A stretch of 64,000 nucleotides of DNA from Deltaproteobacteria bacterium. GTDB lineage: Bacteria; Myxococcota_A; Polyangia; Haliangiales; Haliangiaceae. The DNA lies in assembly GCA_025353585.1 (NCBI GenBank), contig JANXOM010000160.1, positions 1 through 64,000 on the forward strand, written 5' to 3'. Below the pieces are notes generated by a model. It ran no database searches and was not told the origin of the DNA. It saw nothing but the letters and a program-made list of their open reading frames with translations. The translations under genes and the position numbers were made by a program. Of this stretch, positions 1 to 64,000 are shown piece after piece. The stretch's first letter is position 1; the number at the start of each line of letters is the position of its first letter.

Positions 1-1194
1 GCGCAGGTTCACCATGTGGCCCGAGAACGTCGATAGGTCGTGCTCGAGGCTCTGCGCGTCGCCGATGTCCGTGCGCACGTCGGCGAACCAGCCCATCGCG
101 CTCCCGCTCTCGGCGCACACGTGCAAGCCGCAGCGCACCATCAGCGCCGCGAGGCCCACCGTCTTGAGCGCGACCGTCTTGCCGCCCGCGTTGGGCCCCG
201 AGACGAGCAGCGTCTGCCCCGCCGCGATCGTGACGTCGTTCGCCACGCAGCGGCGCTCGGCGAGCAGCATGAGCGGGTGTCGGGCGTGCAACAGGGCCAC
301 GCGCGGCGCGAGCTCGATCTCCGGCTCCGCCGCGACCGTGTCGTCGGCCATCACCGCGGCCGCGCCGATCACGTCGAGCGCCTCCGCCGCGCGCACCGAG
401 GCCTCGAAGCCGTCGGCCTCCTCGGCGACCCAGCCGCTATACTTCACGAGGATGCGGCGCTCCTCGTCCTGGATGTCGGCCTCGGCGAGCTTCATCCGGT
501 TGTTGAGATCGACGATGTCCTCGGGCTCGATGAACAGCGTCTGCCCGCTCTGCGACGTGCCGTGCACGATGCCGCGAACGAAGCCCTTGCCGTCGGTGCG
601 CACGGGCAGCACGTACCGGTCCTGCCGCTGCGTGTAATAGACGTCTTGCAGGTACGGGGCGTACTTCTCGTCGGTGAGCGCGGCGTCCATCCGCTTCTCG
701 AGCTGCGCCTTGATCGACGCGTACGCGCGGCGCAGCGGGCCGAGCTCGTCGCTCGCGTGGTCGACGAGCCGGCCGTCTTCGCCGAAGCCCTCGAGGATCG
801 GGTGGAACACGTGCCCGAGATCGGCGAGCTCGGCGCCGCGGGCCGCGAGCCGCGGCGCGAGCGCCGCGTGGTCACGCAGGTGCGTCCGCAGGCGCGCGAG
901 GGCGCGCCCGGTGGTCGCGACCGCGACGAGCTCGGCCGCGTCGAGGGCCGCCGCCTTGCGCACGCGCTCGATGGCCGCCGCGATGTCGGCGATGCTGCCG
1001 AGCGGCAGCCGCTCGCCCGCCGCCGCCAGCTTGCGCGCCTCGGAGATCTCCGCCGCCCGCGTCCGCGCCGCCTCGACATCTCCGAGGAGCTGGCCCGCGC
1101 GGACCGCCGCCTCGCCGCGCTTCGTGGCGCAGCGCTTCGCCCAGTGGTCGACGAGCGTCGGCCACCCCAGATCCTCCAGGCTCTTCGTCAGCAC
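1..1194 (-). CDS. mutS2: Endonuclease MutS2 (5' part only, runs off window start)
   Basis: Reverse strand reads VLTKSLEDLGWPTLVDHWAKRC... at a GTG start and contains SGPNAGGKTVALKTVGLAALM (MutS-type Walker A). Missed by the ORF track because it runs off the edge. Confidence 0.9.
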   Translation of the reverse strand, partial: MLTKSLEDLGWPTLVDHWAKRCATKRGEAAVRAGQLLGDVEAARTRAAEISEARKLAAAGERLPLGSIADIAAAIERVRKAAALDAAELVAVATTGRALARLRTHLRDHAALAPRLAARGAELADLGHVFHPILEGFGEDGRLVDHASDELGPLRRAYASIKAQLEKRMDAALTDEKYAPYLQDVYYTQRQDRYVLPVRTDGKGFVRGIVHGTSQSGQTLFIEPEDIVDLNNRMKLAEADIQDEERRILVKYSGWVAEEADGFEASVRAAEALDVIGAAAVMADDTVAAEPEIELAPRVALLHARHPLMLLAERRCVANDVTIAAGQTLLVSGPNAGGKTVALKTVGLAALMVRCGLHVCAESGSAMGWFADVRTDIGDAQSLEHDLSTFSGHMVNLR

Positions 1195-1247
1195 GGGACG
1201 GTAGCTAGCACGGAAAGGGCGAGCGGGGATTCACCGCTCGAGCGTAC

Positions 1248-2177
1248 CTACGCGGGGATCAGGTCGGCCAGCGTCGGCACCACGCGGTTCCGGCCGCCGT
1301 GCTTCGCCGCGTACAGGTTGTCGTCGGCGCGCTTGATGAGCGTGGCGCCGTCGATGCCGTTCTCGCGGTGCATGGTCGTGACGCCGAGGCTGATCGTGTA
1401 GGAGATCTGCTTGTCCTCGAACGGCGTCGGCTTCTCTTCGATCATCGCGCGCAGCTGCTCGGCGAACACGATGCCGCCCGGGAGCGCCGTGGACGGCAGC
1501 ACGCACGCGAACTCCTCGCCGCCGTAGCGCGCGAACAGATCTTCGCGCCGGATGCGCGGGCGGATGCGATTCGCGAGATCCTTGAGCACGGCGTCACCGG
1601 CGAGGTGGCCGTGGCTGTCGTTGACCTTCTTGAAGTGGTCGACGTCGAACATCACGAGCGTCAACGGGTGGCCGTGGCGGGCCGCGCCCGCGATCTCGCG
1701 GTCGAGGAACTCGAGGAAGAAGCGCTTGTTGTGGATCCCCGTCATGCCATCCTGGATGGCCATGTTGTGGATCGCCTCGTGGTAGGCGCTCTCGATATTG
1801 GTGCCGGCGAGGAACTTGTAAATCGCGTCGCCGAAGCGCACCTGGTCGGCGTCGCTGATCTGCTGGCTACGGATGCGGGTCTCGTTGACGAACGTACCGT
1901 TCGTCGAGTTCAGATCCTCGACCCACCAGTTGCCGCCGTCGTCCTGGAACAGGCGCGCGTGCGACCGAGACACCGAGCTGCGGCTGACGACGAAGCCGGC
2001 CTCGCTGTCGCGGCCGACGATGTACTGCTGGTTGAGCAGCGGCACGCGCTTGCCGATGTCGGGGCCCGGCGGGTGCAAGTTCACAAGGCACGCGTCTCCC
2101 GTGGGCTTCTTGTCCTCGGACGGGCCGAGTGGACGCTGAAGGATCAGCGTCCCGCCATCGCGGTAGTCGTCGGTCAC
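1248..2177 (-). CDS. FHA domain-containing diguanylate cyclase (GGDEF)
   Basis: FHA core (YIVGRDSEAGFVVSRSSVSRSHARL...DLNSTNGTFVN) followed by GGDEF domain with YGGEEF. Confidence 0.92.
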   Translation of the reverse strand: MTDDYRDGGTLILQRPLGPSEDKKPTGDACLVNLHPPGPDIGKRVPLLNQQYIVGRDSEAGFVVSRSSVSRSHARLFQDDGGNWWVEDLNSTNGTFVNETRIRSQQISDADQVRFGDAIYKFLAGTNIESAYHEAIHNMAIQDGMTGIHNKRFFLEFLDREIAGAARHGHPLTLVMFDVDHFKKVNDSHGHLAGDAVLKDLANRIRPRIRREDLFARYGGEEFACVLPSTALPGGIVFAEQLRAMIEEKPTPFEDKQISYTISLGVTTMHRENGIDGATLIKRADDNLYAAKHGGRNRVVPTLADLIPA

Positions 2178-2259
2178 AGGCTCCGTCTCACATTTTAGCC
2201 CGGTTGGCGCCGCCTGTACAAACCCCCGACAGGGGTCAAATCGCGGGGTGGCCGATGCT

Positions 2260-3702
2260 TTATGGGCCGTTCGGGCGCATGCCGAACGTGACCTCGAACG
2301 TACGGTCGATGCCGCGGCCCTGGATCAGGCCGACCGTCCCGAGGAGGACGCCGCCGACGAGGGTCCGCGCCTCTTCGCGCTGCTCCTGCGGCAGCCGGGC
2401 GATCAGCCGCTCCGCCGCGACCTGCGCCGCCGGCGAGACGACCGTCGTGAGCACCAGGTGACCGCCGGCCGCGGCGTCGATGACCGCGCGCGCGGCCTCC
2501 GCCGTGTCGACGACGCCGACGACGATCGCGTCGGCGCCCTCGGCCATCGCCGCGGTGACGCCGTCGATGACGCTCGGGACATGGTCACCGACCGCGCGCT
2601 GGCTGATCCACGGGCTGACGTGCACGATCTCGATGCGATTCTCGATCGTCACCACGCGCCGGCGCCGCTCGCCGAGGGCGCGCACGACGGCCGCGAGGGT
2701 CGTCGTCTTGCCCGATCCGGAGGTGCCCGACACGAGCACGAGGCCGTTGTCGTCGAGCCAGTGGTCGACCTCGCCGAGCTGCAGCTGCTCGAGGGTCGGC
2801 GCCTCGCCGACGAGGAGGCGCAGGGAGGCGCCCGGCCCGCGGTGATCGCGGGTCAGCGTCACGCGCACGCGGCCGACGCCGTCGCCGTACACGAAGACGC
2901 CCGTACCGTGCTCGAGCCAGCTCGTACGCACGGCCGACGGGGCCACGATGCCGAGCTCGCGCGACAGGATCTCCGCGTCGAGGGGACCGCGATCGTTCGT
3001 GGCCGCGAGCTCGCCGCCGACGCGCATGAACGCGGGCGCCCCGGCCGTCAGGTACACGTCACTGGCGTGGACCTGCCGCGCCTGCGCGGTCAGCCAGTCG
3101 AGGAGGCGGCTGCCGGAGGACGTCTGGTTCGCGGAGTTGAACTCGTACTGGCCACGCTCGATGGGCGCGTCGTTGCCGACGTCATCCTCGGGAAGCTGCT
3201 CCGCTGCCACCGGCGGCGGGACCGACATCTGGCGCGACGGCCGCTGCGCACCCGGCTGCTGCGAGCGGCCCGTGCCCTGGGCGCTCGGCGCGGGCGCGGA
3301 CTGCTGGCCGGTGCGACGGATCTGCGCCGGCGCACCGGCGCCGCCGTTGGTCGGCGTCCGCGGTGGCTCCGGCTCCAGCGTGACCGCCCCACCCGCGCCG
3401 GCCATCGACGGCTCGATGCCGACCTGCCACTGGTTCGCGCGCGGCGCGACGGTGATCGTGTAGCGGACGCCGTTGTTGTCGATCTCGAACTTGGCGGGGC
3501 GCGCGCGGTCGATCTGATCGAGCGCCGCCGGCGGCGCGACCTCCCGGACCAACGCCACGAGCTGGTCGTGGGGGGTCACCTGGGTCGCGTGGCGATCGCC
3601 CGTGGGGAACCGGAGCGTGACGCTCTGGCCCGACGACAGCAGGGCACCGGCGGCGCCGAAGCGCTCGATGCTGCGCAGGTAGACGTCGATCCTACCCATC
3701 AT
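2260..3702 (-). CDS. PilT/GspE-like type IV pilus ATPase with degenerate motifs
   Basis: SGTSGSGKTTTLAAVV Walker A; PilT-like order (ASDVYLTAGAPAFMRVGGEL ... SQRAVGD ... GHLVLTT); Ala/Pro/Gln-rich N-terminal half. Confidence 0.8.
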   Translation of the reverse strand: MMGRIDVYLRSIERFGAAGALLSSGQSVTLRFPTGDRHATQVTPHDQLVALVREVAPPAALDQIDRARPAKFEIDNNGVRYTITVAPRANQWQVGIEPSMAGAGGAVTLEPEPPRTPTNGGAGAPAQIRRTGQQSAPAPSAQGTGRSQQPGAQRPSRQMSVPPPVAAEQLPEDDVGNDAPIERGQYEFNSANQTSSGSRLLDWLTAQARQVHASDVYLTAGAPAFMRVGGELAATNDRGPLDAEILSRELGIVAPSAVRTSWLEHGTGVFVYGDGVGRVRVTLTRDHRGPGASLRLLVGEAPTLEQLQLGEVDHWLDDNGLVLVSGTSGSGKTTTLAAVVRALGERRRRVVTIENRIEIVHVSPWISQRAVGDHVPSVIDGVTAAMAEGADAIVVGVVDTAEAARAVIDAAAGGHLVLTTVVSPAAQVAAERLIARLPQEQREEARTLVGGVLLGTVGLIQGRGIDRTFEVTFGMRPNGP

Positions 3703-4228
3703 GCTCCGGCGTCCATGTCATCTCGGTGACCTGGAGTATCTGCGCCTTGTGGACCAGATAGTGCTCCTCTGCGGACCAGAGTCTCACGAATCGCCCGGCC
3801 CGATTCAAGTGATCGACCGCCCTGGACCGATTGGAGGGCGACGAATCCATCAGGCTGCCCTCCAGCCGCATCCCGGAGACGAGCTCCATCTCGACCCGGT
3901 GCTGGTGGTCGAACAGCGTGAAGACCTCGGACGTCTCGTCATCGGTCTCCGTCGGTGGCGCCGCGCCGGTCGCGGCCTGCCGGCGGCGCACGGCGACGCA
4001 GGCGAGCGTCTCCTTGCCGTAGAGCCGCACGCCGCTCTCGCAGCGCATGGGCACGAACGCACCCTCGCCCTCGAACAACGCGACGACGTCATCGATCAGC
4101 TGGGTACGACCACTACGGGATACGGCGGCGACGAACACGTGTGCGGCGAGGAGCTCTGGACGTCCGACGAGGGCGACACGCACGGGCACTGCGACCGTGG
4201 GTAGTCGTAGCTCCGGCGAGCGCTCCAC
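3692..4228 (-). CDS. Hypothetical protein (DUF6812-like C-terminus)
   Basis: Overlaps the start of the downstream PilT-like gene on the same strand; RVEMELVSGMRLEGSL...HYLVHKAQILQVTE region. Confidence 0.6.
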   Translation of the reverse strand: MERSPELRLPTVAVPVRVALVGRPELLAAHVFVAAVSRSGRTQLIDDVVALFEGEGAFVPMRCESGVRLYGKETLACVAVRRRQAATGAAPPTETDDETSEVFTLFDHQHRVEMELVSGMRLEGSLMDSSPSNRSRAVDHLNRAGRFVRLWSAEEHYLVHKAQILQVTEMTWTPEHDG

Positions 4229-4311
4229 CTTGTTGTCATCGTACAGGTTCTTCAGCAGGTGCGATAGTTTCGGCTCACGGAGATCGGGCGGCCGCGCGCC
4301 CTCGGCCAGCG

Positions 4312-6927
4312 CTACAGGCCGACCCAGTAGTTGACCTTGACCATGACGACGTCGTCGCTGGGGTCGCGCGCGAGCCCCGACAGGTCGCGCCCGAAATCGA
4401 ACCGCCCGTCGTAGAGCGTGTTCGTCTGACCATGGCTCCAGATCGCGAACACCGACGAGCCGGGCCGGTACTCCCAGCGGAGGACGATGGTCGAGCGGAG
4501 CTGGCGAAGGTCGAAGTCCGGGCGCCCCAGCGTGTACGCCTGCCCGCCGCGGCTGACGTAAATGTTGTTGCTGTCCTCGGTGTAGTCCGTGCCCGTGATG
4601 CTCTGGAACCGGTCGGCGTACTTGTGGGCACCGGCGTTATCGACGTCCTTGAACGCGCTGTAACGGCCGGTCGCGACGAACGGCTGCGCGTACGCCTGGA
4701 GGCTCAGGTGCGGCGAGAACGTCCAGTTGAGGCGCATCGTCAGGCTCGCCGTCGCCTGCTTGATCGACGCGAAGATGTAGTGCGTGTTCTTCTGCCCGTC
4801 GGGCACCTGGTCGACGTACTGCAGCGGGTTATCCGTCTCCTGCCAGCTCGGGCCGATGAAGAGGTCGACGTTCGAGCGGGCCTGCACCGTGGCGCCCGCG
4901 CTGATCCCGCCGTTGATGTAGCCGGTCGCCGGCTGGTGACCGACGTTGCCGTTGAGCGAGAACCAGACCTTCTTGCGCGTGTCCGTGTTGACGTACGCGA
5001 AGCCGGACCAGGCCGCATCGGCGCGCAGCGTCGGCCCGCCGCGCATCGCGACCATGTCCCAGTACGCCTGGTCGTAGTTGCCGCCGCCGCCGAGGTTCCA
5101 GTAATTCTCGAACATCGCGTTGAAGTTGAGCTCCTCGCCGATATCCGTGACGCGGCCCTCGAACGTGTTGATGGAGAAGACGTCGTTGTAGATGTTGTAG
5201 TTGAGGAGGTGGGCCCCGGGCGTGTCCTCGCGATACGAGAGGTACGCGAACTGGAGGAGCCGGTCGGTGCCGGTCTGGAACCCGAGGTCGTTGAGCTCGA
5301 GGCCCGGGGAGCGGAGATCGCCGCCGATGCCGAAGCGCCAGTGCTTGACGTCGCCATCACGGCCGAGCTTCCACGACATGCCCGTGCCGGCGAGGCTCGT
5401 GCGCGTGGGGTCGAAGGAGACATCGGTCGCGTCGGGTCGCTGGTAGTAGTGGTTGCTGTCCTGCTGGGTGAGCGCGATCGCGTTCGCCGAGCCGTGGACG
5501 TAGCTCTCGATGCCGTGGATCCAGAGCTGCCACTTGTCGTGGTCCCAGCGGTGCGTGAGCTGGAAGCCGGCCGTGTACGCCTGGTCGTGCTCGGTGGCGG
5601 CGAGGTGCGGATCGTCGAGGGCGCGGTTCACCGCGGTCGCCGACGCGGCGAGCTGCGTGGCGCCATCGCGCAGGTCGCGCTTCACCCGCGCGACGGCGTA
5701 GTTCGTCAGCGGTGCGACGTTGGGGTCGAGCGGGCGGCCGCCGGTGTCGATGATCCGGGCGTCCTCGGAGCCCGTGACGGCGTCGAGGAGGCCGACCGAC
5801 CACCCGCCGCGCGTCTTGCCAGTGAGCTTCGCGGCGCCGTAGATCACCGTCGATTTCGGCGCGTCGATGTAGTTGTAGGAGAGGTTGTTGGTGTTGGGCG
5901 CGCTGCCGATCCGCCGGCTGTAAAACGCGGTCTCGACGGCGTTGTCGTTCTGGCCGAGCGGCAGGCGAAACAGGTCCGTGCCCTCGAGGAAGAACGGGCG
6001 CTTCTCGGGGAAGTAGAGCTCGTAGGGACCGAGCGTGATCTGCGACGGATCGGCCTCCACCTGGCCGAAGTCAGGGTTGATCGACGCGGAGAGCGTGAAC
6101 GCGGGCCCGAGGCCGTACTTGAGGTCGAGGCCGAGGTTGCCGCGTGGCGCGTACTGGTGGTTCAGCGGATCGCCGCTGTCGACCGGCTGGCGCTCGATCC
6201 CGCCCGTGACGTAGGGCAGCAGCTCGAGGCGACGCGCGGGCGTGAGGTGATCGATGCCATCGATCGTGCCGAAGCGGCTGACGACGGCGGGCGTGCTGCG
6301 CGGCCACGGCGACCAGGCGTCCTGCTCCGAGGTCCGCCCGACGTATCGCACCACCTGCAAGCCCCACAGGTTCGTCTCGCCCGCGGCGTAACGGAGCTGG
6401 CTCAGCGGGATGCGGAACTCGGCCGTCCATCCCTGCGCCGTGATCGCGGAGTCGCCGATCCAGACCGCGTCCCAGGTATCGTCGAAGTTCGTGTCGTCGA
6501 ACAGGAGCATGTCGCGCTGCACGCCGGCGGCGTTGAGCTGGAACACGTAGCCGGTTCGCCGATCGTGATAGCTGTCGAACCCGACGGACACGGCGTCGGC
6601 CGGGCCGTCGACGTCACGCCGCGTGAGCAGATTCTTGATCTGCGTCGGGTCGGGGTCGTCGGACCAGACGCCGACATACACCGCGTCGTCGTCGTAAAGA
6701 ACGGCAAAGCTCGTGGTGAAGCCGGCCTTGCCGCCATCGATCGGGAACCGCTGGGTGAACCCGGACTGGCGCGGCGCCGTCTGCCACGCGGCCTCGTCGA
6801 GCCGCCCGTCGATCACGAGCGGCGCGGTCCGCCGCTGCGCGTGCGCGCGGACGCTCGCCGGCAGCGGATCGGCGTGCGCGCGGGCGGTCGCGAGCACGGC
6901 CGCGCAGACGAGGAGAAGACGATACAT
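4312..6927 (-). CDS. DUF5916 / CBM9-like domain outer-membrane-associated protein
   Basis: Signal peptide MYRLLLVCAAVLATARAHA; IDGRLDEAAWQTAP N-terminal CBM9-like motif; ELYFPEKRPFFLEGTDLF typical of DUF5916. Internal Met (6927) preferred over 6966. Confidence 0.85.
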   Translation of the reverse strand: MYRLLLVCAAVLATARAHADPLPASVRAHAQRRTAPLVIDGRLDEAAWQTAPRQSGFTQRFPIDGGKAGFTTSFAVLYDDDAVYVGVWSDDPDPTQIKNLLTRRDVDGPADAVSVGFDSYHDRRTGYVFQLNAAGVQRDMLLFDDTNFDDTWDAVWIGDSAITAQGWTAEFRIPLSQLRYAAGETNLWGLQVVRYVGRTSEQDAWSPWPRSTPAVVSRFGTIDGIDHLTPARRLELLPYVTGGIERQPVDSGDPLNHQYAPRGNLGLDLKYGLGPAFTLSASINPDFGQVEADPSQITLGPYELYFPEKRPFFLEGTDLFRLPLGQNDNAVETAFYSRRIGSAPNTNNLSYNYIDAPKSTVIYGAAKLTGKTRGGWSVGLLDAVTGSEDARIIDTGGRPLDPNVAPLTNYAVARVKRDLRDGATQLAASATAVNRALDDPHLAATEHDQAYTAGFQLTHRWDHDKWQLWIHGIESYVHGSANAIALTQQDSNHYYQRPDATDVSFDPTRTSLAGTGMSWKLGRDGDVKHWRFGIGGDLRSPGLELNDLGFQTGTDRLLQFAYLSYREDTPGAHLLNYNIYNDVFSINTFEGRVTDIGEELNFNAMFENYWNLGGGGNYDQAYWDMVAMRGGPTLRADAAWSGFAYVNTDTRKKVWFSLNGNVGHQPATGYINGGISAGATVQARSNVDLFIGPSWQETDNPLQYVDQVPDGQKNTHYIFASIKQATASLTMRLNWTFSPHLSLQAYAQPFVATGRYSAFKDVDNAGAHKYADRFQSITGTDYTEDSNNIYVSRGGQAYTLGRPDFDLRQLRSTIVLRWEYRPGSSVFAIWSHGQTNTLYDGRFDFGRDLSGLARDPSDDVVMVKVNYWVGL

Positions 6928-7071
6928 GCGGGCTCGATCCAGGACGGTACGCGACGGATGACACACGTCGAAACAAACCGTTGCGAATCATCGACCTGCG
7001 ACCCGTGCGACGCGTGCGACGGCGTGCCGGGCGGCACGTCTCCGCGCGGTCTCGCGCCGCAGCGCGAGGGG

Positions 7072-8190
7072 CTATTCGATCGTATCGGGTTCCTGCAGCT
7101 GCCACTCGGCGGACATCCGCTGCACGGGCCCCGTGTTCTCCTCGTCCTGCGTGCGCGCGTGCTCGAGGAGGAGCTGGGTGACCGACGCGTTGACCTCGTC
7201 CTTGCCGCCGACCGCCGTCGGCGTGAACTCGAACTGGCCGTCGCGCCAGTCGAGGAGCCGCATGATCTTCATGCGCGGCGTGCCCTCGCCCGTCGACGCC
7301 TCGACCTTGAGCACCTTGCCATCGCTGACGAACACGCGCGCGATCTCGCCGTGCCGCAGCAGCAGCAATACGCCGCTCTTGCGCTCGAACTCGAACAGCG
7401 AGAGCAGCGTCCCGAGGCCGATGTCGACGAGGCTGCCGCGCAAGCCCGGGTTCGTCGCGGGCTGCGGCGCGGCCACGCGGTGCACCCGGATCACGAGCTC
7501 CTCGTCGAGAAACGGGCGCGGAATGTAATCGCGGATGCCGGCGCGATAGCCCTCGAGGCGCCCGAGGTCGCCGTCGTCGCCCGTCAGGATCAGCGGGACA
7601 TCGGACAGGGTCGAGTGCTCGCCCATCGCGTAGGCCAGGTCCGAGCCCGTCATCCCGCCCATCAGCGCGGCGGCGACGATCGCGTCGGGCCGCCACACCG
7701 CGCAGGCCTCGAGCGCCTCGGTCGCGGTCGCGCACGCCGTGACCTTGAAGCCCGCCGCCTCCAGCGCGCGCGTCATGCGGGCCCGCAGCGGCGCGGTGGT
7801 CTCGATGATGATGATCTGCGTCGTCGTGGAGAGGCCCGGGCTCGTGATCTCGCCGCGGATGTTGTCGACGTGCGTCCGCAGTCGCAGCCGCGAGGCCGCG
7901 TCGCCGCCGATGAGCTCGAAGCCCATGCCCGGATGCCTCCCGAGCGCGCGCGCCGACGCGGGCGTGAGCATGTGCGCCACGCGACCGCGCAGCTTGAGCT
8001 GCTTGCTGTCGGGCAGCCACATCCTCAGATCCGTCTCTTCGCCGACCGGCAGGAGCGCCTCGGTCCTGACAAACAATCCGCGCGCAGAGACATCCTCGGT
8101 CTCGGCCTCGACCGGGCCCGAAGGCCGGTCGAACTCGATCCGACAACGGCTGACTAGCCGCTGATCGCGACCTCGACGCGCGCTTGTCAC
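7072..8190 (-). CDS. PilZ - receiver-like - DUF4388-like multidomain regulator
   Basis: N-terminal PilZ-like (RCRIEFDRP...AETEDVSARGLFV), central REC-like fold, C-terminal GVLLLLRHGEIARVFVSDGKVLKVEAST...DGQFEF DUF4388/PATAN-like. Confidence 0.75.
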   Translation of the reverse strand: MTSARRGRDQRLVSRCRIEFDRPSGPVEAETEDVSARGLFVRTEALLPVGEETDLRMWLPDSKQLKLRGRVAHMLTPASARALGRHPGMGFELIGGDAASRLRLRTHVDNIRGEITSPGLSTTTQIIIIETTAPLRARMTRALEAAGFKVTACATATEALEACAVWRPDAIVAAALMGGMTGSDLAYAMGEHSTLSDVPLILTGDDGDLGRLEGYRAGIRDYIPRPFLDEELVIRVHRVAAPQPATNPGLRGSLVDIGLGTLLSLFEFERKSGVLLLLRHGEIARVFVSDGKVLKVEASTGEGTPRMKIMRLLDWRDGQFEFTPTAVGGKDEVNASVTQLLLEHARTQDEENTGPVQRMSAEWQLQEPDTIE

Positions 8191-8343
8191 TACCGTAAAG
8201 TTTACCGAGCCTTGCGCGGCTTGTCCTGTTTTCAGAAATCATAACGATAAATAGGGCTTAGGACGGCGATGCGTTTGTTGGTAGCTTGTGCCAGGCTATT
8301 TCAAGAATCTCTGAAGGCTCCTGGCACATCGGAAGGACAGCCC

Positions 8344-9393
8344 ATGACATCGCTCGCAGTCGAGTCCAAACCAGCGGTCCTCGACCGCCTCGCTCACGTG
8401 AGTGACGTCCACGGTGCGCCGCAGCTGCGCGATCGGCTCGCCAGCCTCGGACGCTTCGTCGCGGCGGACCTGGGCGCGTTCGAGCAAGAGCTCGCCGGCA
8501 TTCCGCGCGGGGGGCGCGTCGTGCACCAGGCGGCGCATCATCTCCTCGATCTTCGCGGCAAGCACCTCCGCCCGCTCTGCGTGGCGCTCGCGAGCCGGTT
8601 CGGCGAGGGCTTCACGCCCCGCGCGCGCGGGCTGGCCGTCGCGGTCGAGCTCGTCCACAGCGCGACCCTGTTGCACGACGATGTCGTCGATGTCGCCGAG
8701 CGCCGCCGCGGCGAGCCGACGGCCTCGGTGGTCTACGGCAACGCGGCGTCCATCTTCGCCGGTGACTGGCTGCTCGTGACAGCGCTGCGCCGGATCGCGG
8801 CGACCGGGGTCGACGGCATGCTCGACCGGATGCTCACCGTGATCGACGAGATGATCGTCGCCGAGTCGGTCCAGCTCGAGCGGCGCCGCAAGGTGACCGG
8901 CGCGCGCGAGGACTACTTCGCGATCATCGAGGGCAAGACAGCGGCGCTGTTCCGCTGGGCGATGGTGGCCGGCGCGCGGGTCGCCGGCCTCGGCACGGAT
9001 GGCGAGTTGGCGCTCGAGCGGTTCGGTCTCCACCTCGGCGTGGCGTTTCAGGCCGTCGACGACGAGCTCGACTTCGCCGACAGCGGCACCGGCAAGGACG
9101 CACTAGCAGACCTGCGCGAGGGCAAGGTCACGTTCCCGATGGTCGTGGCGCTCGAGCGCGACCCCGCGCTCCGCGGGCGGCTCGAGGCGATGGTCGCGCA
9201 GGAGTCGATCGCGCCCACCGAGCTCGCGGCGGTGGCGGCGGCCATCCGCGCGACGGGCGCGCTGGTCGCGACACGACAGCTCGCCGAGGACCACGTGCGC
9301 AGAGCCGTCGCCACGCTCGAGGCCCTGCCCGCGGGCCCGGCGCGCGATGCGCTCGAGACCGTCGCCCTCGCCTCGCTGGAGCGGCAGTCGTGA
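8344..9393 (+). CDS. Polyprenyl diphosphate synthase
   Basis: Two aspartate-rich motifs (LLHDDVVD; VDDELDF); heads the menaquinone cluster. Start 8344 preferred over 8269. Confidence 0.9.
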   Translation: MTSLAVESKPAVLDRLAHVSDVHGAPQLRDRLASLGRFVAADLGAFEQELAGIPRGGRVVHQAAHHLLDLRGKHLRPLCVALASRFGEGFTPRARGLAVAVELVHSATLLHDDVVDVAERRRGEPTASVVYGNAASIFAGDWLLVTALRRIAATGVDGMLDRMLTVIDEMIVAESVQLERRRKVTGAREDYFAIIEGKTAALFRWAMVAGARVAGLGTDGELALERFGLHLGVAFQAVDDELDFADSGTGKDALADLREGKVTFPMVVALERDPALRGRLEAMVAQESIAPTELAAVAAAIRATGALVATRQLAEDHVRRAVATLEALPAGPARDALETVALASLERQS

Positions 9394-10118
9394 GCGACGC
9401 GGCCGGCCCCGACGCCGCCAGCAAGCTCGGCAGCGGCCAGATGTTCGACGCGATCGCCGCGCGCTACGACTTCGTCAATCGCATCCTCTCGCTCGGCCTC
9501 GACCAGGGCTGGCGCCGGCGCACCGTCAAGGAGCTGCAGCTGGGCGACAAGCCGCGCGTGCTCGACGTGGCGACGGGCACGGGGGATCTCGCGATCCAGA
9601 TCGCGAAGTCGCGGCCCGGCGCGACGGTGATCGGGCTCGACCCGTCGGCGAAGATGCTCGCCATCGCCGCCACGAAGGTCGAACGCAAGCACCTCGGCGA
9701 CCGCATCACGCTAGAGCAAGGCGACGCGCAGGCGCTGCCGTACGAGAGCTGCTCGCTCGACGCGGCGACCATCGCGTTCGGCATCCGCAACGTGCCGGAC
9801 CGACCGCTCGGCCTGCGCGAGCTCGCGCGCGTCGTGCGCCCCGGCGGCCGCGTGTGCGTGCTCGAGCTCGGCGAGCCCAAGCAGGGCTTCTTCGCGAGCG
9901 CGGCGCGCTTCCACACGCGCAAGGTCGTGCCGCGGCTCGGCGCGCTGCTGTCCGGGGCGCGCGAGTATCGGTATCTGCAGACGAGCGTCGCGGCGTTCCC
10001 GCCGGCGGCCGAGTTCGCCGATCTCATGCGCGCGAACGGGCTCGATGTCGTCGCCGTCATCCCGCTGACGTTCGGCGCGTGCACGCTGTACGTCGCGACG
10101 CCCACGGAGGCGCAGTGA
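9390..10118 (+). CDS. menG: Demethylmenaquinone methyltransferase MenG/UbiE
   Basis: MFDAIAARYDFVNRILSLGLDQGWRR...LDVATGTGDLAI; ATGA overlap with upstream gene. Confidence 0.94.
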   Translation: MSDAAGPDAASKLGSGQMFDAIAARYDFVNRILSLGLDQGWRRRTVKELQLGDKPRVLDVATGTGDLAIQIAKSRPGATVIGLDPSAKMLAIAATKVERKHLGDRITLEQGDAQALPYESCSLDAATIAFGIRNVPDRPLGLRELARVVRPGGRVCVLELGEPKQGFFASAARFHTRKVVPRLGALLSGAREYRYLQTSVAAFPPAAEFADLMRANGLDVVAVIPLTFGACTLYVATPTEAQ

Positions 10119-11509
10119 CGCCGCAGGTCGCCTCGGCGCTGACGACCGACCGGAGCGACCCCGCGTGGTCGCTGGCGGACGGGCTGGCCGCGGCCGCGCG
10201 CGGCGACGGCATGATGTTCGTCGCGCTGCCCGCGCCGATCGTGCCGGTGACGGCGGTCCTCGCGGCGTGGCCAACGAGCGCGCCGGCGGTGGCGTGGTCC
10301 CACGGCGAGCTGTCGCTCGTCGGGCTCGGCGTGGCGTACGAGCTGCGCGGCGCGGGCGAACAGCGGTTCGCAGAGGTCGTCGCGACGGCGCAGCGGCTCG
10401 GCGCCGACCGCGCCATCGTCGGCGGCGCGGCGGTGCCCACGTCGGCGCTCGGGTTCGCGCGGCCGCGGTTCGTCGGCGGCGCGGCGTTCGCGCCCGGTAC
10501 GGCCGACCGCGCGCCCTGGACCGGCTTCGGCGACGCTTGGTTCGCGCTGCCGCGCTGGACGTACGTGCACGACGGCGCGCACGCGTGGCTCGTGCTCGCG
10601 GTCGAGCCGCGCGAGGCCGCGGACGAGCGCTGGACGGCCGAGCACGCGGTGATCCGCGCCGCGCTCGACGCGCCGGCGCTGACGAAGCGGCAGCCGCCGA
10701 TGCGCGACGCGGTACGCGGCGACGCGGCCACGTGGCGCACGCAGGTCACGGACATCACCGATGCCATCGCGCGCGGCGAGTTCGCGAAGATCGTCGCGGC
10801 GCGGACCTGCGTGCTGACCCTCGTCGGGGACGCCCGGCCGGCGGATCTGCTGGCGGCCCTCGACGAGCGCCACGCGGAGTGCGCGCGCGTGCTGGTGCGG
10901 CCGCCCGGCGGCGGCGCGCTGATCGCGGCGACTCCCGAGCGGCTCGTGCGGCGCGACGGTGACACCGTGTCGTGCGACGCGCTCGCGGGCACGATCGCGC
11001 GCGGCGATGCGGCCAGCGAGACCTTGCGTGCGAGCGAGAAGGATCGCCGCGAGCACGCGCTGGTGGTGAGCATGATCGCGGGCGCGCTCGAGTCCGTCGG
11101 CGCCGACGTCACGCTGCCCGCCGAGCCCGGCATCCGTCAGCTGCGCCACGTGCTGCACCTCCACACGCCGATCCGCGCCACGCTGCGCGAGCCGCGCCAC
11201 CTGCTCGAGCTCGCCGCGCGCCTGCACCCGACGCCAGCCGTCGGCGGCACCCCGCAGCGCGAGGCCGTCTCCTGGATCGCGTCCCACGAGCCCGTCGCGC
11301 GCGGCTGGTACGCCGCGCCCGTCGGCTGGTTCGACCTCGACGGCAACGGCGAGCTCTGCGTCGCGATCCGCTCCGGCCTCCTCGCCGGCCCCCGCGTGCA
11401 CCTCTGGGCCGGCGCCGGCATCGTCGCCGGCAGCGACCCCGACCGCGAGCTCGCCGAAACCGACGTCAAGCTGCGCGCCATGCTCGGCGCCCTGGGCGCC
11501 CCCGCATGA
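10115..11509 (+). CDS. menF: Isochorismate synthase MenF
   Basis: GTGA overlap start; chorismate-binding enzyme C-terminus (HPTPAVGGTPQREA, GWYAAPVGWFDLDGNGELCVAIRSGL). Confidence 0.92.
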   Translation: MTPQVASALTTDRSDPAWSLADGLAAAARGDGMMFVALPAPIVPVTAVLAAWPTSAPAVAWSHGELSLVGLGVAYELRGAGEQRFAEVVATAQRLGADRAIVGGAAVPTSALGFARPRFVGGAAFAPGTADRAPWTGFGDAWFALPRWTYVHDGAHAWLVLAVEPREAADERWTAEHAVIRAALDAPALTKRQPPMRDAVRGDAATWRTQVTDITDAIARGEFAKIVAARTCVLTLVGDARPADLLAALDERHAECARVLVRPPGGGALIAATPERLVRRDGDTVSCDALAGTIARGDAASETLRASEKDRREHALVVSMIAGALESVGADVTLPAEPGIRQLRHVLHLHTPIRATLREPRHLLELAARLHPTPAVGGTPQREAVSWIASHEPVARGWYAAPVGWFDLDGNGELCVAIRSGLLAGPRVHLWAGAGIVAGSDPDRELAETDVKLRAMLGALGAPA

Positions 11510-11598
11510 GGGGACGGAGTCAAAGTTGTCAAGGCTGGGGACAACAGTCCCCGAACGATCCCGCGTACTTACCCGGGGACGGAGTCAAACTTGTCAAG
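11510..11598 (+). repeat. REP-like intergenic element copy A (two 23-bp direct repeats GGGGACGGAGTCAAA[G/C]TTGTCAA, 65 bp apart, with internal hairpin)
   Basis: Repeats at 11510-11532 and 11575-11597; internal GGGGAC-AACA-GTCCCC hairpin at 11537-11552. Related copy at 34925-35014. Confidence 0.8.
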
Positions 11599-11612
11599 CG
11601 GAGCCCCCCGGC

Positions 11613-13316
11613 GTGAGCAGCGCCGCGGTGCAGACCCTGTGGGCCGAGCTGATCGCCGCGACCCTCGCCGACGCCGGCGTGCGGCTCGTGGTGCTGAGCC
11701 CGGGCTCGCGGTCGACCCCGCTGGCCGCCGCGTTCGCCGCCGAGCCCCGCCTCGAGCTCGTCACGATCATCGACGAGCGCGCCGCTGCGTTCTTCGCCCT
11801 CGGCGCCGCCCGCGCGTCCGGCACCCCGGCCGCGATCGCCTGCACCAGCGGCAGCGCCGCCGCCCACTACCTCCCCGCGATCGTCGAGGCCAGCGCGGCC
11901 GGCGTGCCGCTCGTCGTCCTCACCGCGGACCGCCCGCCCGAGCTCCTCGCGTGCGGCGCGAACCAGACCATCGACCAGGTGAAGCTGTACGGCACCGCCC
12001 CGCGCGGCGCCTTCGACCTCGGCGCGCCCGAGGGCAGCGACCTCGCGTTGCGCGCGCTCCGCCGCAAGATCGCGCAGGCCGTGGCGCTCAGCCGCGGCCC
12101 CCACGCCGGCCCCGTTCACCTCGAGGTCCCGCTCCGCAAGCCGCTCGAGCCCGCCGCGCCCACGACCGACGCCGAGCACGCCGCCGCCCGCACGGTCGCC
12201 GCGTTGCGCGCGCAGCCGCTCCTCGCCGCCGCCCCGCGCCTCGTCGCCGACCCCGCCGCTCTCGCCGCCCTCGCCGCCGCGATCACCGCCGAGCCCCATG
12301 GCGTCATCGCCGCCGGCGCCCTGCCCGCCGGCACGACGCGCGACGCCGTGTTCGCCCTCGCCGCGCGCACGGGCTATCCGATCCTGGCCGAGACCGGCAG
12401 CCAGCTCCGCCTCGGCGCCCACGCCGCCGCCGTGACGCTCGTCGACCACGCCGAGCTCGTCGCGATCGCCCCCGCGCTCGTCCTCCAGCTCGGCGCGGAG
12501 CCGCTCGTCGCGCTCGCCGCGCCCGCCCGCTACGTCCTCGCGCCGCATGCGTGGCAGGACCCGGACTCGTCGGCGCGCGGCGTGCTCGTGGGCGACCTCA
12601 CCTCCACGCTCGCCGCCCTCACGGCCCGCGTTCCCGAGCGTGGCTCTGGCGAATGGGCGGCCGTGTGGCGCGCCGCCGATGTCCGCGCCGCCGCCGCCCT
12701 CGACCGCGCCCTCGCCGCGCACCCGCGCAACGAGGTGTCCGCCGTCCGCGCCGCTATAGACGCCGCGCCGACCGCGCAGCTCCAGCTCGGCAACTCCCTC
12801 CCCGTCCGCGTCGCCGACCTCGCCGCGCGCAGCGGCACCGGCCTCGCGCGCGCCGTGCTGACGCAACGCGGAGCGAGCGGCATCGATGGCCTCGTCGCCT
12901 CCGCCGCGGGAGCCACGCGCGCCGGCCCCGTGCTCCTCGTCCTCGGCGATGTCAGCTTCGCCCACGACGTCGGCGGCCTCCTCGCCGCGCGCGAGGCCAC
13001 CGCGCCGCTCGCGATCGTCGTCATCGACAACGCCGGCGGCCGCATCTTCGACGGCCTCCCGATCGGCCGCGCCACCCTCGCGCCCGACACCTACGCGCGC
13101 TGCTTCACCACGCCGCCCGGCCTCGACCCCGTCGCCATCGCCCGCGCGTTCGGCGCGCGCGGTGTCCTCGCCGAGACGCCCGCTGCCGTCGCCGCCGCCG
13201 TCACCGCCGCGCTCGCGCAGCGCGGCCCCACCGTGATCCACGCTCCGGTCAGTCCGACCGGCGCGCACGACGTCAAGCGCACCGCGCGCGAGTTGCTTGC
13301 AGGAGAGCCGTCATGA
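11613..13316 (+). CDS. menD: 2-succinyl-5-enolpyruvyl-6-hydroxy-3-cyclohexene-1-carboxylate synthase MenD
   Basis: GTG start; [58 protein letters not shown]. Confidence 0.93.
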
Positions 13317-14137
13317 CCGCAGTGACCTGGAATCGCCACGAGGGCTACGAGGACATCCGCTACGAGACCTCGCCCGAGGGCATCGCGAAGATCACGATCA
13401 ACCGTCCCGAGGTGCGGAACGCGTTCCGGCCCAAGACCGTCGAGGAGATGATCCGCGCGATCGATGCCGCCCGCGATGACGCCCAGGTCGGCGTCGTCAT
13501 CTTCTGCGGCGAGGGCCCCGACGCGTTCTGCGCCGGCGGCGACCAGCGCGTCCGCGGCACCGGCGGCTACGTCGGCAAGGACGGCATCCCGCGCCTCAAC
13601 GTCCTCGACCTGCAGATGCGCATCCGCTACCTGCCGAAGCCCGTCGTCGCGATGGTCGCCGGCTACGCGATCGGCGGCGGCCACGTGCTGCACCTCGTGT
13701 GCGATCTGACGATCGCCGCCGACAACGCGAGGTTCGGGCAGACCGGCCCGCGCGTCGGCAGCTTCGACGCGGGCTTCGGCAGCTCGTACCTGGCGCGCGT
13801 CGTCGGGCAGAAGAAGGCGCGCGAGATCTGGTTCTTGTGCCGCCAGTACGACGCCAAGGCCGCGCTCGACATGGGCCTCGTCAACACCGTCGTGCCGCTC
13901 GCCGAGCTCGAGGCCACGACGGTCCAGTGGTGCCGCGAGATGCTCGTGCAGTCGCCGACGGCGCTGCGCTTCCTCAAGATGGCGATGAACGCGGACTGCG
14001 ATGGCCAGGCCGGCATGATGGCGTTCGCGGGCTCGGCGACGCTCATGTACTACACGACCGACGAGGGTCGCGAGGGCAAGGAGGCGTTCCTCGAGAAGCG
14101 CAAGCCGGACTTCTCCAAGTTCAAGCGGTACCCGTGA
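13313..14137 (+). CDS. menB: 1,4-dihydroxy-2-naphthoyl-CoA synthase MenB
   Basis: Crotonase fold; [59 protein letters not shown] overlap with menD. Confidence 0.96.
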
Positions 14138-15006
14138 GCGTCGGGATCTGGCTCGCGGCCGCGCGGCCCAAGACCCTGCCGGCGGCGATCGTGCCCGTCG
14201 CGGTCGGCACGGCCGTCGCGGAAGCGAGCGGCGGCATGGCCATCGGCGCCGCGCTGGCCGCGCTCGGAGGCGCGCTCGCGATCCAGATCGGCACGAACTT
14301 CGCCAACGATGTCTTCGACGCGGAGAAGGGCGCCGATGGCCCGGACCGCCTCGGGCCGGTGCGCGCGGTCGCGTCGGGGCTCATCAGCGCGGCCACGATG
14401 AAGCGCGCGATGGTCGCCGCGTTCGCGGTGGCGACGGCGTTCGGGCTCTACCTCGCGTGGCTCGGCGGCTGGCCGGTCGTGGCCATCGGCGTGGTGTCGA
14501 TCATCTGCGGCATCGCGTACACCGGCGGGCCGTGGCCGCTCGGCTACCACGGGCTCGGCGACGTGTTCGTGATGCTCTTCTTCGGGTTCGTCGCGGTCTG
14601 CGGAACAGCGTACGTGCAGCTCGGGTACGTGCCGTGCCTCGCGGTGTTCGCGGCGATCCCGGTGGGCGCGCTGGCCACGGCGATCATCGTGGTGAACAAC
14701 CTGCGCGATCGCGAGCAGGACGCGCGGTCCGGGAAGCGGACACTCGCCGTGCGCCTCGGGCGCCGCGGCGCCCTGGTCGAGTACGTCGGTCTGCTGGCGA
14801 GCGCGTACGGGGTCGCCATCGCGCTCGCGGTGAGCCACGAGCGGTGGCTGTTGCTCTTGCCCGTCGCGACCGGCCCCATCGCGGTCGCGCGCGTGCGGGC
14901 GCTCGCGGGCGCGGTGACCGGCCCCGAGTACAACAAGTGCCTCGCGGCGACGGGCGCGCTCATGATGGCGTTCGGCGTGCTGTTCGCCGTCGCGCTGGGC
15001 CTGTGA
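14134..15006 (+). CDS. menA: 1,4-dihydroxy-2-naphthoate polyprenyltransferase MenA
   Basis: GTGA overlap; multi-TM UbiA family; [53 protein letters not shown]. Confidence 0.94.
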
Positions 15007-16055
15007 GCGCGGCGCTCGAGCTGCGGTGGCGCGGCGTGCGCTGGCCGGTGCAGCTCGGCGCGTTCGTGGTTCCCGGGATGGCGACGGGCGTGCGCGAGGC
15101 GGTCATCGTCGAGGCGCGCGGAGCGGATGGCGTGGGCGGGCTCGGCGAGGCGGCCCCGCTGCCGGGCCGGTCGCGCGATGACATCGCGGGCGTGGAGCGC
15201 GCGCTGACCGCGCTGGCCGTGCGGACGCCGTTCGGGGTGAGCGAGGTCGCCGACGTCTGGCGGATCGCGGCCGAGGTCGATCCAGAGGCGCCCGCCGCGC
15301 GGTTCGCGGTCGAGGTCGCGCTGCTCGACCTGCTCGCGCGCCGCGCCGGATGCGATGTCGCGCGGCTCTTGAACGCGGACGCGCCGGACGCGGTGCTGAC
15401 CGCGATCGTCGTCGGGGATGCGGCGGCCGCGCGGGTGGCGTGGGCGGCGGGCGCGCGCTGCCTCAAGGTGAAGGTCGGGGCCGGCCGGCGCGAGGACGAG
15501 CGGCCGCGGCTCGAGCGGATCGCGGCGGCGGCCCCGGACGCGCGGCTGCGGCTCGACGCCAACCAGGCCTGGCCGGCGGACGAGGTCGCGGCGCGGATGG
15601 CGGCGTTGGTCGGGCTGCCGATCGATTTCGTCGAGGAGCCGTGCGCGTACGTGGCGCGGCTGATCGGGACGCCGCTCGCGCTGCCCGTCGGGCTCGACGA
15701 GAGCCTCGCCGAGTCAGAACCTGCGGCGCTGGACGCGCTGCTCGCCTGGCCGGCGGTCGGCGCGCTGGTCCTCAAGCCGACGATCCTCGGCGGCATCGGC
15801 CGGTGTCGCGAGCTGGCGGCGCGCGCGCGTGGGCCGGTGATCGTCTCGCACGCGCTCGAGGGCCCCCTCGGGACGGCCGCGTGCGCCGAGCTCGCCCGCG
15901 CGCTGGGCCGAGACGCGGCGGCGGGTGTCGGCGCGCACCCGGCGCTCGCGGGCTGGCCGATCGGCGTGCCGCAGATCGCGGGCGGCTGGATCCGGCGCGC
16001 GACGGTCGCGGGGCTCGGCGTCGGGGCGCTCGGGCTCGACGAGGTCTGTCCGTGA
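15003..16055 (+). CDS. menC: o-succinylbenzoate synthase MenC
   Basis: GTGA overlap; enolase superfamily ([31 protein letters not shown]). Confidence 0.9.
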
Positions 16056-18148
16056 GCGATGCGCTCTCGGTGCGCGCGGCGGCCGCCGAGGTCCCCGACG
16101 CGCCGGCGGTGATCCTCGAGGACCGCGTGCTGACGTTCGCCGAGGTCGCGGCGGCCCTGCCCCCGGTCCGCGAGCGCGCGCGCATCGCCGCGCCGACCCT
16201 CGACACGCTGCTCGTGATCTACGCCGCGCTCGCGGAGCACGCGCCGATCGCGCTCCTGCACCCGAAGCTCGCACCCGCCGAGCTCGCGCGGCAGGCCGCC
16301 GTCGTCACCGCGGCCGCGCTCCCCGCGGACACGGCGGTGGTCCTGTTCACGTCGGGCTCGACGGCAGCGGCTCGCGGCGTGGTGCTCTCGCGCGCCGCGC
16401 TCCTCGCGAACGCCCGCGCGTCGGCCGCGCGCCTCCCGCTCACCGCCGCCGATCGCTGGCTCCTCGCGCTCTCGCTCGCCCACAGCGGCGGGCTCTCCGT
16501 GCTCACGCGCTGCCTCGTCGCCCGCGCGCCGATCGTGCTCGAGACGGGCGCGTCGCTCGTCGGTCGCGCCACGCTCGCGTCGCTCGTGCCGACGCAGCTC
16601 GCCCTGCTCCTCGAGGATCCCGCGTGGCGGTCGCCGCCCGCCTTGCGCGCCATCCTCCTCGGCGGCGCCGCCGCGTCCCCCGCGCTCCTCGCCGCCGCGC
16701 GCGCCCGCGGCGTCCCCGTCCGCACGACGTACGGATTGACCGAGACGTTCGGCCAGGTCGCGACCGCGCTCGACGAGACGTCGGCGCCCACGCCGCTGCC
16801 GGGCGTCACGCTGCTCGCCGGCACGGCCGCGGCGCCGGCGCCGATCCGCATCCGCGGCCCGATGCTCGCGACCGGCTATCTCGACGGCGCCTCGATCGCG
16901 CCCGAGCTCATCACGGCCGACCTCGGCTACCTCGACGCGACGGGCGCGCTCCACATCGCCGGCCGCGCCGACGACGTCATCATCACGGGCGGCGAGAACG
17001 TGCACCCGGCCGCCGTCGAGGCCGTGCTCGCGACCACGCCCGGCGTCCGCGCCGCGCTCGCGTTCGGCGTGGCCGATGCGCGCTGGGGGCAGCTCGTCGC
17101 CGTCGCGCTCGCCGTCGCCGACCCCGTCGCGTTCGATCTCGCGGCCGCCACCGCGCACTGGCGCGCCGCGCTCCCGCCGCACGCGCTCCCACGCCGGCTC
17201 GCGCTCGTCACGGCGCTGCCGCAGGGCGTGACCGGCAAGCTCGACCGCCGCGCCGCCGCCGGGCTCCCGAGCGTGCCGGTGAGCTACTCGCGGTATCCTC
17301 CGCGCATGATCGCCTTCTTCGGCATGGGCCTCCTCGGCTCGAACTTCGTCCGCGCGCTGCGCAAGCGCGGCGAGGACGTCCGCGTGTGGAACCGCAACCC
17401 GGCCCGGGCCGAGCCGCTCGCGGCGGACGGCGCCACCGTCTGCGCCGATCCAGCCGAGGCGGCTCGCGGCGCCTCGCGGATCCACCTCACGCTCACCGAC
17501 GACGCCGCCGTCGACGAGGTCCTCGAGCGCGCGCGCCCGGGCTTCGCGCCCGGCGTGACGATCGTCGATCACTCGACGTGCGCGCCGGCCGGCGTCGCTG
17601 CCCGCGCTGCCCGGTGGGCCGAGCGCGGCATCGCGTTCCAGCACGCGCCGGTCTTCATGGGGCCGGCGAACGCGTTGGCGGGCACGGGGCTCATGCTCGC
17701 ATCCGGCGATCGCGATCGCTTCGACGCGCTCGCCCCCGCCCTCGCCCCGATGACCGGCAAGCTGATCTACGCCGGCCCCGTCCCGGAGCGCGCGGCGGCC
17801 TGGAAGCTCCTCGGCAATCACTTCCTCATGCTGTTCACGGCCGGCGTCACCGAGACGTTCGCGCTCGCGAAGGCGCTCCACGTGCCGAAGGAGGAGGTCG
17901 GGACGCTGTTCGAGAGCTTCAACCCCGGCGCGAGCCTCTCGCAGCGCGTCGCGCGCGTTGCCTCCGGGGTGTTCGACGACCCGTCGTGGGAGCTCGCGAT
18001 GGCGCGCAAGGACGCGCGGCTCATGCTCGAGGCGGCGGACGGCACCCTCGCCGTCCTGCCCGCGCTCGCGGCCCTGATGGATCAGTGGATCGCGAAGGGC
18101 CACGCGCACGACGACTGGACCGTCATCGGCAAGGCCGCTGTGACCTGA
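16052..18148 (+). CDS. menE: o-succinylbenzoate--CoA ligase (MenE) fused in frame to an NAD(P)-binding beta-hydroxyacid-dehydrogenase-like domain
   Basis: GTGA overlap with menC; VVLFTSGSTAAARGVVLS, TYGLTETFGQ, GYLDATGALHIAGRADDVIITGGENVHP, GKLDRR. No stop codon between GKLDRR and FFGMGLLGSNFV; frame open to TGA at 18146-18148. Confidence 0.75.
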   Translation: MSDALSVRAAAAEVPDAPAVILEDRVLTFAEVAAALPPVRERARIAAPTLDTLLVIYAALAEHAPIALLHPKLAPAELARQAAVVTAAALPADTAVVLFTSGSTAAARGVVLSRAALLANARASAARLPLTAADRWLLALSLAHSGGLSVLTRCLVARAPIVLETGASLVGRATLASLVPTQLALLLEDPAWRSPPALRAILLGGAAASPALLAAARARGVPVRTTYGLTETFGQVATALDETSAPTPLPGVTLLAGTAAAPAPIRIRGPMLATGYLDGASIAPELITADLGYLDATGALHIAGRADDVIITGGENVHPAAVEAVLATTPGVRAALAFGVADARWGQLVAVALAVADPVAFDLAAATAHWRAALPPHALPRRLALVTALPQGVTGKLDRRAAAGLPSVPVSYSRYPPRMIAFFGMGLLGSNFVRALRKRGEDVRVWNRNPARAEPLAADGATVCADPAEAARGASRIHLTLTDDAAVDEVLERARPGFAPGVTIVDHSTCAPAGVAARAARWAERGIAFQHAPVFMGPANALAGTGLMLASGDRDRFDALAPALAPMTGKLIYAGPVPERAAAWKLLGNHFLMLFTAGVTETFALAKALHVPKEEVGTLFESFNPGASLSQRVARVASGVFDDPSWELAMARKDARLMLEAADGTLAVLPALAALMDQWIAKGHAHDDWTVIGKAAVT
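17306..18148 (+). CDS. 6-phosphogluconate/3-hydroxyisobutyrate dehydrogenase-like domain (alternative: separate ORF from internal ATG)
   Basis: MIAFFGMGLLGSNFVRAL Rossmann; DHSTCAPAGVAAR; WKLLGNHFLMLFTAGVTETFALAKALHV. Confidence 0.6.
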   Translation: MIAFFGMGLLGSNFVRALRKRGEDVRVWNRNPARAEPLAADGATVCADPAEAARGASRIHLTLTDDAAVDEVLERARPGFAPGVTIVDHSTCAPAGVAARAARWAERGIAFQHAPVFMGPANALAGTGLMLASGDRDRFDALAPALAPMTGKLIYAGPVPERAAAWKLLGNHFLMLFTAGVTETFALAKALHVPKEEVGTLFESFNPGASLSQRVARVASGVFDDPSWELAMARKDARLMLEAADGTLAVLPALAALMDQWIAKGHAHDDWTVIGKAAVT

Positions 18149-18159
18149 GAGGCCCGAGG

Positions 18160-18181
18160 GCGACGCTTACCGCAGCGTCGC
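18160..18181. terminator. Convergent hairpin between the menE-fusion and M13 peptidase genes
   Basis: Perfect 8-bp stem GCGACGCT-TACCGC-AGCGTCGC between convergent stop codons; no strong U tract. Confidence 0.45.
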
Positions 18182-18191
18182 AAATCTGCTC

Positions 18192-20303
18192 TCACCAGAC
18201 GGTGCAGCGCGTCGCCTCGGAGCGCACCATCGCCGCGTCCGGCTTGCAGGCGAACGCCTTGGCGAACGCCGGCGAGTTCGAGAGCGGGCCGATGACGCGG
18301 TACTTCGCCACCGGGTGCGGGTCGCCCTGCACCATCAGGCGCTGCGTCTCGGGTCGCGTCTCGTCGCCGCGCCACTGCGCGAACCCGAGGAAGAACTGCT
18401 GCTCCGGCGTGAAGCCGTCGATGGTAGCCGCCGGCTTGCCCGCGAGCGAGCGCTGGTAGCCGCGCCACGCGATCGTCACGCCGCCGAGGTCGCCGATCGA
18501 CTCGCCGAGCACGAGCTTGCCGGTGTGATGGATGCCCGGCTCGATGAAGTAGCCATCGAACTGATCGGACACGCACTTTCCCTTCGCCTGGAACGCCGTC
18601 AGATCCGCGGGCGTCCACCAGTTCGACAGCGCGCCCGTCTCGTCGTACTGCGCGCCCTGATCGTCGAAGCCGTGGCTGACCTCGTGGCCGATGACCACGC
18701 CGATCGAGCCGTAGTTCACGGCGTCGCTCACGCCGAGATCGAAGCCCGGCGCGACGAGGATCCCGGCCGGGAACACGATCTCGTTCTGCTGCGGGTTGTA
18801 GTACGCGTTGCTCGTGGGCGGCGTCATGCCCCAGCGCCCGCGATCGAGCGGCTTGCCGATCTGCGCGAGGTCATCGGCGACGACGAAGCGGCGGCCGGCG
18901 AGCACGTCTTCCCAGAGCGCGTCGCGCGTGACGGGGACGCTCGCGTAGTCCTTCCACTTGTCCGGGTAGCCGATCTTCGGGTTGAACGTCGACAGCTTCG
19001 TCAGCGCGCGCTTCTTCGTGGCGTCGCTCATCCACGCCGCCTCGCGGATCGTGTCGCCGGTCGCGAGGAGGATGTTGTCGACCATCGTCTTCATCCGCGC
19101 CTTGGCCTCGGGCGAGAAGTACTTCTCGACGTACTTCTTGCCGAGCGCCTCGCCGAACAGCAGGTCCGCGGTTTCGGCGCAGCGCTTCCAGCGCGGCTTG
19201 ATCTCCGTCGCGCCGGCGAGGTACGCCTCGTCGAAGTCGAACGCCTCCGTGACGAGCGGCGTGCTGAGGAAGGGCGCCGCGTCCGCGAGCAGGTGCCACG
19301 TCAGGTACGTCTTCCACGTCGCCACCGGCGTCTGCGCGAGCGCCTTGTCGACCGCGCTCATGTAGGCCGGCTCGTCGACGTTGAGGCTCGCGTCGCCGTG
19401 CGGGATGTGGAGCGCGTCGAGGTATGCCGCCCACTCGACATGCGGTGCGAGCTTGCCGAGCGCGGCGAACGTCGTCGGGTGGTCGTGCGCCTTCGGGTCG
19501 CGCGCGGCCACGTTGTCGAGCTGCGCCTTCGCGAACGTGGTCTCGAGCGCCATCACGGCGTCGAGCGCGGCCGCCGGCTGCTTGCGCCCCGCGAGCTCGA
19601 ATACCTTTGCCATGTGGGCGCGGTACTTCGCGCGCGCCTCCACGAAGCGCTTGTCCGGCCTCAGGTAGTAGTCGCGCTCGGGCAGCCCGAGCCCGCTCGG
19701 CATCACGTCCGCGAGCACGCGCGTGGGCTGGTGCGGGTCCTGCTGCGAGCCGACGCCGAACGCGACGCCGATGTTGACGGCGTGCAGGTCGATGATCGCG
19801 TGGAGGATGTCCGCGCGCGTCTTGATCGCGTCGAGCTTTGCGAGCTGCGGCGCGATCGGCGCCACGCCCGCGCGGTCGGTCGCCGCCTCGTCGGTGCACG
19901 CGAGGTAGAAGTCGCCGACGATCTGGTCCGCGCTGCCCTTCGGCGCGCCTGGATGCGCGGCGATCTCGGCGAGCAGATCCTTCATGTGCTCCTTGTTGAG
20001 CTCGCCGGACTCCCAGCGCCGGCTCCACTTCCCCTGCGACGCCGGGATCGGGTGCGCCGCGCGCCACGCGCCGTTCGCGTACTGGAAGAAGTCGGTGCAC
20101 GGATCCGCCGTGCGATCGACGTCGCTCGCGAACACGCCGCGGAGCGCGGGCGCGGCCGGCGGTGCGGCGGGCGGTTCGGCGGCGGCCACCGGCGTGGCGG
20201 GCACGTTCGTCGCGGGCGGCGCGGCGACGGTGGTGGCCGGGGCGCTGGCGCCGCCGCACGCGGCCAGAGCAGACAGGAGGATCAACGCGAGGTGCGGCTT
20301 CAC
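18192..20303 (-). CDS. M13 family zinc metallopeptidase (neprilysin/PepO-like), lipoprotein
   Basis: VIGHEVSHGFDDQGAQYD HExxH, GESIGDLGGV, C-terminal CxVW; lipobox LSALAAC. Confidence 0.95.
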   Translation of the reverse strand: MKPHLALILLSALAACGGASAPATTVAAPPATNVPATPVAAAEPPAAPPAAPALRGVFASDVDRTADPCTDFFQYANGAWRAAHPIPASQGKWSRRWESGELNKEHMKDLLAEIAAHPGAPKGSADQIVGDFYLACTDEAATDRAGVAPIAPQLAKLDAIKTRADILHAIIDLHAVNIGVAFGVGSQQDPHQPTRVLADVMPSGLGLPERDYYLRPDKRFVEARAKYRAHMAKVFELAGRKQPAAALDAVMALETTFAKAQLDNVAARDPKAHDHPTTFAALGKLAPHVEWAAYLDALHIPHGDASLNVDEPAYMSAVDKALAQTPVATWKTYLTWHLLADAAPFLSTPLVTEAFDFDEAYLAGATEIKPRWKRCAETADLLFGEALGKKYVEKYFSPEAKARMKTMVDNILLATGDTIREAAWMSDATKKRALTKLSTFNPKIGYPDKWKDYASVPVTRDALWEDVLAGRRFVVADDLAQIGKPLDRGRWGMTPPTSNAYYNPQQNEIVFPAGILVAPGFDLGVSDAVNYGSIGVVIGHEVSHGFDDQGAQYDETGALSNWWTPADLTAFQAKGKCVSDQFDGYFIEPGIHHTGKLVLGESIGDLGGVTIAWRGYQRSLAGKPAATIDGFTPEQQFFLGFAQWRGDETRPETQRLMVQGDPHPVAKYRVIGPLSNSPAFAKAFACKPDAAMVRSEATRCTVW

Positions 20304-20318
20304 GCGCCGGAGAATGCC

Positions 20319-21098
20319 TCAGAACAGTTTACGACGCAGCCAATCTTCCGCCCGCCGCGCGACGAGCTTCTCCGCGAGATCCTCGCCGAGCTTCACGAGC
20401 GCGTGCACCTCGTCCTGCGCGTCCGCGAACGCGGCTGCGACGGGGAGCGACACGGGTAATGACACGGGCGCGCTGCCAAACAGGGTCCCCGCCGCGGACA
20501 GCGTGCCGTTCTCGTACGTCACCTGCACGGTGATGCCGGCCGGCAACTCGATGTGCGCGCGCAGCTCGCGCAACGCGAAGATCCACGACAGCGGGGTGCG
20601 AAACACGGTCTCGCCCGCCTCGGCGTGATCGACGTGCACCGCGATCCGGCCGAGGCCAGGAGCGAACGCGCTCGGGGAGAACGCGAGCTCGGCGTCATCG
20701 ATCACGACGCGCGACGCGTGCATCGGCGCGCGCTTCGGATGGGCCAGATGAAACAGCGCCGCGGCCGAGACGTCGAGGCGCACACCGCGCACCGCGAGCT
20801 CGGTGCACTCGCTCGACACGAGCGCGATGCCGAGCGGCCGCAGGTCGCAGCGCACCTCCGCGACCGCGAGCGCGAGGTGGCCGACCGCGTCGTCTCGGGT
20901 GACGGCGAGCTTCTTCACCTCCAGGCGGCCGCGCACGAGCGCCAGATCGGACTCGCCGACCGTGCCTTGCGCGCCGAGAGACTCCGCGAGCCGCTCCGCG
21001 ACACCGCTCGCCGTCCGCTCGCCGACAAAGAAGTCCATCACGAGCAGCGCGACCAGCCACAACACCACCACGGCAGCGAGCGCGCGCAGCCACTTCAT
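20319..21098 (-). CDS. Hypothetical membrane-anchored protein (AsmA-like character)
   Basis: Single N-terminal TM helix then beta-rich sequence; coding orientation consistent with neighbours. Confidence 0.6.
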   Translation of the reverse strand: MKWLRALAAVVVLWLVALLVMDFFVGERTASGVAERLAESLGAQGTVGESDLALVRGRLEVKKLAVTRDDAVGHLALAVAEVRCDLRPLGIALVSSECTELAVRGVRLDVSAAALFHLAHPKRAPMHASRVVIDDAELAFSPSAFAPGLGRIAVHVDHAEAGETVFRTPLSWIFALRELRAHIELPAGITVQVTYENGTLSAAGTLFGSAPVSLPVSLPVAAAFADAQDEVHALVKLGEDLAEKLVARRAEDWLRRKLF

Positions 21099-21102
21099 CG
21101 CG

Positions 21103-22264
21103 CTACTTCGGGGCCGACTTCAGATCGAGGTGCCGCACGTCGACGCCGATCGCCCAGACCCGGCCCGCCGTACCGTCGGGCGCGCGGACCACGCGCAGCT
21201 TGTTCGCGGCCTTCGGCATGCCGGGCGCGGGCGTCCAGGTGGCGCCGCCGTCCTTCGTCTCGAAGCCCGTCGGGATCGCGCCGATCCAGCCGTGCTGCTC
21301 GTCGATGAAGCCGACGCCGAACTCCTGCATCTTGTTGTCGCTCGTGACGGGCAGCTCGTGCCACGTGTCGCCGCCGTCGGTCGTCTTCACGACGTAGCGC
21401 TGGGGCGCCGCGGTGACGTGCGCCTCGGGATCCGCGGCGGCCTCGCCGGTGTAGTTCTGCAGGGTCGCGTAGCCGACCGCGCGCGAGGCGAACGCGCCCT
21501 TCCACATCAGCTCGAACGGCCGCGCCGAATGGTAGACGACCTTCCACGTGCGCCCGGAGTCGGTCGTCTTCACGATCAGGCCGTGCGACGCGGCGACGTC
21601 CGGATCGCTGCCGGCGAACACGAAGCCCGTCGAGACGTCGACGAACTTGATGTCGAGGATCATCGCGACCTGCGGCGGCAACGCGAGCTTCGTCCACGTC
21701 GCGCCGCCATCGTCGCTGCCGAACAGCGCGGCCGGCCCGCCGACGCGCCCGCCCGCGTGGACGATCTCCCGGTGGAGCCGGTGGCCCGCGTTGACCGTGT
21801 CGACCTGCAGGATGTCGATCGCGCACATGCCGCGCGCGCCGGCCGCGTCGGGGAGCACGACGGGCGCCCACGTCGCGCCCGCGTCGTCGGTGCGATAGAG
21901 CATCGTGGCGTCGGTGACGCCGGGGAACGCATCGGGGCCGATGTTGCCCGCGAAGCCGCGCTTGTCGTCGAGAAAGCCGAGCGCGCGCCAGTACGTGCCG
22001 GGCTTGTCGAGGACCTTGGTCCAGGTCGCGCCGCCGTCCGCGGTGCGGAAGAGCTTGCCGGCGCCGTTGCCGTAGTAGCCGACCTGCTCCGAGGAGAAGT
22101 AGATGTCGTCCTGCTTGCCGGGGTACTTCTCGGTCGGGGCCTCGACCCAGTCTCCTGCCACGAGCACGGGCGCGTGCGCCGTACCCGGGCCCGTGCCCGT
22201 GCCCGATCCAGGCGCCGCGCCCCCGCACCCGGCGAGCACGAGGCCGACCCCCAGCACCGCTCTT

Positions 22265-22272
<8 letters not shown>
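21103..22272 (-). CDS. YCF48/BNR-repeat lipoprotein
   Basis: Repeated DGGATWT / DAGATW / DSGRTWK motifs; lipobox GLVLAGC; overlaps the parE 3' end. Confidence 0.8.
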
Positions 22273-24205
<1,933 letters not shown>

Positions 24206-26593
24206 CTAGTTCACTCCCTGCCCACCCTCGGCGTTCGCCAGGGGCTGGATGACGACCGGCGGCTCGATGACCACCAGCTGCGCGCGCTTGATGATCTGAT
24301 AGCCCTTACCACCGCGCGCCTTGACCTGCTTGTTGTCGGCGTGGAGCTCGAACTTCTTGCCGCTCTTGTCGGTCTCGACGTGCAGCACGTCGCTCTTGTG
24401 GCCCGAGATGAAGCCGATGACGGCGTCCTCCGGCTCCGTCTTGATGACGGTGACGCCGCGGCCGGCGCCCTCGAGCTTCGCGATCTCGTCGGCCTTGCAG
24501 TACGCGACGTAGCCGTCGCGCGTCGCCGTGACGACGACGTCGGTGTCATTGCACGCGACCACGCCGAGCACCTCGTCGCCATCGCCGGGCCGCGCGTAGC
24601 GGCGACCGGCCTTCGTCGTCAGCTCGCTCTGCGCGGCCATCGCGAACCGCAGGCCGTAGCCGCGCTTCGTGATCGCGAGCAGGGTCTCCGGGACGAGCGC
24701 GCGCGGATCGAGCGTGCGCGCGGCGACGATCTGCTCGCCATCGCCGAACTTGAAGTACTTCTGCGCGGGGTCGCCGTAGCCCGTCGACGGCGCGATGTCG
24801 TTGATGCGGATGACGTACGCCGAGCCGCGGTTCGTAAAGAACACGACGCGCTCCTTCGTGGAGCCCGGCAGCACGTGCGTGACCGCGTCGCCCTCGCGGG
24901 TGCGCGTCTGGTTCGGGTCCTTGATCTCTCGCGCGCGCTTGATCCAGCCGTCGCGCGTGACGACCACGTGCGCATCCTCGTCGACGATGAATGCCTCTTC
25001 GTCGTACTCCAGCTCCTCGCCGCCGTCCTTCAGGCTTCGGGTCCGGCGCGGCGTCCCGAGCTCGGCGGCAACGCCGCGCAGGTCATCCTTGATCACGGTC
25101 CAGAGCTTGTCCTCGTTCTTCAAGAGGGCCGAGATCCGCTTCGCCTCCGCCGCCTTGTCGCGCAGCTCCTCGCGGATGACGTTGACCTCGAGCTTCGCCA
25201 GCTTGTAGAGCCGCATCTCGAGGATCGCCTCGGTCTGCAGATCGGACAGCTTGAAGCGCTTGATGATCTTGCCGGCCGCGTCTTCCTTGCCGTCGGACGC
25301 GCGGATGATCTTGATGAGCTCGTCGAGCGCATCGAAGACCGTGACGAAGCCCTCGAGGATGTGGACGCGCGCCTGGAGCTGGCGCAGCTGGTACTCGAAC
25401 CGGCGCTGCGTGACGATCAGCCGGAAGTCGAGGAAGTAGAGGAGCGCGTCCTTGATGCCCATGCGCCGCGGCTGCGGCGGCGAGCCCGCGGGCGCGCCCT
25501 CGATAAACTCCGATGGCACGAGGCACGTCAGGTTCACGTGGAAGTTCGCCTGCAGCGGCGTGTGCTTGTAGAGGTACGCCATCACCATCTTCGGGTCGGC
25601 GTCCTTCTTGATCTCGAGGACGATGCGCACGTCGGTCGTGGACTCGTCGCGTACATCGAGGAGGTACGGCAGCTTCCGCTCGCGCACGACGTCCGCGATC
25701 TTCTCGACGAGATCCGACTTCTTCATCGCGTACGGCATCGACGTGATGATGATGTCCTCGCCGCCGCGCTTGCGCTCCTCGAGCTTGTACTCGCCCTGGA
25801 CGCGGATCGTGCCCTGGCCGTCCTTGTAGATCTGGCGCAGCTCGACCTTGCTGTTGAGCATCTGGCCGCCCGTGGGGAAGTCCGGGCCCTGGATGAACGA
25901 CATCAGCTTGACGTGATCGAGATCACGGTTCTCCGACAGCGCGATGAGCGCGTTCGTGATCTCGCGCAAGTTGTGCGGCGGGATGTTCGTCGCCATGCCG
26001 ACGGCGATGCCCGTCGAGCCGTTGACGAGCAAGTTCGGGTAGCGCGCCGGCAGGACGACCGGCTCCTCGGTCGTGCCGTCGTAGTTCGCGCGCATGTCGA
26101 CGGTCTCGAAGTCGAGCTCGCGCAGGAGCTCCATCGCGCCGGGCGCCAGGCGGCACTCCGTGTAGCGCATGGCCGCCGCCTCGTCGCCGTCGAGCGAGCC
26201 CCAGTTCCCGGAGCCATCGACGAGCGTGAGCCGCAGCGCCCAGTCCTGCGCGAGGCGGACCATGGCGTCGTAGATCGACGAGTCGCCGTGCGGGTGGTAC
26301 TTGCCCATCACGTCGCCGACGACCTTCGCGCTCTTGCGATGCTTCGCATCGGGGCGGAGGTGGTTGTCGTGCATCATCGAGTACAGGATGCGGCGCTGCA
26401 CCGGCTTCAAGCCGTCGCGGACGTCGGGCAACGCGCGCGAGGTGATGACGCTCAGCGCGTAGTTCAAGTAGCGGCGCTTGGCCTCTTCCTCGAGGGACGT
26501 GTCGTGGTCGCTGGGCCCACCGCCCATGCCACCGGGGGCCGCGGGTACGCCGCCGCCGCCGCTGCCGCCTGCTGATTTCGACTTCTTGGCCAT
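24206..26593 (-). CDS. parC: DNA topoisomerase IV subunit A (GyrA/ParC family)
   Basis: [50 protein letters not shown]; start at [15 protein letters not shown]; directly abuts parE. Confidence 0.93.
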
Positions 26594-26758
26594 GGGGTCG
26601 GGTCCTGAAGATTCGCGGGCACCTTGCCCCGAGTCCGTGAAAAGTTCCAGTTGGTCGCCTTTTCTCGTCGGTGCGGGGGGCGGTAGGCGAACAGCGAGGT
26701 GCGGCGTGGCCATTTGTTGGTCGTCCCGAGCCGCCGTGATATGGCTCGATGCCCCGCC

Positions 26759-27403
26759 ATGGTCCGCAGACGTAGCCGCCCGGGCAAGAAAAGCGACCAG
26801 CGCCGCCTCGTCGGGCTGAGCATCAGCGGCGCGCGTGGCTCGATCGGCAAGCGCGGCACCACCGCCGGGCCGGCGCGGCGCGGCGGCGCCCTCGTGGTGC
26901 TCGTCCTCGCCGGGCTCGTCCTCGTGAACCTGTACGTCTTCGTCTGGGACAAGAAGACCTCGGTCGGCGCGATCAAGGAGCAGGCGGAGCACGCGACGCC
27001 CGCGCTCGCGATCCCGGCCCACGCGCTGGAGACGTTCGCCCCGCCGCCGGTCGGCCCGACCACGGTCCAGCCGACGCAGATCATCGGCTCGCCGAGCACG
27101 CCCGCCGGCGCCGCCGCGCCGCCGCCCGGCACCATCGTCGGCAAGGTCAGCAAGTCCGACACGCTCGGCCGCCTCCTCAAGCACAACGGCCTGTCGGGCG
27201 CGGAGGCCGACGAGGTCATCCGCGCGCTGGCGGGCACCCTCGACTTCAAGGCGATCCGCGCCGGCCAGGCGTTCCGCATCGAGCGGGGTCCCGATGGCAA
27301 GGTCCACGCGTTCGAGCTCGTCGTCAGCAAGCTCCAGACGGCGCGCGCCGAGCGCGATGACAAGGGCGTGCTCGTCGCGATCCCGCCGAAGAGCCCCACG
27401 TAG
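26759..27403 (+). CDS. Membrane-anchored protein with OapA/M23-N-terminal-like domain
   Basis: TM segment [22 protein letters not shown] then [43 protein letters not shown]; start uncertain (26699-26759). Confidence 0.65.
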
Positions 27404-27450
27404 CGGCGGTTTGGGTTGCAGGGCGTGGGGTTCGGTCCCATGCTTGAGGG

Positions 27451-27888
27451 GTGATCAAGCTCCTCGTCGGTCTGCTGAAGGGTGCCGTGATCGGCGGCGC
27501 GGTCGGGTACGGAGCCTGGGCCGCGCATCTCTCCGCGACCTGGCTCGCGTGCGGCGTGGTCGGCGCGCTGGTGGGCCTCATCGTCGGCCGCCCGATCTGG
27601 TCGCTGCTGCGCGACAAGGACTCCACCTCGGTCATCGCCCTCCTGAAGATGGCGTTCGGTTTCGGCGTGGGCGTCGGCCTGTGGGCGCTCGTGGCGAAGG
27701 CCTGGAATCCGCCGCAGGACATGCTCGTGGTCGCGCAGATCTCCACCGTCTCTTTGCTCTGGTGGTCGCCGACCCTGTGCGCTGCGGTCGGTGCGGTGTA
27801 CGGCGCGTTCGTCGAGGTGGATGATGCGGTGGGTCACAACCCCGCCGGCGACAAGGCGATCGTTCCGGCGAAGTCGAAGAAGTCCTAG
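27451..27888 (+). CDS. Small membrane protein, hypothetical
   Basis: Three or four hydrophobic segments; Lys-rich C-terminus. Confidence 0.65.
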
Positions 27889-27926
27889 CCGGGCGGCCGG
27901 GGCTGCGTGGTAAGCCTCGCGGGCCG

Positions 27927-30008
27927 ATGAAGCTCGCTGTCTGGCTACTGTTGCTGTCCACGGTCGTCTCGGGCGCGGCCGCCTGCGGCGATGACCTTCG
28001 CGGTGACATCACGATCGTCGTGGCGTCCGATTCGCTGGCGGTGCCCGCACTGACCGAGTACGTCGCGCTGACGCCCGGACCGGCGTCCCTGGCGCTCAGC
28101 AGCGTGGCCGACGCGGGCGCGGCGGCGGCGGCCGATGACGGCTACGGCTGGCGGATCGTGGTCGTGGGTGACCCCGCGCAGCCCGCCGAGGGTTACGTCC
28201 TGGCGCATCCGCAGCCGCGCACGCTCGTCGTCCGCGCAGCCGACCCCCTCGGAGCGCAATATGGCGTGTCGGAGGCGCTCGAGGATCTGGGCTTCCGCTT
28301 CCGCCACCCGACCGACACGCTCGTGCCGACCGTGCCCGCCCTCGCCGAGACCGCGACGTTCGGCGTGCCCCACGCTCCCGAGATCCGCGTGCGCGGCGTG
28401 CAGTTCCACACGCTGCATCCGATCGAGGGCTACTTCGCGCTGTGGGAGCCATCGGCGGTGAACAAGGGGGACGCCCACCGCACCGTCGACTGGCTCGTGA
28501 AGAATCGCGGCAACTTCCTGCAGTGGCCGGCCCTCAACGACATCCTCGATCCGGCGGTGCGCGCGGCGTGGCAGACGTACGAGCGCGACATCATCGACGA
28601 CGCGCACATGCGCGGCATCCGCGTCGGCATCGGTATCGAGATGTTCGGCTCGGGCAACCTGCAGCTCGCGCTCGACCTCATCGACGACACCTCGGGCGAC
28701 AAGACGATCCAGGTGCAGATCGCCGAGCGCCTCCACGTCGCGCTCGACGATCTGCCGTGGGACGTCGTCGCGATCAGCTACGGGGAGTTCTTCGACGAGC
28801 CAGCACAGGACTTCGTAGACGCGAACAACGCGCTCGCGGCCGAGCTGCGCGTGCAGGCGCCGACGACCGAGCTCCACGCGATCGTGCACGTCGGCGCGAC
28901 GCAGCGCGTGGTCTATCAGGGCGAGGACATCCCGTACTACTTCCTCGTGAAGTTCGCCGACCCATCCATCATCCCCGACATCCACTCGGTCATGTACTAC
29001 GACCTGTTCCAGCCGGCGGGCGGCGCCTACCAGCAGTCGAACTTCGACGAGCACCGCCAGTACATCGTGAATCGGATGTGCTCGAACCAGAAGGTCTCGT
29101 ACTTCCCCGAGCTCGCCTACTGGGTCGCGTTCGACAACTCGGTGCCGACCTTCATGCCGCTCTACGTCCGCAGCCGGTGGCTCGATCTGCAGCGCCTCCC
29201 GACGATGGCCCCGCCACCGTGCGGCAAGCTCGACGCGCACTACCTGTTCTCGAGCGGCGACGAGTGGGGCTACTGGCTGCAGAACGTGACGGCGCTGCAC
29301 GACACCTACGAGCACGCGCGGAGCGCCCAGGCGCTGTTCGACGACGCGCTCGTGCCCGACCTCGGCGTCGACGGCGCGAAGCTCGTCGGCACGCTCGCGT
29401 CGGCCCAGAACGAGGCGCTGATCACGGGCGGGCTCGCGCCCTACATGGCGGGGCGCGACGCGATCATCGACGCCGGCCGCGCGCTGCACATCGTCTCGCA
29501 GCCCGACCGCGTGACGTTCGATCAGCTGCCGATGATGGCGGCCGCGGACCTGACCGCGTTCGACGCGACGGTCCTGACGCCGCTCGCCGCCCACGCCGAC
29601 GAGCTCGACTCGCTGAGCCGGCACTTCGCCGCGCTCGGCCTCGCCGACTCGCGCTGGGTGCGCGAGCTCCAGGACGGCCTCGACGTCGACCGGCTGCGGG
29701 CGCGGTTCGTCACGTCCTGCTATCGCGCGGTGCTCGCGCACCTCGGCGGCGACGAGGTGACGGCCACCGCCGAGCGCGCCTCGGCCGCCGCGTTGCTCGT
29801 GGCCGCGCAGACGACCATCGCCGGTCGCCACGGCGACCTCCACGACACGCACGGCGCGCGCCTCACGGCTCGCACGCAGAACCACACGTCGTTCGGCTAC
29901 GGCTATCTCTTCCAGGCGGACTCGGCCTGCTACTGGCGTCGCGAGCTGGCGCAGGTCGACGGCGCGCTGGGCAACGCCACCGTGACGCCGCCGGACTGCT
30001 TCCTCTAG
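27927..30008 (+). CDS. Lipoprotein with glycoside-hydrolase-like architecture (hexosaminidase/alpha-glucuronidase N-terminal-like domain)
   Basis: Signal peptide with lipobox-like SGAAAC; LGAQYGVSEALEDLGFRFRHP typical of GH20b/GH67-type N-domains; VRGVQFHTLHP. Confidence 0.7.
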   Translation: MKLAVWLLLLSTVVSGAAACGDDLRGDITIVVASDSLAVPALTEYVALTPGPASLALSSVADAGAAAAADDGYGWRIVVVGDPAQPAEGYVLAHPQPRTLVVRAADPLGAQYGVSEALEDLGFRFRHPTDTLVPTVPALAETATFGVPHAPEIRVRGVQFHTLHPIEGYFALWEPSAVNKGDAHRTVDWLVKNRGNFLQWPALNDILDPAVRAAWQTYERDIIDDAHMRGIRVGIGIEMFGSGNLQLALDLIDDTSGDKTIQVQIAERLHVALDDLPWDVVAISYGEFFDEPAQDFVDANNALAAELRVQAPTTELHAIVHVGATQRVVYQGEDIPYYFLVKFADPSIIPDIHSVMYYDLFQPAGGAYQQSNFDEHRQYIVNRMCSNQKVSYFPELAYWVAFDNSVPTFMPLYVRSRWLDLQRLPTMAPPPCGKLDAHYLFSSGDEWGYWLQNVTALHDTYEHARSAQALFDDALVPDLGVDGAKLVGTLASAQNEALITGGLAPYMAGRDAIIDAGRALHIVSQPDRVTFDQLPMMAAADLTAFDATVLTPLAAHADELDSLSRHFAALGLADSRWVRELQDGLDVDRLRARFVTSCYRAVLAHLGGDEVTATAERASAAALLVAAQTTIAGRHGDLHDTHGARLTARTQNHTSFGYGYLFQADSACYWRRELAQVDGALGNATVTPPDCFL

Positions 30009-30126
30009 CGAGCCGGAGGGCTGGCCGACCTGGCCAGCCCCCGAGCCAGGCTGCGGGCTTCGCCCGGTGCGACGGGTGTAAACACGGGCGCTTGGGCCGG
30101 GCACGCCCCGTGCTCGTACGCCCTGC

Positions 30127-30198
30127 ATGCGCGACGCCCGCCTCTTCGCCCTCGCTCACCTGCTGCTGATCGCCGTCGCCCTCTACGGCCTGATCTAG
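30127..30198 (+). CDS. Possible 23-aa single-TM micropeptide
   Basis: Intact ATG...TAG: MRDARLFALAHLLLIAVALYGLI; no clear Shine-Dalgarno. Confidence 0.25.
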   Translation: MRDARLFALAHLLLIAVALYGLI

Positions 30199-30252
30199 GA
30201 CGGCCGCCGCCGGGAGGCGCGCGCCGCCACCCGAGCGTCCGAAATCCGGCCG

Positions 30253-30279
30253 CTAACAAAGGGGCCAGGCCCCTGTTAG
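30253..30279. repeat. Near-perfect inverted repeat CTAACA-aa-GGGGCC-a-GGCCCC-TGTTAG
   Basis: 12 paired bases interrupted by a 2-nt bulge, 12 bp beyond the stop of the minus-strand gene at 30292; terminator or REP-like hairpin. Confidence 0.65.
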
Positions 30280-30291
30280 GCGCGAAATCGG

Positions 30292-31650
30292 CTACTTGAG
30301 CTCGGCGTCCAGCAGGATGCCGACCTGGGACAGGGTGCCGTCGTAGGTCCCTACCGGGACCGAGCCGTCACCGGCGTGGAACGGGTTGTCGAGGTTGTAG
30401 GCGCTGGCGGTCGGGTGGAGCGCGGTGGACCACGTGTGCGACGCGCCGAGCGTGATGGTGAAGTTGCCGGCGTTCGCCTCGAGCCCGAGCGCAGCCGTGT
30501 GGCCGCCCAGATCGGAGAACGTGGGCGAGAGCCGCGCCTCGGACGTGCCGCGCGTCGTGTACGCGTAGCCGCCCGTCAGCCACAGGAAGCCGGGGATCAC
30601 GGCGAGGTCGAGCGCGCCGCGGACCGCGCCGTGCGTGCGCGGAGCCAGCCGCGATGCGACCTGCGGGATCGGCGATGTCCGCGCTCCGGACGTCACGGCG
30701 AGCCCGGTCACCGTCCACGTGTTGTCGTACGCGAGCGACGGGAACACCCACAGGTCGCCATCGACCTCGGCGATCCAGCGCTCGCCCGCGTAGCGCGCGC
30801 CCGTGCGGATCGTCCACGGCTGCGCGAGATCGAGCCTCGCCGTCGGCGCCGTGACCATCCCCTGCGGGCCGCCCGCCACCTCGCTGGTCGCGACATCGCC
30901 CGTGAGGTGCGCGCGGCCCGACCAGCCGACGCTGATCGCGAGCTCGAGCGACGTATCCTCCGGCGCGAGGATCATGCCGCCGACCGCGCTGGGCACGAAG
31001 CTGTCCGCGCCGGACAGCGCGATGGTGAGATCGTCGCGCGGATCGCCGGGCGGGTGGATGCCCGCGAACCCCGCCCACACGTCACGCGTCTCCTCGACCC
31101 TCACGCGCGACGCGCCGACCGCGATGCCGACCGCGATCTCGTCGCCGAGGCGCCGCGCCGCGCCGACGGTCACCGTGTCCCGACGCACGCCGCCGCCGAG
31201 CCCCGCGTAACGAAACTGGAACTGCGAGCCGAACGACGCCGGCGGGATCTGCGGGCGCGTGAGCGAGCGATCCGAGACGGCCGCTGTCATCGCCGCGGCG
31301 CCGAGGATCCAGTCGCCGACCGGAACCTGCACGGCGATCGTCGGCAGCGTGACCGAGCCGAGCTGGCCCTTCGCGAGCGGCGCGGTCGCGGCGTCGGGGC
31401 GCCACGTGATGTCATCATCGAGCGAGCCGATGCCGATCTGCGCGCGCGCGACATCGCGCCGCGCGAGGGCCGCGGGATCGACCAGCAACGCGCCGCCCCC
31501 GTCATCGCCGACCTCGTCCGCGCTCGCGCGTCCGATCCCGTGCGGTGATCCGCCCACGACGACCATGCCGTCGGCCCACGCGCCGCGGGCTGCCCCGCCG
31601 CCGATCGCCGCTGCGGCGAACAGCACGGGGACGGTGCGCGACCCGGGCAT
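30292..31650 (-). CDS. Outer-membrane beta-barrel protein (FadL-like transport family appearance)
   Basis: Signal sequence then beta-strand-rich repeats; ends in a barrel-like C-terminus (VGILLDAELK). Start at MPGSRTVPVLF. Confidence 0.65.
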   Translation of the reverse strand: MPGSRTVPVLFAAAAIGGGAARGAWADGMVVVGGSPHGIGRASADEVGDDGGGALLVDPAALARRDVARAQIGIGSLDDDITWRPDAATAPLAKGQLGSVTLPTIAVQVPVGDWILGAAAMTAAVSDRSLTRPQIPPASFGSQFQFRYAGLGGGVRRDTVTVGAARRLGDEIAVGIAVGASRVRVEETRDVWAGFAGIHPPGDPRDDLTIALSGADSFVPSAVGGMILAPEDTSLELAISVGWSGRAHLTGDVATSEVAGGPQGMVTAPTARLDLAQPWTIRTGARYAGERWIAEVDGDLWVFPSLAYDNTWTVTGLAVTSGARTSPIPQVASRLAPRTHGAVRGALDLAVIPGFLWLTGGYAYTTRGTSEARLSPTFSDLGGHTAALGLEANAGNFTITLGASHTWSTALHPTASAYNLDNPFHAGDGSVPVGTYDGTLSQVGILLDAELK

Positions 31651-31676
31651 TTCCGCCCGGACTATAGCGGCCGTGG

Positions 31677-31692
31677 GTTTCGAAGTGTTTCG
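31677..31692 (+). promoter_or_regulatory. Putative direct-repeat regulator box GTTTCG-AAGT-GTTTCG
   Basis: Two GTTTCG half-sites with exact 10-bp periodicity between divergent starts 31650(-) and 31757(+); same box at 32262-32277. Confidence 0.45.
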
Positions 31693-31756
31693 CGACACAA
31701 CCCGGAAACGCCCGGACGGCACTACTCCTACGAGCGCGCCACCCCGAGGAGCTCCC

Positions 31757-32242
<486 letters not shown>

Positions 32243-32261
32243 CCGGCCGAGACCCGCTGGT

Positions 32262-32277
32262 GTTTCGGCATGTTTCG
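32262..32277 (+). promoter_or_regulatory. Putative direct-repeat regulator box GTTTCG-GCAT-GTTTCG
   Basis: Same half-sites and spacing as 31677-31692; ~40 bp upstream of the response regulator start. Confidence 0.45.
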
Positions 32278-32318
32278 TCTGCGCCGGCCGCCGCGCGAAC
32301 GCTCCATACTGGCCCGTG

Positions 32319-33020
32319 ATGGAGCCCGAGATCCGAGTGGTCTACGTCGAGGACGACGAACGCCTGGCGCGCCTCACTTCGACGTACCTGACCTCCCACC
32401 GCATCGAGGTCCACGTGGTCGCCCGCGGTGACCTCGCCGTCGCCGAGGTGTTGCGCGTCCGGCCTGACGTCGTGCTGCTCGACCTGATGCTCCCGGGCGC
32501 CGATGGCCTCGAGGTCTGCCGGCAGCTGCGAGCGCGGGTCGACGTCCCGATCATCATGGTGACGGCGCGCGGCGAGGAAGCCGACCGCGTCCTCGGCCTC
32601 GAGGGCGGCGCCGATGACTACGTCGCGAAGCCGTTCCAGTCGCGCGAGCTCGTCGCGCGCATCCGGGCGCAGGTGCGCCGCGCGCGCGGTGAGGCCGGCC
32701 CTCGTCCCGAGCGCATCGAGGTCGGCCCGCTCGCGATCGACACGTCGGCGATGACGGTCACGATCGGCGGCAAGCCGCTGACGCTGACGACGATCGAGTT
32801 CGCGCTGCTCCACGCGCTCGCGCAGCGGCCGGGTCGCGTGCTCGGCCGCGAGCAGCTGCTCCAGCTCCTGCATGGCTCGGCCGACGAGGCGTTCGACCGC
32901 TCGATCGACGTGCTCGTCTCGCGCGTGCGCGCGAAGGTCGAGGACGATCCGCGCAACCCGAAGCTGCTCAAGACCGTCCGCGGCGCCGGCTACATGCTCG
33001 CGGCGGCCGGGGAGAGCTGA
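32319..33020 (+). CDS. OmpR/PhoB-family response regulator
   Basis: VVYVEDDERLARL, VLLDLMLPGADGLEV, YVAKPF; winged-helix C-terminus (RVLGREQLLQLL...DVLVSRVRAKVEDDPRNPKLLKTVRGAGYML). Confidence 0.95.
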   Translation: MEPEIRVVYVEDDERLARLTSTYLTSHRIEVHVVARGDLAVAEVLRVRPDVVLLDLMLPGADGLEVCRQLRARVDVPIIMVTARGEEADRVLGLEGGADDYVAKPFQSRELVARIRAQVRRARGEAGPRPERIEVGPLAIDTSAMTVTIGGKPLTLTTIEFALLHALAQRPGRVLGREQLLQLLHGSADEAFDRSIDVLVSRVRAKVEDDPRNPKLLKTVRGAGYMLAAAGES

Positions 33021-34462
33021 TGCGCTTCGGGCGCTCGCTCTCGTCGCGGCTCGTGGTGCTCGGCATCGTGCAGCTCTTGCTGCTCAACGTCGGGGCCGTG
33101 GTGATCTTCATCGCAGAGGGCCCGCATGGCGAGGCGTACCCGGAAGACGCGTTGCGCGGGCCGACGATGGAGCGGCTCGCGCAGGTCGTCGAGCAACCGA
33201 CCGCGCTGGCGGACGAGCTCGACTCGCTGCACGCGGCGCGGATCGAGATCTCGATCTACGACGAGGCCCGTCAGCTCGTCGCGACGAACGTGGAGCCGCC
33301 GCTCGCGATCCCGGAGCGGCATCACGGGCACGGGCCCGGCGACCGCCCACCAGAGGACCACGCGCCACCGGGCGCCCCGCCCGATGACCATGGCCTGCCG
33401 CCGCCGGGGTTCGGCGGGCCCGGCGACCGCGGTCCGCCGCTGCTGCCTCCCGACGGTGCGCGCCAGCACGTGATGCTCCTCGGCCTGCCGATGCACGGCG
33501 CGCGCGGCTTCCTCGTGGCGCGCGGCGTCCATGGCGCGGGCCCTGGCTTCATCGGGCCCGGCCTGACGCTCGGGTTCGGCTTGCTCGTGCTCGTGGTCGG
33601 TGCGCTCATCTCGGCCCGCTGGATCCTGCGGCCGATCGAGCAGCTGACGCGCACGGCGCGCGCGCTCGGCGCCGGTGATCTCACGGCGCGCAGTCGCCTC
33701 CTTCGGGGTGACGAGATCGGCGAGCTCGGCACCCGGCTCGACGAGATGGCCGAGCGTGTCCAGACGTTGCTCGCCTCCGAGAAGGAGCTGCTCGCGAACG
33801 TGGCGCACGAGCTGCGCACGCCGCTCGCGCGCATCGGCGTGGCCCTCGACATCGCCGGCGAGGGTGATGCCGTGGCGGCGCGCGCGTCGCTCGCAGAGAT
33901 CCACATCGACGTCACGGAGCTGTCCGCGATCGTCGATGACATCCTCGTCGCCATGCGGTTCGAGGTCGGCGCCAACGCGAGCCTCCCCCTGCACCGCGCC
34001 AAGAGCGACCCGGCCGACATCGCGCGCGCGGCGGCGGACCGCGTGCGTGCCCGTCACCGCGACCGGCCGCTCGCGGTGCGGATCGCCGACGAGCTTCCGC
34101 GCATCGACGTCGACCCGATGCTGTTCCGCCGCGTGCTCGACAACCTGCTCGAGAACGCGCACAAGTACACGCCGGATCACGCGTCTGCGATCGACCTCGC
34201 CGTGTCGCGCGATGGCGGCGACGTGGTGTTCGAGGTCCACGACCGTGGTCTCGGCATCGCGCCCGACGATCTTCCGCGCGTGTTCACCGCGTTCTTTCGC
34301 AGCGAGCGCAGCCGCTCGCGCGAGACGGGTGGCGTGGGCCTCGGCCTGACGCTCGCGAAGCGGATCGTGGAGGCGCACGCCGGCGCGATCACCGTCACGA
34401 GCCGCACGGACGCCGGGACGATCGTGCGCGTGGCGGTGCCCGCGGCCGTCGAGACGAGCTGA
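33020..34462 (+). CDS. Sensor histidine kinase (HAMP, HisKA, HATPase_c)
   Basis: LLANVAHELRTPLARIGVALD H-box, DNLLENAHKYTP N-box, DRGLGIAPDDLPRVF, GGVGLGLTLAKRIVEAHAG. Confidence 0.95.
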   Translation: MRFGRSLSSRLVVLGIVQLLLLNVGAVVIFIAEGPHGEAYPEDALRGPTMERLAQVVEQPTALADELDSLHAARIEISIYDEARQLVATNVEPPLAIPERHHGHGPGDRPPEDHAPPGAPPDDHGLPPPGFGGPGDRGPPLLPPDGARQHVMLLGLPMHGARGFLVARGVHGAGPGFIGPGLTLGFGLLVLVVGALISARWILRPIEQLTRTARALGAGDLTARSRLLRGDEIGELGTRLDEMAERVQTLLASEKELLANVAHELRTPLARIGVALDIAGEGDAVAARASLAEIHIDVTELSAIVDDILVAMRFEVGANASLPLHRAKSDPADIARAAADRVRARHRDRPLAVRIADELPRIDVDPMLFRRVLDNLLENAHKYTPDHASAIDLAVSRDGGDVVFEVHDRGLGIAPDDLPRVFTAFFRSERSRSRETGGVGLGLTLAKRIVEAHAGAITVTSRTDAGTIVRVAVPAAVETS

Positions 34463-34924
34463 CACGCGGACGCGGCGGCCGAGGATCGCGCCGCCCCCCG
34501 GCGGCCCCGGCTGATTCGACGGCCATCGCCACCGTGCGTCACCCGGCGGGCCAGGCCACCATCATCCCGTGTCGCCACCGCCCGGCCGATCGGGCGACGG
34601 CTCGTCGGCTCGAGCGGGGGGCCGCAGGCTCGGCGCGGACGCTGCGCGATCGCCGGGCCGATGGGGTTCCAGTCGGGGCGCCATCGCGCATCGCCTACCG
34701 GAGCAATGCGGCGCGCCCCGGTCGTTGGAGTTGTTACGGTTGGCGCCAGGAAGACCGCTCACCTGCGGGACCGTCCAGGTCCCGACTCCGCGCGCTGGCC
34801 CGTATGGATCGTGGTGTAGCGGCGCGCGCCGAGAGTCTCGCGGACCGACGTGCCAGCGCGCTCGATCGCCGACGTGGCGCGTCGGCTCCATGGCCGCGTG
34901 GGCCACGTGGCGCTCGTAGCCGGC

Positions 34925-35014
34925 GTTGACAAACATGACAGCGTCCCCGCTTAAGTGCGGGCAATGACTCGGATCACGCCGATCACCAAAGGTGACAAAC
35001 GTGACAGCGTCCCC
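34925..35014 (-). repeat. REP-like element copy B (two direct repeats [G/T]TGACAAAC[A/G]TGACAGCGTCCCC, 66 bp apart)
   Basis: Units at 34925-34948 and 34991-35014; reverse complement GGGGACGCTGTCA(T/C)GTTTGTCA matches the copy A pattern, and both interiors share C-ACTTA- near the second unit. Confidence 0.8.
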
Positions 35015-35015
35015 G

Positions 35016-35501
35016 TTAGGGGCAGCCGCAGCAGCGGCCGCGGGCGGCGGTGCAGCTCTGGTCGCCGGCGGTGCAGCGGCCGGCGGCCCAGGTGTCCCCC
35101 GGTAGCTGCTGGGCCAGCTCGCAGATCTTGGCGGCGTCGGCGCAGATGGCGTCGGCGAGCGTGCAGGTGTCGCTGCACGCGTCCGTCTTCGCGGGATGGC
35201 ACGTCGGATCCGGCGTCGGCGGCTGCGGCGTGACCGCGAGCGGAGATGGGGGGCCGGGGCCGAGGTCCACCGGCTCGGGCAGCCCGAGCTTCTCGCGCGC
35301 CGCGGCGAGCTCGCGATCGAGGCGCTGGATCTCACTGCGCCCGTCGGTGCCGCCCGGCGTGACCATCGCGGGGACCACGCCCGCGGCGGCCGGAGCGCGG
35401 CCGCCCGCCGCACACGCCGCGATCGCCGCGGCGCCGCACACGCCGGCGACCACGCCCACCAGGCCGGACGGCAGCCGCCCCGTCACGGCGCTCCCGAGCA
35501 A
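35016..35501 (-). CDS. Cys-rich exported protein (paralogue 2 of tandem pair)
   Basis: C-terminal 10-Cys pattern C..ACSDTCTLADAICADAAKICELAQ...CTAGDQSC...RCCGC. Confidence 0.75.
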   Translation of the reverse strand: MLGSAVTGRLPSGLVGVVAGVCGAAAIAACAAGGRAPAAAGVVPAMVTPGGTDGRSEIQRLDRELAAAREKLGLPEPVDLGPGPPSPLAVTPQPPTPDPTCHPAKTDACSDTCTLADAICADAAKICELAQQLPGDTWAAGRCTAGDQSCTAARGRCCGCP

Positions 35502-35923
35502 TCACAGCAGCGCTGCTTGCCCTCGCGACACGACGCCTTCGCGCTCGCGCACTTCTGCTGCGCGTAGTCGTCGCCCTTGCCGAGCTCGTCGGCGAGCGTG
35601 CAGATCGTCTCCGCGTTGTCGCAGATCGCGTCCGACAGATTGCAGACATCGCTGCACGCCGCCGGCACGGTGTGCCCGACCGGGCAGACCTTTGCGGCCT
35701 CGTGCGTCGTCGCGTTGCGCACCGAGAACAGCGACTGCGGCGTCGGCTCGAGATCCATGTGCGCCTCGCGCCGCCAGTCGCGGATCTGCGTCCACAGCGC
35801 CGTGATCTCGTTCTCCTTGGGGAACGACGTCGGCGGCGGCCGCCCGCACGCCACGACGATCGCCGCGATCGCCGCGCCTGCCGCGAGCCCGCTGCCGATG
35901 CCCGCGCTGCGCCCGCGGCTCAT
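35483..35923 (-). CDS. Cys-rich exported protein (paralogue 1 of tandem pair)
   Basis: Lipobox-like IAAIVVAC; CPVGHTVPAACSDVCNLSDAICDNAETICTLAD...CASAKASC...RCCDC, co-aligning with the downstream paralogue. Confidence 0.75.
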   Translation of the reverse strand: MSRGRSAGIGSGLAAGAAIAAIVVACGRPPPTSFPKENEITALWTQIRDWRREAHMDLEPTPQSLFSVRNATTHEAAKVCPVGHTVPAACSDVCNLSDAICDNAETICTLADELGKGDDYAQQKCASAKASCREGKQRCCDCSGAP

Positions 35924-36459
35924 CGCTCGTCCATCAGGCGCTTCTGCAGCGCCTCGTTGATCTGGATCGACTTGTCGTACTCGCCGATGGCGGCCCGGCG
36001 CTCGGTCGTCACGCGCCCGTCACCCGTCTCGAGCTGCGCCGCCCGCGCCTCGTGGATCTCTCCGGCCACGGTGTGCAGGTTCGCGACGAAGAAGCTGTCC
36101 CGCGTGCTCGCCGCGAGCCCCTCCTCCACGGTGCGCATCGCCTCGTCGAGCTGTCCCTGCCCGACCAGCAGCTTCGCGAGCAGCGCGCGCGCGTCGTCGC
36201 GCACGTCCTCGGCCTCGGGCGCGCTCGGCGGGAACCGCAGCGACAAGATCTGCCGCACCGCCGCGATCGCCGCCGCCGTGTTGCCGTCGCTCGTGTAGAC
36301 CTTCGCCTTGTGGTGGAAGTTCTTCGCCTGCGCGAGCGCCACCATGAGGTCTTGATCGATCGCGTCCGCCGGCTCGGCGACGCGTGTGATGGGCGACGGC
36401 GCGTCGCGGTCGGCACACGCGCCGACCAGGAGCAGCGCCACGAGGGCGAGGCGCCTCAC
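35920..36459 (-). CDS. Lipoprotein, TPR-like helical
   Basis: MRRLALVALLLVGAC lipobox; helical repeat content; ATGA overlaps on both sides. Confidence 0.7.
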   Translation of the reverse strand: MRRLALVALLLVGACADRDAPSPITRVAEPADAIDQDLMVALAQAKNFHHKAKVYTSDGNTAAAIAAVRQILSLRFPPSAPEAEDVRDDARALLAKLLVGQGQLDEAMRTVEEGLAASTRDSFFVANLHTVAGEIHEARAAQLETGDGRVTTERRAAIGEYDKSIQINEALQKRLMDER

Positions 36460-37121
36460 GGCCGACCTCCGTGCGCGTAGGTCCGCTCGCGATAGCCGTC
36501 GAGGCGGTCCGCGAAGATCGTGTCGATGCGCGCGCTCGCGTCACCCGCGTGTTCGCGCGCGATCGGCCCGATGAGCGCATCGCTCGGCCGCGACGTCCAG
36601 CTCGCGGGCACCGCCGCCGCTGCCGTCGGCATGGGGGGGACCGGACGCGGCGCGCGCACCCACAGCGCCACGATCGCGGCCGCCGCGATCGCCGTGCTCG
36701 TCGCCGCGATCGACCACGGCAACCACCTGCGACGCGACGAGAGCGCCACCACCGGCGCGATCCGCGCCGCTGTCACCACCGGCGGCTCGCCGATCGCCTG
36801 GCGCAGCGCCGCCTCGACGAGCGAGCTCTTGCGCGCCGCCGGCAGCTCGAGGCCGCCGGTCGCGGCCCGGATCACGGTCGCCGCTTCCACCAACGCGCGG
36901 TCGATCGAACCGCGCCGCCATTCGGCGCCGCTGCCGGCGTGGGGCAAGCCCCCGCCGTCGTCCGCCGACATCGCCGCCGGGGCCCGGCCCGCCAGCGCCC
37001 TGTCCACGAGCGACGCGAACGCCCGCGCGTGGGCGAGCTCGGCCGCGGTCGGCTCGTCGTCCGGCAACGGCACGGGCCCGCTCAGGAAGTCCTCGCCGTC
37101 GTGGTTATCGCTATGCGCCAT
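36456..37121 (-). CDS. Single-TM protein, putative anti-sigma factor partner
   Basis: Overlaps the ECF sigma 3' end; central TM (RRWLPWSIAATSTAIAAAAIVALWV) separating cytoplasmic and exported parts. Confidence 0.6.
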   Translation of the reverse strand: MAHSDNHDGEDFLSGPVPLPDDEPTAAELAHARAFASLVDRALAGRAPAAMSADDGGGLPHAGSGAEWRRGSIDRALVEAATVIRAATGGLELPAARKSSLVEAALRQAIGEPPVVTAARIAPVVALSSRRRWLPWSIAATSTAIAAAAIVALWVRAPRPVPPMPTAAAAVPASWTSRPSDALIGPIAREHAGDASARIDTIFADRLDGYRERTYAHGGRP

Positions 37122-37758
37122 CGTGACCTCCGTCGGCAGGCGCCCCGCGCTCTCCGAACTGCTTGCGGAACGCGCGCACCGCGCGGAACAACACCACGTC
37201 GAACGTCGACACCGTCACGCCGAGCCGCGTCGCGCAGTCCTCGCGCGATAGCTCCTGGATCAGCCGCAGCTCCAGCGCGGTCCGGTACCGCTCCGCCAGC
37301 TCGCCGAGCGCGACATCGATGCGCTCGCGATGCACGCGCCGCTCTTCGTCCGCCATGAGCTGCGCGTCCGCGTGGCTCGCCGGATCGCTCTCGGTCGGCA
37401 ACTCGTGCGCCAGCGCGTCCGCGAGCTTGCGCGACCGCTTCGACTGGCGATGCACGTCGAACACCTTGTTGATCGCGATCTGCCGCATCCACGGATAGAT
37501 CGACCGCCCCTGCCACGTGAACTTGCCGATCTTCTCGACCACCGTCGCGAGCGTGTCGCGCAGCACGTCCTCTGCGGACGCGACGTCGCCCAGGCGCGGC
37601 AGGATCACCGTGCCGTACAGGGGCGGAGCGTAGCGTTCGAGGATGGGGCGCATGGCGTCGAGGTTGCCGCGTTGTGCCTCCTCGACCTGTCGGCGCTCGG
37701 CTTCGAGCTCGCGCGCTGCATCCGGCAATTCGCCGGCTGGTTCGGGGGCCACGTGCAC
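37111..37758 (-). CDS. ECF-type RNA polymerase sigma factor
   Basis: Region 2 (AEDVLRDTLATVVEKIGKFTWQGRSIYPWMRQIAINKVFDVHR) and region 4 (LAERYRTALELRLIQELSREDCATRLGVTVSTFDVVLFRAVRAFRK). Confidence 0.85.
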   Translation of the reverse strand: MHVAPEPAGELPDAARELEAERRQVEEAQRGNLDAMRPILERYAPPLYGTVILPRLGDVASAEDVLRDTLATVVEKIGKFTWQGRSIYPWMRQIAINKVFDVHRQSKRSRKLADALAHELPTESDPASHADAQLMADEERRVHRERIDVALGELAERYRTALELRLIQELSREDCATRLGVTVSTFDVVLFRAVRAFRKQFGERGAPADGGHDGA

Positions 37759-37785
37759 CTAGTCAACGGCAGGACAGGCCACATC

Positions 37786-38556
37786 TTACACGCTGGCGTG
37801 CGTGTCCGCGCGGCGGCCGTCATAGCGCACAGCCAGCAGCTCCAGACCCTGCGGCGGCGCCGTTCGGCCGGCCTTGGTGCGGTCTCGACCCGCAAGGATC
37901 TCGCCGACTTGAGCGGGCGTGAGGTCGCCGACGCCGCAGTCGACCAGGGTGCCCGAGATGATCCGAACCATCTGCCGCAGGAACGCGTTGCCGCGGATGT
38001 CGACCTCGAGGATGTCGGGCTGAGCCCGGGTCACGACGATACTGTCGAGCCGGCGGACCGTGGTCTTCGCGCTGCAGCCGGCGGCCCGGAACGCCGCGAA
38101 GTCGTGCGTTCCGACGAGGTGGGCCGCCGCCGCCGTCATCGCCGGGACATCCAGCAGCTTCGGCACGTGCCACGCGCGGGTGTGCCAGCGCGGGCTGCGC
38201 TCGCGGCGCGCGAGGATGGTGTAGCGGTAGTGCTTGCCGGTCGCGGAGAAGCGCGGGTGAAAGTCGTCGCCGACCTCGGCCACGTCGCGGATCGCGATCG
38301 CGTCGGGCAGCAGCGCGTTCAAGCCGCGGCGAAAGCCGTGCAGCGGGATCGTGCGCTCGGTGTGAAAGATCGCGACCTGCCCGCGCGCGTGCACGCCCGC
38401 GTCGGTGCGCGACGCGCCCGCGACGGGCGTCGGCTGCTGCAGCATCGTGGCGAGCGCCTCTTCCAGGTGTTGCTGCACGGTCGGCGCGTTGGCCTGGCGC
38501 TGCCAGCCCGCGAGGGTCGTGCCGTCGTACTCGACGACGAGCCGGATGTGCCGCAC
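37786..38556 (-). CDS. truA: tRNA pseudouridine(38-40) synthase TruA
   Basis: VEYDGTTLAGWQRQ, SRTDAGVHARGQVA, NAFLRQMVRIISGTLVDCG. Confidence 0.96.
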   Translation of the reverse strand: MRHIRLVVEYDGTTLAGWQRQANAPTVQQHLEEALATMLQQPTPVAGASRTDAGVHARGQVAIFHTERTIPLHGFRRGLNALLPDAIAIRDVAEVGDDFHPRFSATGKHYRYTILARRERSPRWHTRAWHVPKLLDVPAMTAAAAHLVGTHDFAAFRAAGCSAKTTVRRLDSIVVTRAQPDILEVDIRGNAFLRQMVRIISGTLVDCGVGDLTPAQVGEILAGRDRTKAGRTAPPQGLELLAVRYDGRRADTHASV

Positions 38557-38565
38557 GCCGCGGTT

Positions 38566-41241
38566 CTACCACCGCCACTCGACGCCCGCGCTCGCCGCGT
38601 GCTCGTCCGCGTGTCCGCCGGTGCCGAACAAGAGCGCGCCGTCGTAGCGCAGGTAGCCGGTGAGGTGTCCCGTGAAGACGTGGCGCAGCGCGACGCCGAG
38701 CGCCGGCCCGGCCTCGACGCCCGCCGCATCGGACACGTGCAGGCCGAGGCCCGCCTCGACGCCGGTCCGCTCCCGCCACCACGTCAGCGTCCCGAGCAGG
38801 CGCTCCTGCGCGTGGAGGCCGTCGACGAGCCAGAGCGACGCGGCGGCGCCCCAGCGGAGGTGGTCGTGCGCGCGGTACGTGCCGCCGAGATCGAGGCTCG
38901 CCGTGAACGCGACGAACGCGCGCGGGTCGCGGGAGAGGGTCGCGCCGCCGCCGAGCGCGAGCCCGTAGCGATGGCGCATGCCGGGCGTGGCCGGGCCCTC
39001 GGGGCTGGACTGCGCCTCGAAGATGGCGATGTCCTCCGCGGCGTGCTTGGCGCGCACGCTGTCCCCCGCCCCGTCGCCGTTGTCGGCCCCGGCCTCGGGC
39101 GTCGTGGCCTCGGCGTCCTCGCCGCCGAGGCTCGTACCGGCGGGCGGGCTCGCTTGCGCGGTGGAGCTCGGCGAGGCCGGTGGCGTGACCGGCGCGGGCG
39201 CCTTGGACGACGGTGGCTTCTTCGCGGTCGGCGCGGGTGCGCGATCCGGCGCCGGCGCCGCGGGCTGCGCCGGCGCCTGCTGCGGGCTCCCGTTCCGCGC
39301 GTCGTCCCCGTGCTGCTGCTTCTTGCTCTGATCGGTTGGCCGCCCTGGCACCGGCTTCGCGGGGGCCTTCCGGTCCTGCTTGCGCGCGAGGTCGCGCTGC
39401 TCTTCGGCCGTGCTCTCGCCCCTGGTCGCCACGTGCAGCTCGCGCTCGAGCGGCTGCCACTTCATCCCCGCCGGCACGGACACCGGGACGGACACCGTGT
39501 GCTTGACGCCGCCCGCGACGACGACCTCGGCCCCGACCGCGACCATCGAGGTGTACGGGGACACCAGCCCGTAGCGCAGCGCGAACGTGGTCACGGCCGC
39601 CGCGTCCGGCGTGCCGACCAGCATCTCGCCGAGCGTGTCGCGGGCCCAGCGCCGCGCGAGCGGGCCGAGCGTCGTCACCTCCCCGCCGAGCGGCGGCTGC
39701 TTCGTCATCACCGCGATCGCGAACACGTCGCCGCGCGCCCGGCCGTTCGCGACCTTCGCCGCGCCCACCCGCGCGAGCACGAGGCGCGCCTGGCCCGCGC
39801 CGAGGTGCGGCAGCGTCGTCGGCACGACCTCGGCGGCGGCGAGCGCGCCCCAGTTGACGGCGAGCGCCCCTGGCGGCGACGCGAGGTCCGACACGAGGTC
39901 GCGCGCGATGACCGTCGCGTCGTCGTCGGGCGCGACGAAACGCAACGTGCCGCCGGTGTCGCGCGCGATCGCGAGCAAGAGCGCCCGGTTCGGCGCCGGC
40001 CCCACGCCGATGACGTGCACCGGCGTCTTGAGCGCGCGGGCCGCGGCGAGCGCGGCCGCATCGTCCGCGACGAGCCCGGGCGTGACGAGCACGACCGCGC
40101 CGCCGTGGGCGGCCGCGAGCGCGCGCGTGAGATCGAACGCGCCGGGCGACGTCGCCCAGCCGCGATCGAGCTCGCGCCACGCATCGGCCGGGGCCGCGCG
40201 GCGGATGGACACGCTGCCGGTCACGGTGACGCCATCGGCGGGGGTGAGATCGGCGAGGAGCTCGCGCACGAGCGGGCGCTGCATCGCGTCGGCGTCGCCG
40301 TGCGCGGCCGCGGAGCGATCGAGCACGAGCGCGATGTCGAGCGCGGCGCCGCCGGGGGCCCGCGCGCGCGCCGGCGGCGCCGAGACCACGACGGCCGCGT
40401 ACCCGACCGCGCCGTCTTGCTCGGACCAGCCGCTCGCCGCCTGCGTGCCGCGCCACCGGATCAGCGCGTCGCGATCACTGTGGGCATCGGCGAGCGCGTA
40501 GCCGCCGCCGGTCGGCGCGAGCTCGTGCGTCGGGCTCGTGACCCCCTCGACGGCATCGGCGAACGCGATCGCGATCGTCGTGGGCCCGCCTGCGTTCGGC
40601 TTGCCGCCCGGCGTCACGCGTGATGCGTCGGGCGCACGATCCGTATCCGGCGCGTGCCCCGCGCCCGTCGTCGAGCGGCCGCTCGCCGTGCCCGGCACGT
40701 AGCGCGGCGCGACCACCAGCGGCAGCGCGAGCTGCCACGTGCCATCGCCGCGGGGCCGCGCCACCGTGTCGTAGCGCAGCGTGATCTCGACATCGCCGCG
40801 CGCCGGGATCGCGGACACCGTCTGCGTGAAGACATCCGGCCGCTCCTCCTCGAGGAGCGCCGCCCCGACGCCGGCGGTCACCGCGTCCTCGTAGCGCTTC
40901 TGCGCCTCGGCCCGCGGGGCGATCGCGGCGTGGATCGTCCGGGCGCCGCAGGTGATCGCGAGCGCGCTCACGGCGGCGTCCTCGGGCAGCGGGAAGATGT
41001 ACGTGGCCTCGGTGACGTGGTCCGCGTCGTTGTGGAACGTCTGGTGGATCACCACCTCGGCGATCGCGCCGTGGACCGTGACCTCGAGGCGGCTGTCGAG
41101 CATCGGCAGGGCCATGCCGGTCGCGCCGCCCCCGGCGGGCGCGGGTCCGTACATGCCGGCGTGCGCGGGGAGCGGGCTCGACGCGGCGTGCGCGGCGCCT
41201 CCGAGCGCGCACATCAAGAGAGCCAAGGCTGCGCGTCGCAC
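38566..41241 (-). CDS. VIT and vWA domain-containing protein
   Basis: VIT motif (LEVTVHGAIAEVVIHQTFHNDADHVTEATYIFPLPEDAAV...AQKRYEDAV), vWA-like DIALVLDRSAAAHGDADAM, C-terminal barrel-like region; GTG start. Confidence 0.8.
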   Translation of the reverse strand: MRRAALALLMCALGGAAHAASSPLPAHAGMYGPAPAGGGATGMALPMLDSRLEVTVHGAIAEVVIHQTFHNDADHVTEATYIFPLPEDAAVSALAITCGARTIHAAIAPRAEAQKRYEDAVTAGVGAALLEEERPDVFTQTVSAIPARGDVEITLRYDTVARPRGDGTWQLALPLVVAPRYVPGTASGRSTTGAGHAPDTDRAPDASRVTPGGKPNAGGPTTIAIAFADAVEGVTSPTHELAPTGGGYALADAHSDRDALIRWRGTQAASGWSEQDGAVGYAAVVVSAPPARARAPGGAALDIALVLDRSAAAHGDADAMQRPLVRELLADLTPADGVTVTGSVSIRRAAPADAWRELDRGWATSPGAFDLTRALAAAHGGAVVLVTPGLVADDAAALAAARALKTPVHVIGVGPAPNRALLLAIARDTGGTLRFVAPDDDATVIARDLVSDLASPPGALAVNWGALAAAEVVPTTLPHLGAGQARLVLARVGAAKVANGRARGDVFAIAVMTKQPPLGGEVTTLGPLARRWARDTLGEMLVGTPDAAAVTTFALRYGLVSPYTSMVAVGAEVVVAGGVKHTVSVPVSVPAGMKWQPLERELHVATRGESTAEEQRDLARKQDRKAPAKPVPGRPTDQSKKQQHGDDARNGSPQQAPAQPAAPAPDRAPAPTAKKPPSSKAPAPVTPPASPSSTAQASPPAGTSLGGEDAEATTPEAGADNGDGAGDSVRAKHAAEDIAIFEAQSSPEGPATPGMRHRYGLALGGGATLSRDPRAFVAFTASLDLGGTYRAHDHLRWGAAASLWLVDGLHAQERLLGTLTWWRERTGVEAGLGLHVSDAAGVEAGPALGVALRHVFTGHLTGYLRYDGALLFGTGGHADEHAASAGVEWRW

Positions 41242-41379
41242 CGGTGTAGTTATACGCGCAGGGCCCCCCCGCGATCTGCGATGCCCGGACACAGCCGCGT
41301 GTCTGCCGGGCCACGACCTCGATAAGTCCGCGCGCCGCCTGTCCTCTTCCTCGGCATCGCGGCTGCACTACAGGCGCGA

Positions 41380-44300
41380 ATGCGTTCTCTCTTTCGCGCG
41401 AGCCTCCTCGCCGTTTTCGCCGCGTGTGGCGGCCCCACGTCGCAGCAGCAGCCTGTCGCCGAGACTGGCGATCTGAAGGTCATGTCCTTCTCGCCCACCG
41501 CGGCGATCGACCAGCCCCAGGCCGTCACGATCAAGTTCGACAGGCCGGTCGTGGACGACCGCGCCATCGGCGGCCCCGCTGATCCGAGCACCATCGCGAT
41601 GACGCCGGCCGTGCCCTGGCAGGGCTACTGGCAGGACCGCCAGACGCTCGTCCTCGAGACCAAGGGCGCGCTCGTGCCGTCGACCCGCTACCACTTCGCG
41701 CTCGCCGGCGACCTCGCCGCGCGCGCCGGGGCGTTCGAGGTCGTGTTCGTCTACCGCCCCCTCGCCGTCCACGGGATCATCGGCTACGCGGACCTGCTGC
41801 CGCTCGTGGGCGACATCGTGATCGGGTTCAACGAGCCGGTCGACGCGGCCGCCGCCGCCGCGCACTGCCGGCTCGAGCCGCTGCTGGGCGCCCCCGTCGC
41901 GCTCGTCGCGCACGCGCCCGGCGCGGCCGGCAGCTCGTCCGTCACGCTCGGGATCGACGGCGCCCTCACCGCGGGCGCGGCGTATCTCCTGACCTGTCGC
42001 GAGCTCGCGGGCGCCGGCGGCGACGCGACGCTCACCTCGCCGTTCTCGACGACCGTCCACGCGCGCCCGGCGTTCGCCGTCACCGGCTTCCAGCCCGCCG
42101 TCGACGCGAAGGCTCCCGTCGCCGCCGACGAGGTCGAGCTGCAGATCACGTTCTCCACCCCGGTCACGGCCGACGCGATGCACGCGGCGATCTCGTCCGT
42201 CCCGGCCATCCCCGGCCTCGGCGACGGCTACCTCCTCGACGACGGCATGACCTACAAGGTCACGGCCGACCTCGACGCGCAGACCACCTACAAGATCCAC
42301 CTCGGATCGCTCGCCGACATCTTCGGCCAGAAGCTCCCCGTGGCCGTCGACCACGTGTTCAAGACCGGCGACGCCAAGCCGCGCCTGTCGCTCGAGCGCG
42401 GCATCTTCGCGCTCGAGGCGAGCGCGAAGGGCTACCCGGTCTGGTCGCGCAACGTCGGCACGTACGACGTCGAGTGCGGCGCGATCCCCAAGAGCAAGCT
42501 CGTGCAGCTCCTGACGTCCGACATGCAGTACGACCCGTGGGGCGGCAACAACGACGACAAGCCGCTCGACTGGGCGAAGCTCCACGTCACGCCCACGAAG
42601 CGCGCGCACAAGATCCCCGAGCGCAACAAGTGGGTGCAGACGCCGCTCGACCTCGGCGGCACGTGCGGCGGCGCCGGCGCCAAGCGCGGCGTGTTCCTGG
42701 CCGAGATCCACTCGAATGACGTCAAGCAGGATGACAACCGCCCGTGGCTGAACCCGCGCCGCAACCGCGTGCTCGCGAACGTCACGGACCTCGGCGTGCT
42801 GATCAAGGTCGGCCCCGCGTCGGGGCTCGTATGGGTGACGTCCTTCGCCACGGGCGCGCCCGTCGGCGGCGCGTCGGTCACGGTCTACACGCCGTCCGGC
42901 AAGGCCGTCTACACGGGCACGACGACGGCCGATGGCCTCCTCACGATCCCGGGCAGCGCCGTGCTGAAGGACAAGCCGAAGCCGGTCGGCGACGCGGCGG
43001 AGGCGGGCAACGACATCGACAACACGTACGAGAACGGCGGCCGCGCGCAGCGGCTGATCGCGGTGGTCGAGAGCGGCGCCGATCTCGCCGTCGTCGACGG
43101 CAACTGGAGCAACGGCATCCAGATCTGGAACTTCGCGGTCGACGAGGCGCCGAGCAACGCGCAGGTGCGCATCCGCGGCTTCATCCAGAGCGACCGCGGC
43201 CTCTACCGCCCGGGCGAGGAGGTCCACTTCAAGGGCCTCGCCCGCGAGATCACCGCGATCCACCCGCCGCGCGTGCCCGCGAAGCAGCCGGTCACCGTCG
43301 AGGTCACCGACAGCCGCGGCCAGTCGGTGATGACGAAGACCACCGCGCTGACGGCGTTCGGCGGCTTCGCGTTCGACCTCCAGCTCGCGCCCGACGCGTC
43401 GCTCGGCGACTACTACGTCAGCGCCACGCTCGGCGCGCAGACGTTCCGCGAGAAGTTCACCGTCGAGGAGTTCCGCCCGGCCGCGTTCGAGCTCTCGATC
43501 AAGGGCGACCAGAAAGCCGGCGCTGTCCCCCGGCCCGGCGACAAGCTGAGCTTTGGCCTCGACGCGAAGTACCTGTTCGGCGCGCCCGTCGCCGGCGCGA
43601 AGGTCGAGTGGAACCTGCGTCGCCGCAAGCACTACGTCTCGTTCCCCGGCTACGACGAGTACACGTTCGCGGCCGACCCGCACGAGTACTGGTGGTCCGA
43701 TCGCCGCGACGAGTACGGCGAGCTCGTCTCCGACGGCAAGGACCAGACGGACGCCACCGGTCACCTCGTCATCGCCGCCAGCGAGCCAACGGCGACGCCG
43801 GATCCCGACGCGCCGCCGGCCGAGCCGGTGCCGACCACGGCGGGCCCGGTGGACTACATCGTGGGCGCGAGCGTCACCGACGCGACGGACCAGACGATCT
43901 CGAAGTCCGTGATGGTCACGGCGCACCGCACGTCGTTCTACCTGGGTGTCCACGCGAGCGAGTACGTCCAGGCGGTGGACATGCCGTTCGGCATCAACCT
44001 CGTGGCGCTCCGCCCCGATGGCACGCGCGCGGCCACGAAGGCGCACCTCCGCTTCACGCGCGTCGAGTGGACGTGCAGCTACACCCAGCACGGCTACCGC
44101 GGCTACTCGCACTGCGACCCGAAGAATCGCGTCGCGATCGAGCGCGACGTCGACATCGCGGCGGCGGGCTCGCACACGGAGCGCGTGGTCCCGACGGCGC
44201 CGGGCGATTACATCGTGCGCATCGAGGCGAAGGACGAGCACGGCAACGCGGTCGCGGCCGAGAGCGAGATCTACGTCATCGGCAAGGGCGAGGCGTTCTG

Positions 44301-47019
44301 GAGCGGCGACGAGGGCGATCGCATGACGATCGTCGCGAGCAAGCCGGTCTACGCGCCCGGCGATGTCGCGAAGCTCGTGCCGATGGCGAACATGGTCGAC
44401 CCGACCGCGCTCGTCACCGTCGAGCGCGACGGCGTGCTGACGGCGCGCGTGACGAAGCTGACGTCGACGAGCGAGGGGCTGACGCTGCCGATCGCGGATG
44501 CGTGGGCGCCGAACGTGTACGCGAGCATCGCGCTCGTGGCCGGGCGGCACGGCCCGCTCGACAAGGACCGGCCCGCGTTCAAGCTCGGCACCGTCGAGCT
44601 GAAGGTCACGTCGACGCACAAGGAGCTCAAGGTCGCCGTCGCGCTCGACCAGGGCACGGTGCGGCCGGGCGATCCGGTCGCGGGCACGATCACCGTCACG
44701 CACGACGGCAAGCCGGTGAAGGCGGAGGTCTCGCTGTCGGCGGCCGATGAAGGCGTGCTGCAGCTCGTCGCGTACGAGACGCCGAACCCGATGAAGACGT
44801 TCTACGCGCCGTTCGGCCTCTCGGTCGAGCCGGCGACGAACTGGAACCGGATCGCGCGCCTCGCAGATCCCACGGCGGGCGATCCGGACCAGGGCGGCGA
44901 CAGCGCGTCGAAGGTCGGGGCCCAGCGCGTGCGCAGCAAGTTCGTGGCGTCGGCGTTCTGGGCGCCCGCCCTCGTCACGAACGAGGTCGGCGTCATTCAC
45001 TTCGCGTTCGCCGCGCCGGACAACCTGTCCGCGTTCCGGCTGATGGCGGTCGCGGCCGACATCGCCGACCAGTTCGGCGCGGGCGAGACACGGCTGACGG
45101 TGAACAAGCCGCTCATGGCGCAGCCGACCCTGCCCCGCTTCCTGCGCACCGGCGATGACACCGAGGTCGGCGTGCTGCTCCACAACACGACGGACACGGC
45201 CGGCGTCGCGACGGTGACGGCGACGGCGGACGGCGCGTCGCTGGCGACGACCCACCAGGACATCGCGCTGCCGGCGCACGGCGAGGCGCGCGTGCGGTTC
45301 GCGGCGACGGCCATCGCGACGGCGGCGGCGGCCACGTTCAAGTTCGATGTCACGATGGGGCGCGAGGCGGACGCCGTCGCGGTGACGCTGCCGATCGAGA
45401 GGCCGCGGCTCGTCGAGACGCGCACGCTCGTCGAGGCGATGCTGCCGGCCGGCCAGACGTGGACGAGCACGCTTGCCCCATCGCCCGGCGTGCTGCGCGA
45501 CGAGAGCAGGCTGACGCTCACGATCGACCGCACGGGCGCCGGCGACCTCGCGCCGAGCCTCAAGGCGCTCGTCGAGTATCCCTACGGCTGCCTCGAGCAG
45601 ACGATGTCGCACATGGTCCCGCTGATCGCGGCGAAGGACCTCGCGGCCTCGCTCGACAGCGGCGCGCTCGATCACACGAAGGCCCAGCACTACATCGACG
45701 TCGGCGTCGCGAAGGTCCTGCGCCACCAGCACGAGGACGGCCAGTTCTCGCTGTGGCCGGACTCGCAGACGTACCCGCACCTGACGGCGTACGCGCTGTG
45801 GGGGCTGACGGTCGCGCAGCAGGGCGGCGTGGCCGTGCCGGCAGCCGTCTTCGACCACGGCCTCGCCGGCCTCACGGAGTACGCGAACAAGCACCTCGGC
45901 GAGGCCAATAACAGCGCGTCGATGGCGATGGCGGCGTACGTGATGGCGCTGCGCGGCAAGCCGGACGCGAACCTCGATGCGCGGCTGTACGCCTCGCGCG
46001 GCACGCTGCCGAAGTGGGGGCAGGCGTTCCTGCTGCGGGCCCTGGCGCTCGCGAAGGCAGACCCGCGGCAGACGGCCGAGCTCGAGAAGCTGCTGCTGCT
46101 GAACCTCGTGCAGACCGACGGCGGGCTCGCGACGGTGCACGAGACGTCGTCGCGCGAGGAGCTCGACATGTACTGGGGCTCCGATGCGCGCTCGACGGCG
46201 CTGACGCTGCTCGCGCTGCTCGAGGTCGATCCGCAGTCGAAGATGATCGAGCCGCTCGCGGCCGGCCTCAAGTCGCAGCGCGGCCGGACGGGCACGTGGC
46301 AATCGACGCAGGAGAACGTGTGGGCGCTCGTGGCGCTGTCGCAGTACGCCAAGCGCGGGGCGGCGGGCGAGACGACGGCGACCATCACCATCGGCGGCGT
46401 GGCGATGCCGGCGCGGGTCATCACGGGCGCGCAGATCGCGACGGTCCAGATCCCGCTGGCGAAGGTCGCGGACGGCGCGGCGGTGGCGGTGGGCGTGACG
46501 AACGGCGCGCATGTCTCGGCGCGCGTGACGGAGGCGCGCGTCGACGTCGGCGCGGGCGAGCACCACGGCTTCACGGTGTTCCGCCGCTACCTCGACGCCA
46601 AGGGCGCGCCGGTCACGACGGCGAAGGCCGGCGACCTCGTCACCATTCGCATCGAGATCGAAGCGGACGAGCAACAGCGCTGGGTGGCGGTGAACGACCC
46701 GATCCCGGCCGGCTTCGAGGCCGTGAACACGAAGCTCGCCGAGAGCGGCGCGGCCGCGGATCCGGCGAAGGGCGTCGGCGACGGGACGGGCAACGCGCGC
46801 GACTGGCGCTCGTACGCCGCGTGGGACTACCAGGAGATGCACGACGACGCGGTCCGCTGGTTCGCGGACTACATGACGAAGGGCTCGCACGTCATCGAGT
46901 ACCAGGCGCGCGCGACGACGGCCGGTACGTTCACGGCGATGCCGACGACCGTCGAGAACATGTATCACCCGGACATCCACGGCCGCAGCGACAAGCGCGT
47001 CGTGACGGTCACGCCGTGA
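41380..47019 (+). CDS. Bacterial alpha-2-macroglobulin family lipoprotein with thioester motif
   Basis: Lipobox LAVFAAC; YPYGCLEQTMSHM thioester; FIQSDRGLYRPGEEVHFKGLAR MG-domain signature. Confidence 0.95.
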   Translation: MRSLFRASLLAVFAACGGPTSQQQPVAETGDLKVMSFSPTAAIDQPQAVTIKFDRPVVDDRAIGGPADPSTIAMTPAVPWQGYWQDRQTLVLETKGALVPSTRYHFALAGDLAARAGAFEVVFVYRPLAVHGIIGYADLLPLVGDIVIGFNEPVDAAAAAAHCRLEPLLGAPVALVAHAPGAAGSSSVTLGIDGALTAGAAYLLTCRELAGAGGDATLTSPFSTTVHARPAFAVTGFQPAVDAKAPVAADEVELQITFSTPVTADAMHAAISSVPAIPGLGDGYLLDDGMTYKVTADLDAQTTYKIHLGSLADIFGQKLPVAVDHVFKTGDAKPRLSLERGIFALEASAKGYPVWSRNVGTYDVECGAIPKSKLVQLLTSDMQYDPWGGNNDDKPLDWAKLHVTPTKRAHKIPERNKWVQTPLDLGGTCGGAGAKRGVFLAEIHSNDVKQDDNRPWLNPRRNRVLANVTDLGVLIKVGPASGLVWVTSFATGAPVGGASVTVYTPSGKAVYTGTTTADGLLTIPGSAVLKDKPKPVGDAAEAGNDIDNTYENGGRAQRLIAVVESGADLAVVDGNWSNGIQIWNFAVDEAPSNAQVRIRGFIQSDRGLYRPGEEVHFKGLAREITAIHPPRVPAKQPVTVEVTDSRGQSVMTKTTALTAFGGFAFDLQLAPDASLGDYYVSATLGAQTFREKFTVEEFRPAAFELSIKGDQKAGAVPRPGDKLSFGLDAKYLFGAPVAGAKVEWNLRRRKHYVSFPGYDEYTFAADPHEYWWSDRRDEYGELVSDGKDQTDATGHLVIAASEPTATPDPDAPPAEPVPTTAGPVDYIVGASVTDATDQTISKSVMVTAHRTSFYLGVHASEYVQAVDMPFGINLVALRPDGTRAATKAHLRFTRVEWTCSYTQHGYRGYSHCDPKNRVAIERDVDIAAAGSHTERVVPTAPGDYIVRIEAKDEHGNAVAAESEIYVIGKGEAFWSGDEGDRMTIVASKPVYAPGDVAKLVPMANMVDPTALVTVERDGVLTARVTKLTSTSEGLTLPIADAWAPNVYASIALVAGRHGPLDKDRPAFKLGTVELKVTSTHKELKVAVALDQGTVRPGDPVAGTITVTHDGKPVKAEVSLSAADEGVLQLVAYETPNPMKTFYAPFGLSVEPATNWNRIARLADPTAGDPDQGGDSASKVGAQRVRSKFVASAFWAPALVTNEVGVIHFAFAAPDNLSAFRLMAVAADIADQFGAGETRLTVNKPLMAQPTLPRFLRTGDDTEVGVLLHNTTDTAGVATVTATADGASLATTHQDIALPAHGEARVRFAATAIATAAAATFKFDVTMGREADAVAVTLPIERPRLVETRTLVEAMLPAGQTWTSTLAPSPGVLRDESRLTLTIDRTGAGDLAPSLKALVEYPYGCLEQTMSHMVPLIAAKDLAASLDSGALDHTKAQHYIDVGVAKVLRHQHEDGQFSLWPDSQTYPHLTAYALWGLTVAQQGGVAVPAAVFDHGLAGLTEYANKHLGEANNSASMAMAAYVMALRGKPDANLDARLYASRGTLPKWGQAFLLRALALAKADPRQTAELEKLLLLNLVQTDGGLATVHETSSREELDMYWGSDARSTALTLLALLEVDPQSKMIEPLAAGLKSQRGRTGTWQSTQENVWALVALSQYAKRGAAGETTATITIGGVAMPARVITGAQIATVQIPLAKVADGAAVAVGVTNGAHVSARVTEARVDVGAGEHHGFTVFRRYLDAKGAPVTTAKAGDLVTIRIEIEADEQQRWVAVNDPIPAGFEAVNTKLAESGAAADPAKGVGDGTGNARDWRSYAAWDYQEMHDDAVRWFADYMTKGSHVIEYQARATTAGTFTAMPTTVENMYHPDIHGRSDKRVVTVTP

Positions 47020-49022
47020 CGGCAGCCCGCGTGGCGCGCGTGGCCCGCGTGCTTCGGGGCGCGGCGGTGGCCGGGCTGCTGCCGCTCGTGATCGTGCTGC
47101 ACGCGACGGTCGTGGCCGTGCTCGCGACGCCGTTCGATCGCACCGCGCTCGACCGCGGGAGCGCGCCGCTCGTGCTGGTCGACGTGCGCGGCGAGGAGCT
47201 CGCGCGGCTGCCGGCGGAGGGCGCGGATCGCACGCAATGGACGGCGCTCGGCGAGCTGCCCGCGGTGGGCGTGTCGGCGGTCGTCGAGGCGGAGGACCAG
47301 GGCTTCTGGGAGCACCGCGGCGTGGACAGCACGGGCATCGCGCGGGCGCTGTGGCTCGACGCACGCGGCGGCCGCTTCGGCGGCTCGACGCTGACGATGC
47401 AGCTCGCGCGCATGCTGCTCGGCGCGACGAACACGCGCACGCCGGCGACCAAGGTGCGCGAGGTGCTGCTGGCGCTGCGGATCGAGCGCGCGACGGACAA
47501 GCGCACGATCCTCGAGCAGTGGCTGAACCGCGCGTACTTCGGCAACGGCGCGTACGGCTACGAGGCGGCGGCGCGGCTCTACTTCGGGCGGCCGGCGCGG
47601 GCGCTCGCGCCGGGCGAGGCCGTGCTGCTCGCGGTGCTGCCGCGGGCCCCGAGCGGCTACGACCCGCTGACGCACCTGGACGCGGCCATCGCGCGGCGCG
47701 ACCGCGTGCTCGAGCTGCTCGTCGAGCGGGGCGTGATGACGGCGGCGGCGGCGGCCGACGCGCGGGCGCAGCCGATCGCGGTCGCGCGCCACGGAGCCCC
47801 TCCGGCGGCGCCGCAGTTCGTGGCGTGGGCGCTCGCCCAGCTGCCCGCGGAGGTCCGCCACGCGGGCGGGACGGTGCGCACGACGCTGGATCTGCGGCTG
47901 CAGCGCGGACTCGAGGCGCGCGTGGCCGCGCAGGTGGCGCAGCTCGGCGACAAGGGCCTCGCGCAGGCGGGCATGGTCGTCCTCGACGCGCAGACGACCG
48001 AGGTCCGCGCGCTCGTCGGGTCCGTCGGCGATTCGGCCATCGACATCGTGACGCGGCGACGGAACCCGGGCTCGGCGCTCAAGCCGTTCGTCTACGCGAC
48101 GGCGATCGAGCGCGGCGCGTCGCCGGCGAGCATCGCGTGGGATACGCGCGACACGAGCGCGGACTACTTCGCCCCGACGGGCGGCGTGGAGCACGGGCCG
48201 GTGCGCTACCGGACGGCGCTGGCGAGCTCGTACAACTTCGCGGCGGTGAGCGTGCTCGAGCAGGTGGGCATCGCGCACGTGATGACGGCGCTGCACGCGG
48301 CGGGCGTCGCGGAGCTGCCGGGCGTGCCGAGCGACTACGGGCTGCGGCTCGCGCTCGGCGCGGCGAAGGTGCGGCTGCTCGACCTGACGGCCGGGTACGG
48401 CTTCCTCGTGCGCGGCGGCCGGGTCGGCACGCCGCGGGGCATCACGGGCGTGGTGCGGCCGGACGGCCAGCGCTGGACGCCGGCGGTGGCGGCGGAGACG
48501 CAGGTCTTCTCGCCGCAGACGTCGTGGCTGGTGATGGACATGCTGAGCGATCCGGAGGCGCGGCGCCCGGGGTTCGGCATGGAGCTGCCGTTCGATCTGC
48601 CGTTCCCGATCGCGGCGAAGACGGGGACGGCGCGCGGGTTCGCGGACACGTGGGCCGTGGGCGCGACGCGCGAGTACATCGTGGGCGCGTGGGCCGGCAC
48701 GTTCGACGGCACCGCGACGCACGGGCTCGTCGGGATGGACGCGGCGGCGCCCCTGGTGCGCGCGGGGATGCTCGCGGTGGCGGGCGGCAAGAAGCTGACG
48801 CTGCCGGCGCGACCGGACGGCGTCGTCGATGTGGAGGTGTGCGCTGACAGCGGGCTGGCGCCGGGCCCGCGCTGCCCGCACGTGCACGACTACATGGCCG
48901 CGGGCCACGCGGCGCTCGCGCCGTGCAGCTGGCACGACGCGCTCGGCGTGCTCGCGTACCCGGTGGCGCGAGCCCGGGGCTGGCTGGCGCGCGCGACCGC
49001 GCGGACGGGGCCCCACGAGTGA
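47016..49022 (+). CDS. pbpC: Penicillin-binding protein 1C
   Basis: GTGA overlap with the alpha-2-macroglobulin gene; glycosyltransferase EAEDQGFWEHRGVD..GGSTLTMQLARML; transpeptidase PGSALKPFVYATAIE, KTGTARGFADTWAVG. Confidence 0.93.
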   Translation: MTAARVARVARVLRGAAVAGLLPLVIVLHATVVAVLATPFDRTALDRGSAPLVLVDVRGEELARLPAEGADRTQWTALGELPAVGVSAVVEAEDQGFWEHRGVDSTGIARALWLDARGGRFGGSTLTMQLARMLLGATNTRTPATKVREVLLALRIERATDKRTILEQWLNRAYFGNGAYGYEAAARLYFGRPARALAPGEAVLLAVLPRAPSGYDPLTHLDAAIARRDRVLELLVERGVMTAAAAADARAQPIAVARHGAPPAAPQFVAWALAQLPAEVRHAGGTVRTTLDLRLQRGLEARVAAQVAQLGDKGLAQAGMVVLDAQTTEVRALVGSVGDSAIDIVTRRRNPGSALKPFVYATAIERGASPASIAWDTRDTSADYFAPTGGVEHGPVRYRTALASSYNFAAVSVLEQVGIAHVMTALHAAGVAELPGVPSDYGLRLALGAAKVRLLDLTAGYGFLVRGGRVGTPRGITGVVRPDGQRWTPAVAAETQVFSPQTSWLVMDMLSDPEARRPGFGMELPFDLPFPIAAKTGTARGFADTWAVGATREYIVGAWAGTFDGTATHGLVGMDAAAPLVRAGMLAVAGGKKLTLPARPDGVVDVEVCADSGLAPGPRCPHVHDYMAAGHAALAPCSWHDALGVLAYPVARARGWLARATARTGPHE

Positions 49023-49122
49023 TGCGAGCGGTCTGGTCGACAGGTCGGGCGAATTGCCACAGCGTCCACCGGACGCGCAGGTAGTGTCACCGCGGGTCCC
49101 GCAGCGGAGCTAGGCTCGGGCC

Positions 49123-50415
49123 GTGCGACGCCGTGACGTTCTCAAAGCGCTGGCGGTCGTCCCGGCGGCGGGCTGGCTGGTCGCCTGCGGCGACAACGTG
49201 AGCGCGGACCCGGCGGACTCCGCGTCCGCCGTGTTCGAGATCGCGTCGGATCGGTTCATCGTGTGGATCTGGGCGGTGACACGCGGCGCGGCGGTCGCGC
49301 GCGTGAGCTCGGCCGATGGAGTCGCCGCCGAACAGGTCGTCGTCCTGACCGGGGCCGCAGGGATCGGCGTCGCCGACATCAGGGGCCTGGCCCCGGACCG
49401 GGACTATACGGTCGAGATCGAGCTGGAGTCGGGTGTCGTGCTCGGCCCTCACCGGGTTCGCACCGCGCCCCCCGACGACATGCCCTCTGTCGTCCGGTTC
49501 GCCGTGTCGGCGGACTACGATCCGTCCGCGCCGCAGTTCGCGAGCAACGTCCTCGACGGGGTCATCGCCACGCAGCCGGCGTTCTTCGTCTCGATCGGCG
49601 ACTTCCCGTATACCGACAACGGCCCCGTCGCGGTGACCCTGAACGAGTATCGGCAGCGCCACCTGGACGCGCGCACGCATCCGCCGATTCGCGCGTTGCA
49701 TCGAGCTTGTGGCTGCTATTCGATCTACGACGATCACGAGTTCCTGAACAACTGGGATGCGACCTACGCCGCGGCCAAGCCGCAGCGACTCGCCGCGGCC
49801 ATGCAAGCCTGGGACGATTTTTTTCCGCTCCGCGACGCCCCTCCCGCCGTCAGATATCGCCGCTGGCGATGGGGGGCGCACGTCGAGTGCTTCCTGCTCG
49901 ATTGCCGACGATTCCGGAGCGCGGATGCGGCGGCCGATGACGCGAGCAAGACGATGCTGGGCGCCACGCAGCTCGCGTGGTTCCTGGCCGCCCTCAGCGC
50001 GTCGACAGCGACGTTCAAGATCGTATTCACGACCATCCCCCTCGACTACAGCGCGAATAATAGTGACGACTGGACGAGCTTCACGTTCGAGCGACAGCTC
50101 ATCTTTGATCATCTGCTCCAGTCCGGGATTGCCGGTGTTCTCTTCATCTCTGGCGATCAGCACTGGTTCGCCTCGCAGTCGCACGCGTACGGCATCCGCG
50201 AGGTTCAGGTCGGGCCGCTGCGCCGCGGGCTCGGCCGACCGCCGCCACCTGTGCCGGCCGTCAAGTTCCGCTACGTCGGCTTCAACGCGGGCATCGTCGA
50301 CGTTCGGGCGACCGAGCTGACCGTCTCCGGGGTCGGTCCTGATGGCAGCGTCTTTTACACCGAGACCCTCTCGCTCGAAGATCTGACTCCGCGGCGCTCC
50401 CCCGACAGGTTGTGA
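49123..50415 (+). CDS. Alkaline phosphatase D (PhoD)-like metallophosphatase, Tat-like lipoprotein signal
   Basis: MRRRDVLKALAVVPAAGWLVAC; SIYDDHEFLNNWD; FISGDQHWFASQ. Confidence 0.85.
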   Translation: MRRRDVLKALAVVPAAGWLVACGDNVSADPADSASAVFEIASDRFIVWIWAVTRGAAVARVSSADGVAAEQVVVLTGAAGIGVADIRGLAPDRDYTVEIELESGVVLGPHRVRTAPPDDMPSVVRFAVSADYDPSAPQFASNVLDGVIATQPAFFVSIGDFPYTDNGPVAVTLNEYRQRHLDARTHPPIRALHRACGCYSIYDDHEFLNNWDATYAAAKPQRLAAAMQAWDDFFPLRDAPPAVRYRRWRWGAHVECFLLDCRRFRSADAAADDASKTMLGATQLAWFLAALSASTATFKIVFTTIPLDYSANNSDDWTSFTFERQLIFDHLLQSGIAGVLFISGDQHWFASQSHAYGIREVQVGPLRRGLGRPPPPVPAVKFRYVGFNAGIVDVRATELTVSGVGPDGSVFYTETLSLEDLTPRRSPDRL

Positions 50416-50486
50416 CCGATCGGCTTCGGCGGACGCCACGGGGGGCGCCGCGCTACGGGTCGGTGGTGATCGCCGCGGCGAGCGGG

Positions 50487-51020
50487 TCAGTCGCCTTCGA
50501 CGCGCGCGACGGCCACCTCGATGACGTCATCTCGGTGCAGCCGGCGGTTCGACTTCGCGACGCGTCCGCCCGCGACCGTGACGTTGCCGCCGTCGATCAA
50601 CCGCTGCACGACCGCGCGCGAGAGCTCCGGCACGGCTGACGCGATGATGAGGTCCACGCGCTCGCCGTCGAGGCCGTCGCCGACGACGATCCGGAACCGG
50701 TCGAACACGCCGTCACCGGCGCCCGCGTCCTCGGTCCGCACCGTCGTCGGGCGCGCCGGCGCGGGCGGCACGGCGGCGCGCTCGGTGCCCGCGGGCACCT
50801 GCAGGAAGATCTCGTGCCCGTCGGCGATGCGCAGGGCGATCGTGCCGCGCGGAAAGTTCGTCGTGCCGTACTGGTAGCCCTTGCGGAGCAGGCCGTGCTG
50901 CATGCCGTCGACGTCGAGGCCCTTCATCGCCCCGCGCAGCTCGGCCGTGAGCTCGACGGGCGCTCCCCAGTCGATCTGCAAGAGCCGCGTGGCGCTCGAG
51001 CCGTGGACGATGAACCGCAC
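50487..51020 (-). CDS. S4 RNA-binding domain protein
   Basis: GERVDLIIASAVPELSRAVVQRLIDGGNVTVAGGRVAKSNRRLHRDDVIEV S4 domain; no pseudouridine synthase domain. Confidence 0.7.
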   Translation of the reverse strand: MRFIVHGSSATRLLQIDWGAPVELTAELRGAMKGLDVDGMQHGLLRKGYQYGTTNFPRGTIALRIADGHEIFLQVPAGTERAAVPPAPARPTTVRTEDAGAGDGVFDRFRIVVGDGLDGERVDLIIASAVPELSRAVVQRLIDGGNVTVAGGRVAKSNRRLHRDDVIEVAVARVEGD

Positions 51021-51043
51021 GGGCGCACCCTACACTGAAAGGG

Positions 51044-51847
51044 TCACGCGCGCTGATCGGCCACGCCGCGCGGCGTGAGCGCCGGCGACGCCGCGAGCAG
51101 GCCGTCGACCAAGACCAGCGCCGTCTGCGTCAGATCCGCGAACGCATCGGAGCCGACGACATCGCGCGCGGCCGGGTACACCACGACGAGCGGTCCGATC
51201 AGCTCGATCACCAGGTCGCGCCGGGCCGCGCGCGCGAGCACGCCGGCGAGCCCGCCCGTCATCAGCTCCGCGATCCGCTCGGGCGTGTGGCAGTAGCCGC
51301 GCCAGCCCGCGGGCAGGCCGAGCGCGAGCGGCGTTGTCGGCAGCGCGGGTAGCTCCGCCGGATACGAGCGCGCCATGCCGAAGCCGTCCCGCACCGTCTT
51401 CGACAGCGAGCCGATGCGCTCGATGTGATCGTCGTCGGTCAGGTCGTCACCACCGCCGGCGTGCTTGAACAGCGCGTGCGGGAAGTCGCGGTCCATCTCG
51501 CACGCCACGACGCTCACGACCGGCCCGATCCGGAACGGCGGCTCGACCGGCAGCCACGCCCATTCGCCGCGGCGCTCGCGCAAGGTCTCCATGTCGAACG
51601 CGGTGACGTCGATGTCATGCGTGCCGCGCGCCAGCACGCCGTGCACGACGCGCCGCTCGAAGCCGCCGTCTGCCAGGCACCAGAGCGCCGTCTTCTGCAA
51701 GAGCGGTGAGATGTGCGTCAGGTCGGCGACGGGCGAGAGCCCCGACGCGTTCGCCGCCGTCACCTGCGCCTTGCGGCGGACCATCGTGCGGCTGACGAGC
51801 CAGCTGGCACCGGCCACCATGCCGCCGATGAACCACAGGTCCTTCAC
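51044..51847 (-). CDS. Hypothetical membrane-anchored protein
   Basis: GTG start VKDLWFIGGMVAGASWLVSRTM; conserved-looking coding sequence; the longer ORF start (52516) overlaps ogt. Confidence 0.6.
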   Translation of the reverse strand: MKDLWFIGGMVAGASWLVSRTMVRRKAQVTAANASGLSPVADLTHISPLLQKTALWCLADGGFERRVVHGVLARGTHDIDVTAFDMETLRERRGEWAWLPVEPPFRIGPVVSVVACEMDRDFPHALFKHAGGGDDLTDDDHIERIGSLSKTVRDGFGMARSYPAELPALPTTPLALGLPAGWRGYCHTPERIAELMTGGLAGVLARAARRDLVIELIGPLVVVYPAARDVVGSDAFADLTQTALVLVDGLLAASPALTPRGVADQRA

Positions 51848-51885
51848 CGGCCCACCGTAGCACCTCGCCGGCGAGCGGCTGCGCG

Positions 51886-52380
51886 CTACAGCGCGAGGCT
51901 CGGCTGGTGGCCGAGGGCCCGCGCCTCGTGCGCGAGGAGCCACTTCTTCACGGGCAAGCCGCCGCCGTAGCCGGTGAGCGCGCCCGACGTGCCGATCACC
52001 CGGTGGCACGGCACGAGGATGCTGTGCGGGTTCTTGCCGTTCGCGGCGCCGACGGCGCGGCTGGCGGTCGGTGCGCCGAGCTTGCGCGCGATGTCGACGT
52101 ACGTGCATGTCGCGCCGTACGGGATCGCGGCGAGCGCATCCCACACGCGGCGCTGGAACGCGGTGCCATCGACGGCGAGCGGGACGTCGAAGTCGCGCAG
52201 CGTGCCCGCGAAGTACGCGCGGAGCTGGCGCGCGGTCTCGCCGAGGACGCTCGCCGGCCGCGCGCTGTCGGGCGCCGGCGTGAACCGATCCGGCAGGGAC
52301 ACGGACAGCAGCGCGTCGCCGCGCGCGTCGAGGCGCATCCTGCCGATCGGGCTGTCGACGGTGAGCGTGGTCTGTTGCAA
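51886..52380 (-). CDS. ogt: Methylated-DNA--protein-cysteine methyltransferase
   Basis: SILVPCHRVIGTSGALTGYGGGLPVKKWLLAHE active-site motif. Confidence 0.95.
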   Translation of the reverse strand: MQQTTLTVDSPIGRMRLDARGDALLSVSLPDRFTPAPDSARPASVLGETARQLRAYFAGTLRDFDVPLAVDGTAFQRRVWDALAAIPYGATCTYVDIARKLGAPTASRAVGAANGKNPHSILVPCHRVIGTSGALTGYGGGLPVKKWLLAHEARALGHQPSLAL

Positions 52381-52389
52381 GACCGGAGT

Positions 52390-52563
52390 CTAGGACTCTT
52401 TGGCGCTCGGCGCGGACAGCTCCGCGTCTCCGATCGCGACGACGATCCAGGCGTCCTCCGCGCGGCTCGCGGCGGCGACGAGCTGCGCCCGCGCGCGCGC
52501 GTCCATCGCATCCCACTCCGCGGCCGTCAGCATGAAGCCGGCGATGGCGATGTCACCCTTCAT
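52390..52563 (-). CDS. Small hypothetical protein (57 aa)
   Basis: MKGDIAIAGFMLTAAEWDAMDARARAQLVAAASRAEDAWIVVAIG; same strand as ogt, 9 bp upstream of it. Confidence 0.4.
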   Translation of the reverse strand: MKGDIAIAGFMLTAAEWDAMDARARAQLVAAASRAEDAWIVVAIGDAELSAPSAKES

Positions 52564-52590
52564 CGTGTCCCAACTTGACGGCTGGTCGCG

Positions 52591-53664
52591 ATGGCGGCAA
52601 GTTTTTGCATCCTGGCCCGCTCGGTTACACATCACTACATCGATCCACTCGCGCAGGTGTGGCTCGCGGCGGCGCGCCGGATCGGGCTCCGCGTGGAGCG
52701 CACGCCGGACGCGTACGCCGCCACCGATGGCCGCGGCACGCTCGCGATCGGGACCGACGCGACGCTCGATGCCGACGACAGCCTCGCGCAGATGATCTTC
52801 CACGAGCTCTGCCACTCGCTCGTCGAGGGCGAGGACTCGTTCCGGGAGGCGGACTGGGGCATGGAAGCCACGGAGCGCGGGGGCCCCGACCACGACTGGC
52901 GCGAGCACGCGTGCCTGCGCGCGCAGTGGGTGCTCGCCGGGCTGTACGGCCTGCGCGGCGTGTTCGCGCCGACGACGGACTTCCGCACGAGCTTCTGGGC
53001 CACGCTCGCCGGCGACGTGCTCGCCGACCGCGCGGACCGGTCGACGCGCGCGGCGATCGTCGCGATCCGCCGCGCCGACCAGCCGCCGTGGGCGCCCGCG
53101 CTGCACGAGGCGCTCGCCGCGACCGCGCGGATCGCGGCGGCCGTCGCGCCGACGGCGCACGCACCGTCCCTGTGGGCGCTCGTGGCGCCCGTGCCCGCGC
53201 TGCACCCGACGCGCTTGCCGGCCGGCGACGCGGACGGCACGTGCGGCTCGTGCGCGTGGCGCGCCTCGATGCGCGGGGCCGAGCGCTGCCGACAGGCGGC
53301 GAACAAGCGCGTCGACCCGGCGTGGCCCGCCTGCGCGCGCTACGAGGCCGCGGCCGCGGTCGACTGCCAGACGTGCGGCGCGTGCTGCCGCGAGGCGTAT
53401 CACTCCGTGGAGGTCGCGCGGCGCGATCCGGCCGTGCGCGCGCGGCCCGACTTCATCGTCGATCGCGGCACGTACCTCGAGGTCCGGCGCTGCGGCGATC
53501 GGTGCAGCGCGCTCGCGGGCGGCCCGCCCGACGCCGCCGATCCGGAGCGCGCGACGCGCTATCACTGCACGATCTACGACGACCGGCCGCGCACCTGCCG
53601 GGACTTCACGCTCGGCTCCGACCACTGCCTCACCGCCCGCCGCCGCGTCGGCCTGTCGCTGTAG
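52591..53664 (+). CDS. HExxH metalloprotease-like domain fused to YkgJ-type Cys-cluster domain
   Basis: MIFHELCHSLVEGED (HExxH); CQTCGACCREAYHSVEV...CSALAGG...YHCTIYDDRPRTCRDF (YkgJ). Confidence 0.8.
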   Translation: MAASFCILARSVTHHYIDPLAQVWLAAARRIGLRVERTPDAYAATDGRGTLAIGTDATLDADDSLAQMIFHELCHSLVEGEDSFREADWGMEATERGGPDHDWREHACLRAQWVLAGLYGLRGVFAPTTDFRTSFWATLAGDVLADRADRSTRAAIVAIRRADQPPWAPALHEALAATARIAAAVAPTAHAPSLWALVAPVPALHPTRLPAGDADGTCGSCAWRASMRGAERCRQAANKRVDPAWPACARYEAAAAVDCQTCGACCREAYHSVEVARRDPAVRARPDFIVDRGTYLEVRRCGDRCSALAGGPPDAADPERATRYHCTIYDDRPRTCRDFTLGSDHCLTARRRVGLSL

Positions 53665-53807
53665 GGCCGACGACGGTCGATGCGTCGCGGTGTCGCCGGC
53701 GCAAACGGCTCCCGACCGCGCCGCTCGCCATCACGCTGACCCCGCCCGCCGGCGCGTCACCGCCGCCGCGGGGAAGACGCCGGTCCCGATGATCGTGCCG
53801 AGCCGCT

Positions 53808-55565
53808 CTAGGCGGGCGGACCGCTGATCCACGCGTCCACGCGCTCCGCGAGGATCGGTAACGTCACCGCGCCCGCGCCGAGCACGACCGCGTGGAACGC
53901 CGGCAGCGCGAACGCCGCGCCGAGCTGCGCCTCCGCGCGCGCCCGGAGCGCCAGGATCTCGAGCTGCCCGACCTTGTACGCGAGCGCCTGCCCCGGCCAC
54001 CCGATGTAGCGGTCGACCTCGTTGACGATGTTCACCTCGGTGAGCGCCGTGTGCTCGCGCATGTACTGCTCGGCCCGCGCGCGCGTCCAGCCGAGCGCGT
54101 GGAGCCCCGTGTCGACGACGAGCCGGGCGCCACGCCACGCCTCGTAGCTCGCCGCGCCGAGGCGATCGAGGTCGCCCGTGTAGAGGCCCATCTCCGCCGC
54201 GAGGCGCTCGGTATACAGCGCCCACCCCTCGACGAACGCCGTCGAGCCGTCGAGCTTGCGGAACGCCGGTAGCGCGCCGAGCTCCATCGCGAGCGCGATC
54301 TGCAGGTGGTGCCCCGGCACCGACTCGTGCCACGTCAGCGCCTCGAGCTCGAAGCGCGGCCGCGTCTCGGGCTGGCTCGTGTTGACGAAGTACTCGCCGG
54401 GCTTGCTGCCGTCGTAGTGCGGCTGGCGGTAGTAGGCGATCGTCGAGTACGGCGCCTCGTAGTCGGGGATCTCGCGCATCACGCAGTCGATCGTGGGCAG
54501 CACCGAGAAGAAGCGCGGCACGGCGGCCTTCGCGCGCTCGAGCTGCCCCTGCGCGGCGGCGAGGATCTGCTCGCGCGTCTCGAAGTAGAGCTCCTTGCCG
54601 CCCGCGCGGAGGTGCGCGATCGTGCCCGCGAGATCCGGCGCGCCGAATAACTTCGCGCCGAGCTCGGCGATGGCGGCGTCGGTCTTGCTGATCTCGGCCA
54701 CCCCGAGCGCGTGCAGCTCCGCCGCGGTCCGCGGGAGCCCGACGTGCCACGCGATCGCGGCGCGATAGCTCGCCTCGGCGTCCGGCAGCCCGGACAGCCC
54801 CTCCTTCTCGGTGCGCGCGGCGGGCAGCAGCTCGGCGCGCATCACGTCGCGCAGGCGGGCGGCGGCGGTCGCGATCTGCGTGGTGACGATCCCGCGCAGC
54901 TCGTCGCGCCGGTGCTCGCGGGCGCCGCCGGGCCACGGGTCGTTCGCCGGCGCCGCCGCCCACGCCGGGTTCGCCATCGGCCAGGTCGCCGGATCCTTCG
55001 CGAGCTCGGTGTCGAGCTGCTCGATCGCGCGCGCGAGCTTGCCCGCCGCGGCCACGCGCTTGCCGGCGAGGCCCGTGCGCAGGCTCGCGATCGCCGCGTC
55101 GAACAGCGCCGCACCCTGCCGCATGCGCGCGAGCACGTTGTCCGCGTCGGCGACGGTCGTCACGGTGTGCGCCTCGACGAGGTACGACAGCTCGCCGAAC
55201 ACGCTGCCGCCGCCCGCGTCCACCGACCACTCGTGGAACCGGCACGCGTCGAGGTCGCGATCCGCCGCGAGCCGCGCGCGCAGGAGCTGCCAGGTCACGC
55301 GATCGCCAGGCGCGAGCGCCGTCCCGTCGAGCGCCTCGAGCCGCGCGAGCACGGCATCCCGCTCGCGGCTCATTCGCGCCAGCGCCTCGGCATCGCGCGG
55401 CGCGAGCTGGTCGTCGTAGCGGTGGTCGCCGAGCGTGGTCGCGTACGTCGGCGCCCAGCGCATCAGCCACTCCCAGTGCTCGGCCACGGCCCGGCGCAGC
55501 GCCGCGTCGGTGACCCCCGCGACCGCGTCGGAGGCGAGCGGCGAAACGCGCGGCGTGGGGGGCAT
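53808..55565 (-). CDS. DUF885 family protein
   Basis: ALTWHESVPGHHLQIALAMEL; EGWALYTERLAAEMGLY; NEVDRYIGWPGQALAYKVGQLEI. Confidence 0.92.
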   Translation of the reverse strand: MPPTPRVSPLASDAVAGVTDAALRRAVAEHWEWLMRWAPTYATTLGDHRYDDQLAPRDAEALARMSRERDAVLARLEALDGTALAPGDRVTWQLLRARLAADRDLDACRFHEWSVDAGGGSVFGELSYLVEAHTVTTVADADNVLARMRQGAALFDAAIASLRTGLAGKRVAAAGKLARAIEQLDTELAKDPATWPMANPAWAAAPANDPWPGGAREHRRDELRGIVTTQIATAAARLRDVMRAELLPAARTEKEGLSGLPDAEASYRAAIAWHVGLPRTAAELHALGVAEISKTDAAIAELGAKLFGAPDLAGTIAHLRAGGKELYFETREQILAAAQGQLERAKAAVPRFFSVLPTIDCVMREIPDYEAPYSTIAYYRQPHYDGSKPGEYFVNTSQPETRPRFELEALTWHESVPGHHLQIALAMELGALPAFRKLDGSTAFVEGWALYTERLAAEMGLYTGDLDRLGAASYEAWRGARLVVDTGLHALGWTRARAEQYMREHTALTEVNIVNEVDRYIGWPGQALAYKVGQLEILALRARAEAQLGAAFALPAFHAVVLGAGAVTLPILAERVDAWISGPPA

Positions 55566-55593
55566 GAGGTGCGGCGGAGTATATGCTGCCGCC

Positions 55594-56451
55594 GTGCAGG
55601 TCCACCTCTTCGACGGGACGTACGAGCTGTTCCGCGCGTGGTTCGGCGCGCCCCCGGCGCAGCACGCGGGCGTCGAGGTCGGCGCCGTGCGCGTCTACCT
55701 GCGCTCGCTGGCGGGGCTCCTCCGCGGCGGCAGCGTCACGCACGGCGGCGTCGCGTTCGATCATGTCATCGAGTCGTTTCGCAACGACCTGTTCGCCGGG
55801 TACAAGACCGGCGAGGGCGTCGACCCGCGGCTGTTCGCGCAGTTCCCGCTCGCCGAACGCGCCGCCGCCGCGCTCGGCCTGCCGGCGTGGCCGCTGATCG
55901 ACTTCGAGGCCGACGACGGCATCGCGACCGCCGCCGCCCGCGCGGCCGCCGACCCGCGCGTCGAGCAAGTGCGCATCGCCGCCGTCGACAAGGACATGTG
56001 CCAGTGCGTGATCGGCACGCGCGTCGTGTGCTGGGACCGCTGGAAGGACGCCGTCCTCGACGAGGCCGGCGTGATCGCGAAGCACGGCGTGCGGCCCGTC
56101 TCGATCCCCGACTGGCTCGCGCTGGTCGGGGATACGGCCGATGGCATCCCCGGCCTCCCCGGCTGGGGCAAGACCTCGGCGGCCAAGGTGTTGATGGAGT
56201 GGACGCACCTCGATCGGATCCCTGACGAGCCGACCGCGTGGAAGGTCGCCGTGCGCGGCGCCGATCGCCTCGCGGCGTCCCTGCGCGCCCAGCGCGACGA
56301 CGCCCTGCTCTACCGCACGCTGGCGACCCTGCGCACCGACGGCACGTTCCGCTGCGACGTCGACGACCTCGCGTGGCACGGCGTCGATCGCCCCGCCCTC
56401 GCCGCGCTGTGCGACGAGATCGGGCTCGACATCGGCATCCTCCGCCTCTGA
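55594..56451 (+). CDS. 5'-3' exonuclease (T5/FEN-like)
   Basis: VHLFDGTYELFRAWF, FEADDGIATAAARAA, DKDMCQCV, GDTADGIPGLPGWGKTSAAKVL. Confidence 0.9.
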   Translation: MQVHLFDGTYELFRAWFGAPPAQHAGVEVGAVRVYLRSLAGLLRGGSVTHGGVAFDHVIESFRNDLFAGYKTGEGVDPRLFAQFPLAERAAAALGLPAWPLIDFEADDGIATAAARAAADPRVEQVRIAAVDKDMCQCVIGTRVVCWDRWKDAVLDEAGVIAKHGVRPVSIPDWLALVGDTADGIPGLPGWGKTSAAKVLMEWTHLDRIPDEPTAWKVAVRGADRLAASLRAQRDDALLYRTLATLRTDGTFRCDVDDLAWHGVDRPALAALCDEIGLDIGILRL

Positions 56452-56521
56452 TCGCGTGCGGCGGCTGGGTCGGCTCCGCGGCCAGCGCCGGTCGGGAAGA
56501 GATCGCCCCCGAAGACGCGCC

Positions 56522-57394
56522 TCAGGGCGCGATCGAGTAGCGGCCGGCGGCGAGCGCTCCGATCGCCTTGGCCACGCACGCGGTCTCGCGCGCCGACGCG
56601 GCCGTGCCGTTCCGCGTGATCGCCGGGGCCGTGCTCGCCGCCACGACGATGTCCAGGCGATCGCTCGCGGCCGCGGTCGCGAAGCACCCGCGCACCGCCG
56701 CGACCACGGCGTCCGGCAGCGCGAGCCCCGGCCCCAGGCCGGCGGTCACGGGGCCGTTCTTTGCGTCGAGCGCCGGCTTCCGGGCCGTCTGCGGATCCGA
56801 CGCAGCGGCGGCGCTGTCCGTCTTGGCGCCGGGCCCCGGGACCGCGTCCGCCCCGTGAGCGTTCGGCTGCATCGGAGGCGCCGGCAAGGTCGGGCGCGGC
56901 GGCGCGACCACTGTCGCCGCGTGGGCGCCGCGGTGGACGGCGCTGCCCACCGGCGTGCCGGTCTCGGCCGGCGCCATCGTGTGCGCGGCCTCGTTCTCCA
57001 TCGTGCGACCTGCGCTCGCGAGCCGGTCCGAGCCGCTGCCGACGTCCGTGCCGTGCTGCGGCGGTAGCGACCAGGCGAGCGAGGCGTCGAGCCGGATCGT
57101 CTGCCCCGCGTCGATGTGCAGGGCGGCGTTGTTGTGCGCCAGATGGAGATCCACGCTGCCGGCCGAGCCCGTGGCGAGCGTGTCATCCGAGGCGATCACA
57201 TCTCCCACCGCGATGGAGCGCGGGGCCGCGCTGCCGGCGGTAACCGTCACGATGCCGCTGACCTGCGTCACGGTGCCCGCGGCTGCGACACGCGCGGAGG
57301 CGCTCGGGTCGCCGGCCTTGCCACACGCGGACAGCGCGAATGCCCCGCTCGCGAGAGCCGCGCCGACGAGCAGCGTGCGTAGCATCGACCTCAT
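56522..57394 (-). CDS. FecR-like lipoprotein
   Basis: Lipobox-like FALSAC; VSGIVTVTAGSAAPRSIAVGDVIASDDTLATGSAGSVDLHLA; Pro/Ala-rich middle. Confidence 0.7.
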   Translation of the reverse strand: MRSMLRTLLVGAALASGAFALSACGKAGDPSASARVAAAGTVTQVSGIVTVTAGSAAPRSIAVGDVIASDDTLATGSAGSVDLHLAHNNAALHIDAGQTIRLDASLAWSLPPQHGTDVGSGSDRLASAGRTMENEAAHTMAPAETGTPVGSAVHRGAHAATVVAPPRPTLPAPPMQPNAHGADAVPGPGAKTDSAAAASDPQTARKPALDAKNGPVTAGLGPGLALPDAVVAAVRGCFATAAASDRLDIVVAASTAPAITRNGTAASARETACVAKAIGALAAGRYSIAP

Positions 57395-57408
57395 TGTACA
57401 CTTCCAAC

Positions 57409-58125
57409 GTGTCACGCGCCGCTCTGGTCTCCGTCGCCGCGTGGGCCCTCGCGAGCGGCTGCTGGCACGCGTCGGATTCGTCGACCGCCGCGGACCGCCC
57501 GCCCGCGTCCCGGTTCGGCGCCGTCACCATCCTGTGCACCGACCGCGATAGCGCCGAGATCGTGGCCCACGCCGACCTCGTGCTGCGTGGCCCGACGCCG
57601 GCGACGATGACGTCGAGCAAGTACGGCTTCGCGACGTTCGATCACCTCCAGCCGGGGACGTACGACCTCGTCGCCACGTTCGCCGATCAACCGGTGGAGA
57701 TCGACGCCGTCGCCGTGCGGGCGAACCAGACGAGCTACCTCGACGTCACGTTCACCCTGGGGCAGCCGGATCCCGTGAAGCACCGCTGGGGCGACGGCGG
57801 CCTCGCGCCGGTCGAGAGGTTTCGTCCCAGGGGCATGGCGCCGACGGTGTCTCGGATCGAGGGCACCGTCAGCGACGTCACCACGCACGCGCGGGTCTCG
57901 GGCGCCTCGATCACCGCGCAGCGCGGCACCGCGCCGGACGTGTTGCAGGCGGTCACCGACGACCAGGGCCGCTTTCGCTTCGACGACGTGCTCCCCGGCA
58001 GCTACACGCTGAGCGCGGACTACAGCATCAGCGGCCGCGGCCAGATCCAGGTGCGGCGGAGCGGGATCGAGATCGCCGCCGGCGAAGGGGCGCGCGTGCC
58101 GCTGGCGATCGAGATCGCGCGGTAG
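57409..58125 (+). CDS. Carboxypeptidase-regulatory-like (Ig-fold) exported protein
   Basis: GTG start; lipobox-like ALASGC; two repeats (YGFATFDHLQPGTYDLVA; GRFRFDDVLPGSYTLSA). Confidence 0.7.
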   Translation: MSRAALVSVAAWALASGCWHASDSSTAADRPPASRFGAVTILCTDRDSAEIVAHADLVLRGPTPATMTSSKYGFATFDHLQPGTYDLVATFADQPVEIDAVAVRANQTSYLDVTFTLGQPDPVKHRWGDGGLAPVERFRPRGMAPTVSRIEGTVSDVTTHARVSGASITAQRGTAPDVLQAVTDDQGRFRFDDVLPGSYTLSADYSISGRGQIQVRRSGIEIAAGEGARVPLAIEIAR

Positions 58126-58134
58126 GGAGCCCGG

Positions 58135-58662
58135 TTACTCGAACCAGTAGCGCACGCCGATCGAGGCGTCGAGATCGGGGTACAGCGAGTGCGGCCCGTA
58201 GTCGACGAGCACGTCGAGGACGAACGTCAGCTGCACGAACACGTCGAGCGGGACGTTGTTGAAGTCGAACGAGACCCCGACCGGGACGCGCGCGCCGATC
58301 GCGAAGCCGTTGTCGTGGATGTGGTCATCGGAGAAGTCCCAGATCCGGGCGCCGATGCCGAAGTAGAGCGGGAGCTCGAACGCCTCCGCGGAGAGCAGCG
58401 ACACGGGGTGCCAGAGGTAGTCGCCGTAGAGGTGAGCGCCGGAGCGGTTGCCGTAATAGTTGATGTCGCCGAGGCCGAAGTCGACGGCGTGGCTCGTGTC
58501 GAGGAAGTACTTGCCGGTGAGGCCCGTCGGCGCGCCGAGCTCGATCCCGGCCCCGAGGAGCTTGTTCGCTTCGAAGCGCTTGCCGCGCGAGGGCCGCGGG
58601 CGGGCCTCGGCGACGGAGGCGGCGGCGGTGGCGAGGGCGACCGCGACGAGGATCGTCTTCAT
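58135..58662 (-). CDS. Outer-membrane beta-barrel protein, small
   Basis: Signal peptide MKTILVAVALATAAASVAEA; barrel-like; terminal aromatic-rich GVRYWFE. Confidence 0.65.
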   Translation of the reverse strand: MKTILVAVALATAAASVAEARPRPSRGKRFEANKLLGAGIELGAPTGLTGKYFLDTSHAVDFGLGDINYYGNRSGAHLYGDYLWHPVSLLSAEAFELPLYFGIGARIWDFSDDHIHDNGFAIGARVPVGVSFDFNNVPLDVFVQLTFVLDVLVDYGPHSLYPDLDASIGVRYWFE

Positions 58663-58718
58663 GCTTCGACCTTACGCCGCTCTTTTCGTACGCGCGGCCA
58701 TTCGTGGCACAATGAGCT

Positions 58719-60302
58719 GTGCCTCGCGCGTGCGTTGTCGTCGCCTTGACGTGCGCGGCAGCGTGTGGCTCGCCGGCCGGGCCGCAGCAGCTCGGCGGGC
58801 CGAGCACCGGCGCGGGCGAAGCGCACCACGTGATCGGCCTCGTGCCCGCCGACGCCGCCGTCCCCGACGCGCCCCCGCCGCCGAAGCTCGCGTGCGAGGC
58901 CGGCGCCGAGCTGACGTACTCGCCCCCGGGCGAGGCGCTGACGTACTGCGCGCGGCCCGACGGCACGCGCCACGGCGTGTTCGTGCACGCGTTCCCCGAC
59001 GGCAGCGCCGAGACGGAAGGCCACTACAAGGACGGCAAGCTCGACGGCGCGTGGGAGCGTCGCTACCCGGGCGGGGCGCTCGCCGAGACGGGCCAGTACG
59101 CCGCCGGCGTCAAGGACGGCCACTGGAAGCAGCTCGGTCCGACGGGCACGCTCCTCGGCGAATACGACCTCACGGCCGGCACCGGCGTCGAGCTCCGCTA
59201 CTACGACGAGGGCCCGCTGTACCGCGAGCTCACGCTCAAGGCCGGCGTCGCGAACGGCCCGGCGAAGACGTACGCGCCCGACGGCAGCGTGCTCGTCAGC
59301 GAGCGCTTCGCGAAGGGCAAGCTCGACGGCAAGCGCGCGTCGGGTACCAAGCAGTCGATGCTGATCGAGGAGACGTTCGGCCACGGCGTGCGCTACGGGA
59401 CGCGCAAGATCTGGCAGTTCTGGCTGCTCCACTTCGAGGAGGAGTACGACGGCGGCGGGCACTTCAACGGGCCGTACACGGTGTGGCGCGACAAGAAGGT
59501 GCCGCGCGTGAAAGGCCAGTACGTGCACGGCCACCGGGACGGCACGTGGACGTGGACCGATCGCGACAACAACAAGGAAGGCGAAGGCAGCTACGTCTCG
59601 GCGAAAAAGGACGGCGTCTGGAACGAGTGGTTCGAGAACAAGCTGACGTTCACCGGTACGTACGTCGCGGGAAAGCCCGACGGCACGTTCATCTCGTACG
59701 ACCACAGCGGCAAGGAGGTCGGCCGCTTCGACATCAAGGACGGCACCGGCATGTGGACGACCTGGCAGCCGAACGCGCACCTCGCGAAGAGCAGGGAGTA
59801 CCTGCGCAAGGGCGAGAAGGACGGGCTCTACCAGGAGCTCGTCGGGCGCGACAAGGTCGTCGTGGAGGGGCACTACAGCGGCGGCATGAAGTGGGGCTCG
59901 TGGAAGGAGTGGTCGCCCGAGGGCGCCCTCCTCGTCGAGCGCAACTGGAAGCGCGGCCGGCTCGACGGCGCGTGGAAGAAGTACGTGAGCGGCAAGCTCG
60001 CGAGCCAGGCGACCTACAAGGACGGCAAGGTCGAGGGGCCGTACGTGGAGCTGCGCGACGGCAAGCCGGCGGTCACCGGGCAGTTCGTGGCCGACCAGCG
60101 CGAGGGCGCGTGGCAGACGTTCGACGCGGCGGGCGCGGTCATCGCGTCGGCGAGCTACCGGGACGGCGTGCTCGACGGGCCGTACCGCGCGCTGACGAAC
60201 GGCGTGGTGACGGAGGGCGTGATGGCCAAGGGCCGCCGGGCCGGGGTGTGGACGGAGATGGACAAGTCCGGCAAGGTCCGGCCGACCAGCTACCCGCCCT
60301 GA
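58719..60302 (+). CDS. MORN-repeat lipoprotein (YwqK-like)
   Basis: Repeated GHYKDGKLDGAWERRYPGG / GSYVSAKKDGVWNEWFEN / GHYSGGMKWGSWKEWSPEG units; lipobox LTCAAAC. Confidence 0.85.
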   Translation: MPRACVVVALTCAAACGSPAGPQQLGGPSTGAGEAHHVIGLVPADAAVPDAPPPPKLACEAGAELTYSPPGEALTYCARPDGTRHGVFVHAFPDGSAETEGHYKDGKLDGAWERRYPGGALAETGQYAAGVKDGHWKQLGPTGTLLGEYDLTAGTGVELRYYDEGPLYRELTLKAGVANGPAKTYAPDGSVLVSERFAKGKLDGKRASGTKQSMLIEETFGHGVRYGTRKIWQFWLLHFEEEYDGGGHFNGPYTVWRDKKVPRVKGQYVHGHRDGTWTWTDRDNNKEGEGSYVSAKKDGVWNEWFENKLTFTGTYVAGKPDGTFISYDHSGKEVGRFDIKDGTGMWTTWQPNAHLAKSREYLRKGEKDGLYQELVGRDKVVVEGHYSGGMKWGSWKEWSPEGALLVERNWKRGRLDGAWKKYVSGKLASQATYKDGKVEGPYVELRDGKPAVTGQFVADQREGAWQTFDAAGAVIASASYRDGVLDGPYRALTNGVVTEGVMAKGRRAGVWTEMDKSGKVRPTSYPP

Positions 60303-60453
60303 TCCGCTGTAACCCGCCTCGGATCGAAGAAATTCCATGGCGTGCATCGGTCACACCGAGTGCAACTCTTTGCGCTCTCGCGCGTTCTACGTGGAGAGAG
60401 CCCCGCAAGGGAGGGACGCCAGCGAATGCGGGCGGCCCGGGAGAAACCTGCCC

Positions 60454-61173
60454 GTGAACCGTGACGCCAAAACCCAGTCTTCGTTGATCGCGCTCGCGCG
60501 TAGCCGCCGGACGCAGCGGGCGCTCGCCCATGCGTTCCTGCACCGGGGCGCGCCGATGCCGACCATGCGCAGCACGCTCGGCTTCGTGACGTCGACCGCG
60601 TGCATCGCGGACGAGGTCGCGCCGTACGGCGGCGTCGGGCACCACATGACGATCCTGGGCGTGGCGCCGTCGGAGGGCGTCGCGTACGTCGTCGAAGAGC
60701 TCGGCGGCAGCGAGGCGCCGATCGTGTACCGGCTGTGGCTCGGCGGCCCGCGCTACGGCCACCTCGTGCCGATCCACGCCTGGTACGAGGTCCCGACGGA
60801 CCCGGCGGAGATCCGCGCGCGCCTCGCCGCGATCGCGGCCACGCTCGATCCGGTCTCGCGGTCGACGACCGAGGCGTGGATGCTGTCGACGCGCGTCGTC
60901 CAGCGTCGCGCGCTGCGCGTGGCAGCGGGCCCGTCGGACACCGTGTGCTCGATCCGCAAGTTCGCGCTCCAGCTCGCCGTCGAGCCGGTGAGCGGCCACG
61001 GCCCGAGCGGCAAGTCGACCGTGACGGCGTTCCTGCGCCCGAAGGCAACGCTCGCCGAGGTCTGGTCGCTGCCGGGCGGCGATGCCATCGCCCGCGTCAC
61101 GTACACCGGCATCCCGAACGGCCTCGGCCTGTCGCGCGACACCGTGGTGCTGCTCACGGACGTCCTGCGCTAG
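60454..61173 (+). CDS. Hypothetical protein
   Basis: Codon-biased ORF; GTG start VNRDAKTQSSL preferred over 60337. Confidence 0.55.
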   Translation: MNRDAKTQSSLIALARSRRTQRALAHAFLHRGAPMPTMRSTLGFVTSTACIADEVAPYGGVGHHMTILGVAPSEGVAYVVEELGGSEAPIVYRLWLGGPRYGHLVPIHAWYEVPTDPAEIRARLAAIAATLDPVSRSTTEAWMLSTRVVQRRALRVAAGPSDTVCSIRKFALQLAVEPVSGHGPSGKSTVTAFLRPKATLAEVWSLPGGDAIARVTYTGIPNGLGLSRDTVVLLTDVLR

Positions 61174-61269
61174 GCGCAGGGGCATTTCGGGGCGTTCGCG
61201 ATCGTCGATCCAGTCTGTACGCCGGCTCGTACCGAGGTAACCTGGGGTCGCCTCCAGCGTAGGATCCCC

Positions 61270-61755
61270 ATGCGCCATCTCCTCTTCCTCGCGCTCGGCT
61301 CCAGCCTCTCCATCGGCTGCGGCGGCGGAGGTGACGTGACGCCTGATGCGGACGATCTCGCACCGTACAACTGCGCCGCCGAGACCCGCGCCGACACGTT
61401 CTCGCTGGGCCTCGAGAAGATGGGCATCAACGGGCTCGTCAACTTCAAGCTCCTGACCGCGAACCCGGCGCCGCCGGCGCGCGGCGACAACGACTGGGTC
61501 ATCGAGGTCGATTCGACCGGCGCGTCGGCCGCGCCGATGCCGGGGATCGGCTCGGACCTCAAGGTCGTGCCGTACATGCCCGACCACCAGCACGGCACGC
61601 CGGTGAAGATCCACGTCACGGACGCCCAGGGCCAGGGCCAGTACGAGCTGTCGCCGGTGAACCTCTGGATGCCGGGCCTGTGGCAGACGACGATCTCGAT
61701 CGATGCCAACGGCGTCAAAGACTCGGCCGTCTTCGCGTTCTGTCTGGCTAGTTGA
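61270..61755 (+). CDS. Lipoprotein, YtkA-like appearance
   Basis: Lipobox SSLSIGC; LSPVNLWMPGLWQTTISI pattern. Confidence 0.65.
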   Translation: MRHLLFLALGSSLSIGCGGGGDVTPDADDLAPYNCAAETRADTFSLGLEKMGINGLVNFKLLTANPAPPARGDNDWVIEVDSTGASAAPMPGIGSDLKVVPYMPDHQHGTPVKIHVTDAQGQGQYELSPVNLWMPGLWQTTISIDANGVKDSAVFAFCLAS

Positions 61756-61848
61756 AGCCGCGCCGCGTGTCTGATCGCCGCCGCGCGGACGCCGAGGGCG
61801 TGCCGTCACCTCGGACGCCCAGGCCGCGCTGGCGCCCGTGCAGGCAAG

Positions 61849-63285
61849 CTAGTCGTTGCAGCCGGAGACCGTGTTGACCGTGGCCGCCGTCCACGTCTCC
61901 ACCGTGCCCTCGACGTCGAGCGTCGGGACCTTGGCGAGGATGGCCGGGTCGAGATCGCCGGACGAGATGAGGTCGTTCAGCAACGCGAAGTTGTAGGGCC
62001 GGATCCGCACGCGCGTCGTGATGTGATCGATCTGCGCGCGCTTCGCGCCGACGACAAACACCTGCGTCGAGCTGTGGTCGAACGCGGGGTCATTGACGTT
62101 CAGGGTGACGGGCTGCTTGAGGTGGTGCGTCGTGTCCTCGTGGTCGACGTCCCAGAAGAAGTGCGCCGGCGAGCCGTCGGCCTTGAACGGTCGATCCCAC
62201 ATCGTGAACATGCTCGGGTCGGCGGCGGCGATGTCGTCGGGATCGGTGCCGTCGGGCACCACGCCGCTCGAGAACACCACCGCGTTGCTCGCGTCGTACG
62301 CGATGACCTCGAGCCACGCCCGGCGGTCCTGCGTGGCGCCCGTCGGCCACGTGTGGGCCACCGACAGCGCGTCCATGCGCACGCTGATCTCGCCGGTGTT
62401 CCCGGCGTCGACGCAGATGCCGCCGGTGGGGATGTTCGTGCCGGGCTCCGCGGGGCCGATCACGCCGACGGAGGGGCCGAGGATGCCGCCGATCTCCGTG
62501 GCCAGCGTGGGCGCGTTCGGGAACGGCGTGACGGCCTGATCGATCGCGGGCCACAGGTGCTCGTGGAAGCCGAACGGGCGCAGGGGCACGTTCAGCGTCG
62601 GCGCATCGGCGACGACATCACTCGACGCCGGCATGTGGCAGCCACCGCACGAGAGGTGGTGCGTGGGCTCGGCGTCGCTGAAGAACGTGCTCTTCCACTC
62701 CGCGAACGTGCGCTCGAGCGTGACGCCGCCGGGGCCGTGCCCCGGGACGGCGGGGCTGACGATGTCGTGGCACGAGCCGCACATCTCGGAGTTGTTGGTG
62801 TCGCTGTCCATCAGCGGGTCGAAGACCGAGTGGTGCGCCGGGCTCGCCACCGGGTTCTTCAGCGCGCCGTGCATGGTCGAGTCGAGCGCGAGCTTGAGCG
62901 GGTTGTTGTGGTCGCCGGCGACCGACGCGACGTCGTGGCAGAAGTAGCAGGTGATGCCGTTCGCGGTCGCGGGGAGCGTGGCCGGGTCGAAGTTCGTGCC
63001 GTCGGTGAGCCCGAGCGCGACGGCCATCGGCGCGTGGCACTGCACGCAGAACGTGCCGAGCTGGTTGTTGGTCTCGCGCTGGCCGCGCTTGTTCATCGCC
63101 ACGAACACCGGATCCACCGACGCGTACGCGTGCATCGAGCCGGACCACTGGTCGTAGTGCTTCGGGTGGCACTCCATGCACTTCGCGGGGTCCTGCAGGG
63201 CCTCGGGCGACAGCGCCGGGCCGTCGCCGCCTCCACAGGCCCCGATGCTGACGAGGGTAGCGAGAATTACGAGCGTACGAATCAC
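61849..63285 (-). CDS. Multihaem cytochrome c-like lipoprotein (five CxxCH)
   Basis: CMECH, CVQCH, CYFCH, CGSCH, CGGCH; lipobox LVSIGAC; GTG start. Confidence 0.85.
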   Translation of the reverse strand: MIRTLVILATLVSIGACGGGDGPALSPEALQDPAKCMECHPKHYDQWSGSMHAYASVDPVFVAMNKRGQRETNNQLGTFCVQCHAPMAVALGLTDGTNFDPATLPATANGITCYFCHDVASVAGDHNNPLKLALDSTMHGALKNPVASPAHHSVFDPLMDSDTNNSEMCGSCHDIVSPAVPGHGPGGVTLERTFAEWKSTFFSDAEPTHHLSCGGCHMPASSDVVADAPTLNVPLRPFGFHEHLWPAIDQAVTPFPNAPTLATEIGGILGPSVGVIGPAEPGTNIPTGGICVDAGNTGEISVRMDALSVAHTWPTGATQDRRAWLEVIAYDASNAVVFSSGVVPDGTDPDDIAAADPSMFTMWDRPFKADGSPAHFFWDVDHEDTTHHLKQPVTLNVNDPAFDHSSTQVFVVGAKRAQIDHITTRVRIRPYNFALLNDLISSGDLDPAILAKVPTLDVEGTVETWTAATVNTVSGCND

Positions 63286-63737
63286 GGAGCATCCTCCCGC
63301 GTGACGCCGGCATCGCCGGTCGGACCGGGCGCGCCCGCGGCGACCCAGTGAATCAACGAACATTGCTCGCCCGCCGTGAGCGCGGAGCTCGCCGGGCCCT
63401 GCGGCATCTGGTAGCTCGCGCCGACGGACGTGACGCGCACGATCAGCTCGCTGCAGCTCGGATCCCCAGCCGTCACGCGCCCGGCGAGGAGGTTCACGTA
63501 CGCCTCCGTCTCGGTCGCCATCGACAGGTGGGCGGCCCCGTCCGCCGCGTGGCAGCTCGAGCGCTGCGACCCGCAGCTGTTCTGCAGGGTCATCGTGTAG
63601 ACGTTGTCGAAGGTCGGTAAATAGAGCTGCGGCGTGCACGTGGGATCGACCGTGACGCAGGCGGGAAGCGAGTCCCCCCCTCCGCACCCCGCCGCGGCGA
63701 GCGCGACCATCGCGGCGAGCGCTCGCATCGGAGACAC
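63282..63737 (-). CDS. Lipoprotein with cytochrome-like/PSCyt1-like Cys motif
   Basis: Lipobox ALAAAGC; CGSQRSSCHAADGAAHLSM; overlaps the cytochrome gene start. Confidence 0.65.
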   Translation of the reverse strand: MSPMRALAAMVALAAAGCGGGDSLPACVTVDPTCTPQLYLPTFDNVYTMTLQNSCGSQRSSCHAADGAAHLSMATETEAYVNLLAGRVTAGDPSCSELIVRVTSVGASYQMPQGPASSALTAGEQCSLIHWVAAGAPGPTGDAGVTREDAP

Positions 63738-63761
63738 TCTAGCGCAAGAGGCCCAGGCGGC

Positions 63762-64000
63762 CTACCAGGGCGCGGTGGCGACCTCCGCCAGCTCGCCGAC
63801 CAGGCGTCGATAGCGGGCGTAGGCCGCGTCGGGACACGCGCCGGGTGTGACGATCGTCGCGCTCGGTGGGGCACAAGCGGCCGCCGCCCGCAGGTCCGGG
63901 TGCGCGCCGACGGCGACGGCGGCGATCATGGCGGCCGCGACCGCGCAGGTGTCGGTGCGCGCGGCGACGTGGTGCGGGCGGCCGAGGACGTCCGCGCGGA
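63762..64000 (-). CDS. FGGY-family carbohydrate kinase C-terminus (partial, runs off window end)
   Basis: Reverse strand reads RADVLGRPHHVAARTDTCAVAAAMIAAVAVGAHPDLRAAAA...YARYRRLVGELAEVATAPW*; typical FGGY C-terminal pattern. Missed by the ORF track. Confidence 0.6.
   Translation of the reverse strand, partial: RADVLGRPHHVAARTDTCAVAAAMIAAVAVGAHPDLRAAAACAPPSATIVTPGACPDAAYARYRRLVGELAEVATAPW

Follow-up and report, generated by a model that had tools for sequence, protein, structure and literature searches.

The repeat at positions 34925-35014 of the window (the whole analysed stretch of 64,000 nucleotides), here called copy B, is with a probability of about 0.8 a lone arm, composed of two units, from a dispersed family of miniature mobile repeats of the TIRtron kind, which belongs to a REP-type Y1/HUH transposase. 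The family falls into three classes in the 8.0-Mb genome (437 contigs), each with its own transposase gene, and its arms lie preferentially at gene 3' ends in one orientation. At least one lone arm, copy A of the same window, separates two genes that are neighbours in relatives.

Architecture of copy B and of its family

Copy B is read on the minus strand and consists of two copies of the pattern GGGGACGCTGTCANGTTTGTCA within 34927-35014, each 22 bp long and recognised both in the sequence and by pattern searches of the genome: the outer unit 1, GGGGACGCTGTCACGTTTGTCA (35014-34993), and the inner unit 2, GGGGACGCTGTCATGTTTGTCA(A) (34948-34927), at a spacing of exactly 66 bp. The 44-bp spacer between them (34949-34992) is of fixed length and, as judged by comparing spacer and unit identities, hypervariable among copies. 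Within this spacer, GAGTCATTGC (34960-34969) is the copy B form of the mid-motif AAYNATTTC, which was taken from the sequence logo and placed by eye, and CACTTAAGC (34949-34957) is the form of the CTTRNCC block that precedes unit 2 in the class 1 logo. The TAA stop codon of a small Cys-rich gene (35016-35501, minus strand, from the gene calls) is followed by a single C and then by the GGGG of copy B; the predicted start of the repeat one base after this stop codon is thus seen both in the sequence and in the ORF calls. The region 35016-35923 (minus strand) holds two adjoining small Cys-rich genes, which are paralogues of about 38-40% identity. On the inner side, 464 bp without a called gene separate copy B from a histidine-kinase-like gene (33020-34462, plus strand), assigned by sequence reading and by its response-regulator neighbour, which is convergent to the Cys-rich gene. 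The surroundings of copy B, in which we looked for an orthologous empty site, are not conserved in relatives. A degenerate left arm was searched for near copy B and none was found. A search of the window for the central hairpin TGTCCG-N4-CGGACA, described below, also gave no hit, so that nothing marks the window copies as remnants of elements with a centre.

The original prediction had described copy B as the second member of a family, with the same two-unit architecture as copy A. Both spacings, 66 bp in copy B and 65 bp in copy A, were reproduced exactly, and the C-ACTTA- block said to be shared by the two copies is real, being part of the CTTRNCC motif before unit 2 that occurs in most arms. 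The common architecture supports the assignment to one family, but the two copies fall in two sequence classes, copy A in class 2 (GGGGACGGAGTCAAAGTTGTCA) and copy B in class 1 (GGGGACGCTGTCANGTYTGTCA). A search of the own genome with the first pattern, allowing up to 3 mismatches, gave 109 units, and a search for two-unit arms gave 75, compared to none of either for the reversed control patterns; the class 3 pattern GGGGACGGTGTARNACYTGTC gave 111 units, again with none for its control. Units and arms are therefore not due to chance. About 120 arms were examined, and the genome-wide statistics given here rest on the loci that were fetched. The spacing of the units is 66 bp in all class 1 arms, 65 or 66 bp in class 2 and 65 bp in 37 of 39 class 3 arms. 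Arms occur alone, as both window copies do, as inverted, inward-facing pairs or bracketing a gene. The inverted pairs enclose either a centre of 50-100 bp (about 75 bp), usually with a TGTCCG-n-CGGACA hairpin, or lie 0.6-1.1 kb apart. One inverted element was met in opposite orientations with the same flank at two contig ends (L040, C9:8739-8987; L079, C144:11-193), which reflects either a real inversion between inverted units or a flip in the assembly.

Transposase genes and insertion of lone arms

For each class, one transposase gene was found between inverted arms of the same class, on contigs C315 (class 1), C97 (class 2) and C432 (class 3). The products of about 320-350 aa carry the HUH motif and the Tyr of Y1 transposases, and the HUH histidines as well as the Y of AYIHNNPV are invariant across 11 homologues. 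The NCBIfam model REP_Tyr_transpos matches the class 1 product with an E-value of 4e-8 (3.6e-8 unrounded) and the class 2 product with 1e-6, both below the curated cut-off (33 compared to 80 bits for NCBIfam, and 20-22 compared to 23 bits for Pfam); on its own, Pfam Y1_Tnp is too weak a match for class 1 and does not detect class 2. An AlphaFold model of the clade (pLDDT 86.5), for which homologues from MAGs of related Myxococcales and Deltaproteobacteria were used, had the complex of a RAYT with a REP hairpin, 4er8, as its top match in the PDB (E 1.5e-6), followed by IS200/IS605 transposases, among them 2xm3 and 2vjv. The C-termini of the three transposases, ELTNVTASP, RLTTLTPSP and RLTSVTPSL (L119, L058 and L143 on C315, C97 and C432, respectively), are encoded by the other strand of the arm's inner unit, which means that the transposase gene overlaps its own end. 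Six more Y1 transposase genes of the genome (L031-L036, frames of about 255-295 aa) have no GGGGAC arms.

RAYT homologues of 40-47% identity in six relatives (G013, G008, G012, G001, G003 and G004) are flanked by inverted repeats with GGGGAC units of other sequence, and the unit sequence thus differs with the transposase. In most close myxobacterial homologues the flanking repeat is a direct doublet with units 56-67 bp apart, whereas the more distant homologues and those of G028 and G029 carry one repeat at each end. Doublets form a cluster on the tree: the state requires 3 changes compared to 7.3 with shuffled labels, a number as low being reached in 1 of 500 shuffles. The doublet is probably the derived layout, with a likely loss in G028 and G029 and a separate occurrence in L219. 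Other RAYT homologues (L130 on G021:C326; L128 and L144 in G009) are found among clustered repeats of other types, such as CCCGGAGTTAAGCCCTTAA in ten copies or ACCCCTGCGACAGG palindromes in alternation.

That a lone arm is an insertion can be seen from copy A, a class 2 arm (11510-11596, plus strand; units 11510-11531 and 11575-11596) that directly follows the TGA of a menF-like (isochorismate-synthase-like) gene (10115-11509, plus strand) and ends 16 bp before the start of menD (11613-13316, plus strand). In same-genus genomes in which both genes align, the two are adjacent, mostly no more than about 30 bp apart and in many cases with the stop of one overlapping the start of the other; one junction measures about 125 bp, and none of the displayed junctions holds an arm. 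Since this junction is bare or nearly so in relatives and carries an arm in the own genome, the lone arm is an insertion. The same holds for two further gene pairs: PrmA/RsmE junctions are shorter than about 35 bp in nearly all relatives, KamA/QueG junctions measure 2 to about 130 bp, and in both cases the arm starts a few codons before the point at which the upstream gene ends in relatives (PrmA, KamA, menF and menD were named by sequence reading, RsmE and QueG by Pfam). No recently copied pair was seen, the closest class 2 spacers being 84% identical with the exception of one duplicated site, and transposition in progress is therefore not in evidence.

These junctions also bear on a reading of the arms as the termini of cassettes by which host genes are moved. 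Within 0.8-1.3 kb, inward-facing arms of the same class enclose six host genes, including those for RsmE, QueG, a PPTase, a GNAT and an AAA ATPase (L038, L059, L060, L061, L062 and L063), and the clustering is tighter than expected of independent arms. In most relatives, however, PrmA and RsmE as well as KamA and QueG are neighbours without arms; RsmE and QueG were thus not carried in by the arms, cargo is excluded by synteny for both loci tested, and we consider the cassette reading most improbable.

Position at gene 3' ends and the variable spacer

The predicted location of the arms directly 3' of stop codons, in one orientation, was borne out genome-wide. The outer (GGGGAC) side points towards a gene 3' end in 60 of 80 class 1 and class 2 arms (null 0.42, p 1e-9), and class 3, which served as a later independent test, gave 30 of 39 (p 8e-6); as the null was derived from 36 gaps of the window, one site (L040/L079) was counted twice and the genes were called by us with a simple codon-usage caller trained on the window, the exact p-values are rough, while the effect is large. 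When the copies were tabulated by distance and orientation to the stop codon, as had been proposed, 25 of the 80 arms lay -1 to +4 bp from a stop, where 2.2% were expected. Single arms with both neighbours called have the 3' end outside in 18 of 20 cases, and arms between tandem genes are oriented 9 to 1. A preference for gene 3' ends, by targeting or by retention, is hence found in classes 1 and 2 and independently in class 3. Some arms even supply the stop codon: in class 2, the reading frame of the gene frequently extends 49 bp into the arm before it stops (10 cases), which adds a tail such as GTESKLSSLG..P(E/K), and in class 3 the stop often lies within the first unit (-13, four cases). 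Of 16 read-throughs in classes 1-3, 13 are in one phase; for the class 2 arms L059, L061, L063, L064, L067, L073, L074 and L077 the phase is almost constant, although another phase would likewise stop early.

Both targeting and selection are possible origins of this bias. REPs of other genomes are also mostly found near gene 3' ends (PMC3733652), so closeness to 3' ends as such is a known tendency. With a coding fraction of 0.93 in the window (same gene caller), intergenic space is short and surviving insertions would lie near gene ends, which accounts for the closeness but not for the fixed orientation. On the outer strand, the flanks are rich in C, in contrast to ordinary post-stop sequence, which hints at a strand-specific target. 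A candidate target motif at the outer side, CTNACC/CTAG, is strongly enriched, but it is explained by the stop codons and mostly absent from flanks far from stops, which are only C-rich (58% C compared to 21% G, with 37/37 in ordinary post-stop sequence); the flanks gave no motif for a target site that did not depend on the stop codon.

The original prediction had also offered a 3'-UTR function in termination or RNA stability. According to this reading, the arm is an RNA element that ends transcription or protects the mRNA and for this reason follows stop codons in one orientation; the fixed orientation, the nearby stops and a unit conservation far above that of the spacer would fit. However, there is no terminator-like site in 34400-35100 and no Rfam match in the window, none of six single arms folds convincingly better than its shuffles (z -1.9 to +0.9; copy B -1.87), and base-pair covariation was sought within the arm and not found. 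In addition, the outer side has no gene 3' end in about a quarter of the arms, and translation extends into part of some class 2 and class 3 arms. An RNA function is thus unsupported and appears very unlikely. Two outcomes had been named as speaking against the original prediction, a lack of enrichment downstream of stop codons and a lack of covariation or shared structure: the arms are enriched at 3' ends, and covariation is lacking.

In the arm alignment, the mean pairwise identity is 0.50 for the spacer compared to 0.92 for the units in class 1, and 0.58 compared to 0.96 in class 2. The spacers of about 44 bases have a G+C content of 52-58% (51% in class 3) compared to 72% for the window, and the free columns lie at 54-59%. 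Two blocks are recurrent in the spacers: AAYNATTTC (AA-n-n-ATTTC-like) and, directly preceding unit 2, CTTRNCC, which has an invariant second T followed by A or G in 46 of 46 class 1 arms. Left and right spacers of one element (0.535 identity) are no more alike than spacers of different elements (0.520), so they are not kept complementary, and a pooled test for spacer hairpins was weakly positive in classes 2 and 3 and negative in class 1. Old, drifting copies would bring the free spacer columns towards the genomic G+C content and let the units decay, neither of which is seen, and young copies would have similar spacers, whereas the spacers differ. Either lasting selection acts on both units and on the spacer length, or the spacers were different from the start. 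A constant length combined with a variable sequence is an unusual constraint for any mechanism to explain.

Lasting selection would be expected if the arms, spread by the transposase, were now maintained as sites of a host DNA-binding protein and selected for units and spacing. BIMEs of enterobacteria are sites of host DNA-binding proteins. Units that are 92-96% identical and intact also in lone arms, next to spacers that are near-random in many columns and yet of fixed length and lower G+C content, are consistent with such sites, and the core of the spacer motif, TC-N6-TTR, may loosely resemble the TTR half of an IHF site. On the other hand, the binding protein is hypothetical, the same units are absent from relatives, and the unit sequence changes with the transposase. 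We regard maintained host sites as unlikely. Also improbable, and somewhat more doubtful, is that the transposase actively targets translation-termination sites (or transcript 3' ends) and that the hypervariable spacer is made anew at each insertion; in that case a transposon end would be re-diversified with every copy, rather than the spacer drifting later.

Proposed mechanism and comparison with known elements

For the preferred reading, a lone arm of a TIRtron-like mobile family, we propose the following course of events. A full element consists of two inverted arms around a transposase gene or a centre of about 75 bp. The transposase of a class-matched autonomous copy would recognise the paired units, which in the full element would be folded as a long single-strand hairpin, and would then insert copies into the genome. 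Lone arms may have been inserted as such or may be left over after loss of their partner. The insertions lie where they are least harmful, next to the 3' ends of genes and with the GGGGAC side beside the stop codon, several class 2 and class 3 arms themselves providing a stop codon and a short C-terminal tail. The family and its architecture, its link to the transposase, a lone arm between genes that adjoin each other in relatives and the bias in position and orientation at 3' ends are observed. Recognition of the units, the strand chemistry, mobility by the class-matched transposase and the origin of the bias in targeting or selection are the parts of this scheme that we infer. The spread of small repeats is attributed to RAYT-type transposases, which raises the questions of how these move and why the repeats lie at gene ends. 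In the genome analysed here, three families exist in parallel, each with a transposase of its own, and follow a clear orientation rule; junctions in relatives are bare or nearly so, and some arms furnish housekeeping proteins with a stop codon and a short tail. The choice between targeting and selection thereby becomes directly testable.

Among known elements, IS200/IS605, which carry subterminal hairpins and move through excision and insertion of a single-stranded circle, share the Y1 HUH transposase fold; unlike these, the elements described here appear to have true inverted repeats instead of subterminal hairpins, and transposase-free copies far outnumber those with a transposase. REPs, REPINs and BIMEs with their RAYTs (PMC3116915, PMC3733652) are likewise miniature, RAYT-associated, mostly near gene 3' ends and arranged in inverted pairs able to fold as one hairpin. 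Very strong folding was seen only for the full inverted element, which as DNA forms a long hairpin (z -14), as expected from its inverted arms. In contrast to these systems, the doublets here are direct and not only inverted, and lone arms hold two units. REPs are defined as palindromic units of 20-40 bp with a GTAG or CGTC tag, whereas in the units here self-complementarity is limited to 3 bp (GAC-GCT-GTC) and neither end carries GTAG; they are therefore not REPs in the strict sense.

The closest likeness is to the terminal inverted repeats of TIRtrons/TIRYTs (Di Nocera et al. 2013, PMC3733652), which probably correspond to RAYT subclass 2.1 of the 2018 HuH survey (PMC6006769). Like them, the family has a RAYT-like Y1 HUH transposase gene flanked by inverted repeats that start with GGGG(A/T) and are unrelated to GTAG REPs, element-specific transposases and dispersed genomic copies of the terminal repeats, the last being reported for some species. 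The units start with GGGGACG(C/G), and GGGGACGC and GGGGACGG agree with the motif GGGGWSAS, which some TIRs share (PMC3733652), at 7 of 8 positions. Subclass 2.1 is described with a C-terminal DnaA_C/HTH-like domain (PMC6006769); the C-terminal region here gave no Pfam match to it, and the clade model has a helical C-terminal part. The family can hence be placed with the TIRtrons/TIRYTs in most features. It differs in its ends, at each of which two units stand in direct orientation at a spacing of 56-67 bp, with a hypervariable spacer of fixed length between them. To judge from the two papers mentioning TIRYTs, the following features are new: the double-unit ends, with their constant unit spacing and hypervariable spacer; the orientation rule, seen in three families in parallel; and the supply of stop codons by the arms.
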